IMG/VR virus record: IMGVR_UViG_3300043777_000059 | Span: 1-36,055 of that record | Strand: one strand, 5' to 3' | Source of the DNA: a virus | Length of the DNA: 36,055 nucleotides | Shown: positions 1 through 36,055 of the stretch, in pieces | Layout of the letters: each line of letters begins with the position of its first letter | How positions within the stretch are numbered: position 1 is the first letter of the stretch | Notes under the pieces: generated by a model | Told to the model about the DNA's origin: nothing | Databases searched by the model: none | Seen by the model: the letters and a program-made list of their open reading frames with translations, nothing else | Program-made: the position numbers and the translations under genes

Positions 1-1
1 G

Positions 2-286
2 TTCCGCCGCACCAGCAAGGACTTTGACAGGTGGATTTATCAGGTCGCAGAGGGCATGAAGGAATTTGAAGTCGAGAAGGACGAGAACGGCGACCCCGTC
101 ATTGACCCGAGGACCGGAAAGCCTAAAGGCGAATGGACTTGGCTAAAGGTTCCCGATCCTGAGAAAGCCATGAAGTTGGCATTGGAAGCTGCGGAGTTCC
201 ATAAGCCCAAGCTGTCGCGCACCGAACACACCGATAGCGAAGGCAAGCCGCTGCCCGTTGTCCAAGTGACGTTTGTGAAGAAATGA
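2..286 (+). CDS. Terminase small subunit, C-terminal part (5' cut by window)
   Basis: The reading frame is open from the first bases of the window to the TGA at 284-286, giving about 94 residues with no upstream stop, so this is the 3' end of a longer gene. The visible part is charged and contains a DENGDPVIDPRTGKPKGEW stretch and the ending VVQVTFVKK. Such an ending is common for small terminase subunits of phages with a PBSX-type large terminase, and the large subunit follows directly. The N-terminal DNA-binding helix-turn-helix would lie outside the window. The small subunit recognises the packaging site and feeds DNA to the large subunit. The assignment rests mainly on position, because the diagnostic N-terminus is missing. 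Confidence 0.65.
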   Translation, partial: FRRTSKDFDRWIYQVAEGMKEFEVEKDENGDPVIDPRTGKPKGEWTWLKVPDPEKAMKLALEAAEFHKPKLSRTEHTDSEGKPLPVVQVTFVKK

Positions 287-390
287 ACGCCAAGATCCTC
301 AGTGGCCGAAACGATCCTCCGACGGATAGGTCGTGCAGGGATTCCCCCTCCCGCGGCGGGGCGCACATCCCCGGTCTTGGCATCCCATGA
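283..390 (+). CDS. Possible 35-residue linker ORF between terS and terL
   Basis: An ATG overlaps the terS stop (ATGA at 283-286). The frame runs 35 codons to a TGA at 388-390 that overlaps the proposed terL ATG (387). Overlapping both neighbours by ATGA is what translational coupling would look like, and it would explain how terL, which lacks a visible Shine-Dalgarno sequence, is started. The peptide (MNAKILSGRNDPP...) is rich in Gly, Pro, Arg and Ser and resembles no family I know. The 100-base gap contains nothing else I recognise. It may be chance. Confidence 0.22.
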   Translation: MNAKILSGRNDPPTDRSCRDSPSRGGAHIPGLGIP

Positions 391-1712
391 ACGCTGTCAT
401 TCGCCCAATCGTCGAAGCGGAGTTCATCGAGAAGCTCGAGCCGCTGTTCGAGGCTCACCGTTTCAAAGTGCTCCATGGCGGCCGCGCCAGCGTTAAATCG
501 TGGTCCATTGCCGCCGCGCTGGTAATCATTGGCGCGTCACGCAAACTTCAGGTTCTCTGCGCGCGCGAGTACCAGTCCAGCATTCGCGAAAGCGTCCATA
601 AGCTATTGGGCAACACGATCGAGCGCCTGGGCTTGTCTGGGGTGTACGACGTGCAGCAGAGCGGCATTTATGGCCCCAATGGCACTCAGTTCGCCTTCGT
701 CGGATTGAGCGACAAGACCGCCGAAAACCTGAAGTCCTACGAGGATTTCGACGTGGCGTGGGTGGAGGAAGCGCGCAACACCAGCCATCGGTCCTGGAAT
801 ATTCTGCGCCCGACGATCCGCAAACCGGGAAGCGAGGTTTGGATCAGCTTCAACCCAGAGCTCGACACCGACCCTGTGTGGACGATGTTCGTGGAAGATC
901 CGCCCCCGAATACTTTTCTGGTGGAGCTCAACTGGCGCGATAACCCTTGGTTCAACTCGGTACTTGAGGCGGAACGGACGGACGCTGAGCGCAAGCTGCC
1001 AAAGGTCGAATACGAGAACATCTGGGAAGGCAAATGCCGACCGACGGTTGCTGGAGCTATCTATGCGGATGAGGTTGCGGAGATGTACGCGGACGATCGT
1101 GTCGGTCTGTACCCGCACGATCCTCACTTGCTGGTTCATCCGGTGTGGGACTTGGGTTGGAACGATAAGATGGCGATCGGCCTCTACCAGCGGGTGGCGA
1201 GTCAGCTCCGAAAGATCGGATATCTTGAGAATGACCACAAGACACTCGACTGGTACTCACGCGAACTGAGAAAGCTGCCCTATAACTGGGGCACGCTGTT
1301 TCTTCCGCACGACGGGGATCACGGGGACTTCAAGACCGGCAAGAGCACCAAGGCGTTGCTGGAAGCATTAGGTTGGCACGTTGAAGTATTGCCCCTGATT
1401 CCCGTCGTGGACGGCATCCGCGCCGCTCGCATGGCGTTCAAGACGCTCTACGTGCACCGGGATCAAACCGAGCCCAAGGAGGGCACACAGCACGACGGCG
1501 GATTCCACGGCTGCGCACGCTGGCTCGAATGCGCGAAGCGATACCGACGATCAGTGCCCTTGAGCACCGGCGAACCTGGTCAGCCTCTGCACGACGAATA
1601 CAGCCACGGCGCCGACGAATGGCGTTATGCCGCGCAGGCCGCGCCGCTGATGCTCACCGCTGGTATGGGAATGAGCGGCATGCCCGCGCTGAAATTCCCC
1701 AAGAATTTGTAG
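387..1712 (+). CDS. terL: Terminase large subunit
   Basis: This is the ATP-driven DNA-packaging motor with a headful nuclease, acting at the portal of the procapsid. The 441 residues fit the PBSX/Terminase_3 type. A Walker A variant GGRASVKS is at residues 31-38 and a Walker B-like DVAWVEEA near 125, followed by a coupling-like SFNPE. The C-terminal RNase H-like nuclease shows acidic residues in DLGWNDKMAIGLY and LPHDGDHGDFKTGKST. I chose the ATG at 387 because the family motif starts about 30 residues later; a GTG at 333 in the same frame would add 18 residues. Neither has a clear ribosome site, and 387 overlaps the stop of the small ORF before it. The extreme C-terminus, LKFPKNL, recurs in the 81-residue protein two genes downstream. 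Confidence 0.95.
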   Translation: MNAVIRPIVEAEFIEKLEPLFEAHRFKVLHGGRASVKSWSIAAALVIIGASRKLQVLCAREYQSSIRESVHKLLGNTIERLGLSGVYDVQQSGIYGPNGTQFAFVGLSDKTAENLKSYEDFDVAWVEEARNTSHRSWNILRPTIRKPGSEVWISFNPELDTDPVWTMFVEDPPPNTFLVELNWRDNPWFNSVLEAERTDAERKLPKVEYENIWEGKCRPTVAGAIYADEVAEMYADDRVGLYPHDPHLLVHPVWDLGWNDKMAIGLYQRVASQLRKIGYLENDHKTLDWYSRELRKLPYNWGTLFLPHDGDHGDFKTGKSTKALLEALGWHVEVLPLIPVVDGIRAARMAFKTLYVHRDQTEPKEGTQHDGGFHGCARWLECAKRYRRSVPLSTGEPGQPLHDEYSHGADEWRYAAQAAPLMLTAGMGMSGMPALKFPKNL

Positions 1713-1719
1713 CTCAACC

Positions 1720-1902
1720 ATGACACCGAAACAGCGCCATACGACCCTCGTCGCTTACCTCAAAGCAAAGACTCACGAACAGGATTGGCACGGCGTGAGT
1801 GATGCGGCAAACGACTTGCGGGTATTGGAGGCAGAGCATCCGACTGCTTCGCACGGGGAGACGTGCGCGTGTCATGACTGTGATCGGGAGCGCGCCCAAT
1901 GA
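1720..1902 (+). CDS. Small protein with CACHDC motif
   Basis: This 60-residue protein begins 7 bases after terL and overlaps the next gene by 4 bases (ATGA). The first two thirds look helical (QRHTTLVAYLKAKTHEQDW, then DAANDLRVLEAEHP). The end carries H-x3-CACHDCD, which could bind a metal. I do not recognise the family. Position and coupling suggest co-expression with the packaging genes. Confidence 0.65.
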   Translation: MTPKQRHTTLVAYLKAKTHEQDWHGVSDAANDLRVLEAEHPTASHGETCACHDCDRERAQ

Positions 1903-2144
1903 GGGACGTCTACGGCGCAATGTACGGCGCCTCAGAACTCGCAGAACCGCTCGTCACGCCCGACGAGGTCAAGAATGTCGAGACCGCAGTGTGCCGGGTG
2001 CACAAAGGGCACATCGCCAACGGCTTGGCTGCGAACGATTACTACGGTCGCGTGTACTACTGCCCGATCGGCTCGATGTACTGGCGACTTACCCAACGAA
2101 TAGCCGGCATGAACGCGCCGCTTAAATTCCCGAGGAACTTATGA
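1899..2144 (+). CDS. 81-residue protein sharing the TerL C-terminal tail
   Basis: This acidic small protein of unknown family (MRDVYGAMYGASELAEPL...) has a Tyr-rich central part, NDYYGRVYYCPIGSMYW. Its last seven residues, LKFPRNL, match the end of TerL (LKFPKNL) except for one conservative Lys/Arg change, and both are preceded by GM and an Ala-Pro or Pro-Ala pair. The codons differ (ctgaaattcccc versus cttaaattcccg), so this is not a recent copy of the DNA. A shared C-terminal tail suggests, as inference only, that both proteins dock on the same partner, for example the portal or the other terminase subunit. The gene overlaps both neighbours by 4 bases. Confidence 0.7.
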   Translation: MRDVYGAMYGASELAEPLVTPDEVKNVETAVCRVHKGHIANGLAANDYYGRVYYCPIGSMYWRLTQRIAGMNAPLKFPRNL

Positions 2145-2347
2145 CCATCGACCAAGCAGTTGAACAGGCTTTCAAAGCACGCGACGGCGCGATCGACGAC
2201 CAGGACGCCGTGCGCGACGTGCTGTTGAGCGAGATCGAGCGCTTGGAGGAACTGACCTCGTTCGAAGCGCGCTTCACCGTGCCGATTCTCCAAGGGCTGG
2301 CCGATGACCTGTACCGTCCCAACCTGGCCAATGCGGCCGTGGCCTGA
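2141..2347 (+). CDS. Small helical acidic protein
   Basis: This 68-residue protein starts inside the preceding stop (ATGA). It is predicted almost wholly helical (VEQAFKARDGAIDDQDAVRD, then LLSEIERLEELTSFEARF). No motif is recognised. It is the last gene before a 20-base element that is repeated at 8946. Confidence 0.65.
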   Translation: MTIDQAVEQAFKARDGAIDDQDAVRDVLLSEIERLEELTSFEARFTVPILQGLADDLYRPNLANAAVA

Positions 2348-2367
2348 AGTTTCCACAACGGTACACC
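2348..2367 (+). promoter_or_regulatory. Repeated 20-base upstream element, copy 1
   Basis: AGTTTCCACAACGGTACACC lies between a stop codon and the ATG at 2371, ending three bases before the ATG. A copy with one difference (AGTTTCTACAACGGTACACC) is at 8946-8965, also just after a stop and before a gene. The gene after each copy has no purine-rich ribosome site. The element could be a promoter for a phage RNA polymerase, an RNA leader, or a translation signal. Function is inferred from position only. Confidence 0.55.
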
Positions 2368-2370
2368 TCC

Positions 2371-2733
2371 ATGTGCAAGCCTCGCCACCCTCCACTGGGC
2401 CGACGTGCGGAGCTGCAGCTCGCAAAGCTGATGCAACTGCATAAAGACGCACACCCGGCGCGAGTGTCGGGTTTCTTCGGCGTCACGGCTCAGTGGACCC
2501 GCCGCTTGTGGAACCGATTCACGCCCGAAGAGATCCGCAGCGTCAGCGATGAAGAGGCATTAGGCATTCTGGCCCGTATCCGACATGGCGAAACTCAAAG
2601 CAGCAACACGGAACGCACTCCCGTCAAAGTCATTCGCGCTGCCCGGCAGGCGATACCCGATCGAGGATGCGAGTCATGCCCGGAATGCGCTGTCGCGGGT
2701 ATCTCAACACGGCTCGCCAGCCGAAAAGTCTGA
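2371..2733 (+). CDS. Unknown protein with HTH-like N-terminal part; 3' third overlaps next gene
   Basis: This is a 120-residue frame. The first 75 residues look like a real protein: basic helices (RRAELQLAKLMQLHKDA), then a stretch that could be a helix-turn-helix (VSGFFGVTAQWTRRLWNRF) and an acidic helix. From about residue 72 the frame runs, out of phase, over the next gene, and its composition there (Cys/Arg/Ser-rich, low order) looks like a shadow. The two genes therefore overlap by 149 bases, or the true product ends by another route such as a frameshift. The start codon is preceded by the repeated 20-base element rather than by a Shine-Dalgarno sequence. Confidence 0.5.
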   Translation: MCKPRHPPLGRRAELQLAKLMQLHKDAHPARVSGFFGVTAQWTRRLWNRFTPEEIRSVSDEEALGILARIRHGETQSSNTERTPVKVIRAARQAIPDRGCESCPECAVAGISTRLASRKV

Positions 2734-2800
2734 AGTGCGCGCGAAGGTCCACGCCAAATATCCATCGATCGGCCGCAAGTCCGGTCAGCGTTTCGCTTAA
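2585..2800 (+). CDS. Small phage protein of the 'HARNALSRVSQHG' family (DUF6582-like)
   Basis: This 71-residue basic protein carries the motif YPIEDASHARNALSRVSQHG, followed by SPAEKSEVRAKVHAKYPSIG. The motif is typical of a small family common near head genes of phages (DUF6582, from memory). It is predicted as two or three helices ending in a basic tail. Its role is not known to me; its place among small genes before the portal suggests a virion or assembly part. Its first 149 bases overlap the preceding gene in another frame, and the strong motif shows that this frame is the functional one there. Confidence 0.85.
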   Translation: MAKLKAATRNALPSKSFALPGRRYPIEDASHARNALSRVSQHGSPAEKSEVRAKVHAKYPSIGRKSGQRFA

Positions 2801-2809
2801 GAGGTTTCT

Positions 2810-3124
2810 ATGGCACGCAAGCTTGAGTCACCGGAAGAGATGGGCGAGGGCACGCGCCCTGCACGCGGTGGGCGCGAAGCGCGGCAGGAGGGGGGCTTCG
2901 AGGACGGCGAAATGGGCCGAGGCTCTACGCCGTACCTGAAGTCGAAACACGGGGGCACCGAAGGATCTATCGCAAAGCACTCCGCCACTTCCGGGCGCGG
3001 TGGGTCGGGAATCATCGGCAAGGGTGATTCCTTCAAGGGTCACTCGGAAGATATCGAACACCCCCAGAGCCACAGCGAATTCGAGCAACTCGGCCAGGGC
3101 GGCCCGACCGGCGGCGAGGACTGA
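2810..3124 (+). CDS. Gly-rich charged protein, paralogue A
   Basis: This 104-residue protein is very rich in Gly, Glu, Lys and Ser and is likely disordered. Its C-terminal third (SGRGGSGIIGKGDSFKG, a spacer, then SHSEFEQLG) matches the end of the next protein (AGRGGTGRHGKGDNFKG, a spacer, then SHEAFEKLG). The ATG at 2810 follows the sequence AAGAGGTTTCT, a good ribosome site. It overlaps the next gene by one base (TGATG). Function is unknown; it may be a virion or DNA-associated protein. Confidence 0.75.
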   Translation: MARKLESPEEMGEGTRPARGGREARQEGGFEDGEMGRGSTPYLKSKHGGTEGSIAKHSATSGRGGSGIIGKGDSFKGHSEDIEHPQSHSEFEQLGQGGPTGGED

Positions 3125-3543
3125 TGAGACTCAAGCGTCTCGCGCCGAACAAGCCTCACCACGGACTCGGCGAGCATGGCACGGCTCGCCGCAAGTCCGG
3201 GCTCATGGGCGTCGGCGAGCATCTGCCTCAGCGTCACAACGTCGGCAACAGCGATGCGCGCGGCTACCAACAGTCTGCTTCACGCCAGATGGGTACTCAC
3301 AAAGGCCCACTGAAGGAAGGCGACACCCGCAAGCGCAATGGCCCTGAGGGGCTGTCAAAAGGTTCGCCCCCGCCGGGTGTAACTGCTCGCAAGGGCGTTC
3401 GCGGCAATCCCGACTCCCACATGGGCGATGCGGGTCGCGGCGGGACGGGACGGCACGGTAAGGGAGACAACTTCAAGGGCAAGCCGACCGAGATGTCAGA
3501 AACCATCAGTCACGAAGCGTTTGAGAAACTGGGAGCTAAGTAA
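3124..3543 (+). CDS. Gly-rich basic protein, paralogue B
   Basis: This 139-residue protein is strongly basic, rich in His, Gly, Lys and Arg. It shares the RGG(S/T)G-x2-GKGD(S/N)FKG ... FE(Q/K)LG ending with the preceding protein, so the two probably arose by duplication followed by divergence of their N-terminal parts. The long basic, low-complexity body (GLGEHGTARRKSGLMGVGEH, then further Gly/Lys/Arg-rich segments) could bind nucleic acid. No known family was recognised. Confidence 0.75.
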   Translation: MRLKRLAPNKPHHGLGEHGTARRKSGLMGVGEHLPQRHNVGNSDARGYQQSASRQMGTHKGPLKEGDTRKRNGPEGLSKGSPPPGVTARKGVRGNPDSHMGDAGRGGTGRHGKGDNFKGKPTEMSETISHEAFEKLGAK

Positions 3544-4245
3544 ATGATTCGCACGAAATCTTTCCTGTTGGGCGCGCTTCTGCCGATTCTGGCGTTGCTT
3601 GCTTCCAGCATGTCATTTGCGGCCGGGACTGCGCCTTACGGCATCTTCGGCGGCGCAGGCACCTACGCCACATTGCCTGGAAACCTCGCGCTCACCTTCA
3701 GCGCAGCCCCCACTGGCGCATCTGCTACGTTGGCTACCGCATGGGCCGGTAGCACGGGCTCTTACACGGTGGTGTTCTCGGACTATGAGAGTCGCAGCGT
3801 CACGCTCACCAACGCAGCAACGACTGCGACCTGGACCGGCTCGCTGACAGGCACGCCCACCGCCTCGGCCTTCATCGACGGATACCAGGCGACGGCGGGC
3901 AGCGCTACTTTCGGATTCACTTCTGACCTCGGATTGGTCTGGTCCAACGGCTCCGGCTGGTGGGCAACGGATGATTCGTACGGTCCCGCGCCGACAATTT
4001 CCTCGGGTTGTGCCACGGTCAGCGCGGTCGCTGGCACGATGGTGAACTTCCAGTTTTCTACCACCGCCACTACGTGCACTCCCGTCGTTCAGTTACCTCC
4101 TGCTGCACATGGATGGATCTGCTTCGGTCAGGACATCACCCATCCGGTGGTTTTCACGCAGACGGCTTTCAACACCTATAGTTGCACCATCACGGGAACT
4201 ACGACTTCCGGCGATGTCGTTCAGGTTAACGCGACGCCGTACTGA
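3544..4245 (+). CDS. Sec-exported beta-rich protein
   Basis: The 233-residue product has a clear type I signal peptide: MIRTK, a hydrophobic run of about 18 residues (FLLGALLPILALLASSM), then SFA-A as the probable cleavage site near residue 27. The mature part is rich in Thr, Ser, Ala and Gly with alternating hydrophobics, as in beta-sandwich domains. It has four cysteines (SSGCATV, TTCTP, WICFG, YSCTI) that could form disulphides in the periplasm. A GGGAG ribosome site lies upstream of the ATG. A secreted protein in the packaging/head block is unusual. It could alter the cell surface or be a cargo gene (moron). Confidence 0.75.
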   Translation: MIRTKSFLLGALLPILALLASSMSFAAGTAPYGIFGGAGTYATLPGNLALTFSAAPTGASATLATAWAGSTGSYTVVFSDYESRSVTLTNAATTATWTGSLTGTPTASAFIDGYQATAGSATFGFTSDLGLVWSNGSGWWATDDSYGPAPTISSGCATVSAVAGTMVNFQFSTTATTCTPVVQLPPAAHGWICFGQDITHPVVFTQTAFNTYSCTITGTTTSGDVVQVNATPY

Positions 4246-4460
4246 TGAAGATCAAGCGGACGGTTTTGGTTGGGCCGGGTGGCACGGAACTCGTCTATAC
4301 GACAGAGGACGGGGCGTACTTGGGCCGGGCGCGGTTTGAATGTCTGGACGCGAACGTGCTTGAGCTGATCGCGAAGGACGCGGTGAACTTTGCGGCTGAG
4401 CAGTTGGCATCTCACCCCGAGATCGCTCTCGCGGTGGCATCAAGTCTTAGAGGTAACTGA
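4245..4460 (+). CDS. Small unknown protein
   Basis: This 71-residue protein overlaps the previous stop by one base (TGATG) and the next start likewise. The N-terminal half is beta-like (RTVLVGPGGTELVYTTEDGA) and the C-terminal half is an Ala-rich helix (AKDAVNFAAEQLASHPEIAL). No family was recognised. Confidence 0.65.
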   Translation: MKIKRTVLVGPGGTELVYTTEDGAYLGRARFECLDANVLELIAKDAVNFAAEQLASHPEIALAVASSLRGN

Positions 4461-4636
4461 TGAGCATTGCTCAAGAGGTTGCCGTGCGAGAACTGCAGTC
4501 CAAGGTACGCGCGTTGGAGGAGCAGATCGGTTTCCTGACGCGCGAAATCGAGGCAATCAAACAGGCTCCCGCCATCATGACGGATGTTCCACCTGGAACA
4601 TCGGAAAAGCCTAATGGCGTCGCGAAAAAAAGATGA
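4460..4636 (+). CDS. Short coiled-coil protein
   Basis: This 58-residue frame is not obvious because of its size. The ATG overlaps the preceding TGA (4458-4460). Residues 5-36 form a strong heptad-like helix (VRELQSKVRALEEQIGFL, then TREIEAIK), followed by a Pro/Gly-rich tail ending GVAKKR. It overlaps the next gene by 23 bases in another frame. Similar small coiled-coil proteins often precede phage portal genes; function is unknown. Confidence 0.6.
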   Translation: MSIAQEVAVRELQSKVRALEEQIGFLTREIEAIKQAPAIMTDVPPGTSEKPNGVAKKR

Positions 4637-4775
4637 GTTGCGTCGGCAATTGCGGGATGCCCTGAAGCACGCTATCGACGGTGAGCGTCGGTTCGGCATT
4701 CGTGAGGATGCGCGACCCGAGCTCGACTCGCGCTGGGACGCAGTGGTGAAGCTGATCGAGGCTCTTTGTGGCTAA
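4614..4775 (+). CDS. Small basic helical protein
   Basis: This 53-residue protein starts MASRKKDELRRQLRDALKHA and has a C-terminal amphipathic helix, SRWDAVVKLIEALCG. The ATG at 4614 was chosen over an in-frame ATG at 4584 because the extra ten residues lie wholly inside the preceding gene and the ATG at 4614 starts the helical core. It overlaps the portal GTG by 8 bases. No family was recognised. Confidence 0.55.
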   Translation: MASRKKDELRRQLRDALKHAIDGERRFGIREDARPELDSRWDAVVKLIEALCG

Positions 4776-7056
4776 CGAGTCTGTCGGCGATGGCGCAGCG
4801 CTAGAACAATTCGCCGATAACAACACGGTCCCGACCAAACGCGGTCAGAAGATGACCGAAGAGGCGCTGCTCAGCCTCATTGCGATGTACGAACGCGCGT
4901 CGCTCGGCTCCCAGGTCGCTGCAGGGGCAACCATCAGCACCACGGTCTACCCCAGCAACGCGGTAATGACCACGCTGGAAATCGACCGTTACAACGCGCT
5001 CAACGCGTTTTTCGCCCGCCCGCTGGGTAATGAAGTCGAGAATCGCACCCAAGTCGTACTGCCTGTCGTTCGCGACACCATGTCTTGGATCATGCCGCAG
5101 TTGATGCGCATCTTTGCTGCCGCCAAGTCGATCTGCCGGTTTGACCCGATAGGGCAGAACGATGAAGACCAGGCGCAGATGGAAACCGAAGTCGTCAATC
5201 ATATCTTCATGGTGGAGAACGACGGCTTCGTAATCATTTATGACTTTTTCTGGGACGCGCTGATGATGCGCAATGGCTATGCCGAAGTGCATACCCAGGA
5301 AGAGACCGAGGTCAGTCAGGAAAAGTACACGGGCCTTGATGAGATCGAGGTCGCGACCCTCCTGCAGGATAACGCCGATGAAGAACTCGAGGTAGTTGAG
5401 CAGCGGGAATATCCGGTCGACATGCCGGGTGCGATTCCGCAGGTGAACCAGATCCCGATGGGAGCGCCCGCGCCTCAGCTTGTCCAACAGCCGACCGTAT
5501 TCGATATCAAGCTGAAGCGGACCAAGAAGGTCAAAAAAACCAAGGTGACGCCGCTGCCCCCCGAGGAAATGCGCGTCACCCCGCGCGCGCGTTCGGGCAT
5601 GGAGGGCATCGCGTTCGCCATGCACCAGACGACTCAGGCGCGCTCGGATCTGATCACGGACGGCTACGACCGCGAGATGGTCGATAACGCTGCCGCGGGA
5701 CGTCCTAATTGGCTCGAGATCGATGCACTGGCGCGCAACCAGGTTGTTGATCAACTCTCAATCGAGAACCCTTCCGACCGCTCCATGCAGGACATCGAAC
5801 TGCGCAAGGTCGCGATCCGGGTGGACTTCGACGGCGATGGCGTCGCAGAGCTGCGTCGGGTTGTCATCGCGGGTGACAAGATCCTGGAGAAGGAGGTCAT
5901 CGAAGAGACCATGTTCGTCTCCTCCGAAGCCCTGCGCATGCCGCACCGGCACACGGGTCTGTCGATCTACGACCTCGTCATGGACCTGCAGATTATTCAG
6001 ACCAACCTGTGGCGGCAGGGGCTGGATAACCTCACGGTCGCCAACAACCTGCGCTATGCGGTGGATTGGCGCAACGTCAATATCGACGACCTGCTGACCT
6101 CGCGGCCCCACGGCCCGATCCGAGGCAACGGGCCGCCGAGTCAGTGGATTCAGCCGATCGAGCCGCCGTCCAACCTGGTGGAGCAGGTGCTGCCCGCCCT
6201 CCAGTATATCGATCAACTGCGCTCGAACCGCACTGGCATCGGCAAGGGGACGATGGGGCTGGACGCTGACGAGCTCCAGAACGTCACCAAAGGCGGTCAG
6301 CTGGCGGCAATGTCGGCCCAAACCCTGATTGTCGAGCTGATCGCGCGTTTTCTGGCCGAAGGACTGCGACACATCTTTCTGAAGATCCATTCAGAGTTGA
6401 TGCGGCACCAGGATAAGCCGCTCGAGTACCAGATTGCCGGCAAGTGGGTGAGGGTAGACCCCTCATCCTGGCGCAAGCGCACCCGTGTATCGGCGAACGT
6501 AGGGCTGGGGTCGGGCAACCGCGAAGAGATGCGCGCGAACGTGCAACAACTGGCAGCCGGTCAACAAGCGGCCGCTCAAGCCGGATTGGTAGGCCCCAAG
6601 CAGATTTACGAGTCCTTCAAAATGCTGTGCGAGTCGCTGGGGTTCAACAACCCCGAGCGGTTTGTGATGGACCCCCAAGGACAGGAGTACGCCCAACACA
6701 TGCAACAGATGGCGGCTCAGCCTCATCCTCAGGCGCCTCAAGTCCAGGTTGCCCAGATCCGCGCGCAGAGCGAGCAGTCCAAACAGTCGAGCGAAGACCA
6801 GCGCACGATCCTGAAGCTGCAGACCGACCTCTTGCAGGCGCGCGAGCAGACCGCCAGCGCCCAACTGACCACCAAGCAGCAGATGGTGCACGACATGCTC
6901 CAACAGCATGCTGGGCGTGAAGTCGATATCGATACCAACCACCTCCAGATCATTCTGAAACTGATTCCTGCTATTGCGCAGGTGCTCGCGGCTGAAAAGG
7001 CCGCCCCCGATGAGCTGGGCAGCGACGTGACGCGCGCCAGCTCGGAGATCCAGTAA
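4768..7056 (+). CDS. Portal protein (P22-type)
   Basis: The 762 residues form the dodecameric ring at one capsid vertex through which DNA enters and leaves; TerL docks here during packaging. The size and order match P22-type portals: an N-terminal RYNALNAFFARPLGNEVENR segment, VRDTMSWIMPQLMRIF, then a long acidic insertion, and VRVDFDGDGVAELRRVVIAG before the clip/stem region. The C-terminal part from about residue 610 is Gln- and Ala-rich and helical, as in portal barrels. It starts with GTG (4768), overlapping the previous gene by 8 bases, and ends TAATG, sharing one base with the next ATG. Confidence 0.93.
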   Translation: MANESVGDGAALEQFADNNTVPTKRGQKMTEEALLSLIAMYERASLGSQVAAGATISTTVYPSNAVMTTLEIDRYNALNAFFARPLGNEVENRTQVVLPVVRDTMSWIMPQLMRIFAAAKSICRFDPIGQNDEDQAQMETEVVNHIFMVENDGFVIIYDFFWDALMMRNGYAEVHTQEETEVSQEKYTGLDEIEVATLLQDNADEELEVVEQREYPVDMPGAIPQVNQIPMGAPAPQLVQQPTVFDIKLKRTKKVKKTKVTPLPPEEMRVTPRARSGMEGIAFAMHQTTQARSDLITDGYDREMVDNAAAGRPNWLEIDALARNQVVDQLSIENPSDRSMQDIELRKVAIRVDFDGDGVAELRRVVIAGDKILEKEVIEETMFVSSEALRMPHRHTGLSIYDLVMDLQIIQTNLWRQGLDNLTVANNLRYAVDWRNVNIDDLLTSRPHGPIRGNGPPSQWIQPIEPPSNLVEQVLPALQYIDQLRSNRTGIGKGTMGLDADELQNVTKGGQLAAMSAQTLIVELIARFLAEGLRHIFLKIHSELMRHQDKPLEYQIAGKWVRVDPSSWRKRTRVSANVGLGSGNREEMRANVQQLAAGQQAAAQAGLVGPKQIYESFKMLCESLGFNNPERFVMDPQGQEYAQHMQQMAAQPHPQAPQVQVAQIRAQSEQSKQSSEDQRTILKLQTDLLQAREQTASAQLTTKQQMVHDMLQQHAGREVDIDTNHLQIILKLIPAIAQVLAAEKAAPDELGSDVTRASSEIQ

Positions 7057-8636
7057 TGCTCATGTCAGGCGGCCAGACCTTTACTGGCAACTCAGGTCAA
7101 AGCTACGCGGCCGGCGGCCAGCAAGCCGTGGGGCCTGGGGATGTGCGTCTAGCCCTGATGAACGGCTGGTCGCCGATTATCGCCACCTACACTCCGCAAA
7201 CGCCTCCCGTTGCCTTCAAGGGACTGACCAACGTTCAGCAGGTCATGGCCAGCCCGCCAACGGTGGCCATTTCCACGACCAACCCCGTCTCGACCGGGCA
7301 GCAGTATGTGGTCTCGAGTGGTCAGGTGATCGACCTGAGTAACTTTGCCATCACTGGCGGCGGCAATCCGCAGGCTTCCGGCACCCTCTCCCCCGATAAC
7401 GGGCTGTGTTCTTTCAACTCGGTCACTCTCGGGGCTTCCCAGACCCAGGTGGGATGCAACTGCCTCAAGGTGTCTGTGATATTCACCTCGGCTCAAGCCA
7501 CCCCCGAGATTGCGTTCGTCCTGAAAGGCCTGACCGGCAACATCACCGCGAAGGTTAATGACCAGTATGTAAGTCTGACGCCTACCCCAGTCCCCAATAG
7601 CGGCGCGCTCGAATATTACAGCCTCACATTCGCGGCTGCCGGTACCTACCGAATCGATGTCATTGCTGACAATGTCAATAACAGCTTCCGCTTCGGTGGC
7701 TGTTGGACGGGCAGTAAGACCGACAGTGTAGTGCCGGCGTCGATCCGGGGCGGCTCGCGGCAGTTGTTCCTCGGAGATTCACTCACCACCGCCACTGGCG
7801 CCCCCAACACGAGCGCCGGTTACGTGCAGTGCTATGCGGAGTACATGGGACTTGATGATGTATGGCCCAGTGGGGTGGGTGGCACCGGAGTCATCAACGG
7901 TAACTCTGCGGCTCTTCCGTATATCAACCGTGTCGCGACCGACGTCGTGCCTTTCCAGCCGGACGAGGTTTTCATCCAGGGCTTTTACAATGATGGGACT
8001 TATACCGTCGCAGCCGTTCAGACCGCGCTCTTGGCGCTGGTTCAAGCACTGATTCAGGCACTTCCCGCCGGCGTCCGTATCTGGATCTGGGGGCCTTACA
8101 CTCCGGAAGGGGTGGGATACCAGAGTGGCAATTCAAATCCAAGCTCTGCGGGCTTTGTGAGCCAGCGCACGGCGATCGCGAACGTGATTGCCCAGGTCAA
8201 TAGCCCTTACGTCAAATGGCTCGACCCGACAACCCTACCGTTCGACACCGCTTCGAACCTTGCCGCGTCGCCTGTGACCTACAGTATCACGGCCCCGGCA
8301 GCTTCCAGCGCCACAACTTTAAGTACCAACACTGGCATCATGGCCGGCGCCCATTACCAGTGGGGAGACGGCTCGCGGTTCCGATGCCTGTCGACGAGCG
8401 GCAATACTGCAACGATCGACAACAATCCGAATGCTCAGGCGAGCGGCGCCACCTTTACTCAGTGCGGAGCTTGCTGGATCACCGGCAACGGATACGAAGG
8501 GGCTACGACTGGCGTAGGTAACGCTGACAACTATGTCTTCACCGATCATGTGCATCTCCAAGCGCTCGGCCACCTCAACTGGGGCGTACTGCTCGCCCGA
8601 CTGCGTCTTGCCGCGCTCCAGGGAGGTGAGGGATGA
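7056..8636 (+). CDS. Virion-type protein with SGNH/GDSL hydrolase domain
   Basis: This 526-residue protein has two parts. Residues 1 to about 230 are Gly/Thr/Ser-rich and beta-like, as in virion decoration or spike modules. From about 235 there is an SGNH esterase fold: block I FLGDSLTT with the nucleophile Ser242, a block II-like GVGGTG, block III GFYND with Asn312, and the last block DHVH with Asp497 and His500. Family members deacetylate or de-esterify glycans and lipids, so a plausible role is trimming O-acetyl groups from host surface polysaccharide. Its place between portal and scaffold is odd for such an enzyme. A second ATG at 7062 is possible. Confidence 0.8.
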   Translation: MLMSGGQTFTGNSGQSYAAGGQQAVGPGDVRLALMNGWSPIIATYTPQTPPVAFKGLTNVQQVMASPPTVAISTTNPVSTGQQYVVSSGQVIDLSNFAITGGGNPQASGTLSPDNGLCSFNSVTLGASQTQVGCNCLKVSVIFTSAQATPEIAFVLKGLTGNITAKVNDQYVSLTPTPVPNSGALEYYSLTFAAAGTYRIDVIADNVNNSFRFGGCWTGSKTDSVVPASIRGGSRQLFLGDSLTTATGAPNTSAGYVQCYAEYMGLDDVWPSGVGGTGVINGNSAALPYINRVATDVVPFQPDEVFIQGFYNDGTYTVAAVQTALLALVQALIQALPAGVRIWIWGPYTPEGVGYQSGNSNPSSAGFVSQRTAIANVIAQVNSPYVKWLDPTTLPFDTASNLAASPVTYSITAPAASSATTLSTNTGIMAGAHYQWGDGSRFRCLSTSGNTATIDNNPNAQASGATFTQCGACWITGNGYEGATTGVGNADNYVFTDHVHLQALGHLNWGVLLARLRLAALQGGEG

Positions 8637-8947
8637 GCCCTGAGGAAGAACTGCGCGCGGCGGGAGATGCCCGGCACGTATTGGACAATCCGTTGTTCCA
8701 GAAGGCCAAGGCCGATCTATATGACAAGCTGCGCCAGGCCCGAAAGTCCGCCCCGATCACGGCCAGCGAATTGCACGCGAAGCTGATCATCACCGAGCAG
8801 ATCGCGGACCAGTTTTTCGATTACTTCGAACTGGTCCTGCAGACCGGCAAACTGGCCCAAAAGCATCTCGACGAGACCGCGTCCCAACAGGGACTGAAAG
8901 AACGCGGATTGGCGTTGTTCCGTACTCTGGGGCGCAACGTCTTCTAG
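8633..8947 (+). CDS. Small helical protein before the scaffold
   Basis: This 104-residue, wholly helical, charged protein (LRAAGDARHVLDNPLFQKAK ... LHAKLIITEQIADQFFDYF) overlaps the SGNH gene by 4 bases (ATGA). Small helical proteins in this position, between portal and scaffold, are common in podovirus-like phages. The specific role is not known. The second copy of the 20-base element begins at its stop codon. Confidence 0.7.
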   Translation: MSPEEELRAAGDARHVLDNPLFQKAKADLYDKLRQARKSAPITASELHAKLIITEQIADQFFDYFELVLQTGKLAQKHLDETASQQGLKERGLALFRTLGRNVF

Positions 8948-8965
8948 TTTCTACAACGGTACACC
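8946..8965 (+). promoter_or_regulatory. Repeated 20-base upstream element, copy 2
   Basis: AGTTTCTACAACGGTACACC differs by one base from the element at 2348-2367. It starts at the end of a stop codon and lies 24 bases before the scaffold ATG (8990), with an out-of-frame ATG at 8973. No purine-rich ribosome site is visible before either ATG. A candidate phage promoter or leader for the scaffold/capsid genes. Confidence 0.55.
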
Positions 8966-8989
8966 GGCTCTTATGGCGTTGCCCATCGT

Positions 8990-10126
8990 ATGGGCATGTC
9001 GCTACTCGAAGCCGCCAGTGCCGCGGGCGTCAATCCGCACAACGGGTCCTCCATTGATTCCGTCCAGGCGGATCGCTTCCAGGGTCTATGGGATAAGGGC
9101 GCGTTCGCGCAGACTGGCCCAGAAGGGCAGGAAATTCCGGGTGAACGACAACCGCCGCGCCAGGAAACACGGCAGGCACCTCAGCAAGCTTATACGCCGG
9201 CTCCGGGTGAGCCCGTCAAACAAGATGTTGCCCACCCGGATCCGAATAAGCTTCCCCCTCAAGAGCAGCAGACCGTCGAAACGCCTTCCGAGGAAGGCCC
9301 TGAGTATGCCGATCTCAACGACTATCTGACCAAGTCGCAGATCGAGCCTGAATCTTTCATGCAGATGCCGGTCACCGTGAAGGTGGACGGCAAGACCAGT
9401 CAGGTCGCGCTCGCTGACCTGGTGCGCTCCTACCAGACCGACGCGCACGTCACGCAGAAGTCGCAAGCTTTCGCGCAGCAGCAACGTGACTTCGAAGCTC
9501 AGGTCGGCAGCATCAAGCAATCCCTGAACGGCCAGCTCCAGACGGTCACCAATCTCGTCACTCTCGCGCATCAAGAGCTGATGCGGGATTACCAAGGCAT
9601 CGACTGGAACAAGCTCCAGGCCGAGGACCCGATCCGCTGGTCAGTGTTGGACCGCCAGTTCCAACAGCGCAATGCGCAGATTCAGAACGCCATGCAGGCG
9701 ACCGCGCTGCAGTACAAGCAGCAGCAGGACGCACAGGCTCAGGAACTGGCCCAGCGACTGCCGCACGAGCAGGAGCGCATGTTTGAAGCCGTTCCGCAAT
9801 GGCGGGACGCCAAGAAATTCGAAGCCGACAAGGCCGCGATGACCAAGTCGGCTCAGCAGATGGGCTTTTCACCGGCCGAGATCGCTCAGATCTATGACCA
9901 CCGCTACATGGTTGCACTCCATTATGCGAGTCAGTTTCTGGCACTCCAAGCCCAGGCCCCCTCAGCGCTGAAGAAAGTCCGGGCAGCCCCGCAAATGGCC
10001 TCCCCCGGCGCACGCATCACGCGCGATCCGAATCAGGTCGCGCGTAACCAAGCCAAAGCGAACTTCATGAAGAACCGGCGCGACCCCGATGCGCAGGCCG
10101 CGTACTTCGAGACGCTCGCCTCCTGA
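8990..10126 (+). CDS. Scaffolding protein
   Basis: This 378-residue protein sits directly before the major capsid gene, the usual place for the scaffold that guides procapsid assembly and is then lost. The N-terminal 110 residues are Pro/Gln-rich and acidic, likely disordered. From about 115 there is a small beta unit (MPVTVKVDGKTSQVALADLV), then long Gln-rich helices (QQRDFEAQVGSIKQSLNG and RQFQQRNAQIQNAMQAT). It ends in a basic region (RDPNQVARNQAKANFMKNRR) typical of scaffold C-termini that bind the coat. ATGs at 8990 and 8996 are both possible. Confidence 0.85.
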   Translation: MGMSLLEAASAAGVNPHNGSSIDSVQADRFQGLWDKGAFAQTGPEGQEIPGERQPPRQETRQAPQQAYTPAPGEPVKQDVAHPDPNKLPPQEQQTVETPSEEGPEYADLNDYLTKSQIEPESFMQMPVTVKVDGKTSQVALADLVRSYQTDAHVTQKSQAFAQQQRDFEAQVGSIKQSLNGQLQTVTNLVTLAHQELMRDYQGIDWNKLQAEDPIRWSVLDRQFQQRNAQIQNAMQATALQYKQQQDAQAQELAQRLPHEQERMFEAVPQWRDAKKFEADKAAMTKSAQQMGFSPAEIAQIYDHRYMVALHYASQFLALQAQAPSALKKVRAAPQMASPGARITRDPNQVARNQAKANFMKNRRDPDAQAAYFETLAS

Positions 10127-10135
10127 GAGGACCCC

Positions 10136-11125
10136 ATGACCGTTCCAACGAACACGTATTCCGTCTACCCGCAGACCAACATCCGGGAAGACTTGATTGA
10201 CGCTGTCTATAATGTCGATCCGTATAAGACCCCCTTCTTCAACATGTGCAAGAAGGCCGAAGCCAAACAGACTTTCCATGAGTGGGATGTCGATGCGCTG
10301 GCGGCCCAGAACGTCAACAACGCAGCGGTCGAAGGCGACAATCCGACCAATATCCAGCTGACCCCAACGGCTCGTCTAGGCAATTATACCCAGATCAGCA
10401 CGAAGACCATTCAGATCTCCGGCACCTCTCAGTCCGTGATCGCGGCAGGGGGCACCAATAAGATGGGTTACCAGCTGCTCAAGAAGAGCAAGGAGCTGAA
10501 GCGCGACATCGAAGGTATTCTGACGAACAACGCGGCTCGCGCGTCTGGTTCGTCCACCGTCGCGCGCATCAGCGCAGGCCTGCCTGCTTTTCTGGTGACG
10601 AACTTCCTGTCGATCTCGAGCACGCCGGGAACCGCCGCGACCGGCACCTCAACAGCTGGCTCCGAGACTTTCGGCAATGGCACGACCACCTATACGGCGG
10701 GCTCTGGCTTCACCAATGCGATCTCAGAGAGCAACGTCAAGACGGTATTGCAGGAGATCTACACGAACTCCGGCGAAAGCCCCGAATATGGATTGGTCTC
10801 GCCAAAGAACAAGCAGAACATTTCGACCTTCACCGGTCCCGGCACGCGCTTCATCGAGGTCGAAGACTCGACGCTGCTGACCAAGGTGGATGTGTATGAG
10901 AGCGACTTCGGCGAAGTGAAGATCGTTCCGGACATCTTCCTGGCCTCGAGTCACAGCACCTTCTGGATCAACCCCAACTATGCCCGTGTGGCGTACCTGC
11001 GGCCGTTCCAGACCATTCCACTCGCAAAGACCGGTGACTCTGACCAGAAGATGCTGTTGGTCGAGTACACGCTGGAATGCGGTAACGAGCACGCGCACGG
11101 CTTCATCGCCGACACGAGCGGTTGA
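10136..11125 (+). CDS. Major capsid protein (SU10-like, DUF5309)
   Basis: The 329 residues form the main shell subunit, expected to have the HK97 fold. Family signals are YSVYPQTNIREDLIDAVYNV followed by DPYKTPFFNM at the N-terminus, LGNYTQISTKTIQISGTSQS, a long helix with LKKSKELKRDIEGI, and near the end KIVPDIFLASSHSTFWINPN and LVEYTLECGNEHAHG. A clear ribosome site (GAGAGGACCCC) precedes the ATG. It overlaps the next gene by one base. A Gly/Thr-rich loop at about residues 160-190 could be the surface-exposed E-loop or A-domain insertion. Confidence 0.93.
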   Translation: MTVPTNTYSVYPQTNIREDLIDAVYNVDPYKTPFFNMCKKAEAKQTFHEWDVDALAAQNVNNAAVEGDNPTNIQLTPTARLGNYTQISTKTIQISGTSQSVIAAGGTNKMGYQLLKKSKELKRDIEGILTNNAARASGSSTVARISAGLPAFLVTNFLSISSTPGTAATGTSTAGSETFGNGTTTYTAGSGFTNAISESNVKTVLQEIYTNSGESPEYGLVSPKNKQNISTFTGPGTRFIEVEDSTLLTKVDVYESDFGEVKIVPDIFLASSHSTFWINPNYARVAYLRPFQTIPLAKTGDSDQKMLLVEYTLECGNEHAHGFIADTSG

Positions 11126-11442
11126 TGGGCGGCTGGACGCCTATCTCGCCATGGAAGATCAAGCCGGGCACGGGCCAGACGGTAACGGCGGGGGCTGCGG
11201 GTAACGAAACCTTCGCCAATCCCGTGGGCCCCCAGACGGACGCCATCGCGGTCCGGCTCGCGCCGGCTACCACCCCCTACATGGCAACCATCACCACGAG
11301 CGGTGTCGCGGCGACGGCCTCGACTGATTACCCGATCGCCTCCACCGATCCACCGCAGATCATTGGGGTGGGGCGTGGCCAGACCGTGAATATTTACTTC
11401 GGGGCCGCGGGCTCCGCGCAGATGGTGGAGCTCACACACTGA
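11125..11442 (+). CDS. Probable capsid decoration or neck protein
   Basis: This 105-residue, beta-rich protein (GGWTPISPWKIKPGTGQTVT, VNIYFGAAGSAQMVELTH) starts at the ATG that shares one base with the capsid stop. An in-frame TTG one codon earlier is less likely. Small beta-rich proteins after the capsid gene often cap the shell (decoration/cement). That role is inferred from position and composition. Confidence 0.65.
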   Translation: MGGWTPISPWKIKPGTGQTVTAGAAGNETFANPVGPQTDAIAVRLAPATTPYMATITTSGVAATASTDYPIASTDPPQIIGVGRGQTVNIYFGAAGSAQMVELTH

Positions 11443-11795
11443 TGGGCGGTACCACTGAACGCGCGGCCGCAATCCTGGATAGGGCTCACCGGACGACCTA
11501 CCACGAACAGGACGGCAACATCGTCGTCAACACGTACCAGGACGTGGAACCGCATCTGGAATACGCCGCGAAGTGTCGCCGAGCCGAACGGGACGGCCGC
11601 GGCCATTTTGGCAAGCGCAGTGATTTTCATCACACCATGAGCGTGCCGTTCAACGTGTTCGCCATGGTCGCTCAGCGGCTTGGCATCCCACAAGGCCAAG
11701 CGCTCCAGCCGGAATACTCCAGGCGCATCATGAAGGAGTTGAAGACCAGCGAGTTCGCGGGGTTCCGGACGACCAATGACAAGCGGATCGGGTGA
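11442..11795 (+). CDS. Conserved phage head-region protein
   Basis: This 117-residue basic protein starts within the previous stop (TGATG). Its sequence (EYAAKCRRAERDGRGHFGKR, then HHTMSVPFNVFAMVAQRLGI) resembles a family often found between capsid and adaptor genes in such phages. The function has not been established to my knowledge. Confidence 0.7.
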   Translation: MGGTTERAAAILDRAHRTTYHEQDGNIVVNTYQDVEPHLEYAAKCRRAERDGRGHFGKRSDFHHTMSVPFNVFAMVAQRLGIPQGQALQPEYSRRIMKELKTSEFAGFRTTNDKRIG

Positions 11796-11798
11796 TGC

Positions 11799-12716
11799 GT
11801 GACACTCAACATCGTCGATTACGCCTCTCTCTACACCGCCATCGGGAGCTTCACGCATAACGCCCAGATCTCCGGCGCCAATACCTACACGGATTATTTC
11901 ATCCAGAAAGCGCTGGAACAGATCCCTCAGGACATCCCCGAGCAGAATTTCGGCAACTACATCCGTCTGATGGAAAACGCCTTTCCGGTGAGCAATATCA
12001 CCGGCGGCACGTTGCCGGTTCCGACTGACTGGCTCGGGCCCAAAGAGCTGAGCATCAGCGACTTTGGCGGCAATACCTTCGACCTGATTCTGAAATCCCC
12101 CGGGTGGATCAAGGATATCTATCCGCAGCGCGTCCCCAATGGTATGCCGTCCTACATCGCCCGCGATGTCATGGCGCCGGCATCCTTCACCGCTTCCCTT
12201 ACGAGTGCTGGCGTACTGAACGTTACCGCACTTGCGAGCGGCATCCTGCAAACCGGGATGGTGCTGACCGACACGACCAACGCTCTGCCCGCCGCAGTTC
12301 CTGGTTCGGCAATGATCGTCACGGGATTCACGAGCGGAATAAGCGGCGGAGTTGGCCAGTACACCGCGGCTTCCATCAACCCCTTGAGTCCCGCGTATAC
12401 CGTCAATTCCGAAGTCATGACCGGCGGCGGAAACCTCTTCATCTTCGGGCCGTATCCTGATGGCAATTACCAGGTCGCCGGCACGTACTACCAAAAGATC
12501 CCGTCTCTGAATGCCTCGAGCACAACCAACTGGGTGGTGTTGAACGCGCCCATGATGCTTCTGGAAGCCTGCATGGTTCAGGCGGCGTTATTTCTCGAGG
12601 ACGATCAGATGCTAGGTCGCTGGAACGGTCGATACGACAAGAGCCTGAAGGCGCTGGTCGATCAGGATAAAGCTGAGCGTTGGGGCCAGGCCACCATGCA
12701 GGTGGAGACGGCGTGA
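11799..12716 (+). CDS. Head-tail adaptor protein with inserted beta module
   Basis: The 305 residues look like a phage adaptor that sits under the portal. The helical core is split: an N-terminal part (LNIVDYASLYTAIGSFTHNA, YFIQKALEQI) and a C-terminal part (NWVVLNAPMMLLEACMVQAA, then LFLEDDQMLGRWNGRYDKSL). Residues of about 125-215 form an inserted Thr/Ser/Gly-rich beta module (SLTSAGVLNVTALASG ... SGGVGQYTA) like those added to many virion proteins for decoration. The start is GTG at 11799, four bases after the previous stop. It overlaps the next GTG by 4 bases. Confidence 0.75.
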   Translation: MTLNIVDYASLYTAIGSFTHNAQISGANTYTDYFIQKALEQIPQDIPEQNFGNYIRLMENAFPVSNITGGTLPVPTDWLGPKELSISDFGGNTFDLILKSPGWIKDIYPQRVPNGMPSYIARDVMAPASFTASLTSAGVLNVTALASGILQTGMVLTDTTNALPAAVPGSAMIVTGFTSGISGGVGQYTAASINPLSPAYTVNSEVMTGGGNLFIFGPYPDGNYQVAGTYYQKIPSLNASSTTNWVVLNAPMMLLEACMVQAALFLEDDQMLGRWNGRYDKSLKALVDQDKAERWGQATMQVETA

Positions 12717-15181
12717 TCAGCATCCAATACGGCCAATGGAGTCCGGACACGGCCAACGTGGCCTTCCAGATGCCTGACCAACAGGGGCCTGTCACGGTTC
12801 CTGTTGCCGACTGCCTGAACGTCTATTTCCAGGATGGCGCGTATCGGGTCCTGCCGTCCCTTTCTTCGATCGGACCGGCGCTGGGCTATCAGTCCTTGAA
12901 TGCATTCACGTGGTACGACCAGGTGTCTCAGAAGGAGACTGTGTTCGCCGCTGGCGCCAACTCCATATCGCAGTTGATCGACGGAAGTTGGAACTCCGTG
13001 CCGATCAGCGCGGGCGCACAGCTTCTGAACACGACGCTCACTGCGGGAGTTTCGGGCAGCAACACCGGATATTCTGCCGGCTCGTATGGTTCCCTGGGGC
13101 AGACCACTGACATCAATAACAATACAGTCGGGGTGATCAGCCAGAACACGACGTCTGGATCGGCGCCGGTCTTTACTGTCACGCTCGATACGGCCAATCT
13201 CGGGGCGAACTACTTCGCGTCGATCTCTTTCCCCGGCTTGAATCTTTCGCTGCCATCGTCCTCGGCGACGTATTCAAGCACCAACAGCTCCACGCTGTTA
13301 TCCGCCACCATGGCAGTGGGGCAGTCCGGTGATTACACCGGATTTCAGGCCTCTCCCTTGGGGCCTGTCATCGGAACGCTTTCACCCACCACGGATACGA
13401 ATGGCAATCAGGTCATTGGCATCGCCGCCTTTGCGACTACGTTGCCGCGCCCTCAGTATTCATTCGTGCTCACCATCGATACGGCGGGGCTGGGTGCATC
13501 TTACTTCAATAACCTGCAAATCATTCCTCAGGGCAGCACCAGCGGTACGACGTTACTGGCATCGACGGCGACGTACGCCAGTGGAAGCGGCCAATCGAGC
13601 TGGACATGGACTACCGGCGCGCCCATTACGTACGGCGGCGTGTATTCCGTGCTGTTGGTCAAGGCGACAGGCTCCCCCACATCGACATGGACATGGAGTG
13701 GCACGAATGTCCCGATGATCTCAGGAGTCGGCTACAACGTCGTTCTGACGGCTCCGGCGGCTTCCGCGGAAAACGCCACGTTCTGGAGCTTTGCGGCGAT
13801 GGGGCCGTATCTGGCGGCAATCCCGTACACGCAATCGGGCCAGATTACCGGCCCCTACCTCTGGAGCAATCAGGGGGGCGGAAACAATAACTTCTCCCGG
13901 CCCCAAGGCGCTCCAGGTTGCAGAGTGGGCGCCATCGTCAGTCAGTTTCTGATGTTGGGAGACCTCTATCAACAGCAATCCCAGCTCCTGTTCACAGGAA
14001 ACGGCACGCAGAGCAGTTATTCGGGCACTCTCACGGGTCCGATGTTGGCAAACGGCACTATTTCCGACCAACAGGCACTCCTGGCCGGTGTCTTCAGTAA
14101 TGGGACCATTGCCACGGGCGGTTTGCTGAGTCAGGGAACCATCAACTACCTGACGGGCGCGCTCAATCTTGAGTTTTCCTCGGCCGTCCCTAACGGGGAC
14201 CAGGTTTGGGCCGCTTATACGCAGGCTGCTCCCTATCGCGTCCAGTGGAGCGGTATCGGCAACGTCACCAACTGGCCCACTCCACTGACGAATGCGGCCC
14301 TGGCTGTCCAATCGGGATACAACGATCTTCCAGCTACGCTGGGTCCGGTCAAGTTCATCGCTGGCTATCCTTTGTACGGAGTCATATTCCAAGCGACCGG
14401 CATCACGCGCGCGAGTTACATCGGTGGAAATGTCGTCTTCTCGTGGCAGACCTACGAATGGAAGCGGGGACTGGTCGCTCACGGCGCAGCCGTTCAGGTC
14501 GGGGCTAACACCTACTTCCTGGCGGACGACGGCTTCTATTACACGGACGGAGCAAGCGTTTACCCGATTGGCACCGCATCTGACAATTCGGCCGGAATCG
14601 ACAACTGGTTCTGGGCGAACGTCAATCAGAGCGCGCTGGAGGCCATCAGGGCTGGATATGACGCCGAGAAGCGGTGTGTCATCTTCGCGATCTGCACCGG
14701 CTCCAATACCCTCCCTGACACTCTGTTGACCTACAACGTGCTGTCGGGGAAATGGACTCGCGCCCAAGTCGCAGTCGAGTCCTTATGGACAGCCGACAAC
14801 GGCACTGACGGCACGCAGGGAATCCGGCAACTGCTCGGCCTGTTTGATCAGACGCATACGCCGAACGAGCTCACCGGATCAGGTCTCACTGGCTATTTGG
14901 AGTCAGCCGATCTTGCCTTCAGCGACGGATTCACGCGCTTCACCCCGCAAGTGCGCCCGAATATTGCCTGTATGGATATGCCACTCGCGGTCGTCGGCAT
15001 ACGCAACAGCCTTGAGTCGTCGATTACCTATTCACCGGCCGGAACTCCCGACACCTTCAGCGCCGGGTTTGCGCCGACGCTCAATAACAAAGGACTCTAT
15101 ACCCGGATACGGATCATCTCGGCGACTGCGACCGCCATTAACGGAGCGACCGCCAAAATGCGTCCGGGAGGGCCGCTGTGA
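12713..15181 (+). CDS. Large tail-hub / DNA-stabilisation-type protein
   Basis: This 822-residue protein is in the position of P22 gp10-type proteins that seal the portal and form the tail hub. The conserved core is in the N-terminal region (VADCLNVYFQDGAYRVLPSL) and from about 510 on (VTNWPTPLTNAALAVQSGYN, GLVAHGAAVQVGANTYFLAD). It has the beta-propeller-like pattern of such hubs. Two related domains of about 110 residues are inserted in tandem near residues 105-345: DTANLGANYF in the first matches DTAGLGASYF in the second. A third insert at about 430-500 has a GTINYLTGALNLEFSSAVPN signature common to virion modules. The start is GTG, overlapping the previous TGA. Confidence 0.8.
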   Translation: MISIQYGQWSPDTANVAFQMPDQQGPVTVPVADCLNVYFQDGAYRVLPSLSSIGPALGYQSLNAFTWYDQVSQKETVFAAGANSISQLIDGSWNSVPISAGAQLLNTTLTAGVSGSNTGYSAGSYGSLGQTTDINNNTVGVISQNTTSGSAPVFTVTLDTANLGANYFASISFPGLNLSLPSSSATYSSTNSSTLLSATMAVGQSGDYTGFQASPLGPVIGTLSPTTDTNGNQVIGIAAFATTLPRPQYSFVLTIDTAGLGASYFNNLQIIPQGSTSGTTLLASTATYASGSGQSSWTWTTGAPITYGGVYSVLLVKATGSPTSTWTWSGTNVPMISGVGYNVVLTAPAASAENATFWSFAAMGPYLAAIPYTQSGQITGPYLWSNQGGGNNNFSRPQGAPGCRVGAIVSQFLMLGDLYQQQSQLLFTGNGTQSSYSGTLTGPMLANGTISDQQALLAGVFSNGTIATGGLLSQGTINYLTGALNLEFSSAVPNGDQVWAAYTQAAPYRVQWSGIGNVTNWPTPLTNAALAVQSGYNDLPATLGPVKFIAGYPLYGVIFQATGITRASYIGGNVVFSWQTYEWKRGLVAHGAAVQVGANTYFLADDGFYYTDGASVYPIGTASDNSAGIDNWFWANVNQSALEAIRAGYDAEKRCVIFAICTGSNTLPDTLLTYNVLSGKWTRAQVAVESLWTADNGTDGTQGIRQLLGLFDQTHTPNELTGSGLTGYLESADLAFSDGFTRFTPQVRPNIACMDMPLAVVGIRNSLESSITYSPAGTPDTFSAGFAPTLNNKGLYTRIRIISATATAINGATAKMRPGGPL

Positions 15182-15558
15182 TCCTGGTGCAGCCCGAGCA
15201 AGTCGCGAATGTCTGGCCGCTGGTGAGCGCGTGGATAGAGTCCGCTCTCCAATACGGTACTGGGGATGAGAATGCTCTGGATATCCTGGTCGCGGTCGCG
15301 CGTGGTCACTACCTCCTGTTTCACGAGCCCGGAAAGTTCGCGATCGTCGCGCAGATACAGCCCTTCCCCCGGCAGAAGGTCATCACGGTAGTGGCCTGTG
15401 GTGGGGGTGATCTGGAAGCGATCCGCAAAGGGATTGACGAGTTTACCCCTTGGTGCAAGACCCACGGCATCACTGCAGTGCGTGTCTGGGGCCGAGATGG
15501 CTGGCAGAAAGCCTTAGGCATGGCCCGCAAGGGCGCCATTTTGCAACTGGAGCTGTGA
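15178..15558 (+). CDS. GNAT-like fold protein of the virion block
   Basis: This 126-residue protein, starting with GTG (15178), overlaps the hub stop by 4 bases. The layout is that of a compact GNAT acetyltransferase fold: N-terminal helices, strands (HYLLFHEPGKFAIVAQIQ), a strand followed by a Gly-rich turn (VVACGGGDLEA), a helix, then AVRVWGRDGWQKAL near the end. Similar short proteins occur beside tail-hub genes of podovirus-like phages. The acetyl-CoA loop (Q/R-x-x-G-x-G/A) is not clear, so enzyme activity is doubtful and a structural or assembly role is possible. Confidence 0.55.
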   Translation: MILVQPEQVANVWPLVSAWIESALQYGTGDENALDILVAVARGHYLLFHEPGKFAIVAQIQPFPRQKVITVVACGGGDLEAIRKGIDEFTPWCKTHGITAVRVWGRDGWQKALGMARKGAILQLEL

Positions 15559-16274
15559 TGTCAGGCGGCACGAACACCCAAACGCAGACGTTACCAAACT
15601 GGTTGCAGCCTTATCTGACGACCGAACTCGCCTCGGCTTCCGACATCACGCCAGGACTTTCCTCGACGAGCGCTTCAAGTCTCGTGGCGCCTATGAATTC
15701 CGGCGAGCAGCAGGGACTAGCCTCCATGCAAAACGCCGCAGGCACGGGGCAGGCCGATGCGAATAGCGCTGCTGCCGCGAATCAGTTTGAGACCTCTGGA
15801 GCGTTGCTCAATCCTGCGAGCAATCCCTACCTGCAGAATACCTACAACCTGGCCGCAGGGTCCGTGCAGAACTCTATTGATTCGCAGTTTGCTGGGGCGG
15901 GCTCAAACGTAATCAACTCGCTGCCTGTTCAGCAAAACCAACTCAATAATTTGGCGACGCAGCTCTACGGCGGCCAGTATGACACAGGCCTGCAGACGAT
16001 GACCCAGGCTGCCGCCCAGTCGCCAATGATTCAAAGTGGTCTTTACACGCCGGGCCAGGAAACCTATCAGGCCGGCAGCACCGAGCAGCAGCAGGCACAG
16101 AACGTGATCAGCGCGCCTTACAACGCCCTGTCTTGGTACTCGGGGTTACTGGGGCTCAACGGCTCATCGCTCGGGGGATCTTCGACTTCCAATAATGGAG
16201 CGGCTGCAACTCAGGACGCTGGACTGGGCCTGGCAGCGGCAGGCACTGCGGCAGAAATCGCGGCGATGTACTGA
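15558..16274 (+). CDS. Ejection / internal virion protein (T7 gp14-like in type)
   Basis: This 238-residue, Ala/Gln/Ser/Gly-rich protein starts at the ATG that shares one base with the previous TGA. It contains NPYLQNTYNLAAGSVQNSID followed by SQFAGAGSNVINSLPVQQNQ, a pattern I associate with proteins ejected into the host envelope to make a DNA channel. The C-terminal part has Gly/Ser loops and an Ala-rich hydrophobic stretch (GLGLAAAGTAAEIAAMY) that may enter membranes. It is the first of four likely ejection-module genes. Confidence 0.7.
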   Translation: MSGGTNTQTQTLPNWLQPYLTTELASASDITPGLSSTSASSLVAPMNSGEQQGLASMQNAAGTGQADANSAAAANQFETSGALLNPASNPYLQNTYNLAAGSVQNSIDSQFAGAGSNVINSLPVQQNQLNNLATQLYGGQYDTGLQTMTQAAAQSPMIQSGLYTPGQETYQAGSTEQQQAQNVISAPYNALSWYSGLLGLNGSSLGGSSTSNNGAAATQDAGLGLAAAGTAAEIAAMY

Positions 16275-16798
16275 TGCTGATACCAAATCTCATCTTCCTG
16301 TATCACGTGATCGTTGCCAGCGAACCGCTGTTGCGCGAGGCGATTGCTCGCACTTCCGATCCGGCACTCACCGCGTATTTCGCTGCTCACCTGGTCGAAG
16401 AGTTGGATCATGCGGAATGGTTGGCAGAAGACCTCGCGTTGGTTGGAATCGATGTCAAGCGAACCCAGGCGCCACTGGTTGCCGTGCAGATGGCTGGCAG
16501 CATGTATTACCTGATTTTTCACGCCCACCCATGCGCGCTTCTCGGTTACATGCGGGTGTTGGAGAGTTGGCCCATGGACCGTGAACGGCTCGCGAAACAG
16601 GCGCAAGGTTATCCCAAAGATGTTTTGCGCACGGTCAATCACCACATCGACCACGACCCGGGCCATTTGAAAGACATTCTTGCCGCGATTGACAAGGTGC
16701 CGGAGCACAAGCAGCTAATCGATGACGTATCAGCGATGACCCGTAATTACTTACAGCAGGCTGCGCGTTCTATCGCGCAGTTCGCAGGAGAAGTCTGA
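16274..16798 (+). CDS. Heme-oxygenase-like (HDO) diiron protein candidate
   Basis: This 174-residue, all-helical protein has His/Glu/Asp placements like the heme-oxygenase-like diiron oxidase group. HLVEELDHAEW offers Glu43 and His46; AHPCALLGYMRVLE offers His85 and Glu97; HHIDHDPGHLKDI offers His124, Asp128 and His131. Members oxidise small molecules or bind iron. It is shorter than typical family enzymes, and which residues bind metal is my guess. It overlaps both neighbours by one base (TGATG), inside the ejection/virion genes, so it is expressed with them. Whether it is packaged, acts during assembly, or modifies a host metabolite cannot be told from the sequence. Confidence 0.6.
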   Translation: MLIPNLIFLYHVIVASEPLLREAIARTSDPALTAYFAAHLVEELDHAEWLAEDLALVGIDVKRTQAPLVAVQMAGSMYYLIFHAHPCALLGYMRVLESWPMDRERLAKQAQGYPKDVLRTVNHHIDHDPGHLKDILAAIDKVPEHKQLIDDVSAMTRNYLQQAARSIAQFAGEV

Positions 16799-17229
16799 TG
16801 GCAAGCGGCGGAACCATGGGCAACACCGGGCAAACCCAGAACGCGACGGCGCAGGCATTGCAGAATTACCCGATCGTCCCGAATTCGGCCGGAGGCGCGC
16901 AGTCTTCTGCCGCCGGTGCCAATCCTCAGGCCCAGTCCCTGAGCCAACTCCAGACGGCCCTGCAGAGATTGGGCGGCAATGGAACTCCGGGAGGTCCGGC
17001 GCGCAGCCCCGCGGGCCAGACGGCGGCGTTGGGCCAAATGGCAATGCAGGCCGGGCAGCAACAGCAGATGCCTCGCCAGATCATGCCGCAGAATCGGCCG
17101 ATGGGCGCTCCTCAGGGGATGCAGTCCCCGCAAGCTCCACAGTTGGTCGGAGGGATGCCCCAACAAGGCGGCATGACCGTCCAGCAACTGAATCAGATGT
17201 TGGCCCAGCGTAACGGCCTCATGGGCTGA
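16798..17229 (+). CDS. Gln/Gly/Pro-rich virion-region protein
   Basis: This 143-residue low-complexity protein (PQAQSLSQLQTALQRLGG, MPRQIMPQNRPMGAPQGM) has a short C-terminal helix (TVQQLNQMLAQRNGLMG). The composition resembles the start of the next protein, and both are probably flexible parts of the ejection apparatus. No enzymatic motif is seen. Confidence 0.65.
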   Translation: MASGGTMGNTGQTQNATAQALQNYPIVPNSAGGAQSSAAGANPQAQSLSQLQTALQRLGGNGTPGGPARSPAGQTAALGQMAMQAGQQQQMPRQIMPQNRPMGAPQGMQSPQAPQLVGGMPQQGGMTVQQLNQMLAQRNGLMG

Positions 17230-17231
17230 AA

Positions 17232-18965
17232 ATGACCTCGACCTCTTCACCGACGACCGACGACAGCAGCGCGCAGAGCACTTCGAGCAGCTCGGGTGGC
17301 CTGATGGGCACGCTTGGGAGCCTGGCGAAGCTTGCCGATCCGCAATTGTTGATCAGCCTGGGCGCGGGCTTGATGTCGGGCGCTCGGTACGGATCTAATG
17401 CTGGCGAAGGACTGATGCAAGGATTGCAGATGTACCATTCGCAAAAGACGAACGACCTGCAGAATCAGGTCCAGCGTCAGCAGCTTCAGCAAGGCCAGTT
17501 AGGTCTGCAGCGTCAGCAGATGATGATGAACGCCGCCCAACAACAACTTCAGGGTGGACAGGGCGCTCAGCCTCCACCGCCCCCTGGAGCTGGTCTCATG
17601 GGGAGCGCTCCGGCTGGTCAACAGCCGTTCCTTCCGGGCATTTCGCAGATGCCTCAGAGCGGCGCGCCGGGGACTCAAACGCCTCCGCAACAACCGCAAG
17701 GGTTGCCGCAGAGTCTGCAGCCACCCTCCATGGATCAGATCTACGGGACGACTTACCCAGGCGGCATGAGTCCGGGCTATATGCGTGCAATGGCGATGTT
17801 CAGCCAAGATCCCGCGGCAGCGCTGCTCAAGGCGCGCGACGATCAATTGAAGTTGGCGCAGCAGAATTACGCACCGACCATTGCCAAACTCGATGATCTG
17901 ATCAAGTCAGATACGCCTTCGAAATACATGAAAGCGGATTCGGACCTCATGGGCGCGTGGCCACAAATGGCTGCCGCCCTCGGTATGGACCCGGCCAAGG
18001 ATTACAACGACCAGAACGTGCGCTTGGCGCTCACTCACGTGCGCAATCAGATGGCGTCGAGCTTGCAGGAATCCACCGTAGCCCCGGCAGATCAATGGCG
18101 CACCCGGCAGGGCGCGCTGGGTTCGGAGATTCAGACCAATCCGGTAACGGGCGAAGAGAAAGAGGTGGTCAAGCCGCAGCCGTTGACAGACGCGCTAATT
18201 AACGGGCAACCGACCAAAGTCAGGGCCTCCGCGGCGGAAGGCAACACTCCCTACAACACGGTCACCTACGGTACTGCTCAGATGCAGGACCCGAGGATGA
18301 GCGCCCTGGACTCCGCATTGACGACCGCAGGAGTGAGCATTCCTGGGGGCCAGAATGGACAGCAGCGCATTGCGAGGCTGCAAAGCCTGTTGGCCAACAA
18401 TCCAGGCGTGGCCCCGCAGGATATCGCCAATGGGGTTCGGACCGGTCAGCTTGACTTCAGTGGCGCCAAGCGCACGACAGGGCAGTTGTCGATGCTGGCA
18501 GGAGCGGCAAATGTGCAATCTCTCAAGATCGAAAAGGATCTGGGAAGCCTGGGGCCGATCATTCAGACATTGCCCGGGGGCCCCGCTCAACTCTCTCAGT
18601 GGATGACCAACCTGCAGAAGAATTGGAGTTGGGGTGGCGACAAGAATTCCACCGAAGCGGTGGGCTACGTGAAGGAGCTGGCGGGCGAATACGCGAAGAT
18701 CGTCAGCGGCTCAACGGGCCAGGCGGCTCCGGCCGAAGGGGAGATGAAAGATGCTCTGGGGCTGATGCAGTCCGCGTTGACGAAAAACGGCTATCAGGGT
18801 CTGCATGACTTCCTGCTGCAGACTTCGCAGAACCGTCGTGACGCGGTCCGCGAAGGATTGCAGTCGGCAGCGGCTCCTGGCGCGAGCACCGGTGGCGCAG
18901 TGCCCAAATTGAGCCCGGGGCAATCCCATAGCGTCGGTGGCTTCACGGTTACCCGGGTGAACTGA
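17232..18965 (+). CDS. Ejection / internal virion protein
   Basis: This 577-residue protein starts two bases after the previous stop. The N-terminus is Ser/Thr-rich, then LLISLGAGLMSGARYGSNAG followed by EGLMQGLQMYH, a motif I know from phage internal proteins. A Gln-rich coiled coil (residues about 75-110), a Pro-rich linker, and a long helical C-terminal half follow. The final GQSHSVGGFTVTRVN is a small beta tail. The likely role is in DNA delivery across the host envelope. It overlaps the next ATG by one base. Confidence 0.7.
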   Translation: MTSTSSPTTDDSSAQSTSSSSGGLMGTLGSLAKLADPQLLISLGAGLMSGARYGSNAGEGLMQGLQMYHSQKTNDLQNQVQRQQLQQGQLGLQRQQMMMNAAQQQLQGGQGAQPPPPPGAGLMGSAPAGQQPFLPGISQMPQSGAPGTQTPPQQPQGLPQSLQPPSMDQIYGTTYPGGMSPGYMRAMAMFSQDPAAALLKARDDQLKLAQQNYAPTIAKLDDLIKSDTPSKYMKADSDLMGAWPQMAAALGMDPAKDYNDQNVRLALTHVRNQMASSLQESTVAPADQWRTRQGALGSEIQTNPVTGEEKEVVKPQPLTDALINGQPTKVRASAAEGNTPYNTVTYGTAQMQDPRMSALDSALTTAGVSIPGGQNGQQRIARLQSLLANNPGVAPQDIANGVRTGQLDFSGAKRTTGQLSMLAGAANVQSLKIEKDLGSLGPIIQTLPGGPAQLSQWMTNLQKNWSWGGDKNSTEAVGYVKELAGEYAKIVSGSTGQAAPAEGEMKDALGLMQSALTKNGYQGLHDFLLQTSQNRRDAVREGLQSAAAPGASTGGAVPKLSPGQSHSVGGFTVTRVN

Positions 18966-20809
18966 TGGCCACCTATCAAGTCCAGGGGCCTGACGGGTCG
19001 ACCTATCGGATCGACGGTCCCGACAACGCCGATCCGTCTGACGTGATTGCCCAGGTGACTGGGCACAAGCAGGCACATTCGTTTGATGCACTTCCTGGAG
19101 GGGCGGTCGCACCTACCGGATCGGCGGCGGCCAAGGCAGCACAGAGCCCGCTCAGTCAAAGCGACACGCAGAATTTCCTAGCAGGCGCCGGCAAAGCCAC
19201 AATGGATCTCGGGCGTGGTGCTGGCCAGTGGCTGGGGTTGGAATCGCGACAGGATGTGGCGGACTCGCGCAAGCTTGACGCGCCGCTGATGAGTACGAAG
19301 GCGGGAAAGGCCGGCGATATCACTGGCACGGCCGTCGATCTATTGCCGCTCGCGCGCATTCCGGGTGCCGGGACTTTGGCAGGCGCCGCAGGCATTGGAG
19401 CTGGTACCGGACTGTTGATGCCCTCGACGAGTACGGGGGAAACCGCTGCCAACGCTGGATTGGGAGCCGTCGCGAGCCCTCTGGGCGTGTTGGCTGGACG
19501 GGGAATGGGCGCTCTCTATCAAGGCGCGAAAGCAGCTATCGCTCCTTTCTTGAAGGGAGGTTCCCAAGATATTGCTGGCCGCACGCTGCAGTCGTTCGCC
19601 GGCGGCCCTCAAGCTGCTTCCCAGGCAGCGAGCGAACTCTCTGCTACACCAGCCACTCTACCGGGCGTAAAGCCGTCCTTGGGCGAACTCACGAGCAACG
19701 GCGGCCTGGCGCAGCTCGAGCGTTCAGTGCGGAACAATCCCGAAACTACGGCAGCGATGACGGCTCGCGACCAATCCAATCGCGCCGCCATGACAGACGC
19801 ATTGGATCAGCTCGCCGGCACTCCAGCGCAGCGGGCCACGAATGTTGGGCTGCGAGCGGACTTCAGCAAACCATATTACGAGCAGGCCGGCCAAACCACG
19901 GTGCCGGCCGATGCGCAATTGGGAAAGATTCTGGCCCGTCCGTCCATGCAGAAGGCTTGGGCCCGCGCAAGCGAACTGGCGCAGGAGCAGGGTGTCAGTC
20001 TGCGCGAGCCAAGCGCCAATGATATTGACGGCCAGACGCTGCAGTACCTGCGGATGGGACTCTCGGACCTTGCCGATGCCGGTCCCGCTCAGGGAATGGG
20101 GAAATTTGAGGCCAATGCCGTCAAAGGCACTCTATCGGACCTGAATGGGTGGATTGGTCAGAAGGTGCCTGCACTTCAACAGGCTGATCGGATGTTTGCC
20201 TGGGGTTCACGCCCGATCAATCAGGCCGATATCGCGGGTCAATTGCGCGACAAGCTGGTCCCGGCCTTGGGCGACTTCGGATCGGTCCCTCGACTGAACG
20301 CAAATTCATATGCCAATGCATTGCGCAATGGCGATGATCTGGCCGCGAACGTAAGCGGTCGAAGCAACGCCACCCTGGAGGGATCGCTCAACCCTCAACA
20401 AATGACCACGCTTCGGCAAATCGGCGAGCAGTTGGCCAGGCGAGCCAACGCTGCAGATCTGGGCCGCGCCGCGGGCTCTAACACCGCGCAGAATCTCGCC
20501 GGCCAGAACCTTCTCAGGCAATTCCTAGGACCCTTGGGCCTCCCGGAATCGACTCTTGGCCGCGCGACTCAGGGAGTCCTGGGTCAGAGCCTCATGCGCC
20601 CATATGGGGTAGTGGCGAAGGCAGCAGAGCCGGACATTCTGCAACAGCTTTCGCGAGCATCATTGGACCCTCAATACGCTGCTCAACTTCTGAGTAGAGC
20701 GCCAAACTCCCGCGCCGCTCAACTTCTGTGGCAGCGCCAGGGCCTGCTCGGTCCACTGGCCAATACCGCCGCGGGAGGTCTCTTGGGGTCAGGAAATGCG
20801 GCGCAGTAA
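18965..20809 (+). CDS. Large ejection protein with membrane-prone segments
   Basis: The 614-residue protein starts with a short beta hairpin unit (YQVQGPDGSTYRIDGPDNAD), seen at the start of many phage internal proteins. Residues of about 125-180 are Gly/Ala-rich and hydrophobic (IPGAGTLAGAAGIGAGTGLL, then ANAGLGAVASPLGVLAGRGM), suitable for membrane insertion. The rest is a series of amphipathic helices, ending GLLGPLANTAAGGLLGSG. The likely role is formation of the channel for genome entry. Its last 21 bases overlap a small gene on the other strand. Confidence 0.7.
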   Translation: MATYQVQGPDGSTYRIDGPDNADPSDVIAQVTGHKQAHSFDALPGGAVAPTGSAAAKAAQSPLSQSDTQNFLAGAGKATMDLGRGAGQWLGLESRQDVADSRKLDAPLMSTKAGKAGDITGTAVDLLPLARIPGAGTLAGAAGIGAGTGLLMPSTSTGETAANAGLGAVASPLGVLAGRGMGALYQGAKAAIAPFLKGGSQDIAGRTLQSFAGGPQAASQAASELSATPATLPGVKPSLGELTSNGGLAQLERSVRNNPETTAAMTARDQSNRAAMTDALDQLAGTPAQRATNVGLRADFSKPYYEQAGQTTVPADAQLGKILARPSMQKAWARASELAQEQGVSLREPSANDIDGQTLQYLRMGLSDLADAGPAQGMGKFEANAVKGTLSDLNGWIGQKVPALQQADRMFAWGSRPINQADIAGQLRDKLVPALGDFGSVPRLNANSYANALRNGDDLAANVSGRSNATLEGSLNPQQMTTLRQIGEQLARRANAADLGRAAGSNTAQNLAGQNLLRQFLGPLGLPESTLGRATQGVLGQSLMRPYGVVAKAAEPDILQQLSRASLDPQYAAQLLSRAPNSRAAQLLWQRQGLLGPLANTAAGGLLGSGNAAQ

Positions 20810-20932
20810 AAATCGCTTCAACTTGCTGTCTTTCATGTGCCTTTCGAGCAGCCGAGCGAGCATGGCGATGGGAACAAAAATCGCGAGTGCGATCAGCGGT
20901 TTTAACAATAACGCCCAGAAGAATGTTGGCAT
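20789..20932 (-). CDS. 47-residue single-pass membrane protein on the opposite strand
   Basis: This is the only reverse-strand gene proposed inside the virion block. MPTFFWALLLKPLIALAIFV leads into one transmembrane helix (FFWALLLKPLIALAIFVPIA), then a basic tail (ERHMKDSKLKRFLLRRIS). That pattern (aromatic start, KPLIA in the helix, (L/I)KR-x-L-x-RR at the end) recalls a small membrane family I believe occurs in podovirus-like phages. An in-frame ATG at 20950 would add six residues. It fills almost all of the 141-base gap between the ejection gene and the tailspike. No strong promoter is visible upstream. Confidence 0.55.
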   Translation of the reverse strand: MPTFFWALLLKPLIALAIFVPIAMLARLLERHMKDSKLKRFLLRRIS

Positions 20933-20950
20933 AGGCGCCGAGCTTAGCAT

Positions 20951-22615
20951 ATGAGCACGCCTAATCCTTTCTCCCAAGGCGCTGCGAACCAGATCGCCAA
21001 CGCGCTTCAGGCACAGAGCCTGCAAAACGGTTTCACGCAGTCGATCTTCAATGCGTGGCTCGCCGGCATCGATTCACTCAAGCAGACCACCGCCGAAATC
21101 GCCGCCGGGGTGACGCCGGTTAATTATGCGTATGCGCCCTACAATGCGTGGCGCTACGGCGCAGACCCCACAGGTAATACTGATAGCACCGCCGCACTCA
21201 ATCTGTGGCTACAGGTCGTGCAGACGGTGACGAGTTCCTCGTACGCCGGGCAGGCGTTTCAAGGCGGCTATCTACCCGGAGGGGTCTACCTTATCTCCGG
21301 TCCGCTACTGCCGATCACGACCAGCAAGGTTCGCATCTACGGAGATGGTTCGGATGTATCGCGCATTGTTGTCAATGGAGTGGCTAGCTCATTCATTGTT
21401 CTGCAGATTGGCAATACACTTCCCACCTCGACGGTCATAGACAACATCCAGGTCGAAGGCATCGGGATACTGCGCAACAGTGGCTCTGCCGGCATGACAC
21501 TCATGGCGGTCTACAACACGCAGTATAGCCATTATCGCGACCTGACTTTGTATGACAATACGGGCGTAACCGGAGGATGCTCGCTGGATTACAGAGGACA
21601 TGAGAACAACACTTTTGAGAATCTGTGGCTGACAAACATTCAGCCAATCATCATGGGTAATCCGTCCGGGACTGCCGATGATGGCTGCGATCACACGGCC
21701 TGGATCGGACTGGAGATGCAGAGCAACTCCAACACGCAGCCTCTGATCTCAGTAATCGGCGTCGGTACCTCGATCAGCAATCAGACTTTTATAGGAAATC
21801 AGGTCTGGCTAGGCGGGAATTATGGCTTTTACTGGAATGATACGAGCGCAGGGACTGGGACTGGCGTGGGTGGAAACCTTGAATTCAACAATATCCGCCG
21901 GGAGCAAACCAGCGGCACGTCGGCTAACCAAACTATCTATATCAATGTAGCGACCAGCAATTCTGTATCTAATGTCTCTGTCAGAGACTCCACTTTCGGG
22001 CTGCCCACTACTCTATCAGGAGGTCTGTACTTCAGCGGCGTTAACTGGGTGACGTTGGAAAATGTCAATCTATCTGTCGGCGGCGTTGGCGTTACGATGA
22101 TTGGCCGCGCCGGACAGTCATCAACTCAACTGGTCACGATAAACTGCAATCTTGATCCGACCGCCACCGTACTGACAAACATGGAACAGGTGTTCGGTTC
22201 GAATGATGCGATCCTTGGACTGGATGGCAGCACGCCTTATCAGCCGCAGACTTGCGTCTACCAATACACTGATGCCAACAATCAGACCGTCCGGGGAATG
22301 CGCATTTACGAGGCGCGCAAGTGGAGCGGCTCCCGTCAAGCGGTAGCTGCGAGCGGTGGGATTTTCATCATTCCGGGGAGCGCCACGAGTGTAGCGATGG
22401 TCACCGTGGTCGCTTACAGCAGCGGCGTGCTCGACCGGGGAGACTTCGCCTGCGCCGGTGAAACAGTTGTGATGAGCAATGGCACTGCGAACATGGCTGC
22501 CGCGATCACTTCGGGCAAGATTTCTGTGACTTGGGCGAGCGGCAGTAGTAGCTATGTGGTCACCAACGACGCTACCGCAGCAAAGAACATCAATGTCAGC
22601 GTGGAATGGATGTAA
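20951..22615 (+). CDS. Tailspike / receptor-binding protein with right-handed beta-helix
   Basis: The 554-residue protein has a short N-terminal helical adaptor (residues 1-55) that would attach to the tail hub. The pectate-lyase-type entry motif YNAWRYGADPTGNTDSTAAL near residue 65 follows. GYLPGGVYLISGPLLPITTS and IYGDGSDVSRIV come next, then repeated short strands (IDNIQVEGIGILRNSG, YRDLTLYDNTG, VSVRDSTFG, LENVNLSVGG) typical of parallel beta-helix coils. The C-terminal 80 residues are a separate beta domain, probably for trimerisation. Such proteins bind and often cleave surface polysaccharide. Catalytic residues cannot be assigned by eye. Confidence 0.85.
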   Translation: MSTPNPFSQGAANQIANALQAQSLQNGFTQSIFNAWLAGIDSLKQTTAEIAAGVTPVNYAYAPYNAWRYGADPTGNTDSTAALNLWLQVVQTVTSSSYAGQAFQGGYLPGGVYLISGPLLPITTSKVRIYGDGSDVSRIVVNGVASSFIVLQIGNTLPTSTVIDNIQVEGIGILRNSGSAGMTLMAVYNTQYSHYRDLTLYDNTGVTGGCSLDYRGHENNTFENLWLTNIQPIIMGNPSGTADDGCDHTAWIGLEMQSNSNTQPLISVIGVGTSISNQTFIGNQVWLGGNYGFYWNDTSAGTGTGVGGNLEFNNIRREQTSGTSANQTIYINVATSNSVSNVSVRDSTFGLPTTLSGGLYFSGVNWVTLENVNLSVGGVGVTMIGRAGQSSTQLVTINCNLDPTATVLTNMEQVFGSNDAILGLDGSTPYQPQTCVYQYTDANNQTVRGMRIYEARKWSGSRQAVAASGGIFIIPGSATSVAMVTVVAYSSGVLDRGDFACAGETVVMSNGTANMAAAITSGKISVTWASGSSSYVVTNDATAAKNINVSVEWM

Positions 22616-22619
22616 GCAT

Positions 22620-22943
22620 GTGGAAATACCAGATTCGTGGGCTGAATGCGGGGTTGTGGTGGTGGGCGCCATCGTCGGATGGCTTGTGCGCCTGGAGTCA
22701 CGCTTGAACGCGCGGCCCACGCGTCGGGAGCAGGAAGCCATCGCGGCGAAAGTTGCTGATGAGGTCAACCGGCAGTTCACTGAAATCAAGGGCATGCTCG
22801 AAAAACAGAACGAGGCTTCGGCGCTCAACCGGCAGTTGGTCTCAGATTCGCTCGCCGAGATCCGCACTAAGGTCGCGGTATTGCGGGATCGCGCAGGGGA
22901 TGATCCGTTAGGTGATACCGGCGCGCATCGGAGAAGGCTATGA
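22620..22943 (+). CDS. Membrane-anchored coiled-coil protein of the lysis block
   Basis: This 107-residue protein starts at GTG (22620), preceded by GGA nine bases upstream; an earlier in-frame ATG would lie inside the tailspike. A hydrophobic segment (CGVVVVGAIVGWLVRL) near residues 10-25 is followed by a basic and then a helical, coiled-coil-like body (EQEAIAAKVADEVNRQFTEI, LAEIRTKVAVLRDRAG). The layout recalls inner-membrane spanins or holin partners that precede endolysin genes, but no family is certain. It overlaps the endolysin by 4 bases. Confidence 0.6.
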   Translation: MEIPDSWAECGVVVVGAIVGWLVRLESRLNARPTRREQEAIAAKVADEVNRQFTEIKGMLEKQNEASALNRQLVSDSLAEIRTKVAVLRDRAGDDPLGDTGAHRRRL

Positions 22944-23332
22944 CACGCGGTGAAACAAACTCGAATCCGGGCAATATCCGCCACGTTAAGGGTGTGGCCT
23001 GGGTTGGCCAGAGCATCGTGCAGGCAGATGATGCCTTCGTGCAGTTCACGAGTCCCGTCTATGGCATCCGTGCTATCGCCCGCATTCTGAAGAGTTACGA
23101 CCGTGAAGGTATCCACACATTGACCGAGGCGATCGACCGCTGGGCCCCCCCGAACGAGAACAACTCTGCGTCCTACGTGAGCGACGTATGCCAGCGTTGC
23201 GGTGTGAATCCTGATTCGCCCGTCGTCTTAAGCGCGATGTTGCCCGAACTCGTGAAGGCGATCATCTGGCATGAGAACGGTGAGTGCATCTACACCGATG
23301 AGCAGATTAATCAGGGGATCACACTATCATGA
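22940..23332 (+). CDS. Endolysin (lysozyme/transglycosylase-like)
   Basis: The 130-residue protein opens with TRGETNSNPGNIRH and continues WVGQSIVQADDAFVQFTSPV, YGIRAIARILKSY, RWAPPNENNSASYVSDVCQR and IIWHENGECIYT. This is a well-marked phage family often listed as lysozyme-like or as a structural protein. The Glu at position 5 in RGETN is the likely acid. It has no signal peptide, so it would need a holin to reach the wall. It is coupled by ATGA to the genes on both sides. Confidence 0.78.
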   Translation: MTRGETNSNPGNIRHVKGVAWVGQSIVQADDAFVQFTSPVYGIRAIARILKSYDREGIHTLTEAIDRWAPPNENNSASYVSDVCQRCGVNPDSPVVLSAMLPELVKAIIWHENGECIYTDEQINQGITLS

Positions 23333-23529
23333 CGTTTTGGGAATGGTTCCAATCCAAGGGAGACGATGCGTTTGTGTTCCTCGCCGGAGCGGCCGTCGTC
23401 CTGCAGCAGGATCCCGATATTCCGAAGTGGATACTACATTACATCGTTGATTTCGGCCTGATCGCAGGCCTCGCCCATAAAGTTTTCTTCCCTACGAGCG
23501 CCCAGCCGGGCGCAGGAGCAAGCCAATGA
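23329..23529 (+). CDS. Holin candidate
   Basis: This 66-residue protein has two short hydrophobic stretches (DAFVFLAGAAVVL and WILHYIVDFGLIAGLAHKVF) and a polar Gln/Ala/Gly-rich C-terminus. Size, hydrophobicity and place between the endolysin and another hydrophobic gene suit a small holin that permeabilises the inner membrane at lysis. The topology is uncertain because the first segment is short. Confidence 0.6.
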   Translation: MTFWEWFQSKGDDAFVFLAGAAVVLQQDPDIPKWILHYIVDFGLIAGLAHKVFFPTSAQPGAGASQ

Positions 23530-23912
23530 GTTTATCTCTAATTCCCGTCGAACAACTCGCCGCTGAGTTTCTGACCGCAGCTGCTATCAGCGTTGGAGCA
23601 TCAACTCCGGCCGTCAAGTACCAGCGGGCGCAAGCGGCCTTGAGCGTCGCGAGCGTCTTTCAGCAGGCAGGGCAGGGCAATATCGCAGCGGCCTCCCAAG
23701 CGCTTACGACGCTCGCCAGCGGGATTTCGGACCCGGGGCTGGCAACCGCCGTGCAGGGGTTGATCTCCGTGGGCCAGCCTTTCCTGAGCGCTGAGGGAGC
23801 GGCCCTGGCTGCGACTCCGTTGTTGGGAATCACGGTTGAGGGAGCGCTCACCAACGTGGCGGCCGGCATGACAGCAGTCGCGTCCAAATATCCGGCCCCA
23901 GCTGCCACATGA
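23526..23912 (+). CDS. Ala-rich hydrophobic protein of the lysis block
   Basis: This 128-residue protein has few charged residues and several Ala/Gly/Leu-rich helices (LAAEFLTAAAISVGASTPAV, LGITVEGALTNVAAGMTAV). The ATG overlaps the previous stop. It might insert in membranes or pack as a helical bundle. Its family is unknown to me. It is coupled to the peptidase that follows. Confidence 0.65.
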   Translation: MSLSLIPVEQLAAEFLTAAAISVGASTPAVKYQRAQAALSVASVFQQAGQGNIAAASQALTTLASGISDPGLATAVQGLISVGQPFLSAEGAALAATPLLGITVEGALTNVAAGMTAVASKYPAPAAT

Positions 23913-24424
23913 CCGTCGCGACCCTTCAGTTTGTCCTCGGACAAGGATTGTCCTCGAGGGTAATTGCATATTGGGGCCAGGCGTATGGCGGCTTCTCCCA
24001 CGTGGATGCGATGATCCCCACAGGCGACTCGTACGAGCTCTACGGCGAGCGGTCTGACCGGGTAGGTGGCAAGCCTCCCGGCCTGTACCCGCGGCCACCG
24101 GAATACGAATCCTGGGTGAGGGTAGAGCGGGTCAAGATCCCCATGACCTCTGTCCAGTACGACGCCTGGGTGCGTTGGTACCGTCGCAACGTCGGTCGAC
24201 CCTACGATATCGGCACCATCTGGGGCGATATCTTCGGCCGCGCAGACCACGAGCCGGGACGCTATATCTGCTCTGCGGCAGCGTACGAGGCGTTGCATGC
24301 CTGCGGGAAAGCCCATCAGGCGCCGTACCACCCGAGTCAGATCACGCCCAATGCGCTGGCCCTGATGGTGTCGGCGGGGCTCGGGGGAGCAGCCTCAATG
24401 CTGGCTGCACCGACGCGGTTTTGA
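23909..24424 (+). CDS. NlpC/P60-like cysteine peptidase, permuted (YiiX type)
   Basis: This 171-residue protein has the circularly permuted papain-like order. His31 in GGFSHVDAM comes first and the nucleophile Cys121 in RYICSAAAYEAL comes late, with GRPYDIGTIWGDIFGR between them. Enzymes of this group cut amide or thioester bonds in peptidoglycan peptides or lipids. It is the last gene of the rightward block, so it may act in lysis or in virion entry. There is no signal peptide. It converges with the leftward block after four bases, and I see no terminator hairpin there. Confidence 0.75.
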   Translation: MTVATLQFVLGQGLSSRVIAYWGQAYGGFSHVDAMIPTGDSYELYGERSDRVGGKPPGLYPRPPEYESWVRVERVKIPMTSVQYDAWVRWYRRNVGRPYDIGTIWGDIFGRADHEPGRYICSAAAYEALHACGKAHQAPYHPSQITPNALALMVSAGLGGAASMLAAPTRF

Positions 24425-24428
24425 GTTA

Positions 24429-24617
24429 TCAGCGTTTCTTTTGCTTCGTACAGGAGCATTTCTTGAGCGGTTTCGTACACTGCGGACATAGCCCGATGCG
24501 TATTCGATATTGCTCTAGCGTCTCGCCAGGGAGAACTTCAGGATATTGGGAAGCGCTCACTGTGGTTCCGCAGTTATTACACGCTCGATGTCGTCCTTCC
24601 AACTCTCTGGGCACCAC
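24429..24617 (-). CDS. Zinc-ribbon protein, last gene of leftward block
   Basis: The 62-residue product carries two cysteine pairs, CNNCGTT and CPQCTKPLKKCSC, which make a probable zinc ribbon, and a very basic end (KCSCTKQKKR). The only ATG lies 61 bases inside the preceding gene; an internal TTG would shorten the overlap. Function is unknown; nucleic-acid binding is possible. Confidence 0.6.
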   Translation of the reverse strand: MVPRELEGRHRACNNCGTTVSASQYPEVLPGETLEQYRIRIGLCPQCTKPLKKCSCTKQKKR

Positions 24618-25066
24618 GCCTTACCCCCAATAATGCGTAAAATCATGCGCAACCCCTCGACTTCGGTCGCTTCGGCGGACGCCGCTTTCTGAAGTTGCTC
24701 GATGTCATGGCGCTGTCGTTCGATCTCGTCTGCGGCCTCAGTCATCAAAGTTAGAGCGGTATCCCTGGGATAAAGATCGGTGCTCGATCGATATCTGAGA
24801 CGTGTAACGAGGTCCATCACTTCTCCTGCTGGGACTGTGACCGATGAATCACCCAGCAAGCTCCGTGGTTTCTTCTTTCCGATTGCCGACCACATCTCGT
24901 CAATCAGGCTTGCCTCCAATGGGAACACGGGCTCCCACTCAAGAGCTCGGTCGATGAGGTCTTTCAGTTGGTCTCGGTGGCAAAACACACATTCCTCCGG
25001 CCCTTTCACCCGCATCAGGTGTTTGCAGGTGTAGACACTGCCGTCCCCAACGATGCCAGGGCTCAT
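24557..25066 (-). CDS. Unknown protein with N-terminal Cys/His cluster and coiled coil
   Basis: This 169-residue protein has an N-terminal region with CKHLMRVKGPEECVFCHRDQ, a possible metal site. A helical C-terminal part follows (LMTEAADEIERQRHDIEQLQ, ATEVEGLRMILRII). The ATG overlaps the upstream gene's stop by 4 bases. No family was recognised. Confidence 0.7.
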   Translation of the reverse strand: MSPGIVGDGSVYTCKHLMRVKGPEECVFCHRDQLKDLIDRALEWEPVFPLEASLIDEMWSAIGKKKPRSLLGDSSVTVPAGEVMDLVTRLRYRSSTDLYPRDTALTLMTEAADEIERQRHDIEQLQKAASAEATEVEGLRMILRIIGGKAWCPESWKDDIERVITAEPQ

Positions 25067-25542
25067 GATTTTTCCTCAAACAGATCGGCAACAACCTTCC
25101 CGCTTCGCCGCGTCCGATAGGCTGTCTCGCCGTGATGTTCAATGTCGTATCGGAGATGGCATCGCTGGCAGAGCGCTTTCAGATTTGTGAGCTCGCAGTT
25201 CCGCGGATCGTGATCCAGGTGGGCGCAAGTTAGTACAATGACAAACCAGCGGTTACCCTCATCATCCTTCCCATCTGAGCACGTATTGCTCGCGTCGGCG
25301 AATTCCTTGGCCTCACGGTAGGTGATCGGATTCAAGGAGGGCCATTGCAGCCCCTCGCCAGCGCAGTCGCATGGGCCGCTTCCAGAGAGCCTACGGAACT
25401 GGCCTTCAGCGTCGCGATAGCCCACTGAGTAGTTGCGCACGCCGCAGCTTTCGCAGTGATGCTTTGCCCGCTCCCGGACCTGGCGGCTGATCTCGCGCCA
25501 GTTCGGAGGGTAGAGCGCCTTGTTTTCAGACTTGATCGGCAT
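25063..25542 (-). CDS. HNH-type endonuclease-like protein
   Basis: This 159-residue protein starts at the ATG at 25542; an upstream in-frame ATG would overlap the neighbouring gene much more. Cys30-x2-Cys33 pairs with Cys125-x2-Cys128 to hold a zinc. The core LTCAHLDHDPRNCELTNLKA, then LCQRCHLRYD, gives His108, Asp110/His111, Asn120 and His129 as the HNH signature. Such proteins nick or cut DNA; some phage copies are thought to act near packaging or as homing-type nucleases. The large insert between the first Cys pair and the core is usual in this phage subgroup. Confidence 0.8.
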   Translation of the reverse strand: MPIKSENKALYPPNWREISRQVRERAKHHCESCGVRNYSVGYRDAEGQFRRLSGSGPCDCAGEGLQWPSLNPITYREAKEFADASNTCSDGKDDEGNRWFVIVLTCAHLDHDPRNCELTNLKALCQRCHLRYDIEHHGETAYRTRRSGKVVADLFEEKS

Positions 25543-25744
25543 CGGTAGAACCGGACGTGGGGTCAGAGCCCCTATGTATCGAAACACCTACATCGTGTTG
25601 CGCCGGAAGCTCCATTAGCAGGCTGACGGCTTTCCGCGCCGCCTGGAGAACCTTCTCGGGAGTGTCGCTGGCAATCTCAATCACCAAGACCGTCTCATGG
25701 TAATCGCCAACCCCGCGGATGTGGCTCAGTTCTATATCAGCCAT
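25526..25744 (-). CDS. Small unknown protein
   Basis: This 72-residue acidic protein has an alpha/beta pattern: VLVIEIASDTPEKVLQAARK, then AVSLLMELPAQHDVGVSIHR. It overlaps the upstream gene by 8 bases and the downstream start by 17. No family was recognised. Confidence 0.65.
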   Translation of the reverse strand: MADIELSHIRGVGDYHETVLVIEIASDTPEKVLQAARKAVSLLMELPAQHDVGVSIHRGSDPTSGSTDADQV

Positions 25745-26105
25745 TTGTACGCTCCGTCACGGTTACTTGTTGCTGTTTCGGACATGGCTTGTCAGGCGGG
25801 TGATATATGTCCCAGTTCGGATCGCTACAGAGCTTGCACGGCTCCTTCATTCCCATAGCCGCGAAGAGCTTTTTCAAGTCGGCGTGAGTCCCGTGATCGG
25901 ACTTTCGCTTCTTCGGCGAATAGGGTACAAATGCCGGACAAGCACAGTGGCGGCAATAGTCATCCGGCACCGCGCCCTTGGTGTGTTGCGCGTAGCTGTG
26001 CCGACAGCGTTTGCACAGGTCATCGGGGTGTCGTTCAGCCTGCAACGACGTGGAGGACTGTATGATGCGGGTGGCCAATCCCGCCTGCCGCCTCCGGACT
26101 GCCAT
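25737..26105 (-). CDS. Cys-rich, probable zinc-binding protein
   Basis: The 122-residue product starts at the ATG at 26105, one base after the upstream stop; a longer in-frame start would lie inside the upstream gene. It contains CKRCRHSYAQH, then DDYCRHCACPAFVPYSPKKR and EPCKLCSDPNW, three Cys pairs that suggest one or two zinc ribbons. Its N-terminus is basic (MAVRRRQAG). Function is unknown. Confidence 0.65.
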   Translation of the reverse strand: MAVRRRQAGLATRIIQSSTSLQAERHPDDLCKRCRHSYAQHTKGAVPDDYCRHCACPAFVPYSPKKRKSDHGTHADLKKLFAAMGMKEPCKLCSDPNWDIYHPPDKPCPKQQQVTVTERTNG

Positions 26106-26106
26106 T

Positions 26107-26412
26107 TTACTGGCCACCCTTAACCGATGATGCGCTGTCCGGTAAGTTTGGCTCAAATGTCACGGCCGCGAAATCAGGATCGCAGCCGAGCATACCTTGA
26201 AACAACTGGACCATCGCGGCGACGGCTTCTGGTGACAATGCGAGCCGAGTCACGCCGCCGTTCTTGCCGACGAATCTCCAGTAGGTGGAACCGTTATGGA
26301 TGCCTCCCCATACGGACGCGCCGCTCGACAGTTGAATAATGCGCCCTTCAATCGTGTCAGTCGTAGGCGGTATCCCTTCGCTCTCAGAAGGGGATGTGGT
26401 CGAATCTGTCAT
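26107..26412 (-). CDS. Small unknown protein, beta-rich middle
   Basis: This 101-residue protein has a Ser/Thr/Pro-rich acidic start (TDSTTSPSESEG), a beta-like part (RIIQLSSGASVWGGIHNGST, YWRFVGKNGG) and a helix (SPEAVAAMVQLFQGML). I chose the second of two adjacent ATGs (26415, 26412) because GGGAG lies six bases before it; a longer start at 26481 is less likely. It overlaps the upstream gene by 29 bases. Confidence 0.6.
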   Translation of the reverse strand: MTDSTTSPSESEGIPPTTDTIEGRIIQLSSGASVWGGIHNGSTYWRFVGKNGGVTRLALSPEAVAAMVQLFQGMLGCDPDFAAVTFEPNLPDSASSVKGGQ

Positions 26413-26662
26413 CATGTCTCCCGAATCGTTTTCCGCAATCGTTGCATTTCCACCAACAGCGCCAACTCCAGAGCCATTCACGCACCGATCGACCAGCGAC
26501 GAATATGCGAACCCTGAGCCACTCTCGGAACCCTGTGTTGCCGTCTACCTGCGCTTCGCACCGCCGACAGTAGGCCACGCCGTAGTAGTACGAGGCTTCC
26601 TCTTCCAGGCTGTGGCCCCACCAGCGGCACAGACGGGACGGCTTATTCACCCGCTGTTCCAT
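26384..26662 (-). CDS. Zinc-ribbon-like protein
   Basis: This 92-residue, Trp/Arg-rich protein starts MEQRVNKPSRLCRWWGHSLE and carries YCRRCEAQ and CNDCGKRFG, probably one zinc site made by two Cys pairs flanking a basic Trp-rich helix (RSVREWLWSWRCWWKC). The start at 26662 was chosen because the family-like core begins there. Function is unknown. Confidence 0.65.
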   Translation of the reverse strand: MEQRVNKPSRLCRWWGHSLEEEASYYYGVAYCRRCEAQVDGNTGFREWLRVRIFVAGRSVREWLWSWRCWWKCNDCGKRFGRHDDRFDHIPF

Positions 26663-26802
26663 TGTCTTGCGCTGTCTTGTTTCGGTCCGTAGCCATGCAG
26701 GAAGCCGCTCCAGCCACAGCGGCATCCCCCATAGGGAAGCGTTAGCAGTTCCTCGCTGCCGCACCACGGGCAACATTCAACGTCAGGGACGTTCTGTTCC
26801 AT
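26647..26802 (-). CDS. 51-residue zinc-ribbon protein
   Basis: This very short protein, MEQNVPDVECCPWCGSEELL followed by TLPYGGCRCGWSGFLHGY, has a classic CPWCG ... CRCG ribbon. The in-frame reading continues upstream, but the first codon of a sensible start is the ATG at 26802, inside the preceding gene by 20 bases. Function is unknown. Confidence 0.6.
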   Translation of the reverse strand: MEQNVPDVECCPWCGSEELLTLPYGGCRCGWSGFLHGYGPKQDSARQWNSG

Positions 26803-27016
26803 TGTCTTGTGCTCTCGGGACGATTTCGATAGCGGCCAACAGCATCGTCTCAGTGTGATGCCAGCCGACGCTCCCCATCGACCAGGCCGCGGTCGCGTTG
26901 ATGAATCCGCAGAACCACTGTGCGCGCTCAAGCAGCGGCATGCAGTCCACGTGGTCTCGCATGCTGTCGAGTAGCTGAATCGCGGCATCTGCGCCTTGGT
27001 CAACGGGGGCTTTCAT
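26783..27016 (-). CDS. Small helical protein
   Basis: This 77-residue protein begins MKAPVDQGADAAIQLLDSMR and has one conserved-looking helix (LLERAQWFCGFINATAAWSM). It starts by ATGA overlap with the preceding gene. No family was recognised. Confidence 0.65.
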   Translation of the reverse strand: MKAPVDQGADAAIQLLDSMRDHVDCMPLLERAQWFCGFINATAAWSMGSVGWHHTETMLLAAIEIVPRAQDNGTERP

Positions 27017-27348
27017 GACGCACTAACATCACGTCGTCGCGGGACGAGCGGCTGATTGAAGATCTTCCCGAGTCTATCAATGAATCGTCCCAGCATCTCA
27101 GGCGCCAGGTCGAACGCGGCCGCGCATAGATTCGCGACCGGAATCACGCTGACCAGTCCGCGCCCGATCAAGGTCCCGATAGTGTCAGTTGGGTAGTAAG
27201 CGCCGCCGGTATCGCGGGATTTCAGATCCTGCCTGACATTCCGCCAGGTTCGAACTATGTACCCTACGCAGCAGATCCCGAGCGGAAACCAGTACAGGCC
27301 GATGGCAATCCACACGTTCGCCCAATAGTGAAGTATCCAGTCTTTCAA
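27013..27348 (-). CDS. Membrane protein of the early block
   Basis: This 111-residue protein, starting at TTG (27348), is preceded by GGAG seven bases upstream and shares TTGA with the previous stop; no ATG fits as well. The first hydrophobic segment is VWIAIGLYWFPLGICCVGYI. After a polar loop, LIGRGLVSVIPVANLCAAAF gives a second weaker one. The tail is basic. The YPTDTIGTLIGR ... VIPVANL pattern recurs in phage proteins of this kind. It likely sits in the host inner membrane. Confidence 0.7.
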   Translation of the reverse strand: MKDWILHYWANVWIAIGLYWFPLGICCVGYIVRTWRNVRQDLKSRDTGGAYYPTDTIGTLIGRGLVSVIPVANLCAAAFDLAPEMLGRFIDRLGKIFNQPLVPRRRDVSAS

Positions 27349-27536
27349 GTTTGTTCTCCGGAGGATGTAGGGGATGAGCCTGGCACCAGGCCGCGGTCCC
27401 GGCACGCCTTGATGGCATTGCCCCATGCACTGCGACGCTCTCCGATTGGACTCACCAGCTCGAAGCCGTCAACGCGCCAGCCCTTCTTGAGCAGCTCGGC
27501 GACTTCCTTCCATTTCTGGATGCGGGGCTCGTTCAT
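27345..27536 (-). CDS. Small basic protein
   Basis: This 63-residue protein (MNEPRIQKWKEVAELLKKGW, ELVSPIGERRSAWGNAIKAC) starts at the ATG at 27536, which overlaps the upstream stop by four bases. It could be a small nucleic-acid-binding protein, but no motif proves it. Confidence 0.6.
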   Translation of the reverse strand: MNEPRIQKWKEVAELLKKGWRVDGFELVSPIGERRSAWGNAIKACRDRGLVPGSSPTSSGEQT

Positions 27537-28054
27537 GGCGTTGTGCCTGGTGTTGTGGAAACATGTGGCAGGCCAGTGACGGCATTCCACCGAAGGCCGT
27601 GGCCGGGACATGTCAGAATGTCGCCATCTCGAATCATCGCTTCGACTGGAATTCCACGATGGGGACAGGCGCCGTTGACCAGCTTCGCACATGCGTATTT
27701 GGCCGACAGTTTTGGAAGCCACCGATTCTCGACTGCCTTCGTGGGGAAGGGCGGTAGTTCACGTTTGCACTTCATGCGCTTCAGCACCGGACCTTCGGCG
27801 ATTCCCTTGTTGCCGTGAGCGTCAGGACACTGGATTGGCGAGGCATAAACAAATGAAGGGCCGCGGACGCTTGCAATCCAGTCGAACACCCGGTGAGACA
27901 CGAACCGCCAGTCAAGGTGGTAGTGCTGCCACGGGAAGTTGATGAGTTCGGCGTCCTCGTGCTTCGGGCCGATCACGGGCAGCCAAATATAGCGGTAGCC
28001 ATGCCAGTTGATTGCCAGCACTGCAGATACCCGGTAATAGTTTCCAACGATCAT
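27533..28054 (-). CDS. Rieske-type [2Fe-2S] protein candidate
   Basis: The 173-residue product has Cys130-x-His132 (ACPHRGIPVEAM) and, sixteen residues on, Cys149-x2-His152 (LTCPGHGLRW). This is the spacing and context of a Rieske iron-sulphur cluster (CPH-x-G ... CPGHG). The N-terminal half is Trp/His/Tyr-rich (NWHGYRYIWLPVIGPKHEDA, WQHYHLDWRFVSHRVFDW), and a middle part has PIQCPDAHG. Rieske domains carry electrons in oxygenases and respiratory complexes. A catalytic oxygenase domain is not seen, so it may be a ferredoxin-like partner or a structural use of the site. It overlaps both neighbours by four bases in the early gene cluster. Confidence 0.72.
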   Translation of the reverse strand: MIVGNYYRVSAVLAINWHGYRYIWLPVIGPKHEDAELINFPWQHYHLDWRFVSHRVFDWIASVRGPSFVYASPIQCPDAHGNKGIAEGPVLKRMKCKRELPPFPTKAVENRWLPKLSAKYACAKLVNGACPHRGIPVEAMIRDGDILTCPGHGLRWNAVTGLPHVSTTPGTTP

Positions 28055-28296
28055 TTCTGCTCACCGCTGTGCTGTTCAGCGGAGCTAACGCACGGGCCCT
28101 CGTGTTCTTTGTGGCACAGACGGCACCACAACACGGCTGCTATCCATCCCTCGCGCAGCAGCCAACGCAGGCCCATTGACCAAGCGGGGCTCGGATCTTC
28201 TGGGTCAGTCGAGATGCGGGATTTACGCCATGTGGACTGTCGCCGCGCCTCGAACCATTCCTCGAATGCCGCTTCCATGTCAGTTTTGTACGTCAT
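28051..28296 (-). CDS. Small protein with CRLC motif
   Basis: This 81-residue protein, MTYKTDMEAAFEEWFEARRQ, has a middle Trp-rich part (GLRWLLREGWIAAVLWC) and the cysteine/histidine pattern WCRLCHKEHEGPCVS. The ATG at 28296 overlaps the upstream stop (ATGA). The opening (EAAFEEWFEARR) resembles starts of other small phage proteins. Function is unknown. Confidence 0.6.
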   Translation of the reverse strand: MTYKTDMEAAFEEWFEARRQSTWRKSRISTDPEDPSPAWSMGLRWLLREGWIAAVLWCRLCHKEHEGPCVSSAEQHSGEQK

Positions 28297-28457
28297 GGCT
28301 TGCCCACAGTGCGGCGTCGCATAATGAATTGCGCCACGCGAGCCACCAGTAGCAGCGCTACTCCGATCAGCATCACGCAGAGCGCCACCACCTGCATGTG
28401 ACTGTAAAATTCCAACTGCCCCACCAAGCATTGAGTATCGTTAGGATCGCACGTCAT
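28293..28457 (-). CDS. 54-residue single-pass membrane protein
   Basis: This frame is short but well supported. A GGAG ribosome site lies eight bases before the ATG (28457), and the TGA overlaps the next ATG. The sequence MTCDPNDTQCLVGQLEFYSH leads into a transmembrane helix (VVALCVMLIGVALLLVARVA) and a basic end (RRRTVGKP). Two cysteines lie near the start. Orientation by the positive-inside rule puts the C-terminus in the cytoplasm. No function is known. Confidence 0.68.
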   Translation of the reverse strand: MTCDPNDTQCLVGQLEFYSHMQVVALCVMLIGVALLLVARVAQFIMRRRTVGKP

Positions 28458-28460
28458 GGC

Positions 28461-28676
28461 TTAGTCTCCTTGCCCTGAGCGCTTGCCCTCAGCGTTGTTT
28501 TCACGAGCCCACTGTGCTGCAACGAGTGACAGGGCAAACCATCCGTAGGGCTCATGCGCATCGATCAAGATACGCAGGCGCCGCGCGCACTCCCGAATTT
28601 CTGACTGCTTTGATGGATCGAGTTTGGCCAACTGTTCCTCGATATCGTCGGCGAGCATGAGATGGTATTGATTCAT
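28461..28676 (-). CDS. Small helical protein
   Basis: This 71-residue protein, MNQYHLMLADDIEEQLAKLD, then RECARRLRILIDAHEPYGWF, is helical and charged. The ATG at 28676 overlaps the upstream stop by four bases; a longer frame would enter the upstream gene. No family was recognised. Confidence 0.65.
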   Translation of the reverse strand: MNQYHLMLADDIEEQLAKLDPSKQSEIRECARRLRILIDAHEPYGWFALSLVAAQWARENNAEGKRSGQGD

Positions 28677-29011
28677 TTGTTCACTGACTCGCTCACAGTG
28701 ACTATCGAGTATCGCGGTGGCAGGTTGCGGCGTTCGCCATTCCACATCCGGCCAGTCTCTTCATGTTGAGCATCCACGCGCTCGCGCAGAAACTCCTGCC
28801 GGCGCCGACGATCTGCCAGGAACTGCTCGTAATTCATTCGAGCGAGCGTCGCATGTGGCTCGCAGACCAGGTAGCTTTCATCGTCTCCGCGGAATATCGA
28901 GAGTTGCATGTCGACAATGTGGGTAGCCGACCGTTCACAGCACTCGCAGCCTTTCTGCTTGCCGCGATAGGCCACGCGGCCGGTGTAATAGGGATATTCG
29001 CGGTTGCTCAT
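28673..29011 (-). CDS. Cys/His-containing small protein
   Basis: This 112-residue basic protein (MSNREYPYYTGRVAYRGKQK) carries GCECCERSATHIVDM and YLVCEPHATLARMN, which could bind a metal through Cys/His. A helical Arg/Glu-rich part follows (LADRRRRQEFLRERVDAQHE). Function is unknown. It is coupled by ATGA to the genes on both sides. Confidence 0.65.
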   Translation of the reverse strand: MSNREYPYYTGRVAYRGKQKGCECCERSATHIVDMQLSIFRGDDESYLVCEPHATLARMNYEQFLADRRRRQEFLRERVDAQHEETGRMWNGERRNLPPRYSIVTVSESVNK

Positions 29012-29232
29012 CGAGGCGCTGTCCCGTTCAGAGCGCTTTTATTCAACGCGACCGCGGCCCAGCCGAGGGTCACAATCAACACTGGCAGGAGAGGAACCGA
29101 TGCGACGGCGGCGATAAATCCTGCCGACGGGCCGAACACGGCGTTGTATCCCCACCAGGCGGCGCAGAATAGCCACACGCAGATAAGCGCGCCGAGGGCG
29201 CATACGATGGCGAAGATTCGTTTCAAGATCAT
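29008..29232 (-). CDS. Two-helix membrane protein
   Basis: This 74-residue protein has two hydrophobic helices, IFAIVCALGALICVWLFCAA and GFIAAVASVPLLPVLIVTLG, joined by a Tyr/Asn/Gly turn. A basic N-terminus (MILKR) suggests both ends are in the cytoplasm. The ATG at 29232 overlaps the preceding stop by four bases. Confidence 0.65.
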   Translation of the reverse strand: MILKRIFAIVCALGALICVWLFCAAWWGYNAVFGPSAGFIAAVASVPLLPVLIVTLGWAAVALNKSALNGTAPR

Positions 29233-29909
29233 TTGCCACTCTCCTTCTGTTGAAGTTTGCCCGCTTCGAACATCGCTTGCCCGTAGGCGCGGGCGGCTTC
29301 GGCGGGTAGATTCTTGCAATCTCCCTCATGTCCTGATGGTAACTGACATCCTCGGTACCATTCGGAGTTGACCATTACAGGATTGCCGCAAAGAGGTGTT
29401 GAGGCTTTCTCAGCGGGCATATGCTCGGGCGCATGCTCTGACTTGTGAAATCCGCATATGAAGCACACCTCAGTGCCTTCGCGCGGGGAGTAGATATGGC
29501 CTGCGCGAAGCGGTGTCGGTTCCACGGTTTTCTCAGCGGGTCGGACAGCCGCCTCCAGACGCTCCTCCATGGCATGGAATGGGTTGCGAGCTTTCGGCGC
29601 GTCTCTGCGCACCCAACCAGGGTCAGCCATATCCTCTCGAGGGCCGGTCTGCTCCCAGATATTCGCATCGTCATCCATGACTGTGATATCCGCGTCGCTG
29701 ACACACACGGTCACTAGATAGCGCTCGCAGGGACTCCAAAATCCCTGAACCCAATAGGGTGACTCTTGAGGCGGCTTCGGTTCCAACTGTGAGCCAAGGG
29801 TGACCCATTCGTGCTCCACGATGCTCCAGGCATCTTCGTCACCCGCTGCGGCCATCTCAGCGTCTTCGCGAGTAACTTTGAGTTTCTGGTCCTTGGTCCG
29901 GTCGCTCAT
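29229..29909 (-). CDS. Large unknown early protein with C-terminal Cys motifs
   Basis: This 226-residue acidic protein starts MSDRTKDQKLKVTREDAEMA. The middle has a beta-like part (YWVQGFWSPCERYLVTVCVS). The C-terminal third has EVCFICGFHKSEHAPEHMPA and, later, YRGCQLPSGHEGDCKNLP. The second resembles the C-x-LP-x-GH-x-G-x-C motif of small phage zinc-binding modules. Function is unknown. Confidence 0.68.
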   Translation of the reverse strand: MSDRTKDQKLKVTREDAEMAAAGDEDAWSIVEHEWVTLGSQLEPKPPQESPYWVQGFWSPCERYLVTVCVSDADITVMDDDANIWEQTGPREDMADPGWVRRDAPKARNPFHAMEERLEAAVRPAEKTVEPTPLRAGHIYSPREGTEVCFICGFHKSEHAPEHMPAEKASTPLCGNPVMVNSEWYRGCQLPSGHEGDCKNLPAEAARAYGQAMFEAGKLQQKESGK

Positions 29910-30376
29910 GGCAGCCTCGGCAGGTCGTACTGGCGAACGGCAGCGATGTAACGTTTCAGGCGCTCATTTCGGCCGCACCATGCATTCGGTCCGTCTATCC
30001 CCCACAACGCGCGCCGGACTTCGTATGCAGCCGTATTGAGCGCCTGGAATCGCTGCCAACTATTCGATGTGCGGCCCGTGTTCCTGGCGTGATTGACTGC
30101 GAGGCGCGCGGCGTAACCATGCAGGCGCTTTTCCGATGGACGCAAATCACTCACAGCAGGCGGTTCATTAGGCTCCGGCTCGTAATTTTCCCAGCATTCC
30201 ACCGAGCAAAACTCAACTGGCAACGTACCGCCGCCGCAACCACAGTCGATTCCGCTGCAGCAGATGTAGGGCTGACCGCTCCAAGTCGGAGTCGGCAGCG
30301 GCCTTTTGCAGGCAACACAGACTTTGTCGCGCCAGTGCACGTTGCTCTCGTCTTCGGTCCGGTGATCATTTGCCAC
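29906..30376 (-). CDS. Zinc-binding early protein
   Basis: This 156-residue protein starts at GTG (30376) because the upstream thyX gene ends at 30366 and no ATG lies in frame between; an upstream in-frame ATG would be inside thyX. CVACKRPLPTP, then CCSGIDCGCGGGTLP and FCSVECWENYEP, form a likely treble-clef or zinc-ribbon site. The C-terminal half is helical and basic. Function is unknown. Confidence 0.65.
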   Translation of the reverse strand: MANDHRTEDESNVHWRDKVCVACKRPLPTPTWSGQPYICCSGIDCGCGGGTLPVEFCSVECWENYEPEPNEPPAVSDLRPSEKRLHGYAARLAVNHARNTGRTSNSWQRFQALNTAAYEVRRALWGIDGPNAWCGRNERLKRYIAAVRQYDLPRLP

Positions 30377-31061
30377 GGAACAGCCTCCACGTCTCTGGAA
30401 ACGCATGTTGGATGCAGCGGCCCACTGCCTCGGCGTACTGTCGGATCTCCCACTGGGCGTTCGGCGCCATGCGCAGTGTCAGGAATGCCAGCCAGTTGCG
30501 GAGGTTGGCCGATGCGCGCATGCGGCTGTAGTGGCCGACCGGCATGGTGATGCGCGCTAGCTCTTTTGGGACGCCGGCCGTTAGAGCTCGCTGGTAAATC
30601 GCCTCGGCGGCCGTGTAGAAGTCCAGCAACTCTCCGTGCCACTCCATCGCGGCTTGGCCGTTATAGTGGGTCGCCCCCGCAGCCTGTTTATTCGGCGCGG
30701 CGGCCTGACCACGCTCGCCAACGTTGGCGAAGTCGGGGACGTAGTACAACTCCGGCAGCGGCGTGTACCGAGCGCTCATCTCGTTGTACGACTGCGTGCG
30801 GTGCCGATGCCACTCGCGGAACACGAAGATCGGCGCTTGGACCTCGATCACCAAGCCGGCGAACTCGAATGGCGTGGCATGGTTGTTGTCGTGCAGGAAC
30901 TTGAGCAGTTTATGATCGTCGCCCCAGCCCCGGAAATTGCCCTGAGTGGACTGGCGAGCCGCCTCAATGATCCCTACCTCGAAGTCGGTCGTGCCATCAC
31001 GGCCCATGCCCCATGCTTCGATGTATTCCACATAGCCGTGATCAAGAACGTCGATCTTCAA
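30366..31061 (-). CDS. thyX: FAD-dependent thymidylate synthase ThyX
   Basis: The enzyme converts dUMP to dTMP using methylene-tetrahydrofolate and FAD/NADPH. The 231 residues fit the family. The ThyX signature RHRTQSYNEMS is at residues 86-96, followed by ARY. NNHATPFEFAGLVIEVQAPI is the conserved run before it, and HYSRMRASANLRNWLAFLTL closes the FAD/nucleotide site. The start is TTG at 31061, chosen because GGAG lies seven bases upstream and no ATG fits. Phages carry it to supply dTTP for replication. It overlaps the DUF3310 gene before it. Confidence 0.93.
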   Translation of the reverse strand: MKIDVLDHGYVEYIEAWGMGRDGTTDFEVGIIEAARQSTQGNFRGWGDDHKLLKFLHDNNHATPFEFAGLVIEVQAPIFVFREWHRHRTQSYNEMSARYTPLPELYYVPDFANVGERGQAAAPNKQAAGATHYNGQAAMEWHGELLDFYTAAEAIYQRALTAGVPKELARITMPVGHYSRMRASANLRNWLAFLTLRMAPNAQWEIRQYAEAVGRCIQHAFPETWRLFRGK

Positions 31062-31308
31062 GAGACTTCTCCAGATTGGTGATTTCGCGATCCAAGTACC
31101 AACGTGCTTTCTTCAGATCCTCAATCCGAACCCGGAACGTCGGAGGGCCTTTCTTCCCCGCCCGCAAGATGTACTTGACGGTATTGCCCAGGCAGAAACT
31201 GAGTTCCCACGCCTCGATGACCTTGATCACTTCGTAGGGGTTATCCGCCCCGCCGTAATGCGCAGGATGGTTCACCTGTTCAGTGGACGGCGGAGTATCA
31301 GCGGACAT
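31042..31308 (-). CDS. DUF3310 protein
   Basis: This 88-residue protein has the family run NHPAHYGG, YEVIKVIEAW, LGNTVKYILRAGKKG and EDLKKARWYLDREI. DUF3310 is common in phages near nucleotide-metabolism genes, and it stands directly before thyX here. Its biochemical role is not settled; a role in nucleotide handling is plausible from context only. Confidence 0.85.
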   Translation of the reverse strand: MSADTPPSTEQVNHPAHYGGADNPYEVIKVIEAWELSFCLGNTVKYILRAGKKGPPTFRVRIEDLKKARWYLDREITNLEKSLEDRRS

Positions 31309-31537
31309 AATCGGTCTCCACGTTTATTTTTCTAACTCTGAATCCCAAGCGGCCCGCAAGCCTCTTGCCAGCGTTTGCCGCTCCAGTAGGCGAGCGAGCC
31401 GGCATGTAATTCGGCACGTCCACCTCGAAACCGCGGCCGCGCAAGTGAAATTTCCACCGCCCGTTAGGGGCGATGGGCTGAGGGGCTGCCCAGTTTGTAA
31501 CTTCTATCGTCACCATCTGGGCCAACTTGTTACTCAC
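31298..31537 (-). CDS. Small unknown protein
   Basis: This 79-residue protein, starting GTG at 31537, has AGGAG eight bases upstream; an ATG at 31516 is possible but has no ribosome site. The start overlaps the stop of the previous gene. A beta-rich N-terminal half (WKFHLRGRGFEVDVPNYMPA) is followed by a basic C-terminus (AGKRLAGRLGFRVRKINVET). No family was recognised. Confidence 0.6.
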   Translation of the reverse strand: MSNKLAQMVTIEVTNWAAPQPIAPNGRWKFHLRGRGFEVDVPNYMPARSPTGAANAGKRLAGRLGFRVRKINVETDYVR

Positions 31538-31757
31538 GGAAATAACTCCTGCGCACGCGGGCGGCCTTGGCGATGCGGTTGTTGCCGCGGCCGGTGCCAT
31601 CGCGGGGAATGCGGTCAGGCGGAGTTGAGTGCGCTCGGTGAGATTCGCCGCGGCGAGCTCGGCGCACCGTCGAGACGGAAATGCGCCACAGTTGAGCCAG
31701 GTAACTGTCGAGGTACCGCCCCGTGCGGGCGATGTGGACGCGCTCGGGTGTCAGCAT
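31530..31757 (-). CDS. Small basic HTH-like DNA-binding protein candidate
   Basis: This 75-residue, Arg-rich protein is the first well-supported gene after the promoter at 31805-31833. RYLDSYLAQLWRISVSTVRR reads as a helix-turn-helix (LAQLWRIS-VSTVRRARRGES). The tail is basic with many Arg. It might bind the inverted repeat upstream of itself and regulate the early genes; this is inference from position. It is also consistent with an HNH/AP2-associated HTH module. Confidence 0.55.
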   Translation of the reverse strand: MLTPERVHIARTGRYLDSYLAQLWRISVSTVRRARRGESHRAHSTPPDRIPRDGTGRGNNRIAKAARVRRSYFRE

Positions 31758-31945
31758 GGGGCACCCGGGGCAGAGTTGTCTAATACTCCGTGAGAGACCG
31801 CTGGAAAATATGGTCCAAACTGCCAGAAATCAACGGCACAGTTTTGGACAACAACAGAGGAAAGCGTGTTTGGAGTCAGTACCTTAGGGTACTTTCCGAG
31901 CCTAATATAATAGTATTTACGCATTGCGCATGTGCCTGATTTCAA
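31751..31945 (-). CDS. Doubtful 64-codon frame spanning the int-downstream gap
   Basis: An open frame starts at TTG overlapping the integrase stop (TATTGA) and ends overlapping the next ATG. Overlaps at both ends fit coupling, but the region is AT-rich, unlike all neighbours. It holds inverted repeats and a promoter, and the product (MKSGTCAMRKYYYIRLGKYP...) resembles nothing known. I favour a control or attachment region over a gene. Confidence 0.2.
   Translation of the reverse strand: MKSGTCAMRKYYYIRLGKYPKVLTPNTLSSVVVQNCAVDFWQFGPYFPAVSHGVLDNSAPGAPC
31805..31833 (-). promoter_or_regulatory. Sigma70-like promoter for leftward genes after int
   Basis: On the minus strand a -35 TTGATT (31833-31828) is followed by exactly 17 bases and a -10 TATTTT (31810-31805), four of six consensus matches each. 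Transcription would start near 31798, about 40 bases before the HTH-like gene's ATG at 31757. This is the clearest promoter I see in the window. Confidence 0.5.
31813..31849. promoter_or_regulatory. Inverted repeat overlapping the promoter (operator candidate)
   Basis: GTCCAAACTG at 31813-31822 and CAGTTTTGGAC at 31839-31849 are inverted copies with one base length difference. One arm lies in the spacer of the promoter and the other just upstream of its -35 hexamer. A repressor bound here would block RNA polymerase. It could also be an integrase arm or excisionase site. Confidence 0.45.
31878..31893. repeat. Perfect palindrome with four-base centre, near int 3' end
   Basis: AGTACCTTAGGGTACT has arms AGTACC and GGTACT around TTAG. 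It is 49 bases from the integrase stop, in the AT-rich gap. It could be a core attachment-site element or a second operator; too short to act as a strong terminator. Confidence 0.4.
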
Positions 31946-32952
31946 TAGTTCTTTTTCTGGCTGTCTATTGGACTGCCCAATACTTCGCCGTAGCTCGGGC
32001 CCTCGACGAGGACCTCTTCGCGTCCTCTGAGATATCGCTGGGTCTGCTGCACCGTCGTATGCGCAAGCAGCTCGGTGGGGTTCTTGCCCTGCTGTTTCGC
32101 GGTGGTGGCGGCAACGGCCCTGAGGTCATGCAGGTGGGCGTTCTCCACCCCTGCGGCTTTACAGGCTGTTGTCCATTGCTCGCGGACAGTCTGGTAGGCC
32201 GGAACCTTCCCCTGGCGGTTGTGGATCAAGGTGAGCGCTGTCAGCGTGCCGTGGAGCGTCTTAGCGCGGTCTATCACTGCCCGCAATTCCGGGTTCCACT
32301 TCACTGTTCGTTTCGTCTCGGTCTTGTGATGTGAGAATCGGATGCCCTCGGGTAATAGGTCAGTGCGCCGGATTCTCAGCACCGCGGTAATCCGCTGACC
32401 GGTGAGGCGGCATAGATCCATGACGATCTGAAGCCGTGCACCGGCCTTGGCGTAGATCGCCCGATATTCGTCCGCAGAGATGAGCCGATCGCGTTTCTTT
32501 TCCTTGTGGCGGCGGATGCCCACAAAGGGATTGCTGTCTACGCCGGGGAGCTGCTCCTCGAGCGCGTAGTGAAAGACCTGTTTGCCGAACGACAGCACCT
32601 GGTTGGCGAGGTTGGGTGTCCTGCTCATCGACTTCTTGATTGCGGCCGCATGCTTCCCCCGCACCTGATCGGGAGCGAACTCGGCCAGCATCTTTTTGAG
32701 CTTCTTGGCGACGAGTTCATATTGCTCAATGGTGTTCTTCTTCAGGCGCCCGCGCATGGCTTCCAGCGCCTCATCGATCAGCGTATCCATGCCGCCACGG
32801 GGAGCCTCCATCACTTCCGCATAGGCCGCGAGAGCATCGGTCAGCGTCGTGCCGATGCGTTTCCACTTGCCCTTGCGGACGAGGTAATAGGCCCCGTGCT
32901 TGCGGTACACGCAGGCGGGTAGGTCACGGTCTTTTTTGCGGGGACGGTTCAT
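31942..32952 (-). CDS. int: Tyrosine integrase
   Basis: The 336-residue site-specific recombinase integrates the phage at an attachment site. The catalytic set is complete: Arg187 in LTGQRITAVL, Lys210 in HHKTETKR, His275 and Arg278 in HLHDLR, His298 in LLAHTT, and Tyr307 in QRYLRG. An N-terminal arm-binding part (VYRKHGAYYLVRKGKWKRIG) and a core-binding SAM-like domain (about 55-150) precede the catalytic domain. It overlaps the DUF4224 gene by four bases and is transcribed with it. The 184 bases after its stop are a likely site for attP. Confidence 0.93.
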   Translation of the reverse strand: MNRPRKKDRDLPACVYRKHGAYYLVRKGKWKRIGTTLTDALAAYAEVMEAPRGGMDTLIDEALEAMRGRLKKNTIEQYELVAKKLKKMLAEFAPDQVRGKHAAAIKKSMSRTPNLANQVLSFGKQVFHYALEEQLPGVDSNPFVGIRRHKEKKRDRLISADEYRAIYAKAGARLQIVMDLCRLTGQRITAVLRIRRTDLLPEGIRFSHHKTETKRTVKWNPELRAVIDRAKTLHGTLTALTLIHNRQGKVPAYQTVREQWTTACKAAGVENAHLHDLRAVAATTAKQQGKNPTELLAHTTVQQTQRYLRGREEVLVEGPSYGEVLGSPIDSQKKNY

Positions 32953-33146
32953 TGCGGCAGCCTCAGTTGCGGCTCCCGGCGAGCCGGTGACGCATCCTGA
33001 GGGCCATAGGCGTGAATCCGCAACACGATGAGGGTGCCGTCAGGGCGTTCGCGGTATCTCACGCCGAGGAAGTCGAGCACCCGCTTTTGCCGCTTCGGAG
33101 TTGGCTTCAGGGTGAACTGTTCCAGTTCCTCGGGGGTGAGAATCAC
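32949..33146 (-). CDS. DUF4224 protein (integrase-associated)
   Basis: This 65-residue protein starts at GTG (33146), overlapping the TGA of the upstream frame (GTGA). ILTPEELEQFTLKPTPKRQK followed by RVLDFLGVRYRERPDGTLIV matches the DUF4224 pattern. This family is commonly found just before phage tyrosine integrases and may act as an excisionase or DNA-binding accessory. That role is inferred. Confidence 0.82.
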   Translation of the reverse strand: MILTPEELEQFTLKPTPKRQKRVLDFLGVRYRERPDGTLIVLRIHAYGPQDASPARREPQLRLPQ

Positions 33147-33255
33147 GCCGTCTCTCCGCTATGGCGAGCAACGTTTCCCGCACTTCCGGCGGATATTTGC
33201 CCAGCCGGCGCCTGACTCTGACCAGAAGCCACCAATCCCGCAGTGCTCTGAGCAT
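33040..33255 (-). CDS. Possible overlapping gene (WWLLVRVRRRLGKYPPE protein)
   Basis: The ATG at 33255 has AGG five bases upstream. It begins MLRALRDWWLLVRVRRRLGK, then YPPEVRETLLAIAERRRD, which looks like real amphipathic helices. After about residue 38 the frame runs over the DUF4224 gene and looks like a shadow. It overlaps the 3' end of the Ref-like gene by 113 bases in another frame. It may be a true overlapping gene or the true continuation of this region. Confidence 0.35.
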   Translation of the reverse strand: MLRALRDWWLLVRVRRRLGKYPPEVRETLLAIAERRRDSHPRGTGTVHPEANSEAAKAGARLPRREIPRTP

Positions 33256-33625
33256 AGGTCCCTCGTCTCGGCAGTATTTTTGATATCGGCCACGCCTTGC
33301 TGAGCCGCAGCCGATCCTGACAGCGCTCCCATAAAGCACGCTCGCTCCCATATACCGCAACGAACCGCTTGCGTCCGTCACTGACGGCAACCCGTTGCGG
33401 AGCATCAATCCAATCGCATCCATTCCAGTCACCCTGATGATGACCGCGACACAGGAAGATCGTGAACCAATGACCCATGCGAACACCGCCGGAGAGTATG
33501 TGGTGCAACTCCAGGGAGCTGATGTTAGGTACTTCCAGCACCGCGCACGCCACGCAGCCGAGTTTTCTCAATGCCTCTATACGTTCGGCTTCGTAACGCG
33601 TGGGTGCGCGGAGGGGAGTTTTCAC
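33143..33625 (-). CDS. Ref-like HNH nuclease
   Basis: This 160-residue protein has Cys24-x2-Cys27, His41-His42 in LELHHILSGG, His52 in MGHWFTIFLC, Cys59 and His62-His63 in CRGHHQG. This is the pattern of phage Ref-type nucleases; P1 Ref cuts DNA in a RecA-dependent way. The conserved part ends at about WPISKILPRRG (residue 120). The last 40 residues are Ala/Gly/Ser/Gln-rich and overlap another plausible frame. It ends with TGA overlapping the DUF4224 GTG. It may work in recombination together with the OB-fold protein upstream. Confidence 0.8.
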   Translation of the reverse strand: MKTPLRAPTRYEAERIEALRKLGCVACAVLEVPNISSLELHHILSGGVRMGHWFTIFLCRGHHQGDWNGCDWIDAPQRVAVSDGRKRFVAVYGSERALWERCQDRLRLSKAWPISKILPRRGTYAQSTAGLVASGQSQAPAGQISAGSAGNVARHSGETA

Positions 33626-33948
33626 TGCACGTTTCCAACCCTTCGGCTGGCCTCCTGAGTCCGGTACAAATCAATCACGATGACATTGCGCTGGCGGAAT
33701 GCTTTCAGTTTCTCCATCTCGACGGTGATCCGAAAGAACTCCTCCCACGCCGCTTTGACCTCGGGGATCAATTTCACCTCACGCTTGCGGTCTTCAACAG
33801 TGCCCTGAAGCTGCTTGTAGGCCAGCGATTCAGCGCACTCTGCAAGGTACTCGCTGCGCATGACGGCGCCCTTGAGTTCGGCAAACTGCGCGTCGCTTTC
33901 GGCGAGCATGCAGAGCGCTTTCTCCAGGCGTTGTTCCGTGACTACCAT
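33622..33948 (-). CDS. Coiled-coil phage protein of a recombination-gene family
   Basis: This 108-residue helical protein starts MVVTEQRLEKALCMLAESDA and ends RNVIVIDLYRTQEASRRVGN. The pattern (VVT-x2-RLEKAL ... LYRTQEASRR) recurs in small phage proteins that stand next to single-strand binding or recombination genes. It is a probable oligomeric helical protein with no assigned activity. Confidence 0.72.
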   Translation of the reverse strand: MVVTEQRLEKALCMLAESDAQFAELKGAVMRSEYLAECAESLAYKQLQGTVEDRKREVKLIPEVKAAWEEFFRITVEMEKLKAFRQRNVIVIDLYRTQEASRRVGNVQ

Positions 33949-34433
33949 CCTGGGTCATCTCCGTTTTGCGGCGCATTCGGGTGGCCCCTGGAAGGCTGTT
34001 GGCGGTCTCCGTAGAAACCATCTGGAATCTCATCGTCAAACTCGGGATCTTTCCCATTGGCGGCCTTTTGACGACGAGTGAAGCCCGCCCACGCGGCGCA
34101 GAACCATTTTTCCAACTCAACGGGGTCTTTGATCGTGCCAGCTGCACAGGCGCTACCGACCACGTTTGAGACGCTCCGAAGGATGTCTGCGTCGGAGATA
34201 GTTGAACCAGTCTGGGGCTGACCCGATGCGTTGCGCACCGGTTCCCATCCCTTCAGACCTTTGAGTCGGCCCTTGCCACGATCCTCGCCGAACTCTTCGA
34301 AAGTGAAGTCGATCCGATCACCTGATTTCACACTATCAACATTGACCTTTCCGGCGAAGTACCACGCTCCGTCGATCTGAAGCTTCCTGGAGCCGTTCTT
34401 TGTGAACTCAACCTTCTGCACTACGCCTTGCAT
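33942..34433 (-). CDS. OB-fold, SSB-like protein
   Basis: This 163-residue protein has an N-terminal OB-like barrel (GVVQKVEFTKNGSRKLQIDG, then VNVDSVKSGDRIDFTFEEFG). A helix follows (RSVSNVVGSACAAGTIKDPV, LEKWFCAAWAGF), and then an acidic, flexible tail ending NGDDPGW. The layout is like SSB with its partner-binding acidic tip. The probable role is binding single-stranded DNA in replication or recombination; the Ref-like nuclease and the helical protein downstream fit this. Confidence 0.68.
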   Translation of the reverse strand: MQGVVQKVEFTKNGSRKLQIDGAWYFAGKVNVDSVKSGDRIDFTFEEFGEDRGKGRLKGLKGWEPVRNASGQPQTGSTISDADILRSVSNVVGSACAAGTIKDPVELEKWFCAAWAGFTRRQKAANGKDPEFDDEIPDGFYGDRQQPSRGHPNAPQNGDDPGW

Positions 34434-34597
34434 TTGGCCAACCCCAATATCCTTTGTTCGGACTCAGTAAAATCTTCAATAAATGCCGATCGCTCAGCGT
34501 GCATCTGATCGGTTACTTCGCGGCTCCAGCGCTGAATTTCTTCTTCGCGTTCGCGAGCCTGCTTCTGGCGCTCGGCCATGATGTCTGCCCAGTTCAT
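34421..34597 (-). CDS. Short coiled-coil protein
   Basis: This 58-residue protein, MNWADIMAERQKQAREREEE then QRWSREVTDQMHAE, is one long charged helix. The ATG at 34597 overlaps the upstream stop; a longer in-frame start lies inside the upstream gene. Function is unknown. Confidence 0.6.
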   Translation of the reverse strand: MNWADIMAERQKQAREREEEIQRWSREVTDQMHAERSAFIEDFTESEQRILGLAKCKA

Positions 34598-34971
34598 AGA
34601 CCACCGTTTCCCCACAGCCCGCGGTTCTTCATGTAGTCCGCTGTCAATTGGGCCTTGTTCCAACACTCGATACAGTTCATGTCGTTGCAAACGTGAGCCG
34701 GGTCCGGGAGAGACCCCAGGGGGGGATTGGACGGAGTCTCCTCCCGAACCGGCTCAACAGGAACCCAACTGCCCCAGCCTGCAGACCAGCGGAAGCGGCC
34801 GTTTCGGCTGAGCGCTCCATCCTTCAGGAAAGCCTTCGATTGCTCGCGGCGCCTTCGCGCCTGATGCTCCGCGCGCTGCTCGGCTGTCAGTCCAGCAACG
34901 GGGCGATCAACATCAGGCGCGAATTTCGCGACGCGCGGAGAAACGCCTGACTTGCGCAGATCCCAACTCAC
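34594..34971 (-). CDS. Unknown basic early protein
   Basis: This 125-residue protein starts at GTG (34971), coupled as GTGA to the upstream stop, with GAGG seven bases before it. It has a basic helical part (LTAEQRAEHQARRRREQSKA), a Trp-rich middle (RFRWSAGWGSWVPVEPVREE) and CNDMNCIECWN near the end, a possible metal site. No family was recognised. Confidence 0.62.
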   Translation of the reverse strand: MSWDLRKSGVSPRVAKFAPDVDRPVAGLTAEQRAEHQARRRREQSKAFLKDGALSRNGRFRWSAGWGSWVPVEPVREETPSNPPLGSLPDPAHVCNDMNCIECWNKAQLTADYMKNRGLWGNGGL

Positions 34972-35249
34972 GCGACTACCTCGTGAGTCAGAGCAAGCAA
35001 TTGCGAGCGGGCTTCTTCGATCTCGTTCAACTTTTCCTGGAACTTGCTCCGCAGTTCCGCTTCTGCCGTATTCAACTGCTTCATCTGACGTTCAATCACA
35101 TCAGCCGAATTCAGAGGCGCCAACTCGACCTCGCCCCATTCGGTAGTGCGCACATAGCCGCAGTACTCCTCCATGTTTTTGCCGCTCGACTCATCGTGGT
35201 AGTAGGTGCGACCGCCATGAGCGGAAAACCCAGCGATTTTTATCTTCAC
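34968..35249 (-). CDS. Unknown protein with C-terminal coiled coil
   Basis: This 93-residue protein starts at GTG (35249), with a full GGAGG eight bases upstream and GTGA coupling to the preceding stop. A TTG at 35264 is possible but lacks such a site. The N-terminal part is beta-like (KIKIAGFSAHGGRTYYHDES). The C-terminal half is a long coiled coil (DVIERQMKQLNTAEAELRSK, then FQEKLNEIEEARSQ). Function is unknown. Confidence 0.65.
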   Translation of the reverse strand: MKIKIAGFSAHGGRTYYHDESSGKNMEEYCGYVRTTEWGEVELAPLNSADVIERQMKQLNTAEAELRSKFQEKLNEIEEARSQLLALTHEVVA

Positions 35250-35347
35250 TTTTCCATCCTCCAAAGCGAGGCGAGAGTGAGCAGGCCGCCCAAACTGGCT
35301 GCGATCAGTGCCACGAAGCCCAGATCGACAAGAGTAAAAGTCAGCAT
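35246..35347 (-). CDS. 33-residue membrane peptide
   Basis: MLTFTLVDLGFVALIAASLG leads through one hydrophobic helix to LLTLASLWRMEK. The ATG at 35347 overlaps the lipoprotein's stop (ATGA), and its own stop overlaps the next GTG (GTGA). The short gene carries the GGAGG used by the next gene. Coupling at both ends supports it despite its size. Confidence 0.55.
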   Translation of the reverse strand: MLTFTLVDLGFVALIAASLGGLLTLASLWRMEK

Positions 35348-35532
35348 CACCGCGCTCCGTTGAGGGTGTAGAACGGCCTGCGCTGCTCCTCCGTGTAGGA
35401 GGGTGAGTGATTGGCGCTCAGCGCGATCGAGGTGCCGATGACCGCGACCGCGGCGCTGCAGCCGATCGGGTGATGTTCGCAGGTCGCGCAGCCGGTCAGG
35501 CTGAGGGCTGCGAGTAGGGCCAGGTGCTTCAT
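35347..35532 (-). CDS. Small lipoprotein
   Basis: The 61-residue product has a short lipoprotein signal, MKHLALLAALSLTGC, with the lipobox LTGC and acyl Cys15. The mature part is short (ATCEHHPIGCSAAVAVIGTS, then a polar tail). It would be anchored in the envelope. It is coupled to the pentapeptide-repeat gene before it and to a membrane peptide after it, so a superinfection-exclusion or envelope role is possible. It also resembles an Rz1-type outer spanin in type, but it is far from the lysis genes and not Pro-rich. Confidence 0.65.
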   Translation of the reverse strand: MKHLALLAALSLTGCATCEHHPIGCSAAVAVIGTSIALSANHSPSYTEEQRRPFYTLNGAR

Positions 35533-36055
35533 GACTGCAGCGCCGCCTGTTCGCGCAGATCTGCCAGCGCGCGCTCGTTGCTCGCGAAGAACCAGGGCAC
35601 GCGACCCGTGGAGGCAAGATAGATTCGGCGTCCAGCGTCTTCCGAACCATAGCGAGTTTCCAACTCGTAGCCTTTGGCGCCGGCCAAATGAATCGCCCAA
35701 CCTGCGCGGCAGTGGGTCGTATCGCAGGTATGCCATGTGTCCATCTGTAGGGCGCCCTGGCCTGACTCAATCAAACCCAGAATTTTCGCGTCGAGGTTCG
35801 GGATAACGGGAACTTCAGGAAACCGCGCACGGAACCGCTCGGCGCGCTGACGCTGTCGCTCGGCTTTACCGCTGGGCGCCTGAGTCGCTTCCGATCCGGT
35901 CGTTTCCCCAACATTCAAGGCACCCGCGAGGTTGGCACGCGCGAGGTAGGCATCCGCGAGGTCGGCATCCGCGAGGTCGGCACCCGCGAGGTAGGCACGC
36001 GCGAAGTCGGCACCCGCGAGGTAGGCATCCGCGAGGTCGGCACCCGCGAGGTAGG
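35529..36055 (-). CDS. Pentapeptide-repeat protein, N-terminus cut by window
   Basis: The frame is open to the window end. The 45 visible upstream codons are A(D/N)LA-x pentapeptide repeats (YLAGADLADAYLAGADFARA and so on), which form a right-handed quadrilateral helix. A separate C-terminal domain follows, with VPVIPNLDAKILGLIESGQG and the compact WHTCDTTHCRAGWAIHLAG motif, then VPWFFASNERALADL. I have seen this fusion as a phage family. The function is unknown; some pentapeptide proteins mimic DNA. A TTG at 35918 could start a repeat-free form, but the repeats are in frame and contiguous. Confidence 0.82.
   Translation of the reverse strand, partial: YLAGADLADAYLAGADFARAYLAGADLADADLADAYLARANLAGALNVGETTGSEATQAPSGKAERQRQRAERFRARFPEVPVIPNLDAKILGLIESGQGALQMDTWHTCDTTHCRAGWAIHLAGAKGYELETRYGSEDAGRRIYLASTGRVPWFFASNERALADLREQAALQS
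35926..36055. repeat. Tandem 15-base repeats encoding the pentapeptide pairs
   Basis: About nine units of the form CCCGCGAGGTCGGCA lie head to tail, differing at only a few positions (TCC/CCC/CGC starts, GTAGG/GTCGG middles), and run off the window. The coding strand is the reverse one. Near-identity at silent sites suggests recent slippage or unequal exchange. Confidence 0.85.

Follow-up and report, generated by a model that had tools for sequence, protein, structure and literature searches.

Nearly all that is known of the heme-oxygenase-like dimetal oxidase (HDO) superfamily comes from small-molecule biosynthesis. Published members carry the ligand motif E-H-E-H-(D/E)-H across three core helices (PMC11363339). 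In AetD the ligands are D76/H79, E140 and H172-x3-E176-x2-H179, and helix 1 of AetD, UndA and BesC is kinked at the ligand site (PMC11611611). When an HDO is substrate-triggered, Fe1 is bound by the substrate itself; in UndA the ligand to Fe1 is the carboxylate of the fatty acid, whose alkyl chain occupies a hydrophobic channel (PMC13108848). Peptides are acted on as well. VarO, an HDO, is required for the dehydrogenation of a ribosomal peptide in thiovarsolins (PMC6511847), and TfuA-YcaO clusters of Sinorhizobium include a heme-oxygenase-like gene (PMC8120280). The ejection operon of phages, in turn, has the order gp14-gp15-gp16 (PMC8954989).

Here we describe an HDO gene within the ejection operon of a viral DNA of 36,055 nucleotides (IMG/VR record IMGVR_UViG_3300043777_000059), the whole of which is called the window. 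A sequence-only reading of the window had placed a candidate heme-oxygenase-like diiron protein at 16274..16798 inside the ejection gene cluster and had called such enzymes little known in phage virion operons. Our searches agree with the latter statement: there was no PHROG for the family, no tblastn match in 50,697 cultured-phage records (INPHARED), no BFVD fold match to the model, and no relevant paper on phage heme-oxygenase-like diiron proteins or PF14518 in the open-licence literature. A group of short-tailed-type phages carries an HDO branch amid its injection-machinery genes. New is thus a conserved viral HDO branch with an intact predicted dimetal site, inside the injection genes and missing from the phage protein libraries searched.

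Identification and Fold of the HDO Gene

The HDO ORF (16274..16798, + strand) has an ATG start and a TGA stop, encodes 174 aa and has the same orientation as the surrounding late genes. The coordinates given by the sequence-only reading were right, and the peptides on which it relied (E42-W49, A84-E97 and H123-L132) are present. The Pfam family Haem_oxygenas_2 (PF14518) matched the ORF with an E value of 3.7e-8 and 33.8 bits, against a gathering cut-off of 28.9. The same family matched 22 of 23 viral homologues (E ≤ 0.01), and a close viral homologue passes too.

The AlphaFold2 model, with the 23 viral homologues as input alignment, reached a pLDDT of 95.2 and a pTM of 0.89. Its nearest solved structure was 3dde (Z 20.0, rmsd 2.1 over 174 residues), and the Z scores of CADD, HrmI, TenA, UndA, PqqC and FlcD were 17.2, 16.1, 16.0, 15.5, 14.7 and 14.3, respectively. 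These matches exceed a Z of about 13, the level reachable by chance among helical bundles. The superpositions with 3dde, CADD, HrmI and UndA span 169-174 residues of the model. Because of this full-length coverage and the gap in Z between 3dde or CADD and the rest, the protein falls clearly within the heme-oxygenase-like fold, and the predicted structure is the bundle that the earlier reading had expected. The model therefore strongly supports the assignment of the ORF to the HDO superfamily as a putative enzyme. Weak DUF892/ferritin matches were also seen and were rejected, as the fold search returned the heme-oxygenase-like fold.

The window protein is without about 26 N-terminal residues that are found in most homologues (window:16274-16300), and the same is true of three other loci (L005, L007 and L023). 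The short N-terminus is argued to be real from the stop-start overlap at the beginning of the gene; the upstream frame is open but has no usable start.

Viral HDO loci were found in IMG/VR on three occasions: 25 in the first scan, 2 from the survey of relatives and 34 further contigs later. Genome contig searches with single- or two-sequence HDO queries returned no cellular relative. The closest cellular relative found, in a cellular survey that consisted of plasmids, is a gene of S. fredii (32.7% identity, E 5e-11; A4 profile E 4.4e-36). It shares the ligand set and adjoins YcaO (1e-65) and TfuA (1e-32) genes. On the same S. fredii sequence, a 67-aa ORF directly upstream of YcaO (L004:7445-7648), divergent from the HDO gene and ending ...QVICGL, is a candidate RiPP precursor.

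Metal Ligands of the HDO

The complete published HDO motif of six residues, three His and three carboxylates (3H/3C), is present in the window protein as E43-x2-H46, E97 and H124-x3-D128-x2-H131. E43 and H46 form the ExxH of core helix 1 (16400..16411, + strand), E97 lies in core helix 2 (16562..16564, +), and H124, D128 and H131 form the HxxxDxxH of core helix 3 (16643..16666, +). The earlier reading had named E43, H46, E97, D128 and H131 correctly and had overlooked H124. In the model there is a helix break between E43 and H46, helix 1 stopping at residue 43 and resuming at 46, which resembles the kink of this helix in AetD, UndA and BesC. Compared with AetD, the ligand spacing in helices 1 and 3 is equal, with H172/E176/H179 corresponding to H124/D128/H131.

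All six ligands were invariant in the 26/26 viral sequences of the first set and the 34/34 of the second, so that the conservation proposed as a check is found in every homologue (60/60 for each ligand). Pairwise identity among the viral homologues is about 40% (median of the HDO about 43%), and residues near the ligands vary, namely H39 (23/34 in the second set), W49, H127 and R119. The patterns used to retrieve homologues covered residues around 46-53, 75-83 and 86-95, including H46 and G91. The invariance of E97, H124, D128 and H131 is therefore unbiased, since these residues were not part of the patterns. H39, invariant in the first 26 sequences, had been considered as a ligand and was dropped once the second set varied. 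At the position of the seventh carboxylate (SznF type 3H/4C; spacing taken from F48 of AetD), A15/S16 are found, and the residue is nearly always small; E17 is frequent and not invariant. Judged from the residues conserved, catalytic competence is well supported, and the protein is very probably a functional HDO.

The Ejection Operon and Its Accessory Slot

The HDO gene of the window stands in a row of genes on the + strand. A virion structural protein in the position of the tail/stabilisation protein (12719..15181; phrog_3287 'virion structural protein', 9e-26) is followed by a small protein in the position that a GNAT-like gene holds in related phages (15178..15558; weak phrog_22172 match, 2e-4). 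Next comes a Q/A/S-rich protein of about 238 aa (15558..16274), which by gene order is a virion protein in the gp14-like position and is the proposed partner or substrate of the HDO. Its stop and the HDO start overlap as TGATG (16272..16276, +), as is similarly the case in most HDO-carrying loci, so translational coupling of the HDO to the upstream gene is probable from the overlap. Downstream of the HDO lie a Q-rich 143-aa protein (16798..17229; ORF only, no family match), a large protein in the gp15-like position (17232..18965; gene order, no family match) and a large protein in the gp16-like position (18965..20809; gene order), which clusters with the corresponding ORF of locus L001 (c14).

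In the related viruses the usual order is a head gene, a tail-tubular-like gene, a large beta-rich tail/stabilisation protein, a GNAT-like small protein, a Q/A-rich virion protein (phrog_6121-like, VIR2), the HDO, mid-size and large internal proteins, and a tail fibre. As in T7/P22-like ejection operons, gp14-like, gp15-like and gp16-like genes follow one another between tail and fibre genes; unlike in those operons, the gp14-like and gp15-like genes are separated by an enzyme gene. The likeness rests on gene order, as no named ejection PHROG was found for the flanking proteins and no sequence match to T7/P22 proteins is shown. Counterparts of the flanking proteins in Mx8 are annotated as virion structural proteins. 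The placement inside the ejection gene cluster made by the earlier reading was thus upheld by the conserved gene order, the functions of the flanking genes being taken from that order and from virion annotation.

The HDO directly follows the virion protein in all HDO-carrying loci with a readable upstream ORF except two. In L016 one small ORF lies between them, and in L019 the HDO stands after the tail protein, which ends in GGVM. The window lineage also differs, together with L018 and L131, in that the upstream protein does not match the VIR2 (phrog_6121) profile.

The HDO is missing from collinear cultured phages, with p55 in its slot in Myxococcus phage Mx8 and an empty slot in Stenotrophomonas phage BUCT555 and isolate ctMlz233. 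A slot was visible in 54 relatives: it is essentially empty in 26 and holds an HDO in 2, and in others it is occupied by a PAPS-reductase-like enzyme or by proteins that are glycine-rich or short and Q-rich. On a tree of 116 rows, the HDO was gained or lost in 15 changes. Congruence between HDO and neighbour-gene identities was weak to moderate (Spearman 0.03-0.69), which fits gain and loss on the tree. The HDO gene is accessory: its slot in the ejection operon is fixed, and the gene has been repeatedly gained or lost.

Two further observations concern this region. In a cluster of related contigs (L077:3700-4383, also L061, L078, L079, L080 and L083) a 227-aa ORF replaces the HDO, and the copy in L077 is PAPS-reductase-like (PF01507, 2e-14). 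The upstream proteins of this cluster have Met-rich ends (GAAGMM, AGAMFL, AGAMYA). Accessory enzymes in general may find a site in this slot. Nearly all relatives, whether or not they carry the HDO, encode the GNAT-like small protein immediately ahead of the virion protein (L006:6420-6932, L005:6567-7031, L001:6659-7057), and the target of this small protein could also be a virion protein.

Elsewhere in the window, an integrase is encoded on the - strand (window:31942-32952; phrog_1, 1.3e-39), and the phage is probably temperate. Beyond the 554-aa ORF 20951-22615, which follows the gp16-position gene, a separate 130-aa protein (window:22940-23332) matches an inner segment of the larger proteins found in phrog_873 (named endolysin, 3e-43) and in phrog_7182 (tail injection transglycosylase). 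The ORF at window:23909-24424 matched phrog_1128 (moron category, named enoyl-CoA hydratase-like; 2e-10).

An Aromatic C-Terminus Accompanies the HDO

In the window the upstream protein ends ...GTAAEIAAMY, the hydrophobic tail EIAAMY with its terminal Tyr being encoded at 16254..16271 (+ strand). The tails of upstream proteins in HDO-carrying loci are hydrophobic and rich in Ala and Met, for example ...IAAMFF in L003, ...AAIMYY in L005 and ...AAMMMMF in L022. In the first set, the last residue was F, Y or W in 23/25 HDO-carrying loci versus 7/66 relatives without the HDO. Before the second scan it was recorded as a prediction that at least 80% of further HDO-carrying loci would end in F/Y/W. 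This held in 32/34 new contigs, and the two exceptions end in M and L.

Altogether, 53 distinct tails from HDO-carrying loci end in F (37), Y (12), L (3) and M (1). An aromatic end was found in 49/53 of these versus 7/63 distinct tails without the HDO (Fisher 3e-20; the rows are related, and since Fisher values ignore relatedness they are not to be read as probabilities). A control for kinship on the tail-protein tree (starred branches only) gave 9 independent pairs, in which 8.3 agree with the HDO and 0 oppose it (median p 0.008). No aromatic end was found when the last residues of the other genes of these operons were compared.

Overlap of the stop with the next start was rejected as a sufficient cause of the tail. 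Genes that overlap the next start in loci without the HDO have an aromatic end in only 2/32 cases, and the aromatic tail is kept where there is no overlap with the HDO (L010, L013 and L024) and where an ORF intervenes (L016). The terminal codons TTC, TTT, TAC and TAT and the stops TGA, TAA and TAG all occur, and four codons with three stops indicate that the constraint acts on the amino acid. The upstream proteins of the window, L018 and L131, outside the usual family, nevertheless end in Y/F.

L008 and L034, the closest pair with and without the HDO, are collinear and share 73% nucleotide identity across 3.1 kb. The two VIR2 proteins correspond as far as their C-terminal ends; there, that of L034 runs into an S74-like domain and that of L008 stops at ...AMAFMGF, followed by the HDO. 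By eye, many virion proteins of loci without the HDO (L034, L035-L038, L040 and others) end in an S74 intramolecular chaperone-like domain (GFMADEV...DGF..VNY), an unusual end for a protein in the ejection position. The AlphaFold model of the upstream protein was poor (pLDDT 53). An outer-membrane beta-signal was considered as the reason for the terminal Phe and rejected on inspection, as the tails are rich in Ala and Met without alternating polar residues.

A Proposed Role in Modifying the Virion Protein C-Terminus

The presence of the aromatic tail just before the HDO in nearly every case suggests that the enzyme modifies part of the virus particle. In our view the best explanation is that the HDO is an active diiron oxidase whose target is the C-terminus of the virion protein next to it, a reading whose truth we consider almost evenly balanced. 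Some link of the HDO to the tail, either physical or catalytic, is fairly probable. Catalysis on the tail, taken by itself, leans slightly towards the doubtful side. A still more tentative version would be that the phage HDO oxidises the C-terminal aromatic residue of an ejection protein post-translationally, that the injection machine may be matured by RiPP-like chemistry, and that tail and enzyme may have spread as a module through unrelated proteins in the gp14 position.

The HDO would be made together with the upstream virion protein through translational coupling and would oxidatively modify its terminal Phe/Tyr. The Ala/Met-rich hydrophobic tail is proposed to slide into the pocket, its terminal carboxylate coordinating Fe1 in the manner of lauric acid in UndA; a peroxo-diiron species could then desaturate, hydroxylate or decarboxylate the terminal residue. 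Candidate benefits for the ejection protein are maturation, membrane insertion and protection of the terminus. By analogy, a hydrophobic protein tail ending in Phe/Tyr-COO- may be a natural analogue of the UndA substrate. Carboxylate/Fe1 chemistry, the existence of HDOs that act on peptides and the S. fredii relative beside YcaO/TfuA together make modification of the C-terminus the best-supported reading.

Several observations speak against modification of the tail. Leu or Met ends 4/53 tails, pointing to further substrates or exceptions, and in L016 and L019 the HDO is separated from the tail by the small ORF or follows another gene, with the end GGVM, respectively. Known substrates of 3H/3C HDOs are free amino or fatty acids, and the target of VarO is an Arg side chain rather than a C-terminus.

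The first alternative is an auxiliary metabolic enzyme. Its substrate would be a small molecule of the host, such as an amino acid or a fatty acid, oxidised during lysogeny or at a late stage of infection, and its place in the late operon would serve merely for expression. Amino or fatty acids are the substrates of most characterised HDOs (PMC13108848), and the slot takes accessory enzymes such as the PAPS-reductase-like enzyme in other phages. However, the aromatic tail of the upstream protein is left unexplained and no metabolic partner gene is conserved beside the HDO, and we regard a metabolic role as unlikely, though not so unlikely as to be passed over. A host metabolite as target and the sensing of iron or oxygen had both been suggested by the sequence-only reading; neither gained positive evidence, unlike the C-terminus of the upstream virion protein, which that reading had not proposed.

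The main rival for the tail itself is docking, because a tail that merely docks the enzyme would yield an equal association. The HDO would be packaged in the virion core by this signal, ejected with the gp14-like protein, and act on a host target or on oxygen or iron at entry. This accounts for the same association and for the position of the HDO in the ejection operon, and in T7 the gp14-like proteins are virion components and the first to be ejected (PMC8954989). Against it, presence of the HDO in virions is an assumption, and the strictness of the last residue (F/Y 49/53) better fits a terminal carboxylate and aromatic group in a pocket than a general hydrophobic label. We consider docking unlikely as well, and put it just behind a metabolic role.

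A constraint at the DNA level, or inheritance of a module, would make the tail a by-product: the HDO module would bring along the last upstream codons, or TTYTGATG would aid re-initiation at the HDO start. Most junctions are indeed TRATG overlaps, the C-terminal end and the HDO change together between L008 and L034, and slots with the PAPS-reductase likewise show Met-rich overlapping ends. Yet F/Y is retained at junctions that do not overlap and across four codons and three stops, overlapping genes without the HDO are aromatic in only 2/32 cases, the median identity of the HDO has fallen to about 43% while the upstream end persists, and three upstream proteins outside the usual family share such an end. 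These points make a DNA-level origin distinctly improbable.

Still less probable is a protective role in which the HDO consumes O2, peroxide or free iron and so limits oxidative damage to the phage or lysogen. DtpC of Acinetobacter is an HDO-domain protein whose predicted ligands are needed against peroxide build-up (PMC13232832), and the integrase of the window phage makes a benefit to the lysogen conceivable; however, the HDO belongs to a late virion operon, where its start overlaps the preceding stop, rather than to a group of stress genes, and the tail is left unexplained. Finally, the guess of the earlier reading that the protein had become a structural helical bundle, dead in catalysis and turned virion component, finds some favour in its position among virion genes and the lost N-terminal segment of the window copy but is disfavoured to the point of being very unlikely by six ligands that stay unchanged in all 60 homologues, which share about 40% identity and differ at H39, W49 and R119, and by the absence of the gene from close relatives with complete operons.

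Modification of the virion protein C-terminus remains the preferred reading, and the association with an aromatic C-terminus gives a specific hypothesis for the function of the HDO. If it is true, there would be an oxygen-dependent maturation step of the phage particle and a gene-encoded means of modifying protein C-termini, and the O2 and iron supply of the host would be linked to phage infectivity.

Comparison with Known Systems

The nearest protein by both fold (Z 20.0) and profile (E 8.7e-6) is 3dde, Sden_3740 of Shewanella denitrificans, in which HxxEExxH and HxxxDxxH are aligned with the window HDO. It is a bacterial protein whose function is unknown, and we know of no link between it and any phage operon. 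UndA, HrmI and CADD have the fold (Z 15-17) and the E-H-E-H-(D/E)-H motif in common with the window HDO but only 12-16% identity to it; with UndA (12%), fold and ligand type are shared. CADD/NePabS pABA synthase uses a sacrificial Tyr27. Residue 1 of the window HDO aligns with residue 39 of CADD, so the window protein is without a counterpart of this Tyr; other homologues have an N-terminal extension. TenA and PqqC have a similar fold (Z 14.7-16) but are metal-independent, whereas the window HDO has the full invariant set of dimetal ligands and so falls outside that class.

DtpC of Acinetobacter baumannii is a case in which the HDO ligand set is needed for a non-biosynthetic role, namely protection against desiccation and peroxide (PMC13232832). 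It differs from the phage HDO in the ligand spacing of helix 1 (E143/H153) and in its operon, which includes a catalase and is not that of a phage.

TfuA-YcaO RiPP enzymes are related in sequence through the S. fredii gene, in a peptide-modifying context (PMC6511847, PMC8120280). In contrast to those clusters, the phage loci are without YcaO/TfuA and contain GNAT-like and virion genes instead, and the target proposed for phages is the terminus of a virion protein rather than a peptide that is released. With respect to the solved HDOs, the window HDO is distinct in being encoded by a phage in a virion operon, in having about 26 N-terminal residues fewer and in its proposed substrate, which would be a protein C-terminus and not a free metabolite.
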